In this document: in pieces, positions 1-31,357 of the stretch
How positions within the stretch are numbered: position 1 is the first letter of the stretch
Layout: each line of letters opens with the position of its first letter
IMG/VR virus record: IMGVR_UViG_3300025630_000032
Span: 1-31,357 of that record
DNA length: 31,357 nt
From: a virus
Strand: one strand, 5' to 3'
Notes under the pieces: model-generated
Seen by the model: only the letters and a program-made list of their open reading frames with translations
Database searches by the model: none
What the model was told of the DNA's origin: nothing
Position numbers and translations under genes: made by a program

Positions 1-1
1 A

Positions 2-1198
2 GGTAACGGTGGGACTTCTGGCGGCAACGGCGCTCGCGGCCAAATCCGTTACACTTATACGGTTGCGGAAAATGTCGGCTCGTCTTCGGCTTCGGCAACC
101 GCAACAGCGGTTGGCGCATCGACTGCATCATCGCCAGGTTCTTCGTCCGCTTCAGTCTCGGCAACGGCAGGGGGCGCTTCAACGGCGGTGGCTGGTGGTG
201 CTGCAAGTGCAACGTCAAGCGCGAGCGCCACAGGAACGCAATTGCAAAGCGCCGATGGTGCATCGGCAGCGGCCACAAGTGCGACCGCCACAGGTGTTGC
301 GGTTTATTCCGCCGATGGTTCGGCGGCGGCAAGTGCGAGCGCAACTGCAATCGGACTCTCAACCGCTCAAAGCGATGGCGCGTCTAGTGTAACAGTTTCG
401 GGCGCGGGCGTTGGGCAATCCGATGCAATCGCCGATGGCGCGAGCACGGCAGGCGCAGCGGCAAGCGCAGTTGGCGGATCGCTATTCATTGGCGACGGTT
501 CTGCAACAGCAAGCGCTTCTGCAACAGGTGAAGGCGCGGGCGTTACGGTTGGCGATGGTGCAAGCGCTGCAACCGCTTCTGCAAGCGCATCGGGCGGCTC
601 GGTCAACGCTGGCGATGGTTCGGCGGCGGCAACCGCCTCTGTTTCGGGCGTAGGTGTTGCCACAAGCGCCGCTGATGGTGCTTCTAACGCCGCAGCAACC
701 GCAACGGGGGTTGCGCTTTCGGGCGCTTCTGACGGCGTTTCTAGCGCAGTTTCGACAGCAACCGCAATCGGGCAATCAACCGCCTCTGCTGATGGTTCTG
801 CAACAGCAACGGCAACAGCAACGGGCATTGCAGATGCCGGGGCTTCAATCGGCAGCGCGAGCGCTACGTCGAGCGCCACTGCGACAGGCACCGGGATTAG
901 TTCGGCTGACGGGGCAGCGGCATCTATGGCGAGCGCAGCGGCAACGGGCAGCGCATATGCAGCCGGCGTTGCCATTTCATCGGGCTTCGGTGTTGCGGTC
1001 GGCGTCGGCCAATCAATCGCCAGTGCAGACGGCCTTGTCGCGGCGGTCGCTGCGGCAAGTGCCGTAGGTAGCGATGCGGCCATTCCGCTAGTTCAATACC
1101 CGCTTGCGGGCCTTTCCGAGACCTATCCGCTGACCGGCTCCGAGACCTATCCGCTCGCGGGCTTGTCTGAGACTTACCCGCTGCAGGAGGCCGCATAA
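2..1198 (+). CDS. Ala/Ser/Gly-rich tandem-repeat fibre-like virion protein (5' partial)
   Basis: The reading frame is open from the first bases, so the true start lies outside the window; the GTG at 188 is not the start. The visible N-terminus is a glycine-rich stretch with a GARGQIRYTYT motif, as found in glycine-rich domains of phage structural proteins. Next come about 15 degenerate 20-residue repeats of the form xDGSAxAxAxATGxGxxxxS. The C-terminus carries short repeats around YPLAGLSETYPL. Composition is extremely low-complexity. It sits just before the connector genes and overlaps the next ATG by one base (TAATG), so it is a virion protein, plausibly a head fibre or decoration protein. 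The specific role is inferred from position and repeats only. Confidence 0.6.
   Translation, partial: GNGGTSGGNGARGQIRYTYTVAENVGSSSASATATAVGASTASSPGSSSASVSATAGGASTAVAGGAASATSSASATGTQLQSADGASAAATSATATGVAVYSADGSAAASASATAIGLSTAQSDGASSVTVSGAGVGQSDAIADGASTAGAAASAVGGSLFIGDGSATASASATGEGAGVTVGDGASAATASASASGGSVNAGDGSAAATASVSGVGVATSAADGASNAAATATGVALSGASDGVSSAVSTATAIGQSTASADGSATATATATGIADAGASIGSASATSSATATGTGISSADGAAASMASAAATGSAYAAGVAISSGFGVAVGVGQSIASADGLVAAVAAASAVGSDAAIPLVQYPLAGLSETYPLTGSETYPLAGLSETYPLQEAA
74..1080 (+). repeat. Degenerate 60-bp (20-residue) coding tandem repeats
   Basis: Most units are exactly 20 codons with an Asp-Gly-Ser/Ala turn followed by alternating Ala/Ser/Thr and a closing Ala-Thr-Gly; a few are 18-19 codons. 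The DNA copies are diverged, mainly at third positions, so the repeat is selected at protein level. Such a period suits a beta-solenoid-like or extended fibrous fold, which is an inference. End positions are approximate. Confidence 0.7.
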
Positions 1199-1698
1199 TG
1201 GCTTTGACCGTCGAAGATGGCACAGGCTTGAGCGCCGCCGAAAGCTATATCAGCGTTGCGGATGCTGATACGCGCCACACAAACAACGGCAGCACGCTTT
1301 GGCCTGGTTCGCTCACCACGGCGGAAAAGGAACAAGCCCTGCGCCGCGCGACGATCTACATGGAGCAGGCTTACCGCTTGCGCTGGAAAGGCACGCGCCT
1401 CTTGCGCGCGCAGGCGCTTTCCTGGCCGCGTTATGGCGCGATCGTCGATGGTTGGGATATCGACAGCAATGTCGTGCCGAGCGACGTTGCGAACGTCTGC
1501 GCCGATCTCGCGCTAAAGGCTGCGGCGGGCGATCTCGCGCCAGATCTCGAACGCGGCATAAAGCGCGAGAAAGTCGGCCCGCTTGAAACCGAATATGACA
1601 CGTTTTCGCCGCAAGCGAAGCGTTATCCGTCGATCGACATGGCGCTCGGCCCGTATCTCAAAGGGGGCGCGGCAAACGCCTTCCTGGTGCGCGCATGA
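1198..1698 (+). CDS. DnaT-like head-tail connector protein
   Basis: A 166-residue protein opening with an ALTVEDGTGLSAAESYISV motif, the hallmark N-terminus of the phage family annotated as putative DnaT-like ssDNA-binding protein. In siphophage structural operons that family occupies the position of the head-completion or connector protein after the capsid gene, and the DnaT label is probably historical. The start ATG overlaps the upstream TAA by one base and the stop overlaps the next ATG (ATGA). No nuclease or helicase motif is visible. The family is recognised with good confidence; the connector role is inferred from gene order. Confidence 0.75.
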   Translation: MALTVEDGTGLSAAESYISVADADTRHTNNGSTLWPGSLTTAEKEQALRRATIYMEQAYRLRWKGTRLLRAQALSWPRYGAIVDGWDIDSNVVPSDVANVCADLALKAAAGDLAPDLERGIKREKVGPLETEYDTFSPQAKRYPSIDMALGPYLKGGAANAFLVRA

Positions 1699-2075
1699 CG
1701 GTCGCTCAACGCCTTTCAGCCAAGACGATGATCGCCGCCAAGGGGCAGACAATCACGATTGCGGGCAAGAGCGGGACTTCAACGCTCAATACCTCTACGC
1801 GCGCGGTCACTTCGACCGCCTATAGCGCGACGACAACGGCGGTCCTTTTGCCACTTACAAAGGCGCGCAAGGTCGATGGCGACCTTATCAAGCAGAGTGA
1901 CGAGACGCTGCTTATCTCGGCGCTCGATAGCGCGGGCGCGGCATTGGCCGAGCCTCCCGTCAATTCGACCGTAACGCTGGCCGATGGCAGCAAGCGGACG
2001 ATTATTGCGATCGACCAGCTTTCGCCCGCTGGCCTCGTTATCATGTTCGATGCAGTCGTGCGGAGGGTGCAATGA
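1695..2075 (+). CDS. Small head-tail joining protein (putative)
   Basis: A 126-residue protein rich in Thr, Ala and beta-prone segments, without signal peptide or membrane segment. A motif around residues 90-115 (TVTLADGSKRTIIAIDQLSPAG) resembles small head-tail joining or stopper proteins that lie between a DnaT-like connector and an HK97 gp10-like protein. ATGA overlap upstream and TGCAATGA overlap downstream show translational coupling in the structural operon. The family match is weak; gene position is the main support for the function. Confidence 0.55.
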   Translation: MTVAQRLSAKTMIAAKGQTITIAGKSGTSTLNTSTRAVTSTAYSATTTAVLLPLTKARKVDGDLIKQSDETLLISALDSAGAALAEPPVNSTVTLADGSKRTIIAIDQLSPAGLVIMFDAVVRRVQ

Positions 2076-2509
2076 CCTTCGCGCTTGACCTTCAACGCTT
2101 CGTAGAAAAGACCAAGGACAAAGCCGACGATGCGGTCCGCGCCATCGTCGTCGGCATTGCCTCGCGGCTCGATGATCGCAGCCCGGTCGGCGATGCGCGC
2201 TATTGGAAGAACCCGCCGCCGAAAGGCTATGTTGGCGGGCATTTCCGCGCAAACTGGCAGCTAGGCGTCGGAACAATCCCCGCTGGCGAGATTGTTGGCG
2301 TCGATCCAACGGGCGAGGCAACGCAAGGCAAGATCATCGCCGAGATCCCCGCGCAGCCCGCAGGCCACGTCTATTTCCTCGCCAATAACGCGCCCTATGC
2401 GCGCCGCCTCGAAGAAGGCTGGTCGCACCAGGCACCGCAAGGGATGGTCGGCCTAACGGTTGTCGAGTTCGAGCAGATTGTGCGCGAAGCGGTGGAGGCG
2501 GTGCAATGA
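2072..2509 (+). CDS. HK97 gp10-like tail completion protein
   Basis: A 145-residue protein with the usual layout of HK97 gp10-type proteins: a helical N-terminus, a SPVGDARYWKNPPP segment leading to GGHFRANWQL (the family's S-P-V-x-G...R-x-x-W signature), and a C-terminal motif with NNAPYARRLEEGWSHQAPQGM, typical of 'Y-A-x-x-x-E-x-G...P-x-G-M'. Proteins of this class join the neck to the tail tube. It overlaps both neighbours by 4 nt. Confident by motif and gene order. Confidence 0.85.
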   Translation: MTFALDLQRFVEKTKDKADDAVRAIVVGIASRLDDRSPVGDARYWKNPPPKGYVGGHFRANWQLGVGTIPAGEIVGVDPTGEATQGKIIAEIPAQPAGHVYFLANNAPYARRLEEGWSHQAPQGMVGLTVVEFEQIVREAVEAVQ

Positions 2510-2910
2510 CCGTCCTCGCCGTCCGCACCGCATTGGAAACCGCGCTCGCAGGTATGTCGCCCGCGCTCGATACCGCATGGCCTAACCTCGATTTCACGCC
2601 GGTTGACGGCACGCCTTACCAGCGCGCCGATATCCTGTTCGCATCGCCCGACAATCCCGAATTTGGCGCGGGGCATACCGAGCAGGGGATTTTCCAGATC
2701 CGGCTTTACTACGCGCTTGGCGCGGGGGCTGACCCTGCCGAGGCGCGTGCCGAACTTATCCGCACAACCTTTAATCGTGGCGCGTCTTTCACGGCGTCAG
2801 GCGTCACCACGACGATCAACCGCACGCCGGAAATATCGCCAGGACGCGCCGAGGAGGACCGTTGGATGGTTCCCGTCCGCATCCGTTTCTTCGCCCACGT
2901 CGCGTTATAG
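2506..2910 (+). CDS. Tail terminator-like protein (DUF4128-type)
   Basis: A 134-residue protein starting with a helix-forming stretch (VRTALETALAGM), followed by conserved W-PNLDFTPVDGTPY and Q-IRLYYALG elements that match small phage minor tail or tail terminator proteins (DUF4128 class). It lies between the gp10-like gene and the tail tube gene, the canonical position of the terminator that caps the tail tube during assembly. The start ATG overlaps the upstream stop. Confidence 0.75.
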   Translation: MTVLAVRTALETALAGMSPALDTAWPNLDFTPVDGTPYQRADILFASPDNPEFGAGHTEQGIFQIRLYYALGAGADPAEARAELIRTTFNRGASFTASGVTTTINRTPEISPGRAEEDRWMVPVRIRFFAHVAL

Positions 2911-2919
2911 GAGGTAAAA

Positions 2920-4137
2920 ATGAGCGTCGCCCAAGGTATTAACAAGACTATCGCTTACAAGAAGCAGGCTGGCCTTGGCACGCCTGCTTCGGGCTCGGGC
3001 GGTCAATTGATCCGCCGCGAGACGGCTACGTTCCCGGTAACGAAGGACTCGTATGCGAATAACGAGATCGTTTCGCACCAACAGCACACGGGCGACACGC
3101 ATGGCGTCCGCTCGTCTGCCGGCACAGTCAACGGGCTGGTTTCTCCGCTATCCTATCAGGACTGGTTCGGTTCGCTCCTGCGCAAGGCATGGGCAGCGAC
3201 TTCGAACATCACCGGCCTGTCGCTCACCATCGCGGGCAGCGGTCCCTATACCGTAACGCGCGCGTCGGGCGACTTCCTGACTGGCGGCATCAAGATCGGC
3301 GACGTTGTGCGGCTTTCGGGCGGTTCGCTCAATGCGGCAAACGTGGGCGTCAACCTGCTCGTTACGGGCGTCACGGCGACCGTCTTGACTGTGATCGTTC
3401 CGAGCGGCGACGCACTTGTCGCGGAAGGTCCGATCGCGTCTTGCACGGTTTCGGTCCCCGGCAAGAAGGTTTATGCGCCGACTTCCTCGCACACCAACGA
3501 TTATTACACGATCGAGGAAAACTGGACCGATGTAACGCGCTATCACCTGCACCAGGATATCCAGGTCGCAAGTGCCGAAATCAACGTGCCATCGACCGGC
3601 AATGTCGGCGTTACCTTCAACCTGGTCGGCCTTGGCATTCGCACCAAGTCCGGCACGCAAGTGCTCACCACGCCAACCGCAGAAACGACATCTTCGGTTG
3701 TTTCGAGCGTAAACGGCGCGGTCCTTGTCGGCGGCACCGTTTATGCCACGATCACTTCGGCGCGCGTCACGATCGACGGCCAGATCACTGCAGGCGAAGG
3801 CGTTGTCGGTTCGAACTATCGCCCCGACACGCAAAAGGGCCGCATCCGTGTTTCCGGCACGATTACCGTCCTTTACGAAAGCGACACGCTCGGCGCGATC
3901 TTCGACGACGAAACGACGACTTCGATCGTGCTCATGCTTGCCGACGACGCAACGGGCGGCGCGGATTTTGTCACGCTCTCGATGTCGAAGGTCAAGCTGT
4001 TCAGCGACGACCGCGACGATGGCGAAAAGCAAATCGTCCAAACGATGAACTTCGTCGCCGAGATCAACGGGGCTGGCGGCACCGCTCTCGCAAACGATCA
4101 AACCATCATCACACTGCAAGACTCGCTGGCGGTATGA
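2920..4137 (+). CDS. Major tail tube protein
   Basis: A 405-residue protein. The N-terminus (GINKTIAYKKQAGLGTPASG) is typical of siphophage tail tube proteins, and the body is beta-rich with many Gly/Thr/Val strands. An inserted Ig-like region is plausible around residues 100-190 (inference). It has the best ribosome-binding site in the structural block, TAGGAGGT placed 4-5 nt before the ATG, and it is one of the few genes here preceded by a real gap (9 nt), as expected for a protein made in many copies. It is followed by a mobile endonuclease gene and then by tail assembly chaperones. Confidence 0.85.
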   Translation: MSVAQGINKTIAYKKQAGLGTPASGSGGQLIRRETATFPVTKDSYANNEIVSHQQHTGDTHGVRSSAGTVNGLVSPLSYQDWFGSLLRKAWAATSNITGLSLTIAGSGPYTVTRASGDFLTGGIKIGDVVRLSGGSLNAANVGVNLLVTGVTATVLTVIVPSGDALVAEGPIASCTVSVPGKKVYAPTSSHTNDYYTIEENWTDVTRYHLHQDIQVASAEINVPSTGNVGVTFNLVGLGIRTKSGTQVLTTPTAETTSSVVSSVNGAVLVGGTVYATITSARVTIDGQITAGEGVVGSNYRPDTQKGRIRVSGTITVLYESDTLGAIFDDETTTSIVLMLADDATGGADFVTLSMSKVKLFSDDRDDGEKQIVQTMNFVAEINGAGGTALANDQTIITLQDSLAV

Positions 4138-4667
4138 TGTCGGAAGAATGGAAACCCATTCCCGGCACTGACGGGTTCTATGAGGCGAGTTCGCTTGGGC
4201 GAGTTCGCTCTCTAGATCGCGTGCTTGAGGTTCCCTCACGATGGGGTGGAACGCGCCCAATGCCTTGCAAAGGGCGCGTTCTAAAACCTTGGACGGACGC
4301 AGGCGGATACTCGACTGTTTACCTCTCAAACCGCAGGGCCGTGAATGTCCACCGCTTGATCGCCTTGGCATTTCATGGAGACGGAGTTTCACTCCACGTG
4401 AACCATATTGATGGCGTCAAATCGAACAATAAGCCGACAAATCTCGAATGGTGCACCCATTCAGAGAACATGGTTCATGCAAGTGAAATCGGCCTCATCG
4501 GCGGATTGAAGCCAGTCATCCGAATAGCGCCTGACGGCACCACGAGAAAATTCAAATCAATCAATTCCGCTGCACGCGCGCTTGGAAAGACACATGCGTC
4601 AATCCAGCGCGCGTTGAGCGGTCGTTACAGCCAAGCCTATGGTTTCAAATGGAAACTAGCGGCTTGA
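4134..4667 (+). CDS. NUMOD4/HNH homing-type endonuclease
   Basis: A 177-residue protein with three recognisable parts. An N-terminal NUMOD4 motif (W-x-P-I-P-G-T-D-G-F-Y-E-A-S-S-L-G-R-V-R-S) covers residues about 5-30. An HNH_3-type core follows around residues 65-112 (VHRLIALAFHG, then NHIDG, then NLEWCTHSEN). A C-terminal NUMOD1-like DNA-binding segment (FKSINSAARALGKTHASI) is near residues 140-160. This is the layout of free-standing phage homing endonucleases. It is wedged between the tail tube and the tail assembly chaperone genes, which are normally adjacent. Start is ATG 4134 or 4137; both overlap the tail tube stop. It is probably a mobile passenger. Confidence 0.9.
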   Translation: MMSEEWKPIPGTDGFYEASSLGRVRSLDRVLEVPSRWGGTRPMPCKGRVLKPWTDAGGYSTVYLSNRRAVNVHRLIALAFHGDGVSLHVNHIDGVKSNNKPTNLEWCTHSENMVHASEIGLIGGLKPVIRIAPDGTTRKFKSINSAARALGKTHASIQRALSGRYSQAYGFKWKLAA

Positions 4668-4677
4668 ACAACCTTGT

Positions 4678-4704
4678 CACCGGGGAGCCCGTCAGTCCCC
4701 GGTG
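4678..4704 (+). terminator. Perfect 9-bp stem-loop before the tail assembly chaperone gene
   Basis: CACCGGGGA and TCCCCGGTG form a perfect 9-bp stem around a 9-nt loop, extendable by a G-U and a G-C pair. No U-tract follows, so it is not a standard intrinsic terminator. It could be an attenuator, an RNA-end stabiliser for the tail tube message, or a leader structure of the chaperone gene. The position, after the most strongly translated gene and before a weakly needed one, fits attenuation. Confidence 0.5.
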
Positions 4705-4725
4705 GCACCCTGACGGAGAATTGAA

Positions 4726-5190
4726 ATGAGTAACGCAAAAACCAAGCCAGCGGCCTTCGATTTCGATGCGCTCGATCTCGACCGCATTTGCGACGAGCCG
4801 GTTGAGTTCGAACTTGTCCACCCCGAAACAAAGGTCGGGCTTGGCGTATTCCTTAGCGTCGTCGGCTCCGAAAGCGCGACGTTCCAAACCTATCTACGCG
4901 CCGAGCAAAACAGGGAGCGGCGCAAGGCATTCGAAGCCGAGCGCAAGGGCAAGGCCGACGCACCGACGCCGATCGAGGACGACGAGGACCGGCTGATCCG
5001 CGCGGTTGTTTCCTGCGTCAAAGGTTGGCGCACGGTCGTCGATGGCGAAAGCAAGCCGGTCATTCTTTGGGGCGGCGAAGAATACGAGTTCACGACCGAG
5101 AACGCAGTCAAGTGGATGAAGCGTTTTCGTTGGGTCCGCCCGCAAGTGAATGAACAAACGGGCGAATTGGGAAATTTTATCAAGGGCTGA
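4726..5190 (+). CDS. Tail assembly chaperone (G-type)
   Basis: A 154-residue acidic protein lying between the tail tube and tape measure genes. The position, size and rich Glu/Asp/Lys content match siphophage tail assembly chaperones that coat the tape measure protein. The conserved ETKVGLGVFLSVVGSES segment and a central charged helix (RAEQNRERRKAFEAERKGK) support this. Near its 3' end are two overlapping -1 slippery heptamers, and the -1 frame continues open to 5546, giving a second, longer G-T product. ATG 4726 has AGAATTGAA upstream, a weak ribosome-binding site. Confidence 0.85.
   Translation: MSNAKTKPAAFDFDALDLDRICDEPVEFELVHPETKVGLGVFLSVVGSESATFQTYLRAEQNRERRKAFEAERKGKADAPTPIEDDEDRLIRAVVSCVKGWRTVVDGESKPVILWGGEEYEFTTENAVKWMKRFRWVRPQVNEQTGELGNFIKG
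5169..5178 (+). promoter_or_regulatory. Tandem -1 ribosomal frameshift slippery site
   Basis: Two overlapping heptamers of the X-XXY-YYZ type lie in the correct phase of the G gene: G-GGA-AAT at 5169-5175 and A-AAT-TTT at 5172-5178. A one-base backward slip at either one moves ribosomes into the open -1 frame, which carries on for 122 codons. Programmed -1 shifts at this gene pair are established for lambda G/GT and many other siphophages. Confidence 0.85.
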
Positions 5191-5546
5191 TCGAGGGCTT
5201 TGCCGCCTTCGCTCGGTCGGAGTTCGAATTAGGGGATAGTGTAGATGGACAGCCATTGCGGGAACATTTGGCAAGTTGGGAGCGCCAAACAGGCAAGCGC
5301 CATCCCATGCTTGCCGATGCCCCGCAAAAGCCGCCAGGCACAGCCTTGCTTTGGGCCGAGTTCATCGCGTTGCACCGTAAGCGCGGCAGCAACGGCTTCG
5401 GCCCTTCGCCGATCAGCGAAAGCGATATTTTCTATCGCCAGCGCAATCGCGGTTGGAAATTCGCATCGTGGGAAATCCAGGCGATCGAAGCGGCCGACCG
5501 CGCTTACCTTGAAGTTGCCGACAAGAAACGGAGTGAGCGCAAATGA
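5178..5546 (+). CDS. T extension of the tail assembly chaperone, made as G-T fusion by -1 frameshift
   Basis: This frame is open without interruption from the slippery site through the G stop codon to 5546. It encodes about 122 residues appended to the first 151 residues of G, for a predicted 273-residue fusion. The distal part has a GFGPSPISESDI motif followed by a WEIQAIEAADRAYLE helix, a pattern seen in T-domain proteins upstream of tape measure genes. No good independent start with a ribosome-binding site is visible early in the frame, which supports expression only by frameshift. It overlaps the tape measure ATG by 4 nt. Confidence 0.8.
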   Translation, partial: YQGLIEGFAAFARSEFELGDSVDGQPLREHLASWERQTGKRHPMLADAPQKPPGTALLWAEFIALHRKRGSNGFGPSPISESDIFYRQRNRGWKFASWEIQAIEAADRAYLEVADKKRSERK

Positions 5547-8311
5547 CTGACTTCGCAAACCTTGTCGTCAAGATTGACAGTAGCGAGGTCAAGCAAGGCA
5601 CCGCCGACCTCGACAAGCTGACGGCCGCAGGCAAGCGGACGCAGGCGGCGACCGACGCGCAGGGCAAGACTTGGGTTAAGGCTTCAAGCGAAGCGGGGCG
5701 GTTGCGGCTTGAGGAAATCGCGCTCCGCATGGAAAGCGAGCGGCTCGAAAAGGCGCAGCGCAAGGTGGGGCAATCCGCGACCGAAATGGCGCGCGAGGCG
5801 CAACGGTCGGCGGCAGGGCTTGGCAAGGCGACCGCAAGCGCAGGCGCAATGCGGGCGGGCGCGACTCAGCTCTCATATCAATTGAGCGACGTTGCGACGC
5901 AGTTTGCGCTCGGCGCAAGGCCGATGCAGATATTCGCTGCACAAGGCACGCAAGTCGTCGGCGCGCTATCACTTATGCGTGGCAGTGCCGGCGGGCTGAT
6001 TGGCTTCCTGGCGGGGCCGTGGGGGATCGGCATCGCGGCGGCGGTTACGGCGCTATCGCCATTCATCGCGCGGCTATTCGACACCGAAAGCGCTGCGGAT
6101 AAGGCAACCGATGCATTGCAAAGGCTGATCGATAAAGCGGCCGAAGAACGCGCATCTCGAATTGAGGGTGCATTGGCGGATCAAGGTGCCAACCGATCAC
6201 GCGATCGACTATCTCAAATCGAGTTAGAGCTTGCAACGCCATACAAACGAAGGTTCGCCACGGATATCGCAGGGGAACTGGCGGATCAGAGGCGGCGCAA
6301 TAGGCTCGAGCAAGAGGCGCTCGGAATACGGCAAAGGCTTCTTGTGGTGGATGGAGAGCTTGCCGCCGCCGCTTACAAAAAGGCGAATGCCGACAAAGAC
6401 AGCGAGAAGGCAACGAAAAGCTCAACCGCTGCGACCAAGGCAAAGACCATAGCGGTGAATGAGCAAGCCAAGGCGCTCGACAACCTTCTCGATCGTCTCT
6501 TGAAGCCGGAACGTGACCGGGCGCAACGCAATGGCGAGTTTGAAATGCTCGCCCGCGAGATCGCCAAGGCAGAGGCGGCAGGCGAAAAGGCACTCCCGAC
6601 GCTACTCGAACTTGAGCGCGCGCTTGAAGCCTTGCGCGGCGAAGGCATCGACCAAAGCAAGAAGAAACTCGGTTTTGAAGATCCCGGCTCGCTTGTCGCA
6701 AAAGTGCTGCCGGAATCGAATGAATTAGTCGAGAACCGCGTGCGCGAAATGCGGGAGCTGGCCCGCGCGACAGAGGACGCGAACGGCCAACTCCAAGAGA
6801 TGATCTACCTGCTAGGCAACATTGGTGGCGTCGGTAGTGCGATAGGCGGCGCGCTTGGCATATTCACCGGCAATACGCGCGCAATTCGAGGTCCGATTGG
6901 CGATATTCTCAATATCGGAACCGGCGTTTCGAAGATCACAGACAGCAAGGGTGATGTGCACTACATCGCTCGCACCATCGGCGATGAAATATCTGCCGTT
7001 TTCGACAAAGACAGCAACTTCTTCAAGAACATGTCGCTTCTGCTCAAGGGGGCAGGCACTGGACTGATTGCGGGGAATGCCTTCGGCTTCAATAGCACGG
7101 GAGGACAGATTGGCAGCGCAATAGGTGGCGCTCTCGGCCAGAAATTCGGAGAGAAACTCTTGTCTGCCGGGCTTAATAAAGTGTTCAGCGGTCTTGGTAG
7201 TGCAGCCGGGCCAATCGGAGCAATCGCGGGCAGTCTATTAGGCGGCGCGCTCGGTAGCATTTTCGGCAAGACGCCCAAGGCTTCTGTAACAATCGGCAAT
7301 GCGGGCGGCTCGCTAGGCATCACTGGCACGCGCAGCAATAGCAGCTCGCGCCTTGCGGCGGCTCAAAAGAGCGCGGGCGCTATCATCGAAAGCCTAGACT
7401 CGCTTGCGGCTGAACTCGGCGGCACGGTTGATCCGTCGCGCGGCAGCGTTTCAATCGGCATTCGCAAGGGCAAATACCGTGTTGACCCCACCGGCGCAGG
7501 CCGCACGAAAGCAAAGAACGGTGTGGTTGATTTCGGCTCGGATGCCGAGGCTGCGGCACTGTTTGCCATGCAAAACCTCATCAAGGATGGGGTTCTCGTC
7601 GGATTGCGTAAAGGCACCGAACGGCTACTCAAGAATGCAGACGACCTTGAACGCGGCGTGCAGAAGGCGCTCGCATTTGAAGGCGTGTTCCGCGAACTCA
7701 AGGCATTTCAGGACCCGCTAGGCGCGGCGCTTGCCGATCTCGACAAGCAAATGACGCACCTGCGCGAGATATTCAAGGAAGCTGGCGCGACGACCGAGGA
7801 ATACGCGCAGCTCGAAGAATTGTTTGCGATGAAGCGCAAGGACGCAATCGAGCAATCGACCGCCGAACTCAAAGACTTCCTCGACGCGCTCAATTTCGGG
7901 AGTGGTTCGCCGCTTGCCGCACGGCAGAAACTGGCCAATGCGGGCGCAGTCCTTAAGCCATTCGAGGACGCGATCAACGCAGGCAAGATTGTCGATCAAT
8001 CGGCGTTCACCGACGCAGCGCAGACTTACCTTGACCTCTCGCGCCAGATCAACGCTTCGGATGGTTCGTTCTTTGCCGATTTCGACCGCATACGCGCTTT
8101 GACGCAACAGGCGATTGATAACGTCCAGGCGACCGCAGACCTCGACAAATACGCGCAACAGACCGCGCAAAACACCGCCGACATGGCAAACATTCTCTCC
8201 GATCAGACCGCACTATTGCAGGCGGTCAATGACAATCTCGCGTCGATCAGGCTCGGCTTCTCGTCGGGAACTCTTGGCTGGTTGTCGCAAAGTAGGGCAT
8301 ATATAGCATGA
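5543..8311 (+). CDS. Tape measure protein
   Basis: A 922-residue protein, the largest in the window. It starts with a typical alphaproteobacterial tape measure N-terminus (FANLVVKIDSSEVKQG), then a long Ala/Glu/Lys/Arg-rich helical region, a LSYQLSDVATQFALGARPMQ motif around residue 115, and hydrophobic Gly/Ala segments near residues 145-180 and 505-580 that could insert in the membrane during DNA ejection. The C-terminal third is again coiled-coil-like. It sets tail length; using the rough rule of 0.15 nm per residue, a tail near 140 nm is inferred. It follows the frameshifted chaperone pair, the canonical order. Confidence 0.93.
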   Translation: MTDFANLVVKIDSSEVKQGTADLDKLTAAGKRTQAATDAQGKTWVKASSEAGRLRLEEIALRMESERLEKAQRKVGQSATEMAREAQRSAAGLGKATASAGAMRAGATQLSYQLSDVATQFALGARPMQIFAAQGTQVVGALSLMRGSAGGLIGFLAGPWGIGIAAAVTALSPFIARLFDTESAADKATDALQRLIDKAAEERASRIEGALADQGANRSRDRLSQIELELATPYKRRFATDIAGELADQRRRNRLEQEALGIRQRLLVVDGELAAAAYKKANADKDSEKATKSSTAATKAKTIAVNEQAKALDNLLDRLLKPERDRAQRNGEFEMLAREIAKAEAAGEKALPTLLELERALEALRGEGIDQSKKKLGFEDPGSLVAKVLPESNELVENRVREMRELARATEDANGQLQEMIYLLGNIGGVGSAIGGALGIFTGNTRAIRGPIGDILNIGTGVSKITDSKGDVHYIARTIGDEISAVFDKDSNFFKNMSLLLKGAGTGLIAGNAFGFNSTGGQIGSAIGGALGQKFGEKLLSAGLNKVFSGLGSAAGPIGAIAGSLLGGALGSIFGKTPKASVTIGNAGGSLGITGTRSNSSSRLAAAQKSAGAIIESLDSLAAELGGTVDPSRGSVSIGIRKGKYRVDPTGAGRTKAKNGVVDFGSDAEAAALFAMQNLIKDGVLVGLRKGTERLLKNADDLERGVQKALAFEGVFRELKAFQDPLGAALADLDKQMTHLREIFKEAGATTEEYAQLEELFAMKRKDAIEQSTAELKDFLDALNFGSGSPLAARQKLANAGAVLKPFEDAINAGKIVDQSAFTDAAQTYLDLSRQINASDGSFFADFDRIRALTQQAIDNVQATADLDKYAQQTAQNTADMANILSDQTALLQAVNDNLASIRLGFSSGTLGWLSQSRAYIA

Positions 8312-8670
8312 GCGCGACCGCAGCCGATATTGCCCGCGCGACAAGGGCCTCACGAATTGAAATCCGCGAAGATAGCGCAGTCCTGACGACGCACCCTAAC
8401 GCGCGCGATCAGAAGGATGAGCCGACCGCAGGGTATTTTGAGGACATTGCGGACGCGACTTCGACACTAACCTCGATTGCTTCGCTGGTCGGTGCGTTCC
8501 GGCGTCGTTTCCAGGTCGCAACAGAAGGCGTCCTTTCGATCAATCCGTTGACTGAAGTGCCGACTTACAACCTGATCGACAGCGAGTTGAACGTGTCGGC
8601 TGACTGCCTCGTCACGCGCTTTGAGGTCGATCTCGAAACGCAGCGAACCAACGTCGAGGTGCTGGTATAA
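8308..8670 (+). CDS. Small tail-tip-region protein, unknown function
   Basis: A 120-residue protein with a helical N-terminus and a beta-rich C-terminus (NVSADCLVTRFEVDLETQRTN). No catalytic motif or membrane segment is seen. It lies between the tape measure and the distal tail gene, with an ATGA overlap upstream and a TAATG overlap downstream, so it is translated with the tail-tip genes. It is probably a small tail-tip assembly or structural protein; family not recognised. Confidence 0.6.
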   Translation: MSATAADIARATRASRIEIREDSAVLTTHPNARDQKDEPTAGYFEDIADATSTLTSIASLVGAFRRRFQVATEGVLSINPLTEVPTYNLIDSELNVSADCLVTRFEVDLETQRTNVEVLV

Positions 8671-9473
8671 TGGGCAATGCGCTGATTCTCGAACCCAAGG
8701 CAATAAGCTCCATCACGCCAAGCAACACGGCGTCGGGCTATTCGGGCAGCAACATGGCGCTCGACCTGATGGGCCTCGTCTGGAAAAGCGACACAGGTTC
8801 GGCAACGCGCAATGTGATCTTCGACCTTGGCGCGGATACTGCGGTCGATACAATCGTGCTGGTTGGCCTTAACGGCGCGCTGCAGGCATGGAATTGGTCG
8901 ATTGACCTTGCAACGTCCGCGCAAGGCGCGTTCACGGGCTCATTCTTTGCGGGAAGCAGCCGGACGCTTTTGGCTGGCACTAATTCACCGACCAGCGGTT
9001 TAGGCAAGGCGCTCTGGCTGGCGTCAAGCGAAACCTCGCCGCCTGCAACCTCGCGCTATGTGCGGGTCAACTTCTCGAACCTCGGCACGGCTGCGGTTGA
9101 AGTTTCGCGTGCGATCATCGGTAGCGCAATCCAGCCTGGTATCAACTTCGCATACGGTGCTGGCTTCGGCGTGCGCTCAATGGGCAACGTCGATTTCTCC
9201 AATACCGGCGTTCCGCTTGTCCGCAACGGCGCAAGACTGCGTGGGCTGGCGATCAGTTTCGACGCAGCAACCGAGGCGGAAGTGCAGACATCAATCCAGC
9301 CTATGCTTGAGCGCCTGGGCAACGATAACACCATTTGCGTCGTTACCGATCCCGACGCCAACGCCGACCGCCAAAACCGCATCTATTTCGGGTTTCTGAC
9401 GGGCGACCTCGGCACAATTTGGGCAAGGTTGGGCGGCTTCCAGGCCAAGTTCAACCTCGTGGCGCTTGATTGA
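8670..9473 (+). CDS. Distal tail / tail-tip protein (putative)
   Basis: A 267-residue protein of alternating beta-strands and Gly/Ser/Thr loops. The N-terminal two thirds resemble a jelly-roll or galactose-binding-like layout (for example VDTIVLVGLNG, then SRYVRVNFSN). The C-terminal part (TEAEVQTSIQPMLERLGNDN, then IYFGFLTGDLG) resembles phage distal tail or baseplate hub components found between tape measure and central fibre genes in sphingomonad siphophages. One-base overlap with the upstream stop. The role is inferred from position and fold impression. Confidence 0.6.
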   Translation: MGNALILEPKAISSITPSNTASGYSGSNMALDLMGLVWKSDTGSATRNVIFDLGADTAVDTIVLVGLNGALQAWNWSIDLATSAQGAFTGSFFAGSSRTLLAGTNSPTSGLGKALWLASSETSPPATSRYVRVNFSNLGTAAVEVSRAIIGSAIQPGINFAYGAGFGVRSMGNVDFSNTGVPLVRNGARLRGLAISFDAATEAEVQTSIQPMLERLGNDNTICVVTDPDANADRQNRIYFGFLTGDLGTIWARLGGFQAKFNLVALD

Positions 9474-11836
9474 TGAATTACTACCTCATCCAGCTTGACG
9501 CAAAGACGTTGGCCGGGGCGGCACAAACGATCAGGCTGGCAAGCCATGACAATTCGACGCTTTGCCATTTCGATGCGGTCGAATGGCGTCCTGCTATCCA
9601 ACGCCTGCCGACGCTGCGCTATGACTTCTTCGGCGGCGAGTTCCGTAATTCGATCACGCGGCCCGTCGCAAATTTTTCGGCTAATATCTTCGGTGCGCCG
9701 CTGGTTGTGCAAAGCCGCTTTTCTGGCGCGCGGTTCCGCCTTTGGAGCGCCGATCTTGTCGGCCTGTCAAAGACACTGATCTTTGACGGGATTATCGACA
9801 GTGAACCGAACATCGCAGGGGGCGTTGCGACGTTCGACGCGGGGCCGGACGATAGCTGGCTCGATGAACCTTTGCTCGATACCTATACGGGCGCAAGCGG
9901 GCTTGAGGGGCCAACGGACCTTGAGGGCAACGTCAAGCCGCTCATTCTCGGCAACACGCGTTTTGCCCCCGGCGTGTTGATCGACGCGACCGATAATGTC
10001 TATCAGCTTTCGGGCTACGGCGACATTCAAGCGGTCAACAAGACCTATGACCGCGTTGCTTCATTGGGTTCGAGCGTCGGCAATTACACCACGCTTGCCA
10101 ATCTGATCGCCGCGACAATCAACGAGGGGCAATGGGGGACTTGCCTTGCCGATGGATTGGTAAGGCTCGGCGCGCCTGCCGATGGTAAAGTCAGCTTCGA
10201 CGTAAGCGGCGATAACAGCGGGACGGGCGGCTATGTCCGCAAGCCCGGTGCGATCATCGGGCGGATTGCCGAGATAAAGGGCGGGACGACCGATAGCGCC
10301 AATCTGGCTGCGCTCGATACAGCGCGCCCTTACAACCTTGCTGTTGTCGTGACGGCGCAAACAACCGCGCGGCAATTGATCCAGCAAATCGCGGATAGCG
10401 TCGGCGCAACGGTTGGAATGACATGGACCGGCACACTGTTCGTGCAGGCTTTGGCTTATGGCACTGCGAGCGGGAATCTTTGGTCGGACGGCACATCGCT
10501 TCCCGCCGTGCGCGAAGTCAATGAATTACCGATTGGCGCGCCGTTCTGGCGGCTTGCGACCGAGGCCGAGCCGACTTGGGTTGTCCATACCTTCGACGAG
10601 ATTGCGACCGGCTATGCGATACGCGGGGCCTATTCCGCAACGCGGACATATCGCGAAGATGACCTTGTTTTCACCACGGACGGAGCTTCGTGGGTCTATA
10701 TCAATGCAACGCCTAGCGCGGGCAATGCGGTTCCCGACTGGCCGACGACTTCGAACACATATTGGTCGAACCTAAGCCCACCGACAGCCTATCGAACGAC
10801 AGTGGGCGGCAGCGTTCCGAACGCTGCCGATAGCAGTGTTGGCGACATTCACATTGCCGATGATGGCCGCGTTTACGAGCGGCTTGATACGAACGGCATT
10901 CTGCTCGACACCTTTGCAGTCACTCTTGGCGGCTTCCGACCTATTATGCCTTGGTCGCTCAAGGCCATGCAGCCAATTTCCGATCAAGGGCAAACGGCCA
11001 ACTGGTCGCAAGTCACTAATGACAACGGCCTTTTGCCGGAGGATTCGGCTGATGTCACAAAGATGGTTACAGGCGCGCCGACCATTACCCTCGCTTACGA
11101 CTCTAGCGGCGCGATCAAGGACGACGAAACCCCACGTAGCGAAACCTACACGCTCGAAACATCAAGCGGCACAGCGATTAGCAACGGCCTGGCGTGGAGC
11201 GTAGCGACGGCTTCCGGTTCATGGTCGGGCAGCGCGCCGACGATTTCAGGGACCGGCACCGGAGTTTTGACGATCAACTCGGGACCATCGGCTGAAAGCG
11301 CGACGGTCACGGTCACAGCGACCGCAAGCGACAGATCCTATACGTTTTCGGTCCTGATCGACAAGGCGCAGGACGCGCCAGCCAATTCGGGAGGAAGCAG
11401 TGGCGACGGCACATTGGCGACTGATACGGCGTTCGCCACATTCACCGGCACTTCGTTCACTGTAATCAGCGACGAATTGACAGTGACGACTGGCAGTAGC
11501 TCGACATCAGTCACGCTGACCGCTGCCAATCTTGTGCTCAAGAAGGGCGTTACCGGAGACGAGACGGCGACCAATTGCGAGTTCAAATGGCAATGGGACA
11601 GCACAGGTGGAGGTTCGTGGGCTGACGTTAGTAGCGCGGTCGCGTCCGATCCAGACCCTTGGAACACAGACGTTGAAGGGAAAATCGTTCGCTTTTCGGG
11701 CAATGTGACATGCAACGACACGAAATCGAGCTTGTCGTCGAGCACGTCATACAAGTTCCGTCTCGTCGCACGAATTGAATCTGGCGAGACGGGCATCCTC
11801 ATTTACACCACTGGAACAGCGAGTGCGCAGGGATGA
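9473..11836 (+). CDS. Tail-tip / host-specificity protein (putative)
   Basis: A 787-residue protein. The first ~400 residues contain hub-like beta domains (RLPTLRYDFFGGEFRNSITR, then LEGNVKPLILGNTRFAPGV). Residues ~540-650 look like an Ig/BIG-type domain (Thr/Ser-rich strands, TVTVTATASDRSYTFSV), and a second beta domain closes the protein. This order, hub followed by Ig-like adhesion modules, is usual in siphophage central tip proteins. ATG 9473 is preferred because it overlaps the upstream stop (TGATG); a TTG one codon earlier is possible. Confidence 0.65.
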   Translation: MNYYLIQLDAKTLAGAAQTIRLASHDNSTLCHFDAVEWRPAIQRLPTLRYDFFGGEFRNSITRPVANFSANIFGAPLVVQSRFSGARFRLWSADLVGLSKTLIFDGIIDSEPNIAGGVATFDAGPDDSWLDEPLLDTYTGASGLEGPTDLEGNVKPLILGNTRFAPGVLIDATDNVYQLSGYGDIQAVNKTYDRVASLGSSVGNYTTLANLIAATINEGQWGTCLADGLVRLGAPADGKVSFDVSGDNSGTGGYVRKPGAIIGRIAEIKGGTTDSANLAALDTARPYNLAVVVTAQTTARQLIQQIADSVGATVGMTWTGTLFVQALAYGTASGNLWSDGTSLPAVREVNELPIGAPFWRLATEAEPTWVVHTFDEIATGYAIRGAYSATRTYREDDLVFTTDGASWVYINATPSAGNAVPDWPTTSNTYWSNLSPPTAYRTTVGGSVPNAADSSVGDIHIADDGRVYERLDTNGILLDTFAVTLGGFRPIMPWSLKAMQPISDQGQTANWSQVTNDNGLLPEDSADVTKMVTGAPTITLAYDSSGAIKDDETPRSETYTLETSSGTAISNGLAWSVATASGSWSGSAPTISGTGTGVLTINSGPSAESATVTVTATASDRSYTFSVLIDKAQDAPANSGGSSGDGTLATDTAFATFTGTSFTVISDELTVTTGSSSTSVTLTAANLVLKKGVTGDETATNCEFKWQWDSTGGGSWADVSSAVASDPDPWNTDVEGKIVRFSGNVTCNDTKSSLSSSTSYKFRLVARIESGETGILIYTTGTASAQG

Positions 11837-12180
11837 CGGGCTTAATCATCCAACACCTGACAACGGGTGAGCGACAATTCGTATTCGATCTTGCGGGATA
11901 CGACGAAGCCGAATGGGAAGTGCTCGGCATCGACCGCGAGCCGCTTGAAAACGAAGAATGGGACGGCGCGCAATGGGTTCTCAATGCAGCACTTGAAGCG
12001 GCGCGAGACGAACTGGCCGAGATCAAGAACGTCCAACTTTTGCGACAGGCTTTGAAAGCGGCGCGCAACCAAATCCAGGCGCTCCAATCACAGGGCGCAA
12101 CCATGAAAAACAAGCAAGACCAACTCATCGCCGCAGTGCAGGACTTGCAGGCGCGCGTCACCGCACTTGAAGGAGTATAG
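11833..12180 (+). CDS. Small tail-fibre-associated coiled-coil protein
   Basis: A 115-residue protein. The first ~55 residues form an acidic compact segment; residues ~55-112 are a predicted coiled coil (AALEAARDELAEIKN, then DQLIAAVQDLQARVTALEGV, with heptad spacing of Leu/Ala/Val). It sits between the tip protein and the S74 fibre, where small fibre-attachment or fibre-assembly proteins are often found. ATGA overlap upstream. The exact function is unknown. Confidence 0.6.
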   Translation: MTGLIIQHLTTGERQFVFDLAGYDEAEWEVLGIDREPLENEEWDGAQWVLNAALEAARDELAEIKNVQLLRQALKAARNQIQALQSQGATMKNKQDQLIAAVQDLQARVTALEGV

Positions 12181-12182
12181 GA

Positions 12183-13070
12183 ATGGCAACCGAACAAGAT
12201 TGGGCAACCTACGCCGATCAGACCTATCTGGCGACGACAGACACCTTGCTTGCGCGCACCAGCATCGGCGGCGGCGTCGAAATAGCTGGCTCGCATGTGG
12301 TCGCCAGGCGCGCGGCGTCGGGCAAGTTCTATGCAGAGGATGATTTGGTCCTCGCTTCTGTCGCGCCAGCACTCATCATCCATGAAACGGACGGCACGAC
12401 TACGCACAACGCTTTTCAGATCACCAAAACGGGCGACAACGTATATTTTCAGACGCGAAGCAATGCCCTTGCCGCTGTATCCGATGATTATGTGATGACT
12501 GTGGGCGCGTCGGGTGTGACGCAGCACGCATGGAATATAACCGGCACGACCAAGGCTGTCGTCAACACGAACGGCATCTTGGTCGGAAAGACGACCGCGG
12601 GCAGCTACAACACGGTAGGCGTCGAAGTGAATACAGTCGGCCTCGTCGCCGCTACTCGCTCGGCCAATATCTGCGGGCTGTTCAACCGAACCGGCACCGA
12701 TGGTAGCGTCGTTAGCATTCGCAACGATAACACCGAGGTCGGCACGATCTCTGTTTCCGGCACGACAACCGCTTACAACACGACTTCGGATTATCGCCTC
12801 AAGAATATCAGCGGCCCGCTAATTGACAGCGGCAAATTCATCGACGCGCTCAATCCCGTTCGCGGCACATGGAAAACCGACGGCAAGACCTTCATCGGCT
12901 TCATTGCTCACGAAATCCAGGAAGTCGCGGAAACCCCCATCGCGCACGGCGAGAAGGATGGCGAAGAAATGCAAGGCATGTCTTACGCCTCGCCGGAACT
13001 CATTGCCCACATGGTTGCCGAACTCAAATCACTTCGCTCCCGCGTTGCAGAACTGGAGGCAGCACAATGA
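12183..13070 (+). CDS. Tail fibre with C-terminal S74 intramolecular chaperone
   Basis: A 295-residue fibre protein. The body is beta-rich with repeating Thr/Gly/Asn strands. The last ~90 residues form a peptidase_S74-type intramolecular chaperone: TSDYRLKNISGPL, then a GFIAHEIQEV segment, then a C-terminal coiled coil (ELKSLRSRVAELEAAQ). In this family the chaperone trimerises the fibre and then cleaves itself off next to the Ser of the S-D-x-R-L-K motif, here near residue 202. This is the probable receptor-binding fibre. Confidence 0.88.
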   Translation: MATEQDWATYADQTYLATTDTLLARTSIGGGVEIAGSHVVARRAASGKFYAEDDLVLASVAPALIIHETDGTTTHNAFQITKTGDNVYFQTRSNALAAVSDDYVMTVGASGVTQHAWNITGTTKAVVNTNGILVGKTTAGSYNTVGVEVNTVGLVAATRSANICGLFNRTGTDGSVVSIRNDNTEVGTISVSGTTTAYNTTSDYRLKNISGPLIDSGKFIDALNPVRGTWKTDGKTFIGFIAHEIQEVAETPIAHGEKDGEEMQGMSYASPELIAHMVAELKSLRSRVAELEAAQ

Positions 13071-13363
13071 CCCTGCGAGACTTCGAACACAGCATCGCAA
13101 CCGCGCTTGTAATCACAGCCTGCGGGCTTGCTTTTGGCCTTTGGCTCCATGCTGCCTTGGCAATGTGTGCGCTCTTTATCGGGCGTGAAATAGCACAAGC
13201 GGAATATCGCTGGATCGAGGATTACGGCGATGGACGACGCGCCAATATGCCGTGGTGGGGCGCGTTCGACCCGCGCGTTTGGGATTTGCATTCAATGCTT
13301 AACTGGATCGGGCCGGCAGTGATCGCGGTTGCGGTTATCGTTTGGGGTAGTCATCATGGATGA
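13067..13363 (+). CDS. Small membrane protein
   Basis: A 98-residue protein with hydrophobic segments at about residues 13-38 (VITACGLAFGLWLHAALAMC region) and 80-94 (WIGPAVIAVAVIVWG), separated by a polar loop with Trp and Pro residues. It is preceded by GGAGG, about 7 nt before the ATG, and overlaps the fibre stop (ATGA). It begins the run of membrane proteins before the endolysin. It could be holin-related or a superinfection or entry factor; family not recognised. Confidence 0.6.
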   Translation: MTLRDFEHSIATALVITACGLAFGLWLHAALAMCALFIGREIAQAEYRWIEDYGDGRRANMPWWGAFDPRVWDLHSMLNWIGPAVIAVAVIVWGSHHG

Positions 13364-13748
13364 AGTTCTCTCCGGCCTTCGTATTGGCGGCGCAATTCTT
13401 TGGGCTTGGATGCTCTGGCGTGTCCTGTTCGAAAGCGCCGATATTCACAACCGGCCCGACAAGGTGCGGCGCGCGGGTTGGGTCTATTTCCGTAGTTTCG
13501 TCATTCTGCAGGGCAGCGCGATCGTGTTCTTTTTCTCGCCGGAGAACATCTTGCGGGCAAGCGGGCGGATCGAGCCTTTGACCAGCTACACGATGGGCGC
13601 AATCGGCTCGTTCCTCGTCCTGATCGGCGCGATCCTCATTCATCACGGCCTCGACATTGCGACCGAACGCAAGAGCAATGCGGTCGGCGTCTATATCGTG
13701 ATCGCTGCAATTTCGGTTGTCTATTCACTGCTTGCGGGGTTGCTATGA
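13356..13748 (+). CDS. Multi-pass membrane protein
   Basis: A 130-residue protein with about four predicted membrane segments: near residues 8-24, 47-62, 80-98 and 111-128. The loop between the first two contains ESADIHNRPDKVRRAGW. It overlaps the preceding membrane-protein gene by 8 nt and the following holin-like gene by 4 nt. Position next to lysis genes suggests a lysis-timing or membrane role, but no family is recognised. Confidence 0.6.
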   Translation: MDEVLSGLRIGGAILWAWMLWRVLFESADIHNRPDKVRRAGWVYFRSFVILQGSAIVFFFSPENILRASGRIEPLTSYTMGAIGSFLVLIGAILIHHGLDIATERKSNAVGVYIVIAAISVVYSLLAGLL

Positions 13749-14074
13749 AGGGTTTTCTGCACGACTTGAGCGAATACGGAGCAATCCTTTTCGGCCTGCT
13801 AATCGGCACGATCGCGCACTTCGGGCGGCAATTGACCGAAGGCAATTTGATAACCTTTCGGGCCGCGCTTGGCTTCGTCATGCAATTAGGCGTAATCGGT
13901 CTCGTCGCCGCGGTCGCAACGCGCGAACTTGGCATTGCCGACGACGACATGCGGGCGCTTGCAACCGCCGTCCTGGCAATCTCGACGCAAGAGGTTTTCC
14001 AATTCCTGAAACGCAATGGATGGGGCGCCGTGGTGAACGCTGCGACGCCTGGAAAGGGTAGCGATGGCAATTGA
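13745..14074 (+). CDS. Holin candidate
   Basis: A 109-residue protein with two or three hydrophobic segments (residues ~13-27, ~44-60, ~72-85) and a charged C-terminus, directly upstream of and overlapping the endolysin gene by 11 nt. The GLLIGTIAHFGRQL and FVMQLGVIGLVAAVATREL elements resemble class III/LydA-like phage holins. It would make the inner-membrane lesion that lets the endolysin reach the wall. The small membrane protein at 15376 is a competing or second holin candidate. Confidence 0.65.
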   Translation: MKGFLHDLSEYGAILFGLLIGTIAHFGRQLTEGNLITFRAALGFVMQLGVIGLVAAVATRELGIADDDMRALATAVLAISTQEVFQFLKRNGWGAVVNAATPGKGSDGN

Positions 14075-14648
14075 CGCAAAGAAGCTGCAGCGCGCGCTCG
14101 GCGTTCCCGATGACGGCGAAATCGGCCGCGGAACGCTAACGGCGCTTTTCCAGAAGCTAGGCGCGACGATCGACCGCGCGCAGGAATTGGCGCTTTCGGC
14201 ATACGTCAATTTCCCCGCTTACGGCATCATGGACAACGAGAAGCGGCTTGCGCATTTCATGGCGCAGCTTTGCCATGAAAGCGGCGGTTTCCGCTATATG
14301 GAAGAACTCGCCAGCGGCGCGGCTTACGAGGGCCGCGCGGATCTCGGCAACACGCAACCAGGCGACGGCAAGCGATTTAAGGGCAGAGGTCCCCTGCAAA
14401 TTACGGGCAGATTAAATTATAGGAATTACGGGCGGATCATCGGTATAGACTTGGAGCGTCACCCGGAAGTGGCAGCGTTGCCGTCCATCGGACTCCATGT
14501 AGCCCTCGAATACTGGCAGAAGAATAATCTCAATGCCCTCGCTGACACAGATGACGTGCTGCGGATCACCAAGCGTATAAATGGCGGCACAAATGGATTG
14601 GCCGACCGCAAAAAACATCTGGCTAAAATCAGGGGATGGCTTGTATGA
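14064..14648 (+). CDS. GH19-type endolysin with replaced 3' end
   Basis: A 194-residue muralytic enzyme. An N-terminal segment (LQRALGVPDDGEIGRGTLTA) resembles a short peptidoglycan-binding motif. The catalytic core has HESGGF with Glu72, a second acidic pair at Glu80/81, YEGRADLGNTQPGDG, and the GRGPLQITGRLNY signature. Odd feature: the first 107 codons contain no AGA, AGG or TTA, whereas from 14385 onward such codons cluster. The gene ends LADRKKHLAKIRGWLV, and a second version of that end (ADRQAYLNKINGWLR) lies downstream of the inserted endonuclease gene. The 3' portion therefore appears acquired together with the endonuclease. Confidence 0.9.
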   Translation: MAIDAKKLQRALGVPDDGEIGRGTLTALFQKLGATIDRAQELALSAYVNFPAYGIMDNEKRLAHFMAQLCHESGGFRYMEELASGAAYEGRADLGNTQPGDGKRFKGRGPLQITGRLNYRNYGRIIGIDLERHPEVAALPSIGLHVALEYWQKNNLNALADTDDVLRITKRINGGTNGLADRKKHLAKIRGWLV

Positions 14649-14651
14649 AAC

Positions 14652-15332
14652 ATGCCATCCAACTACCATCGGACGATGGAACTACAGGAAACAAAGAACC
14701 GCTCTACGATGCGGTTTCGCGGCGGCGAAATAGTCGGCGATCTCACCTTGATAGAGGTTGCGGGGACCAAGCATTTCAGGCGTGGTGTGGCAGTCGTTTG
14801 GCGCTGCCGATGCGTCTGCGGGCGGGTGGTCGAGCGCGACCGACAAACGCTGATTCGCTCCAAACACCCAAGCTGCGGGGAATGTCGAACGATTGGCACC
14901 GCCCCGCCCGGCAAGTGGCGCCATCCCCTATACAAAAGCTGGCGGCACATGATCGCCCGTTGCACCGAACCGAAAAACAAGTCCTTTCCCGACTACGGCG
15001 GGCGCGGCATCTCGGTTTGTTCGCGCTGGATAGACGGCGAGGATGGGCTGACTGGCTTGGAGTGTTTCGCGCTGGATATGGGCGAGCGGCCTACGGGGCT
15101 AACTTTAGAGCGGCAGGATGTGAATTGCGGCTACGAGCCAAGCAATTGCGTCTGGGCCTCTCGCACAGTCCAAGGGCGGAACAAGCGCAGCGTGCGGTTG
15201 ATCGAGTTCCGCGGCGAAAGTCTGCCCATAACGGTTTGGGCCGAGCGGACTGGCATCCCTTATTTCACGTTGTATGCTCGCCTCAAAAAGTGGCCGGTCG
15301 AGCGAGCTTTGACGGAACCTGTCGCCAAATAG
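14652..15332 (+). CDS. Putative HNH-like homing endonuclease inserted at the endolysin 3' end
   Basis: A 226-residue protein. A Zn-finger-like N-terminal part has Cys pairs (CRCVCG, then CGEC). It is followed by the pattern HPLYKSWRHMIARCT, YGGRGISVCSRW, DMGERPTGLTLERQD and NCGYEPSNCVWA, which matches a phage family of HNH-like proteins usually ending L-D/E-R-x-D...YEPSNCRWA. A C-terminal helix-turn-helix-like segment (ITVWAERTGIPYFTLYARLKKW) could bind DNA. It lies 3 nt after the endolysin stop and is followed at once by the old endolysin end. Start is ATG 14652; ATG 14676 is an alternative. Catalysis is inferred from family pattern. Confidence 0.75.
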   Translation: MPSNYHRTMELQETKNRSTMRFRGGEIVGDLTLIEVAGTKHFRRGVAVVWRCRCVCGRVVERDRQTLIRSKHPSCGECRTIGTAPPGKWRHPLYKSWRHMIARCTEPKNKSFPDYGGRGISVCSRWIDGEDGLTGLECFALDMGERPTGLTLERQDVNCGYEPSNCVWASRTVQGRNKRSVRLIEFRGESLPITVWAERTGIPYFTLYARLKKWPVERALTEPVAK

Positions 15333-15379
15333 CCGATCGGCAGGCTTACCTCAACAAAATCAACGGGTGGCTACGATGA
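15332..15379 (+). pseudogene. Remnant of the original endolysin 3' end
   Basis: Directly after the endonuclease stop, one frame reads ADRQAYLNKINGWLR then TGA. It aligns without gaps to the current endolysin end ADRKKHLAKIRGWLV. Its TGA overlaps the next gene's start as ATGA, the same coupling used throughout this operon, which indicates it once ended a functional endolysin gene. It has no start of its own. Confidence 0.85.
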
Positions 15380-15624
15380 GACTTCCTTACCTTTCGACTA
15401 ATGCTGCGCGCAATCTTGTCGGCATGGCGGTCATGGCATTGTCATTCGGGATCGTCGCGGCGTTGTTCATGGTCGAGATCCCCGCAGGCAACCGCGAAGT
15501 GGCGCTTGTCATTCTCGGCGTGGCGATTGGCTGGTGTTCAAGCGTCGTGATGTTCCACTACGGAACGAGCGAAGGCAGCAAGACGAAAACAGGCATGATC
15601 AGCAAGCAAGGGGACGCGCCATGA
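15376..15624 (+). CDS. Small two-TM membrane protein, second holin candidate
   Basis: An 82-residue protein with two hydrophobic segments (about residues 12-34 and 44-62) and a polar, Lys/Ser-rich tail (YGTSEGSKTKTGM). The tail pattern is common in small membrane proteins next to alphaproteobacterial phage lysis genes. It starts inside the old endolysin stop codon (ATGA) and overlaps the spanin gene by 4 nt, so it belongs to the original lysis cassette. Holin or antiholin function is possible but not shown. Confidence 0.65.
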   Translation: MRLPYLSTNAARNLVGMAVMALSFGIVAALFMVEIPAGNREVALVILGVAIGWCSSVVMFHYGTSEGSKTKTGMISKQGDAP

Positions 15625-16007
15625 TCTTACCTCCCAGAATAGCCGCATTCTTCGCCACGTTGGCCGGCAGGCTCGTTCTCGTCGTTCTGGCAATACTTGC
15701 GGCGTGGTGGCTCGTGTCGGCGCTCACAGGCGGTTCTAGGGCAAAAATCGAGGCCAAGCTTGGCAAGAACCAAGTCGAGGCGGCGACGCAATCCGGCAGC
15801 GACGCGGTGAATACAGTCGGCGCGCAGGGTGCCAACGAGGACGCGATCGACGCGCTAACCAGGAGAAATGACGATGCGATACGAAACGCCGAAGGGGCTG
15901 GCGCTCCTGTTGCCGGTGGCGTTAATGACGCAGGGCTGCGCGCTCTTTGCCAGCGCGCAGCCTATCGCGAGCGCCCGCAGTGCTTGCAGTTCACTCCTGC
16001 CCGATGA
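15621..16007 (+). CDS. Inner-membrane spanin (Rz-like)
   Basis: A 128-residue protein with one N-terminal membrane segment at about residues 16-37 (LVLVVLAILAAWWLVSAL) followed by a polar helical periplasmic region rich in Ala, Asn, Asp and Glu. This is the topology of an i-spanin. The second spanin gene begins inside it in another frame, the classic Rz/Rz1 nesting. ATGA overlap with the preceding gene. The call rests on topology, position and nesting rather than on sequence family. Confidence 0.75.
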   Translation: MILPPRIAAFFATLAGRLVLVVLAILAAWWLVSALTGGSRAKIEAKLGKNQVEAATQSGSDAVNTVGAQGANEDAIDALTRRNDDAIRNAEGAGAPVAGGVNDAGLRALCQRAAYRERPQCLQFTPAR

Positions 16008-16209
16008 ATGGCGCGAGGGCGTTCCTGGCGCGGATCTCCCGCAAGGCAACACGGTCGGCGACTGGATAGCTTTCGGCGATGCGCAGACCGGCCAGCTCGA
16101 CAAGTCTAATGATCGTTATCGTGCGGCGGTCGGGATAGTCGAGCGATGCGAAGTCCGCGATCGAGAGGCGATTGCCAAGTCGCGCAAGAAGTTTCTCGGC
16201 ATCTTCTGA
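15868..16209 (+). CDS. Outer-membrane spanin (Rz1-like), nested in Rz
   Basis: A 113-residue protein with a signal-like hydrophobic N-terminus (GLALLLPVALMTQGCAL) ending at a Cys that could be lipidated; the lipobox is imperfect because Gln occupies -2. The rest is polar with a conserved-looking LPDEWREGVPGADLP and GDWIAFGDAQTGQLDKSN block. It overlaps the i-spanin gene by 140 nt in a different frame. AGGAG lies at 15860-15864, so ATG 15874 is better spaced than ATG 15868. This is the last rightward gene before the convergent accessory operon. Confidence 0.7.
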   Translation: MTMRYETPKGLALLLPVALMTQGCALFASAQPIASARSACSSLLPDEWREGVPGADLPQGNTVGDWIAFGDAQTGQLDKSNDRYRAAVGIVERCEVRDREAIAKSRKKFLGIF

Positions 16210-16226
16210 CGGCCCTGCCAAGTGGG

Positions 16227-16427
16227 TTAGACAGCAGGTGGATTGGGCAGCGGCATCCAGTGGGTTGGCTGAACGGCGCGAAAACCCAATGAATGGCTGC
16301 AAGAGTCCAGCATAAACCATCGTTCGTCTTGCCAGAAGGCAACCGTGATGAAATTGCAGTTATCCACCTTGGCGAAGGCCAGAATTGTTTGCCCCTTCGG
16401 CGCGCTCTTTATCGGTTGCCACTCCAT
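16227..16427 (-). CDS. DUF551-like small protein
   Basis: A 66-residue protein starting MEWQPIKSAPKGQTILAF and ending with FRAVQPTHWMPLPNPP. The 'W-x-P-I...P...THWMPLP-x-PP' frame is the DUF551 signature, found on many phages and accessory islands; biochemical function unknown. ATG overlaps the upstream stop (TGATG), and a strong AGGAGGGG precedes it by about 4 nt. It is the last gene of the leftward accessory operon, ending 17 nt from the convergent spanin gene. Confidence 0.8.
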   Translation of the reverse strand: MEWQPIKSAPKGQTILAFAKVDNCNFITVAFWQDERWFMLDSCSHSLGFRAVQPTHWMPLPNPPAV

Positions 16428-16768
16428 CACTCCCCTCCTATCTGACCAGCTTGGATCATGGCGCGGTAGCACTCATATGCGTCATCAGTTGACATATTGC
16501 AGCATCCAATAGGCCCAATATCGCAACCCGCCTCCAACATCGCCTCAGTAGGTTCACGCGGAACGATTACGTGGTCTTTGAGTATCGCAGAGAGGGCGGC
16601 TTTGGCTGCGTCATAATCCAGATTACAAAGGTCCACATCGCTCTTGGGATCGCCACGCTCGTATGCCGCCCCAATCGCCCGCGCCATCGCTTCGATCAGT
16701 TCTGTCTCATTCATTTGCGTTGTCCTCGTAGGCGCGTCTGCCGCTTCGATACGGCTAGAGAGGGTCAT
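16427..16768 (-). CDS. Small phage accessory protein with PTEAMLEAG motif
   Basis: Up to 113 residues. The conserved block VPREPTEAMLEAG with a later YRAMIQAG matches a widespread phage family of unknown function, often seen next to DUF551 and Lar-like genes. ATG 16768 overlaps the upstream stop (ATGA), but ATG 16714 (MNETELIEAMARAIG) has GAGGA 8 nt upstream and gives the usual N-terminus of this family, so it may be the real start. Confidence 0.65.
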   Translation of the reverse strand: MTLSSRIEAADAPTRTTQMNETELIEAMARAIGAAYERGDPKSDVDLCNLDYDAAKAALSAILKDHVIVPREPTEAMLEAGCDIGPIGCCNMSTDDAYECYRAMIQAGQIGGE

Positions 16769-17367
16769 GAAACACAGTTTGCGAAGTCAATCGCCATCTG
16801 CTTTGCATCATCGAGTATTTCAGCCACCCATTCGCCTCGCCCCCAAGAGTCAGGCGGATACATCGTTGTCCCGCTGATCTTGGAGCGAAGTTTTTTGTTC
16901 GGAATATTGCTGGAGTATTCCCACGCTACGTTCGCGCACTCTCGGCCTTCGCTATCCACGCCGCGTGTTGCCGTCACATGCAAGCGAGTTTCATCGCGCC
17001 AGAAATCTTCGGATGCGCGCAGGAAATCATCCCATCCTACCGGGACATAGCCGCAGTCTCCGCGCTTGACCTCTGAACCAACTCCGAAGCCGCAGATCGC
17101 GCGATGTGACCATCCATACCATTTCTGTTCTGCTTTACAGAAACCGATCGAACACACACTATTTGATGGTGAGGCTAGTTCGGGGTTGATGCCCCTCTCA
17201 CTGCACAAAAACTTCGCGGTTTCCTCGTCGCCAATATAGTCACCAGCAGCGTTGACCGCTGCTCGCATAGTTTCACCCTCAAGGCCGGGTATGGTCCAAT
17301 CTGTCATCGTGTAATTCATCATCACTTCCCCTTCTATGCGCGTATTGCTGCGGCGATTGTCTGTCAT
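16765..17367 (-). CDS. Hypothetical accessory protein with WYGWSHRAICGFG motif
   Basis: Up to 200 residues. The central CKAEQKWYGWSHRAICGFGVGS block recalls conserved hypothetical proteins on phages and plasmids that carry 'K-x-YGWSHRA-I-x-G-F-G'. No catalytic triad or membrane segment is obvious. Start is ATG 17367, coupled to the upstream stop by ATGA, or ATG 17322, which has AAGGGGAAG just upstream and is probably used. Function unknown; an accessory or anti-host role is only inferred from context. Confidence 0.6.
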   Translation of the reverse strand: MTDNRRSNTRIEGEVMMNYTMTDWTIPGLEGETMRAAVNAAGDYIGDEETAKFLCSERGINPELASPSNSVCSIGFCKAEQKWYGWSHRAICGFGVGSEVKRGDCGYVPVGWDDFLRASEDFWRDETRLHVTATRGVDSEGRECANVAWEYSSNIPNKKLRSKISGTTMYPPDSWGRGEWVAEILDDAKQMAIDFANCVS

Positions 17368-17555
17368 GGCTGTTGCTCCCGTTGTGCGAGCATGGCTTCA
17401 AGATCATCCTGAAAGTTCAGAAGTGCGTCTCTTGCGCGCGACCATTCAGCTTGCGCGGGCGACCATGCACTGCATTTTGAAACGGCATCACGGCAGCGCT
17501 GAATGTGCTTTTCTAGCAGTTCTCTGATTTCAGACGCAGGCGGGTTATCTGTCAT
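17364..17555 (-). CDS. Small helical accessory protein
   Basis: A 63-residue protein, nearly all helix-forming (SEIRELLEKHIQRCRDAV, then ARDALLNFQDDLEAML), soluble and charged. The family is not recognised. Its start and stop are coupled to both neighbours by 4-nt overlaps, which argues that it is a real gene of the leftward operon. Confidence 0.55.
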   Translation of the reverse strand: MTDNPPASEIRELLEKHIQRCRDAVSKCSAWSPAQAEWSRARDALLNFQDDLEAMLAQREQQP

Positions 17556-17782
17556 GGCTGCTCTCCTGCTAGGTCGGGGCGGTTGAAGCGCTTTGGCTCT
17601 GCATCATTAATAATACTGGCCAGCAATCGGGCGCGGGCCTCAGATACGCGGTCAGTGCCGCAGTCGATCAGGTATCCATCCGCGAGGCAGACAAACCAAA
17701 CGGTGCCTCTGCCCTGTTCGCAGCGGTGTTCCCGATGTAGGACAAGCGCTCTGTCGCTTTGTAAATCAGCCATTGGTGTCAT
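17552..17782 (-). CDS. Small accessory protein, unknown function
   Basis: A 76-residue protein with a central beta-prone element (GTVWFVCLADGYLIDCGTD) followed by a helix (SEARARLLASIINDAEP). It resembles small phage proteins that present a short sheet and helix; no catalytic motif is visible. It overlaps the upstream gene by 17 nt and the downstream gene by 4 nt. An internal ATG three codons in is an alternative start. Confidence 0.5.
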   Translation of the reverse strand: MTPMADLQSDRALVLHREHRCEQGRGTVWFVCLADGYLIDCGTDRVSEARARLLASIINDAEPKRFNRPDLAGEQP

Positions 17783-18266
17783 GGCTCTCTCCTAGTGCTG
17801 CGTCGATGCGACCAATTAGATTAGCCGCTTGTGCGAGGTTCATATGACCTGTCTCCGTGAAGTCGTCAGAGGTATCCATGAGGACAGACAATCCGGTGCG
17901 TGCTTCTTTCAGCAACTCTCGCAGATCGGGTTGGGATGCGAGAGCTTCTGTCAGTAAATCATCGCAGAATGTGCCAAAACGATCTGTCACTTTGACCATG
18001 CTCCCGTCCTCCGGCAGTGTATCGTTCATAATTAGCCATTTGGTTAGCTTAACCGTAAGGTTGTTGGCAGCCTCAACCACATCAGCGGGTGCATTGCGGG
18101 GCAGTCGGTTCCATTGATCGGCGGCGCGTTCCTTCGATTTGTCGCCAGTCTGCAAGCCACACGCACGGCAGGCTACCCAGTGACAGCCCGGTGCGCCACT
18201 GAGCATCTGAACGTCTGCACAAGCGCAATCAGGATCAGGGCAAGGCTTTAGGCTAGTCTCAGTCAT
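17766..18266 (-). CDS. Lar-like zinc-ribbon fusion protein
   Basis: A 166-residue protein. Residues ~6-55 carry a Cys-rich ribbon (LKPCPDPDCAC, then WVACRACGLQTGDKSKERAADQWNRLP), the layout of Lar-type restriction-alleviation proteins ('LKPCPFCG...V-x-C-x-x-CG...A...WNRR'). Residues ~58-166 are a helical domain shared with the next gene upstream (NAPADVVEAANNLTVKL, then DRFGTFCDDLLTEALA). At DNA level the shared part is nearly identical, apart from a micro-inversion. An anti-restriction role is suggested by the N-terminus but unproven. Confidence 0.65.
   Translation of the reverse strand: MTETSLKPCPDPDCACADVQMLSGAPGCHWVACRACGLQTGDKSKERAADQWNRLPRNAPADVVEAANNLTVKLTKWLIMNDTLPEDGSMVKVTDRFGTFCDDLLTEALASQPDLRELLKEARTGLSVLMDTSDDFTETGHMNLAQAANLIGRIDAALGESHDTNG
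17911..18100. repeat. Copy 1 of ~190-bp duplicated segment
   Basis: Nearly identical to 18491-18680 (constant offset 580 bp), with a handful of substitutions by eye. It begins with a 29-bp unit made of 8-bp inverted repeats CTCTCGCA/TGCGAGAG (17916-17923 and 17937-17944) around a 13-bp core GATCGGGTTGGGA. Confidence 0.9.
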
Positions 18267-18798
18267 TGTGTTGTCCTTCTAGTGCTGCGTCGATTTGGGC
18301 GATTGCGTGGCGAGCGGTATCCAAGTCGGATCGGCGGACACTATGTCGCTTGAGCGGCTCGCTCTGCGCCTTGTCATACCAGTCGAAGGACGCGCGTAAC
18401 GCTGCGCCATCGGACGGAAAATCAGGATCAAACGCATCGACTCCCATGGCGGCTTTCGCAAACGGTTCTAGTGCATCCCGCGCCTCCCGCAGCAACTCTC
18501 GCATCCCAACCCGATCTGCGAGAGCTTCTGTCAGTAAATCATCGCAGAATGTGCCAAAACGATCGGTCACTTTGACCATACTCCCGTCCTCAGGCAGTGC
18601 ATCGTTCTTAATTAGCCATTCGGTTAGCTTAACCGTAAGGTTGTTGGCAGCCTCAACCACATCAGCGGGTGCATTGCGGGTGTTCCGGGCTTCCTCGCGG
18701 TGACGGGCGAAGGCTTGCTCAACCCATTCGGTAGTAAAACCTCGCTGCGCCAACAGCTCAGCCGCAGCATCACGATCCGCTTGTGTAATCTCGGTCAC
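18259..18798 (-). CDS. Accessory protein, paralogue of the Lar-like fusion's C-terminal domain
   Basis: A 179-residue protein and the first gene of the leftward accessory operon. GTG start at 18798 with GGAGG 6 nt upstream. An N-terminal helical segment (ADRDAAAELLAQRGF) is followed by the domain it shares with the neighbour at 17766 (NAPADVVEAANNLTVKL...LLTEALA) and a C-terminal helical tail. A candidate promoter lies 24 nt upstream. Function unknown. It overlaps the next gene by 8 nt. Confidence 0.6.
   Translation of the reverse strand: MTEITQADRDAAAELLAQRGFTTEWVEQAFARHREEARNTRNAPADVVEAANNLTVKLTEWLIKNDALPEDGSMVKVTDRFGTFCDDLLTEALADRVGMRELLREARDALEPFAKAAMGVDAFDPDFPSDGAALRASFDWYDKAQSEPLKRHSVRRSDLDTARHAIAQIDAALEGQHND
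18491..18680. repeat. Copy 2 of ~190-bp duplicated segment, core inverted
   Basis: Same segment as 17911-18100, but the 13-bp core between the inverted repeats (18496-18503 and 18517-18524) reads TCCCAACCCGATC, the exact reverse complement of copy 1. Confidence 0.9.
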
Positions 18799-18821
18799 AT
18801 CAATCCTCCAAATCCAGTGTG

Positions 18822-18850
18822 ATTAATCCACCACAAGAACGCTATTGCAA
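18822..18850 (-). promoter_or_regulatory. Candidate promoter of the leftward accessory operon
   Basis: On the minus strand, TTGCAA (18850-18845) is followed after exactly 17 nt by ATTAAT (18827-18822). Predicted start near 18815, leaving a short leader with GGAGG before GTG 18798. The -35 hexamer is identical to that proposed for pL. The match to sigma70 consensus is 4/6 for each box, so it is only a candidate. No further gene is seen in the 240-bp gap between 18799 and 19039; it holds this promoter and attP. Confidence 0.4.
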
Positions 18851-18906
18851 CGCAGATAAGGTTGGGTCCGTCAGCGTTCACGCTTCACCTGCCTTTCGTG
18901 TGTTGA

Positions 18907-19093
18907 GGTTGGACAAGTGACACGCGGGACGCCGCAGGAATGCGTGGGCCAAAACGCATGGTTGGACAACGCCAAGCCCTTGCGTCAATTGAGTTGATTC
19001 ACTCCGCCCCTGGGCACCACCCTCTATAAAAAACTCCATTTAATCAGTCTCTTGTGAAGGTTGGACATTTTTCGGGAACTCAAGGTTGGACAA
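18907..19093. other. attP: attP: tRNA-Phe-like core with four arm-type repeats
   Basis: The core candidate is TCCGCCCCTGGGCACCA at 19003-19019, which reads as the T-arm/acceptor 3' end of an alphaproteobacterial tRNA-Phe (acceptor partner GCCCAGG). Four direct copies of GGTTGGACA flank it, two on the left (18907, 18960) and two on the right (19059, 19084); the right pair lies inside the integrase 3' coding end but in different reading frames. A weaker copy (GGTTGGGTC) is at 18860. This is the layout of an integrase core site with arm-binding sites. Recognition of the tRNA is from memory of tRNA-Phe sequences, not a search. Confidence 0.75.
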
Positions 19094-20125
19094 CGCGCGC
19101 TCCGCGAGAGCTGTCCGGTTGGCCTTTGAGCGGTAGTAAGCGAAGGTTTCTGCCTTCTTGTGGCCTGTCACAGCCTGGCCCTCGGCGTCGGTCGCTCCAC
19201 GTTCCGCCAAGAGACGGGACATTGCCTTCCGCAGTCCGTGAATTGAACATTGCGGAAGCCCGGCTTCGTCGCACCATTTGCGCATTCGATTGCCCAACCC
19301 CGCGTCTGAAAACGGCTTCCCGAATTGCGTGGTGATTATGAAACGAATAGGCGTCGCCGGTAGGGCTTCAAGTGCAGCCCTTGTCGTCGAGAGCATCGGA
19401 ACCGCAGTTTCATTGTTACCTTTGGCGTGTGCGACGTGGATCTTCCCGTCTTGGATATGGTCGCGCTCAATCTTGTTCACGTTGCATCGGCGAGCGGCGG
19501 TGTTCAACGCTAATTCCATCGTTAGCCGCGCCATTGAGCCGAGTGGGTGCGTCGACCTGTATTGCTCGATTTCGGCATCTGTCCAATCATGGATACCATC
19601 GCCTTCTTCGTATTTCTCGGTCAGCCGCACCGGATTGTCCGGTCGCCACCCCAAGCGGCAAGCATGATCCATCATGCCGGATAGGTTCTTTCGCAGCACA
19701 TTCGCTGCGGCAGGCGTCTCCCACATTTGACCGAAGATATTGTCGAGCCATCCGACAGTGACTTGGACAACTGGACGCTCCCCGTAACGCCGCCCCTTCG
19801 GGTCAACACGATCAAGGAAGCGCTCCATTGTCCGCGCCTGGACATGCTGCGTCCGAGCCGCCTTCCTGCGCCATCGGGGTGTTTTCTTAAGCCTATTGAG
19901 AAGGTCGTCGAGAGTGCGGGGATTGACCTTGCGCGGCGAGGTGGCCGGTTGGATATCTGCCGGGCCTTGCTCGATTATTTCAGCATATGCCCGATGAAAT
20001 TCCGCGTCGCTTGGTTCGCCCGGCAAACATTTGCTTGGGAAGCCCTTGCGACGGAACCTATAGCGGATTTTACCGTGCCGGTCCTTAACGGGCCGCACGT
20101 TGCGCGGAAGTTCAGACATCATCAT
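19040..20125 (-). CDS. int: Tyrosine integrase
   Basis: A 361-residue site-specific recombinase. Residues ~70-160 form a SAM-like core-binding domain; the catalytic domain follows. Visible catalytic residues are Arg212 (NTAARRCNV), Lys235 (HAKGNNETAVPM), His296 and Arg299 (IHGLRKAMS), His322 (TGHKKAE) and Tyr331 (FAYYRSK). It catalyses integration into, and excision from, the host chromosome, probably at a tRNA-Phe gene, since attP lies immediately downstream. Start is one of three consecutive ATGs (20125, 20122, 20119). It is the last gene of the leftward early operon and overlaps the small gene upstream. Confidence 0.93.
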   Translation of the reverse strand: MMMSELPRNVRPVKDRHGKIRYRFRRKGFPSKCLPGEPSDAEFHRAYAEIIEQGPADIQPATSPRKVNPRTLDDLLNRLKKTPRWRRKAARTQHVQARTMERFLDRVDPKGRRYGERPVVQVTVGWLDNIFGQMWETPAAANVLRKNLSGMMDHACRLGWRPDNPVRLTEKYEEGDGIHDWTDAEIEQYRSTHPLGSMARLTMELALNTAARRCNVNKIERDHIQDGKIHVAHAKGNNETAVPMLSTTRAALEALPATPIRFIITTQFGKPFSDAGLGNRMRKWCDEAGLPQCSIHGLRKAMSRLLAERGATDAEGQAVTGHKKAETFAYYRSKANRTALAERALSNLEFPKNVQPSQETD

Positions 20126-20294
20126 CGCTCCAATCGTCGCCCCCGCCGATCATGCGAGGCGATTCGCCGATAATGATCTCGATCCTGCTATTCTCCAAGT
20201 CCATGACGATGCGTGCGCGCTCAAGCTTGGCCGTGGCGACAGCTTTCGCAGCCCGATCCATATCGGCTTGCGTGATGCGCGCTGGCTTAGTCAT
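20112..20294 (-). CDS. Small protein upstream of int, possible excision factor
   Basis: A 60-residue protein with a helical first half beginning ARITQADMDRAAKAV and a beta/turn second half (NSRIEIIIGES). Short proteins of the 'R-I-T-Q-A-D/E' type commonly sit just upstream of integrases in alphaproteobacterial prophages. It overlaps the integrase start region. Position suggests a recombination directionality factor, but no winged-helix motif is clear, so this is a guess. Confidence 0.55.
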   Translation of the reverse strand: MTKPARITQADMDRAAKAVATAKLERARIVMDLENSRIEIIIGESPRMIGGGDDWSDDDV

Positions 20295-20303
20295 AGGCTT
20301 TTC

Positions 20304-20441
20304 TCACCTTCTTCCCTCATACAATTCCGGCCTGCGCTGGCGAAGCAACTGCCAGAAGCGGCGGTCCTCGTCGTCCATTGGCAGGATCGGGCCGGAAACC
20401 GTCGCGGGCTTCCGGCTCTCGGTAAATCGAAGCGCGGTCAT
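20304..20441 (-). CDS. Small protein of the recombination operon (45 aa)
   Basis: A 45-residue protein with a short helical core (DDEDRRFWQLLRQRRPELYEG). The ATG overlaps the recT stop (TGATG), and the GC-rich frame is clean, which supports a real gene. The motif recalls small phage proteins found between recT-like and integrase genes. Function unknown. Confidence 0.55.
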   Translation of the reverse strand: MTALRFTESRKPATVSGPILPMDDEDRRFWQLLRQRRPELYEGRR

Positions 20442-21460
20442 CACTCGCCCTTTCGCTTGAGCGCCTTGCGCATGGTTTCGAATTGCTGGCGGACGGTCTG
20501 CTCGACATCATCCGGCAGGGCTGCGCTGTGGCGGTCGAAATCGCCCTCAAGCGCATCGAGCTGCTTGAGCGTCGTGCATTCGTCGATGTCGGCCTTGATC
20601 GCGTCGATCTTGTCCGCCCATGCCTCACGGTCGGAAGGCGGCGCTTCATCTTCGCTCTCCGTCATTGCGCCGCCTTCCTGTTCGTCGTTTTCTTCGGGTT
20701 CGGCACCTTCCTCGATATGGTGTTCGAGAGCGTCGAGCCGCGAAACCTTGGCCTCCGGCTCATTGGGGACCGCCGCCAAAATCGGACGGTGCTCGATCGT
20801 CGTCGTCATGGTATCGTCGCGGCCGAAAACCCGGTCCTCGATATCGGTTGACATTGGCAGGCGCTTCGAGAGGCGGCGCATCACGGTCTTGCGCGCCATT
20901 TCGCCCCACCATTGCACCCAAGGACCATTCTTGCCTGCACGGCTTACGTCGCGGACTTGCTCGATTTCCTCGTAACTCATCACTTCGAGCAGCTTCGAGC
21001 CGTCCTTCAAGATGGCGGTTGCATAAGCGCCGATCGCCTTGCCGCGCGGTTTATCAAGCGGCGGCGGGTTGTGGCGAACGTCCTCGTCGAAGCCGTAGCT
21101 GACCTCAAAGAAGTCGTTTTCGTGGACAACCTGCGCGCTGATCTTCGAAACCTCGCCCGACTGCCGGATCTTTTTCAAGACGCCGGAAATCATCGGCATG
21201 GCCTGCGCCTTGTTGCCGAACATGACGAGCGCGGCTTCGCGCCCATCGGGCAGCAAGCCGTCCTGCGCCAGTTTCGTGATGGCGCCGAACAGACTGGCGC
21301 GATCCGCATTTTGCAATTGCGGGTTTTGCTGGATCGCAGTCATCGCCACTCGGGCGAACTTCTCGACGGTAACGTGCTCGGGCAGCGCAGCCTTCAATTG
21401 CGGCGCCATAACGTCCAAGTTTTGCCGGATTACGGCGATAGGGTTGGCGTTGCTTGCCAT
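20441..21460 (-). CDS. recT: RecT-family single-strand annealing protein
   Basis: A 339-residue protein. The RecT core is clear at residues ~35-215: LFGAITKLAQDGLLPDGREAALV, IRQSGEVSKISAQVV with FFEVSYG, and a PWVQWWGEMARKTVMRRL block, as in RecT/Bet-like annealases. The C-terminal third is acidic and low-complexity (AEPEENDEQEGGAMTESEDEAPP) and may contact partner proteins. With the YqaJ exonuclease encoded just upstream (TAATG overlap) it forms a two-component homologous recombination system like RecE/RecT or Red exo/beta. Confidence 0.92.
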   Translation of the reverse strand: MASNANPIAVIRQNLDVMAPQLKAALPEHVTVEKFARVAMTAIQQNPQLQNADRASLFGAITKLAQDGLLPDGREAALVMFGNKAQAMPMISGVLKKIRQSGEVSKISAQVVHENDFFEVSYGFDEDVRHNPPPLDKPRGKAIGAYATAILKDGSKLLEVMSYEEIEQVRDVSRAGKNGPWVQWWGEMARKTVMRRLSKRLPMSTDIEDRVFGRDDTMTTTIEHRPILAAVPNEPEAKVSRLDALEHHIEEGAEPEENDEQEGGAMTESEDEAPPSDREAWADKIDAIKADIDECTTLKQLDALEGDFDRHSAALPDDVEQTVRQQFETMRKALKRKGE

Positions 21461-22395
21461 TATGCTTGCTCCTCTTTGATCGTTAGTCGGCGGTATGCTT
21501 TCCGCCCCTTGATAATCTCGCCCGGCTCGGCATTTCGGTCGGGTATTTCGTCGATCAGCGTCGCGGTGGCCTTGAAACCCGCCATCTTGGCAATGCAGCG
21601 CTTGACGGGCGGCAATTCGCCGTTCGCAGCGGCTTCGGCCATCTTGAACATGATTTCGGCTCCCGCCGCCTTCTTGCGCTCGTCCGCAGCCTTCGCTTCG
21701 GCGGCGGCTTTGAGGTATGCGGCGCAGGCTTCCGGCGCGAGGTTGTCGGCGGTCAAGTCGATTTCCTCGATCGACAAGTCGCGGTAAAGCGCGCCGATCG
21801 CCTCGCCATCGCGCTCGAAGTTCGGCAGCGGTGCGTTGCCTTCGGCGATACGCTGCCAAAAGGCCGCAACGCGCCTGCAAATCTCGGCATAGACCTTTGG
21901 CCGTGCTTCGATCTGGAAACGCTCGAGCTGGTTGCCGCCGACCAAGATGATAAGGTCGGCCCACGGTAAGCCGGCGAGCCCCGCATAAGTGATCGCCTGC
22001 AACTGATATTGCAGCGGCGGCTCATCGCCCCAATCGCGGAAACGCAAGTAGTCGACCGTCTTGATTTCGAGGACGCCTTTGCCGCGTGCGGGGCATGTGG
22101 CGAATTGGTCGGGATGCCCGCCGATGCGCACAGTCTCATCGTGCAGGCGCTTCGGCGTCTTGGCGCGCTCATAACCCCATTTGTCGCAAGCCCATTCGAT
22201 GATTGCCCGCTCCATGCGGACGCCTGCCTCCTGGCGCTCGTCTGTGACAAATTCCGGCGTGTCGATCGTGCCTGAGCGCCTATGGAATAGTTCAAATTCC
22301 GTCAGCCAGGGCGAGGCGTCAAAGAGCGCTGCCACTTCGCCAGCGCCGATCACGCTCGCGCGGAAAATGTCATCGTCGTCAGATAGCGCGTTCAT
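21460..22395 (-). CDS. YqaJ/lambda-exonuclease-like recombinase
   Basis: A 311-residue nuclease of the PD-(D/E)XK type. Motifs seen: an N-terminal VIGAGEVAALFDASPWLTEFELFHRR segment (YqaJ signature), GGHPDQF near residue 87, VLEIKTVD around residues 102-109 with the metal-binding Glu and Lys, and PLQYQLQAITYAGL. It would resect double-strand ends to provide single strands for RecT. ATG 22395 is preferred because GAGAGG lies 5 nt upstream; a TTG five codons earlier is possible. Confidence 0.88.
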   Translation of the reverse strand: MNALSDDDDIFRASVIGAGEVAALFDASPWLTEFELFHRRSGTIDTPEFVTDERQEAGVRMERAIIEWACDKWGYERAKTPKRLHDETVRIGGHPDQFATCPARGKGVLEIKTVDYLRFRDWGDEPPLQYQLQAITYAGLAGLPWADLIILVGGNQLERFQIEARPKVYAEICRRVAAFWQRIAEGNAPLPNFERDGEAIGALYRDLSIEEIDLTADNLAPEACAAYLKAAAEAKAADERKKAAGAEIMFKMAEAAANGELPPVKRCIAKMAGFKATATLIDEIPDRNAEPGEIIKGRKAYRRLTIKEEQA

Positions 22396-22493
22396 AAAAA
22401 CCTCTCCCAAACGGCCGGCAGGCTAACGCCGACGAAAATCAGCAACGCGGCCAGGCCGACATAAAAACAGAAGCGTTCGACGAGCGCGGTCAT
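22392..22493 (-). CDS. 33-aa single-TM protein
   Basis: A 33-residue protein that is almost entirely one hydrophobic helix (CFYVGLAALLIFVGVSLPAV) with Glu/Arg at both ends. It is coupled by 4-nt ATGA overlaps to the zinc-ribbon gene upstream and the exonuclease gene downstream, which argues that it is translated. A membrane microprotein of unknown role. Confidence 0.5.
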   Translation of the reverse strand: MTALVERFCFYVGLAALLIFVGVSLPAVWERFL

Positions 22494-22669
22494 TTGCAGT
22501 CTCCGCAGAAGTGGAGCCAATCGTCGCCATCCTTGCGGGCAACCCATCCGTGCGATTTCACCTTCGCCATCGCGCCGGAAAAATTCGAGCAACGGGTTTC
22601 GTCGATCTCGCCGCAGCCATCGCAGCAAAAGGCGATCGGCCCTTCGTATCGTTCGCGCTCGATCGTCAC
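22490..22669 (-). CDS. Small zinc-ribbon protein
   Basis: A 59-residue protein with two Cys pairs, CCDGC near residue 16 and CGDC at the C-terminus, flanking an aromatic/charged middle (KVKSHGWVARKDGDDWLHF). This is a likely zinc ribbon. GTG 22669 overlaps the upstream stop as GTGA. Such proteins may bind nucleic acid; function unknown. Confidence 0.65.
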   Translation of the reverse strand: MTIERERYEGPIAFCCDGCGEIDETRCSNFSGAMAKVKSHGWVARKDGDDWLHFCGDCK

Positions 22670-22830
22670 TGCTCCCACTCCTTATTGAGTTCGCGCCAGC
22701 GTTCCTCGCCCATGCTTTCGCGGGCGTCGGCTATCTTGCGGTCGAGCGAGTAGTCGGGCGCCCAATTCGGCATGTCGTCGAGGACGCTCCGCATAACCGC
22801 GTTGCGCGTCAGAAGGCGGAAGCGGCTCAT
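22666..22830 (-). CDS. Small hypothetical protein (54 aa)
   Basis: A 54-residue helical, charged protein (LTRNAVMRSVLDDMP, then DARESMGEERWRELNKEWEQ). The family is not recognised. It is linked to both neighbours by ATGA and GTGA overlaps, which is the main evidence that it is a gene of the early leftward operon. Confidence 0.5.
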   Translation of the reverse strand: MSRFRLLTRNAVMRSVLDDMPNWAPDYSLDRKIADARESMGEERWRELNKEWEQ

Positions 22831-23168
22831 AGTTGCACCATCGGGACATATGACATTGCGGCGCGCGCTTCGGGTTCGTCGCAGATCACATAGCAGCGCG
22901 AATGGGCGCCGTGGCGAAGCGTGACGCTGGTTACTTCATCCCAAGCCATCACTTCGCGTTCGCCGCGAGAGTGGCCAGCAATCTCGATCCCTTCGTCTGT
23001 GAGCGCCTGAATGCGCGCATCGACCAGGCAATAGCCGAGCTGGCGAATGTCAGCGGCGGGGTATTCCCTGCCCCATTCGCGCGGCAATTCACGGGCACCG
23101 ACAAACGGCTTGAGAAGCGTCGCCATCTCGTTGCGGCTCACTTCGTGAATGTTGGCAGGGGCGCTCAT
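22827..23168 (-). CDS. Hypothetical early protein (113 aa)
   Basis: A 113-residue protein with a helical N-terminus (SRNEMATLLKPFVGARELP) and an alternating middle (EVTSVTLRHGAHSRCYVICDEPEA). No known motif. The start ATG 23168 overlaps the stop of the 28-aa membrane ORF (ATGA). It lies in the position of early leftward genes that in other phages modulate host or recombination functions; nothing in the sequence identifies which. Confidence 0.55.
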   Translation of the reverse strand: MSAPANIHEVSRNEMATLLKPFVGARELPREWGREYPAADIRQLGYCLVDARIQALTDEGIEIAGHSRGEREVMAWDEVTSVTLRHGAHSRCYVICDEPEARAAMSYVPMVQL

Positions 23169-23251
23169 GCGAGCACCACCCACGCACCAAGCGCGATAAA
23201 GGCGATCACCAGCGCGTCAGGCAACCAGTGCGGGATATTGGGAAAGGACAT
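23165..23251 (-). CDS. 28-aa single-TM microprotein, first ORF after pL
   Basis: A 28-residue ORF, M-S-F-P-N-I-P-H-W-L-P-D followed by a hydrophobic helix (ALVIAFIALGAWVVLA). It has an excellent ribosome-binding site, GGAGG placed 6 nt before the ATG, and a 4-nt ATGA overlap with the next gene. That ribosome-binding site sits in one arm of a perfect hairpin. It is likely a translated membrane microprotein and a coupling leader for the operon. Confidence 0.6.
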   Translation of the reverse strand: MSFPNIPHWLPDALVIAFIALGAWVVLA

Positions 23252-23277
23252 AACCACCTCCGTTGTTGGAGGTGGTT
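23252..23277 (-). promoter_or_regulatory. Perfect 10-bp hairpin that can mask the ribosome-binding site
   Basis: AACCACCTCC (23252-23261) and GGAGGTGGTT (23268-23277) are perfect inverted repeats around a 6-nt loop. In leftward RNA the 3' arm contains the GGAGG of the 28-aa ORF, so any transcript covering both arms can hide it. The predicted pL start (about 23267) falls in the loop, so pL transcripts would lack the 5' arm. The hairpin also touches the operator at 23275-23291. Confidence 0.6.
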
Positions 23278-23326
23278 TAGACTCGCTAAACGCGCATTGC
23301 AAGGGAAAAGTTTAGTTCGTCGAAAC
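23274..23326 (-). promoter_or_regulatory. Candidate pL promoter with operator pair OL
   Basis: Minus strand: TTGCAA (23302-23297), 17 nt, TAAACC (23279-23274). Operator GTTTAG-N5-CTAAAC at 23275-23291 covers the spacer and -10. A second site, GTTTAG-N5-CGAAAC at 23310-23326, lies 7 nt upstream of the -35. Centres are 35 bp apart. The arrangement is repeated at the right operator pair, which strengthens both calls. Confidence 0.7.
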
Positions 23327-23545
23327 TTTCTTGGCAGAGGATCCGTTGTCGGGCGATTTGTCTATCGCATCTGAATCGTGGGCCAGGCGCACAATATCGC
23401 GCTGCAACCGGCGCAATCTCATCGCGTCTTGGGGATGCATTAGCAGCTCATATGGCTTGAGATTGAGATATGCGGAAATTTCGTTTCGATAACCTAAACT
23501 TTTATGCTTGCCATAATCGTTTAGCCAGTCTAAACGCTTTTGCAT
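23312..23545 (-). CDS. Putative lysogeny repressor, 77 aa
   Basis: A 77-residue protein encoded leftward between the two operator pairs, the position of cI in lambdoid phages. Residues ~16-36 (LGYRNEISAYLNLKPYELLM) look like a helix-turn-helix, followed by HPQDAMRLRRLQRDIVRLA and a polar tail. There is no LexA-like peptidase domain, so RecA-stimulated self-cleavage is unlikely. The right operator pair lies inside its first 21 codons and no later start fits. Its ATG overlaps the divergent regulator's ATG within the palindrome CATG. DNA binding and the repressor role are inferred. Confidence 0.6.
   Translation of the reverse strand: MQKRLDWLNDYGKHKSLGYRNEISAYLNLKPYELLMHPQDAMRLRRLQRDIVRLAHDSDAIDKSPDNGSSAKKVSTN
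23483..23536 (+). promoter_or_regulatory. Candidate pR promoter with operator pair OR
   Basis: Plus strand: TTGCCA (23508-23513), 17 nt, TAAACG (23531-23536). Operator GTTTAG-N5-CTAAAC at 23519-23535 covers the spacer and -10 and extends to a 7-bp perfect dyad (23518-23536). A second site, GTTTCG-N5-CTAAAC at 23483-23499, lies 8 nt upstream of the -35. Centres are 36 bp apart. Predicted transcription start is about 23543, next to ATG 23544. Confidence 0.7.
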
Positions 23546-23765
23546 GTCACTCGAAGCCTATTTCGCCCGACCTGATGCCATGAACGCGACGCAGCTAGCG
23601 GAACGTCTTGGTATTTCCAAAGGTCGCATGTCGCAAATTCGAGCCGATGGGAAATGGCCCGTCGAATTAGCACTTGCCGCAGAAAGGGTAACTGGCGGCG
23701 CCATCAACGCTTCGATGCTCAATCCTTTGATCGCGGAGGCCCGGCGAACGGGAGCCGCAGCATGA
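23544..23765 (+). CDS. Cro/YdaS-like regulator
   Basis: A 73-residue DNA-binding protein. The helix-turn-helix is at residues ~15-35 (ATQLAERLGISKGRMSQIR), followed by LALAAERVTGGAINASMLNP, the typical end of YdaS/Cro-like phage regulators. Starting at ATG 23544 gives the usual short MSLEAYF N-terminus of such proteins, but there is almost no room for a leader after the predicted pR start, so the message may be leaderless; ATG 23580-region (residue 13) is the alternative. First gene of the rightward early operon. Confidence 0.75.
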   Translation: MSLEAYFARPDAMNATQLAERLGISKGRMSQIRADGKWPVELALAAERVTGGAINASMLNPLIAEARRTGAAA

Positions 23766-23902
23766 GCCGCCTGCCCGCCTCTGACGAATATCGCGCGATT
23801 TACCTGACGCTCTGGCGTTGGTGCGAACGTCACGAACTGCGCCCGCATTTGACGGTTTGGCGCGGGGGCAATGACAATTCCTGGCGACCGGAGGCAGCAT
23901 AG
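23762..23902 (+). CDS. Small early protein (46 aa)
   Basis: A 46-residue protein rich in Trp and Arg (YLTLWRWCERHELRP, then RGGNDNSWRPEAA). It is linked to the Cro-like gene by an ATGA overlap. It ends before a candidate terminator, so it shares the immediate-early segment. Function not recognised; small basic proteins at this position may act on transcription, but nothing here shows it. Confidence 0.5.
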   Translation: MSRLPASDEYRAIYLTLWRWCERHELRPHLTVWRGGNDNSWRPEAA

Positions 23903-23955
23903 TGCGCGGGCGGGTCGGGACATCGCAACACAATAAGCCGGAGCCCTCCGGTCGC

Positions 23956-23991
23956 GCGGGGATGACCGTCAAAGGCGGCGCCCCGCTTTTT
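23956..23991 (+). terminator. tR1-like intrinsic terminator candidate
   Basis: GCGGGG (23956-23961) can pair with CCCCGC (23981-23986), followed at once by TTTTT. The 19-nt loop is long, and a second small GC-rich hairpin (CCGGAG-CC-CTCCGG) lies just upstream. It sits between the first two early genes and the rest, as lambda tR1 lies after cro, so it may attenuate rightward early transcription. Confidence 0.5.
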
Positions 23992-24007
23992 GCTGAAATC
24001 AATCAAC

Positions 24008-24301
24008 ATGGGATCGCATTACATGAGGTCGGAGAACGAAATCTTGGCGCTTGAGGTTCTCCGCAACGAGCAAGCCCGCAACCGACAGGAACGCTTCTTT
24101 CGCGTCCTATGCGACCAGCGGCGCGGTGGTGAAACCCTGCGCTCGATCAGCGAGGCGGCGGCGATCCCCTACAACACGGTGCGCTCATATGCCGGCCATA
24201 ACGGCGAGCCCTGCGTCATGTCCTACGGCAACTTCCTCGCGCTGGTCGAAGCGTTCCCCGAATATGCGGGCATCTTGCACCCGCAGGACGGTGAAGCATG
24301 A
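24008..24301 (+). CDS. HTH regulator of the early operon
   Basis: A 97-residue protein. FFRVLCDQRRGGETLRSISEAAAIPYNTVRSYA at residues ~24-56 is a helix-turn-helix of the type seen in sphingomonad phage early operons; it is followed by a short helical tail (NFLALVEAFPEYAGIL). It follows the tR1-like terminator, where lambda has cII, so a regulatory role is likely but inferred. No clear ribosome-binding site precedes ATG 24008; ATG 24023 is an alternative. Confidence 0.65.
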   Translation: MGSHYMRSENEILALEVLRNEQARNRQERFFRVLCDQRRGGETLRSISEAAAIPYNTVRSYAGHNGEPCVMSYGNFLALVEAFPEYAGILHPQDGEA

Positions 24302-24522
24302 ACGACCTTCGCCGCGAGTGTTTTGAAGAAGCGAAGATCCGCGAGGCGAATTTCGCCGATGCATTAAGCATGTCGCGCACCCGCGCGGTTGGCGACACGC
24401 TCGCGAACGTCCTTAAAGCGCCCGACGATGTGATCGACGCTCGGCGCATCGACAGTCGCCAATGCTTTTGCTGCGGCGCTCGTTGGGGACGGTGCGAACA
24501 CACATCGGAGGAGGCGGAATAA
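24298..24522 (+). CDS. Small Cys-containing early protein (74 aa)
   Basis: A 74-residue protein with a helical, charged first part (RRECFEEAKIREANFADAL) and a C-terminal CFCCGARWGRCEH cluster that could bind zinc, though only one full Cys-x-x-Cys pair plus Cys/His is present. Coupled by ATGA upstream and TAATG downstream. Family not recognised. Confidence 0.5.
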   Translation: MNDLRRECFEEAKIREANFADALSMSRTRAVGDTLANVLKAPDDVIDARRIDSRQCFCCGARWGRCEHTSEEAE

Positions 24523-24878
24523 TGGGCAAGCGCCTCAAACTCGCATCCCAACGCAAGCGCGACCGCAAGATCGCGGCAATGTGGATCGAGGGCAACCATA
24601 CCCAGGCAGAAATCGGCGCGCGGTTCAAAATCAGCGCTTCGGCCGTTTCAATGGCGCTCAAGCGCCGCGGCGTGCGCAATCATCCGCAAGCAGTCAAAGC
24701 CATGCGTGCGCGGTTGAGCAAGCGCAGACAGAATGAAATCGCGCTCGGGAAGCGTCCAGGTCGCCCGCCGATCTGGCCTGACTGCCCTGCGCACCTGAAA
24801 AGCGAATACATGCGCTTCCGCAACCACTACGGAATACCCGCCGTCGAGGCGCGGGCGATGCTGGAGGCAGTGGCATGA
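24522..24878 (+). CDS. HTH DNA-binding protein (118 aa)
   Basis: A 118-residue basic protein. Residues ~12-48 form a homeodomain-like/resolvase-type helix-turn-helix (RKIAAMWIEGNHTQAEIGARF, then KISASAVSMALKRRGVR). A second basic region (RARLSKRRQNEIALGKRPGR) follows, and the C-terminus ends HYGIPAVEARAMLEAV. It is a likely early DNA-binding regulator or replication accessory protein. Stop and start overlap its neighbours. Confidence 0.65.
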   Translation: MGKRLKLASQRKRDRKIAAMWIEGNHTQAEIGARFKISASAVSMALKRRGVRNHPQAVKAMRARLSKRRQNEIALGKRPGRPPIWPDCPAHLKSEYMRFRNHYGIPAVEARAMLEAVA

Positions 24879-25057
24879 GCCGCTACGGACGCCAGCAACG
24901 CACCAAGGCCGAAAAGCGCGCCGCTGCGATCACATACCTCACCTACAAGCGCGAGCTGACCGGCGACGAGATCGAAACGCTCGAGCGATCTTATGGGATT
25001 CCGAGGCCCGAGGGCGCGAAGATGGTCGAGGCTGAAAAGCGCGGGAGGGTGGGGTAA
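24875..25057 (+). CDS. Small basic early protein (60 aa)
   Basis: A 60-residue basic, helical protein. Its end, SYGIPRPEGAKMVEAEKRG, echoes the C-terminus of the preceding protein (HYGIPAVEARAMLEAV), suggesting a shared short helical motif. It is coupled by overlaps to both neighbours. Function unknown. Confidence 0.5.
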   Translation: MSRYGRQQRTKAEKRAAAITYLTYKRELTGDEIETLERSYGIPRPEGAKMVEAEKRGRVG

Positions 25058-25662
25058 TGTCTAGATATCCGACGCCAGAGAAGTTGCGCGATATCCTGAG
25101 ATACGATCCCACCACGGGGATGCTGACCTGGCGAAAGAGATCGCCTGCGCTTTTCAAAAAGACTAAGCATAAAACTGCGGATCACTTAGCGGCGGCTTGG
25201 AACGCGCGCTTCGCCAATCGTCCAGCACTCCGGTCGATCTGCGGGAGCGGGTATCTGACGGGCGGAGTATTCGGCCAGATACTTCCCGCGCATAGGGTTT
25301 GCTGGGCTATCTACCACGGGCGGCATCCGGTCGGCCAAATCGACCATATAAACCACAATAGAACTGACAACCGGATTGAGAACCTGCGCGATGTGTCACA
25401 CGCAGAAAATGCGCGCAATCAAGTTCTGTCCAGCAACAACAAAAGCGGTATCACCGGCGTGTATGCCGATCGCCGCACGGGCATGTGGAACGTCCAAATC
25501 CGCCACGAAGGAAAAGTTTATCGCTTAGGCGTGTTCCCCACAGTGCAGGAAGCGGCTGACGCGCGCCAAGAGGCAAATCGTCGCTTTGGCTACCACGAAA
25601 ATCACGGAAAATCCCCCGAAGCGCTCAAGCTGATCGCGGAAGTGAAAGCGAGGGTGGCATGA
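25057..25662 (+). CDS. HNH endonuclease with AP2 DNA-binding domain
   Basis: A 201-residue protein. An HNH_3 core is seen at residues ~78-125 (LPAHRVCWAIYHG, then QIDHINHNRTDNRIENLRDVS, then NARN) and a C-terminal AP2-type domain at residues ~133-180 (SGITGVYADRRTGMWNVQI, then YRLGVFPTVQEAADA). This is the common phage free-standing homing endonuclease type. It interrupts the early operon between small DNA-binding proteins and the VRR-NUC gene, but all overlaps are retained, so it is well adapted. Mobility is inferred. Confidence 0.93.
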   Translation: MSRYPTPEKLRDILRYDPTTGMLTWRKRSPALFKKTKHKTADHLAAAWNARFANRPALRSICGSGYLTGGVFGQILPAHRVCWAIYHGRHPVGQIDHINHNRTDNRIENLRDVSHAENARNQVLSSNNKSGITGVYADRRTGMWNVQIRHEGKVYRLGVFPTVQEAADARQEANRRFGYHENHGKSPEALKLIAEVKARVA

Positions 25663-26099
25663 ACGCGCTGCTTTCCATCCCCGAGGCGGACCTCGAGCCG
25701 ACACCCGATTTCTACGTCGAGGCGCCGGACGGCCGCAAGGACTGGACCGAATTGCAGCGCCAAACGGCGTTTCTCAAACTCATGCGCTACGGCGCGCCCC
25801 GCGTTGCGATCTATGCCAATGCGAACGCTGGCAAGCGCAACCCGCAACAGGCAATCCGCGAAGGCATCAAATCCGGCGTTTTCGACCTGATAGCGATCTG
25901 GCGCGGGCCGCTCGTTGCCTACCTTGAGTTCAAAGGCTTCGACAAGAACGGGCGCCCCGGTCGGCTTTCGCGCAATCAAATCGAGTTCGGCAATCGCATG
26001 GTTGAACTCGGCGTCCCCGCGGCATGTTTCTTCTCGCCCTACGCTGCAGCCGCCTGGCTACGCGAGCAAGGCTTCCCGGTCAGCAAGGGGATCGGGTGA
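25659..26099 (+). CDS. VRR-NUC domain nuclease
   Basis: A 146-residue protein. Residues ~27-130 match a small phage VRR-NUC (PD-(D/E)XK) domain: ELQRQTAFLKLMRYGAPRV, GVFDLIAIWRG with the catalytic Asp, LEFKG with Glu and Lys, and GRLSRNQIEFGNRMVELGV. Enzymes of this type act as structure-specific nucleases or Holliday-junction resolvases. Located directly before the primase genes, it probably serves replication or recombination. Confidence 0.88.
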   Translation: MNALLSIPEADLEPTPDFYVEAPDGRKDWTELQRQTAFLKLMRYGAPRVAIYANANAGKRNPQQAIREGIKSGVFDLIAIWRGPLVAYLEFKGFDKNGRPGRLSRNQIEFGNRMVELGVPAACFFSPYAAAAWLREQGFPVSKGIG

Positions 26100-26308
26100 T
26101 GCGGCATGATCCGATCCCTTCGCAGCGGGAAAGCGGCGCGTTCGATCTCAAGGCATTCGCAAAGCGCACCGTCGAGCAAGGCATTCTCGCCGCAAGCGAT
26201 GATCCCGCCGAGATGAAATTTCGCATTATGCTCGCCCGTCAACATGGCCATCTATCCGACGACGAAACGCGCCTCTGGATCACGCAGCACGGATTGGAGG
26301 CGGCATGA
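26099..26308 (+). CDS. Small early protein (69 aa)
   Basis: A 69-residue protein, mainly helical (LKAFAKRTVEQGILAASDD, then MLARQHGHLSDDETRLWITQ). ATG 26099 overlaps the VRR-NUC stop (TGATG), and the stop overlaps the primase ATG. An upstream in-frame extension exists but would read into the nuclease gene and is not needed. Family not recognised. Confidence 0.55.
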   Translation: MRHDPIPSQRESGAFDLKAFAKRTVEQGILAASDDPAEMKFRIMLARQHGHLSDDETRLWITQHGLEAA

Positions 26309-27228
26309 GCGAGCGCCTTGACATAGCACAACTCATGCCGACCGTCGCCAAAGCGCTGTTTGGCGATCCTACGTCGAAGGAAAGGCGCGGGACAGACTGG
26401 CGCTATGGCCGGCGCGGTTCGCTCTCGATCGACGTAGTAAATGGCCGATGGTTCGACCATGAAGCGGGCGAAGGCGGCGGCGTCCTCGACCTGATCCGCC
26501 GCGAACGCAGGTGCGACACTGCCGGGGCCCTGCGCTGGATCGAAGGCATCGGCGAATATGTCCCGCCTGTCCGGCCGGTCCATACAGATCCGAAACACGC
26601 ATCTAGCCTGCGCGATGCGGCGATGCGAATATGGCAGGAAACCCGCGAGCCGCGCGGAACGCTCGTCGAGCGCTACCTGATAAACCGCCGCATGGGGCAT
26701 GGGATAGAATGCCCCGACCTGCGCTATCATCCACGCTGTCCGTTCGGAAAGGGCGAGGCGGGCGAGCAAAGCTATCTGCCCGCTATGGTCGCGCTGGTGC
26801 GCAATCCTGGCGACCGCAACCCGATGGGCATTCACCGGACAGCGCTTACGCCTGACGGTCGCAAGATCGACCGCAAGATGCTCGGTCCCTGCCACGGCGG
26901 CGTTGTCATGCTTTCGAGCCATGAAGCAGACACCGACATAGGTGTTTGCGAAGGGATCGAGACTGGCCTCGCGGTCATCAAGCTATTCCGCAAGCCGGTA
27001 TGGGCGGCACTTTCGGCCGGTTCGATCGCCGCCTTGCAGGCGCTTGGCGGCGTCAGAAACCTCAAGATCTACGCCGACAATGACGCGGCAGGCATCGAGG
27101 CGGCGCAGAAATGCGCCCGCGTCTGGATACGCAGCGGCATCGAAGTCTCGATCGAGGCTCCGACAGAAGAAGGGTGGGATTTCGCCGACGCGCTGGAAGC
27201 CCTGGAACGAGGGGAACTTAGCGCGTGA
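26305..27228 (+). CDS. Toprim-domain primase
   Basis: A 307-residue protein. The N-terminus lacks an obvious Cys-rich zinc ribbon but has WFDHEAGEGGGVLDLIRR at residues ~49-66, typical of phage primase N-terminal domains. A Toprim fold follows: VCEGIETGLAV with Glu216 and IYADNDAAGIEAAQ with Asp258 and Asp260. It would make RNA primers and acts with the helicase encoded next. Start overlaps the upstream stop (ATGA). Confidence 0.88.
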   Translation: MSERLDIAQLMPTVAKALFGDPTSKERRGTDWRYGRRGSLSIDVVNGRWFDHEAGEGGGVLDLIRRERRCDTAGALRWIEGIGEYVPPVRPVHTDPKHASSLRDAAMRIWQETREPRGTLVERYLINRRMGHGIECPDLRYHPRCPFGKGEAGEQSYLPAMVALVRNPGDRNPMGIHRTALTPDGRKIDRKMLGPCHGGVVMLSSHEADTDIGVCEGIETGLAVIKLFRKPVWAALSAGSIAALQALGGVRNLKIYADNDAAGIEAAQKCARVWIRSGIEVSIEAPTEEGWDFADALEALERGELSA

Positions 27229-28580
27229 TGCCGAAGCCAATCTCAACGCAAGTCGAAGTTGATATGCCCGCGCCAGAGGTGAGCGAGGACGCGATTGCCA
27301 ACGCTTTCGCGGAGAAATACGCCGGCAACCTGCTTTTCGACCATAATTCGGGCCGCTGGTTCGAATGGGAGGGCGATCGTTGGGTTGCCGATGAAACCGC
27401 GCGCGGGCTCCATTATGCGCGCGAGATCATGCGCCGGATGGGCGAAGGCAAGAAAAGCATGTCGAAAGCGAGCGTCGCCAAGGGCGCCGAATTATTTGCC
27501 CGCGCCGATCCGCGCCTTGCCGCGACTTCCAAACAATGGGATGCCGACAAATGGTTGCTTGGCACGCCTGGCGGCACGATAAACCTTCTCACCGGCAAAT
27601 TGCTGCCGGCAAAGCCCGATCATTTCATCACCAAGCAGACCGCGACGACCCCGCAGGCGGGCGAGCCGACGCGCTGGCTCGAATTTCTTGATGAGGCAAC
27701 GCGCGGCGATGCCGAGGTCATCAACTTCCTGCAGGAATGGTGCGGATATGGGCTGACGGGCGACACGCGCGAACACGCGCTGCTTTTCGTCCACGGCGGC
27801 GGCGGGAACGGCAAGAGCGTCTTTATCAATACGTTCACGCGCCTGCTTGGCGATTATGCCGTCACCGCAGCGATGGAAACCTTCACCGCATCACGCGGCG
27901 AGAAGCACAGCACAGACATCGCCATGCTCAAGGGCGCGCGCCTCGTTACCGCGAGCGAAACCGAGGAAGGCAAAGCATGGGCGGAAAGCCGCATCAAGCA
28001 AATGACGGGCGCAGATCCGATCACCGCTCGTTTCATGCGCCGCGACAATTTCACTTATGTTCCGCAATTCAAGCTGACGATCGTCGGCAACCATGCGCCG
28101 GTGATGCACAACGTCGACGAGGCCATGCGTCGCCGCTTTCGCATCGTGCCGTTCGATAACAAGCCAACCAAACCCGACCGGATGCTCGAGGAAAAACTGG
28201 TCAGGGAATGGCCGCAAATCCTCGCCTGGATGATAGCCGGTTGCTTGCGGTGGCAGGAGCATGGACTTTCGCACCCGCGCGCCATGCAGGACGCCACAGC
28301 GGCCTATTTCGAAGCGCAGGACGTATTCGGCCAGTGGATCGAAGTCGACTGCAATCTCGGCCTGCGCGAATGGGATGAAACCGGCAAACTCTATGAAAGC
28401 TGGTGCCGCTTCGCCAGGTCGTCCGGCGAGGAAGCGGGAAGCCAAAAGCGCTTCAATTCGATGATGCAAAAACGCGGTTTCATGCCCTCCAGAATGCCGG
28501 GCGGAACACGCCAGCGCATCTTCAAAGGCGTCGCTCTCAAGCCACACGATTACGATCCAGATCAAGGCTATCCGGTATGA
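27228..28580 (+). CDS. D5/P4-family primase-helicase
   Basis: A 450-residue superfamily 3-type ATPase. A D5_N-like region covers residues ~60-175; Walker A GGGGNGKS is at 190-197; a Walker-B/sensor region follows (GARLVTASETEEGKAWAES, then KLTIVGNHAPVMHNVDEAMRRRF). The family includes phage P4 alpha, which binds iterons at the origin and unwinds DNA; P4 alpha also primes, while here the Toprim protein may supply priming. ATG 27228 is chosen (TGATG with the upstream stop); GTG 27225 is an alternative. It is followed by an iteron-rich non-coding region. Confidence 0.9.
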   Translation: MPKPISTQVEVDMPAPEVSEDAIANAFAEKYAGNLLFDHNSGRWFEWEGDRWVADETARGLHYAREIMRRMGEGKKSMSKASVAKGAELFARADPRLAATSKQWDADKWLLGTPGGTINLLTGKLLPAKPDHFITKQTATTPQAGEPTRWLEFLDEATRGDAEVINFLQEWCGYGLTGDTREHALLFVHGGGGNGKSVFINTFTRLLGDYAVTAAMETFTASRGEKHSTDIAMLKGARLVTASETEEGKAWAESRIKQMTGADPITARFMRRDNFTYVPQFKLTIVGNHAPVMHNVDEAMRRRFRIVPFDNKPTKPDRMLEEKLVREWPQILAWMIAGCLRWQEHGLSHPRAMQDATAAYFEAQDVFGQWIEVDCNLGLREWDETGKLYESWCRFARSSGEEAGSQKRFNSMMQKRGFMPSRMPGGTRQRIFKGVALKPHDYDPDQGYPV

Positions 28581-28596
28581 AAAAACCCGCTTTCAA

Positions 28597-28855
28597 TCCG
28601 TCCCGAACGCCGTTCATAAAAAGGCCGCTTTTTCTTACAAAGCAAGATTGTTGCGCGCAAACGCAATGGCTCGGGACGGATAAACGCCGTTTCGGGACAC
28701 ATTCGGGACAGATTGGCGAATTTGTAAGTTGCTGTTTTTCAAGCATTCGGGACACATCGGGACGGATGGGACGGATCAGATCAATCAATAACGAATACGC
28801 GCGCAGGAATCTGGTCATAGGTAAAAACCGTCCCGATCTGTCCCTATCCGTCCCG
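28597..28855. other. Iteron cluster, candidate replication origin
   Basis: This fills the only long gene-free stretch (28581-28869). At least ten copies of a TCGGGACRGA-type motif occur. Forward: 28671, 28692, 28703, 28747, 28757 and 28767 (the last as TGGGACGGA). Reverse: 28597-28606, about 28828-28836, 28837-28846 and 28847-28855. Within clusters they are 10-11 bp apart, one helical turn, and A/T-rich segments (about 28713-28745 and 28776-28827) separate the clusters. A short A-rich/T-rich dyad (28618-28633) lies just after the helicase stop. Iterons next to a P4-type helicase gene suggest an origin bound by that protein. Confidence 0.65.
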
Positions 28856-28869
28856 CTTGGAGGTTTGGC

Positions 28870-29115
28870 ATGACCCTCCACGTCACGACCCACGCGATCG
28901 AACGCTATCAACAGCGGGTCCGTAATTGCAGTGAAGCCGCCGCCATCGCAGCGCTCTCGTCCAAGGCCATCGAAGCCGCTGCAATGTTCGGCGCGCCTTA
29001 CGTCCGGCTCGGCACAGGCCAGCGCATCGTGCTCGACCACGAAACGGTCGTCACCGTCCTGCCTGCCGAAACGCCGACAATCTACATCGTCAACTATGGA
29101 AGGGGCCGGGGATGA
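28870..29115 (+). CDS. Small protein upstream of TerS (81 aa)
   Basis: An 81-residue protein. An N-terminal helix with THAIERYQQRVRNCSEAAA is followed by beta-prone segments (GQRIVLDHETVVTVLPAET). The 'T-x-HAIERY-x-x-RV' opening is seen in small phage proteins of unknown function near packaging genes; the helix-plus-sheet layout loosely recalls RelE/barnase-like folds, but no active site can be named. It has a good ribosome-binding site (GGAGG 7 nt upstream), and its stop overlaps the terS ATG (ATGA). Confidence 0.65.
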   Translation: MTLHVTTHAIERYQQRVRNCSEAAAIAALSSKAIEAAAMFGAPYVRLGTGQRIVLDHETVVTVLPAETPTIYIVNYGRGRG

Positions 29116-29675
29116 GCCTCACCGCAAAACAGCAGCGCTTTGTCGAGGAATACCTGATCGACCTCAACGCGACACAGGCAGCGATAAGGGCTGGTTTCAG
29201 TCGCAAAACCGCCGAACAGCAGGGATACCAACTGCTTCAGAAAACTTCAGTGGCCCAAGCGATCGAGGTAGCGGTCGCAGAACGCTCCCAACGAACGCAA
29301 ATCACCGCCGATCAGGTTATTTCGGAACTGGCTAAAATTGGGTTTAGCGACATTCGCAAAGCCGTGAAATGGTTCTCGCAGGCGGACGTGGCGTTCGTGG
29401 ACGCGGAAGGCATGGAAGGTGAGATCGAGGACGGTTCGTTGCGCTTTGCAGTCGCCAACCAGGTCGAATTGATTTCCTCCGAGGATATCGACGACGACAC
29501 TGCGGCGGCAATCTCCGAGATTTCGATGACGGATAAAGGGGGGCTTAAGGTCAAGTTTCACGACAAACGCGCGGCTCTCGTCGATCTTGGTCGTCACCTT
29601 AAACTGTTCACGGATCGAGTTGAACATGCCGGCGTTCTGGCTGTCTTGCCAGTCGGGATTGATGACTTGGCATGA
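29112..29675 (+). CDS. terS: Terminase small subunit
   Basis: A 187-residue protein of the Terminase_2 family. The N-terminal helix-turn-helix is typical: LTAKQQRFVEEYLIDLNATQ, AIRAGFSRKTAEQQGYQLLQ. This is followed by ITADQVISELAKIGFSDIRK and a C-terminal oligomerisation/adaptor region (KVKFHDKRAALVDLGRHLKL). It recognises the packaging site and brings DNA to TerL. Stop overlaps the terL start (ATGA). Confidence 0.92.
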   Translation: MSLTAKQQRFVEEYLIDLNATQAAIRAGFSRKTAEQQGYQLLQKTSVAQAIEVAVAERSQRTQITADQVISELAKIGFSDIRKAVKWFSQADVAFVDAEGMEGEIEDGSLRFAVANQVELISSEDIDDDTAAAISEISMTDKGGLKVKFHDKRAALVDLGRHLKLFTDRVEHAGVLAVLPVGIDDLA

Positions 29676-30949
29676 CGGCACACGATCCAACACTTGGCGA
29701 TAAGCGCACCCTCACCAACTCACAGAGGATCTTCGCGCTATCGAACGCCCGCTTTCCCTGCTTCGTCGGCGGTTTTGGATCGGGCAAGACTGCCGCGGCG
29801 ATGACGCGCGCGATGAGGCTCAAGATTCAGTGCCGGGCGAACGACATTGCCTATTACCTGCCAACTTACCCGCTGATCGAGGACATTGCTTTCCAGCGCT
29901 TCCCCGAACTGTGCGAGCGCAAAGGGTGGGCCTACAAGTTAAACCGGCAAGCTGGCGTGCTTGAGTTCCCCGGAGCGGGCCGGATCTTGTTCCGCAACAT
30001 GGAGCAGCCGCACCGCATCGTCGGATACGAAGTAGCGCATAGCCTGGTCGACGAGATCGACATCATGCCCACGGAAAAGGCCCGCGATGCGTGGAATAAG
30101 ATCATCGCCCGCAACCGGCAGAAGTGTGGGATGGAAAACACGGTTGGCGTCGCCACCACGCCGGAGGGGTTCAAGTTCGTCTATGAGCGCTGGCAGAAAT
30201 CGCCTGCCCCCGGATACGAGCTGATCCGCGCCAAGACCGAGGAAAATGCCGCCAATCTGCCCGATGGCTATATCGACAGCCTGCGCGCGTCCTACCCTGC
30301 AGCCCTGCTCGCCGCATACCTTGAAGGCGAGTTCGTGAACCTTACCAGCGGCAGCGTCTATCCCGAGTTCGATCGGGCGGCGAATGCTTCACGCGAAACG
30401 ATCCAGCCAAGCGAGCCGCTACATATCGGGCAGGATTTCAACGTGGGCCAAATGGCGAGCGTGGTGTTCGTCCTGCGCGATGGCTTGCCGCACGCGGTCG
30501 ACGAGCTGACCGGCATTCTCGACACGCCTGCGCTGATCGCAACGATCAAGCAACGCTATGTCGGCCACGCGATCCACATTTACCCGGATGCGAGCGGCAA
30601 TAACCGCCGCAGCGCGAATGCAAGCGAAAGCGATATCGCCTTGCTCCGACAGGCGCGGTTCAACGTGCTGGTGAACCCGTCGAACCCGGCCGTAAAGGAC
30701 CGCGTGAACGCGATGAACCTCGTCATTTGCAGGCAGGTCGAAGGCGTCGAGGAGCGCCGCCTCAAGATCAATCTCGATCGCTGCCCTTCGTTCGTCGAAG
30801 CGCTGGAAAAGCAGGCATATGACAAGAATGGCGAGCCCGACAAGGCAAGCGGGTTCGACCATCTAAACGACGCGGCGGGCTATTTCGTCGCTTACCGATA
30901 CCCTGTGCGGGCCAGGGCCATGCAGACCATCAAGCTTGGTGGATTTTAG
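29672..30949 (+). CDS. terL: Terminase large subunit
   Basis: A 425-residue packaging motor. Walker A is GGFGSGKT at residues 33-40; Walker B is SLVDEID at 124-130; a coupling motif follows (VGVATTPEGFKFVYERW). The C-terminal RNase H-like nuclease begins near HIGQDFNVGQMASVV with its first Asp, and a later YPDASGNN block carries another acidic residue. It cuts and translocates DNA into the capsid with TerS and the portal. Confidence 0.95.
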   Translation: MTAHDPTLGDKRTLTNSQRIFALSNARFPCFVGGFGSGKTAAAMTRAMRLKIQCRANDIAYYLPTYPLIEDIAFQRFPELCERKGWAYKLNRQAGVLEFPGAGRILFRNMEQPHRIVGYEVAHSLVDEIDIMPTEKARDAWNKIIARNRQKCGMENTVGVATTPEGFKFVYERWQKSPAPGYELIRAKTEENAANLPDGYIDSLRASYPAALLAAYLEGEFVNLTSGSVYPEFDRAANASRETIQPSEPLHIGQDFNVGQMASVVFVLRDGLPHAVDELTGILDTPALIATIKQRYVGHAIHIYPDASGNNRRSANASESDIALLRQARFNVLVNPSNPAVKDRVNAMNLVICRQVEGVEERRLKINLDRCPSFVEALEKQAYDKNGEPDKASGFDHLNDAAGYFVAYRYPVRARAMQTIKLGGF

Positions 30950-30960
30950 GAGCAAGGCAA

Positions 30961-31357
30961 TGAAAGACGTAAACACCCGCCACAAGGATTACACCACCTT
31001 CGCGCCGAAGTGGAAGCGCTGCCGCGATGCCGCCGCGGGGCAAGATGCGGTCCATGCCGCTGGTGAAACCTACCTGCCGAAATTGGGCGCGCAGGAGACG
31101 GAGGATTACAACGCTTACCGCAAGCGCGCGGGGTTCTACAACGCGACCTGGCGCACGATGAGCGGGCTCTTGGGTATGATGTTCCGCAAGCCGCCGCAAG
31201 CCAAACTGGCATCGAGCGTCGAGGCGATGGCGAAGGATATCGACATGGCCGGCACCTCGCTCGAAACCTTTGCCCGCAAGGCCGCGCTTGAAATCCTCGG
31301 TCCTGGCCGCGTCGGCATCCTCGTCGATCATCCGGCGATCGAAGGCGTTACCGCGAT
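30961..31357 (+). CDS. Portal protein, DUF4055-like (3' partial)
   Basis: The first 132 residues are present and the frame runs off the end of the window. The DVNTRHKDYTTFAPKWKRCRD opening, then GETYLPKL, NAYRKRAGFYNATWRTMSGLLGMMFRKPP and ILGPGRVGILVDHP, match DUF4055-type phage proteins that replace the portal gene directly after terL. AGGAG lies about 9 nt before the ATG. Typical proteins of this type are about 450 residues, so about 300 are missing. Confidence 0.85.

Follow-up and report, generated by a model that had tools for sequence, protein, structure and literature searches.

Why does a phage endolysin gene end twice, once in front of an endonuclease gene and once behind it? The question is raised by the lysis region of a viral DNA of 31,357 nucleotides (IMG/VR record IMGVR_UViG_3300025630_000032), which was analysed over its full length and is called the window here.

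Two endolysin ends around an endonuclease gene

The endolysin gene (14064-14648) is of the GH19 type and is preceded by an upstream gene at 13745-14074; the endolysin gene and the features behind it lie on the + strand. Its codons 1-103 (14064-14372), which match PF00182 and group with the relative L002, appear to be the native 5′ part. The remaining codons, approximately 104-194, and the stop (14373-14648) appear to be a replacement, as suggested by codon divergence and an incongruent tree. The live gene encodes the C-terminal end ADRKKHLAKIRGWLV. It is followed by an open reading frame of 681 bp (14652-15332), directly behind which, and out of frame with it, a second endolysin end is encoded at 15332-15379. 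This remnant has the sequence ADRQAYLNKINGWLR; the TGA that closes it (15377-15379) shares bases with the ATG at 15376, where the next operon gene (15376-15621) starts. That gene encodes a small membrane-type protein and has a homologue at the endolysin stop in relatives L003 and L005. Along the locus, the order is thus endolysin gene, endonuclease frame directly after the putative replacement end, and putative native end downstream. A sequence-only reading of the window had named the live end, the 681-bp frame, the second end and the TGA/ATG overlap, all of which are borne out. The arrangement is not a single-contig quirk, since it is duplicated on IMG/VR contig 3300025818_000049, with which the window shares 12.6 kb at 99.96% identity. 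Further downstream, two overlapping small genes (15621-16209) resemble a spanin pair (Rz/Rz1): one encodes a membrane segment at the N-terminus, the other a lipoprotein-like start. No PHROG match was found for them.

The protein encoded between the two ends matches the profiles phrog_374 (E=7e-52) and phrog_3377 (E=5e-43) and carries the core motifs of this family. It belongs to HNH-type PHROG families, not to LAGLIDADG or GIY-YIG. Searches of Pfam, NCBIfam and the PDB with the protein returned no match, and a PDB fold search with its structure model gave nothing significant. The gene had been described as 681 bp long; this length holds for the open frame but not for the gene, which probably starts at 14709 instead of 14652, as most of the long family matches begin around residue 25 of the longer frame. 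The free-standing endonuclease gene is accordingly placed, with this probable start, at 14709-15332. In the window protein a proline replaces the histidine of the THG motif, which is a histidine in more than 90% of the aligned family, so the enzyme may be decayed. The open frame shares the frame of the endolysin gene, with the TGA and one codon between them (14646-14654). Read-through of this TGA would yield an endolysin-HNH fusion, and the shared frame is possibly due to chance.

To score the second end, a tail profile was built from the endolysin tails of 19 relatives (14 distinct sequences). The live end scores 34.5 bits and the remnant 27.5 bits, while the third-best score among 44,434 six-frame windows, at the best non-endolysin site, is 8.9 bits. 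The remnant is genuinely a second end of the endolysin gene, and a chance match is excluded. It retains most of the family tail, and its stop/start overlap with the next gene resembles the endolysin junctions of the relatives. The second end had also been called untranslated. It can only be presumed so, because the remnant terminates an alternative-frame open reading frame of 247 aa (14636-15379) that spans the whole HNH gene and for which no Pfam match was found.

The mosaic endolysin gene and its uninterrupted relatives

The two parts of the endolysin gene differ in their codons. We scored codon identity at conserved amino acids against 17 GC-rich relatives, and it falls from 0.55 in codons 1-107 to 0.34 in codons 108-194. 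This difference of 0.21 compares with -0.05 to 0.07 in all other GC-rich relatives. The best break by codon matching lies at codons 103-107, nucleotides 14370-14385 (permutation 0.005), in agreement with the codon switch previously noticed from 14385: the codons AGA, AGG, ATA and TTA are absent from codons 1-103 and occur seven times in codons 104-194. The protein sequence of the 3′ part is conserved while its codons have diverged. Protein identity to L002, the relative nearest to the window in the 5′ part, is 86% in the 5′ part and 69% in the 3′ part; the corresponding values for L005 are 72% and 76%. In trees of the 5′ part, the window pairs with L002 (support 0.94 for protein and 0.93 for nucleotides). 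In the tree of the 3′ part, L002 joins the L003-L008 group and the window lies outside on a long branch, with moderate support. The compositional oddity is limited to the 3′ endolysin segment, which falls at the 2.7th percentile of codon usage within the window; the endonuclease gene, at the 32nd percentile, is not odd.

As the live 3′ part is the outlier in codon identity and the relatives have no such drop, we take the live end to be the replaced one and the remnant to be the native one. The codon break and the tree incongruence point to a foreign C-terminal part joined in frame to the native gene, and they argue against uniform ancestry of the endolysin gene, the 3′ part having a history different from that of the 5′ part. 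The hybrid frame is intact and full-length, and its structure model is confident (mean pLDDT 96.3). Residues E72 and E81, which are presumably the catalytic residues of this GH19 enzyme, are invariant in the endolysin alignment and both lie in the native 5′ part. No donor of the 3′ segment was found among phages, among plasmids, or by querying IMG/VR with the segment.

Relatives lacking the insert were sought among 25 near endolysin relatives gathered from IMG/VR and genome scans, none of which has an HNH gene of the window's family at this locus. In L003 and L005, as anticipated, a single endolysin end, ADRKHHL(S/A)KIKGWLL, runs straight into the homologous next gene, with its stop overlapping the start of that gene. 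The next gene is 57% identical to the window gene at 15376, and L003 additionally carries the upstream gene. The endolysin of L002 has the end DDRKAHLAKIEGWLR, and its ATGA overlap is the one found at the window remnant. Among the relatives examined, none carries both endolysin ends without the endonuclease. In seven genomes that encode related endolysins, no HNH gene was found beside the endolysin gene, and in 399 genomes of one related-endolysin family there were nine HNH matches, none with a convincing gene-end duplication.

The homing interpretation offered by the sequence-only reading is supported by this comparison of sequences. We consider it quite probable that a free-standing HNH homing endonuclease gene inserted here, with a co-converted, divergent 3′ end that rescues the endolysin gene.

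The same layout around other phage genes

An unlikely alternative is ordinary phage mosaicism, in which the endolysin 3′ part and a passenger HNH gene would have been acquired by recombination in the GH19 core with an illegitimate right join, not driven by the endonuclease. The sequence outcome would look identical, the HNH gene and the 3′ part are unlike in composition, and the HNH protein may be decayed. What weighs against mosaicism is that the layout recurs, with one HNH family, at seven unrelated target genes. At up to 233 unique places with same-family HNH genes, we asked whether the same gene end is present on both sides of the HNH gene; the succession of gene end, HNH gene and second gene end was also found around six other phage target genes. 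These are an ATP-dependent DNA ligase (L264), where the remnant likewise terminates in an ATGA shared with the following gene; a phiKZ gp42-like gene, DUF7484 (L277, L364/L365 and L366); a small nuclease-like gene (L435/L436); a phrog_874 gene (L311), whose NPWVWVVEFKR motif also ends the gene in uninterrupted Pseudomonas phage relatives; a phrog_1761 gene with the HNH gene antisense (L242); and, as the weakest case with a score of 40, a large terminase (L358). The geometry of these elements is also difficult to reconcile with mosaicism: across the seven targets, the remnant mostly begins no more than about 15 nt from the HNH stop, and the copy upstream runs to the stop of the gene. The remnants are about 15-40 codons long. 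For the ligase case, no uninterrupted close relatives were found beyond its own contig.

The two ends often differ in spelling. Where they encode the same amino acid, the codons are identical at 3 of 8 positions in the window, 2 of 13 in L264, 3 of 15 in L277, 7 of 15 in L436 and 2 of 5 in L358; the ends are less different in L364 (8 of 16) and L366 (10 of 16).

The screening rules were altered several times with results in view, and the pooled list of seven targets is not a prevalence estimate. Low-complexity matches in alternative frames rich in GC were numerous in the early tblastx and across-stop screens, and these screens were superseded. A generalised screen passed three cases only, as it relied on the ends of hits and clipped genes that overlapped; the cases L277, L358, L435/L436 and L311 rest on other screens. 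When the geometry was required, cross-locus pairings reached a score of 40 at 0.0006 per pair, or about 0.14 expected in the set, and part of these pairings are real homologues. Control open reading frames gave 32 passes at a score of at least 40, from which we claim no clean control rate; the control passes listed, sorted by eye, included copies of known HNH loci and low-complexity translations.

Three further arrangements were observed in the same set. The 760-aa large terminase frame of L358 (191-2473) contains an intein-like stretch, CVAPDTLVLTEHGPIPIWRID, and has the HNH gene at its 3′ end. In L273 (2236-3109), the target gene of L435/L436 is followed by an HNH gene but a remnant is lacking, which may represent a donor-like arrangement. 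L280 (1628-3106) holds a tandem pair of same-family HNH genes.

A natural comparison is provided by L364/L365 and L366, nearly identical phages with 96-100% identity in the flanking blocks. They differ at about 2290-3520, in the 3′ end of the target gene, in the remnant and in the initial portion of the HNH gene. The live-end spelling of L364 is the remnant spelling of L366, and the reverse nearly holds. Either spelling can therefore be live or remnant, which fits repeated rounds of replacement. The exchange also bears on a second alternative, in which the 3′ end was duplicated on insertion and the downstream copy, which was not used, then decayed, with nothing foreign acquired. Similar ends on both sides of the insert are what duplication would leave, but decay of an unused copy is at odds with two spellings that can both be live. 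In the window, moreover, the outlier is the live copy and not the remnant, the divergence of the live copy begins 76 codons upstream of the point where the remnant starts, and the remnant has kept most of the family tail. As the odd copy is the live one, we rejected this explanation and regard it as very improbable. A self-splicing group I or II intron with an HNH frame, giving two alternative endolysin ends, was rejected as practically negligible: the downstream end is plausible as an endolysin 3′ end, but beside the frame there is very little room for a ribozyme, no Rfam intron was detected in 14000-15700 at E up to 1, and a full-length enzyme is already encoded with the live end in place.

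Proposed insertion with rescue and its known counterparts

Under the preferred reading, homing with rescue, the insertion point of the HNH gene would lie around codon 180 of the endolysin gene, and the divergent 3′ copy ahead of it (about codons 104-194) would restore the full-length enzyme. The endonuclease would first cut the 3′ part of an endolysin allele without the HNH gene. A donor phage would then serve as template for repair of the break; the left arm would be the conserved endolysin core (GDGKRFKGRGP), and the right arm would comprise the old 3′ end together with the gene that follows. The differently spelled 3′ end of the donor would be copied in with the endonuclease by co-conversion, and the old 3′ end would be left behind the endonuclease as a short remnant with its stop/start overlap, probably also carrying the leader of the next gene. 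The live end would escape the endonuclease through its different spelling, and the right-hand homology arm for the next transfer would be provided by the remnant. Cleavage, the repair route and the immunity of the live end are proposed here by analogy with known homing systems (PMC2988022), and the window HNH protein itself is a presumptive endonuclease of the endolysin gene. The HNH gene and the replacement end may have arrived together in a single event; we infer this joint arrival, as the two have no common compositional signature.

The closest known cases are gene hybrids in fungal mitochondria. In atp6 of Allomyces macrogynus and in atp6, atp9, cox2 and nad3 of Glomus, mobile endonuclease frames come with foreign C-terminal ends: the foreign part is fused to the native gene, the endonuclease frame follows, and the native end lies downstream (PMC3630166). 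The two ends of Glomus atp6 are 91% identical in protein and 63.5% in DNA (PMC3630166). The window has the same order of foreign end, endonuclease and native end, and its ends are likewise similar in protein and diverged in DNA. The fungal hybrids are mitochondrial and of LAGLIDADG or GIY-YIG type, whereas the window case is from a tailed phage and HNH-type. The seg and mob genes of T4-like phages are free-standing, adjoin their targets and spread with flanking co-conversion (PMC2988022). Like them, the window gene lies beside its target gene without an intron or intein; unlike it, the T4 elements reviewed lie between genes, and the review describes no case in which a 3′ end was replaced and the old one stayed behind (PMC2988022). 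Homing endonuclease genes of phages are also associated with terminase, replication and structural genes and with island boundaries (PMC10448857). The families in the passages considered, T5orf172 and IPA-HNH, are unlike the window HNH family, and gene-end replacement is not described in these passages. We found no phage description of the layout in the open literature; subscription papers were mostly outside this coverage and priority is not certain.

On balance, we lean towards the view that tailed phages carry a natural home-and-rescue class of elements, in which free-standing HNH genes enter near the 3′ ends of many different phage genes, with a new end that would be uncuttable because it is differently spelled, and an old end kept as a homology arm for the following transfer. 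Engineered home-and-rescue drives, known from CRISPR constructs in Drosophila (PMC7968924), share the principle of a drive that enters an essential gene and rescues its function; the likeness is one of analogy only. If the proposal is true, the phage elements would be a natural counterpart to these drives, and would explain how an important gene can survive the entry of a homing endonuclease that has neither intron nor intein. The enzyme is predicted to cut the old spelling and to spare the new one. For annotation, the finding calls for caution: some phage genes would have replaced 3′ ends, and phylogenies or inferences from codons can be misled by them.
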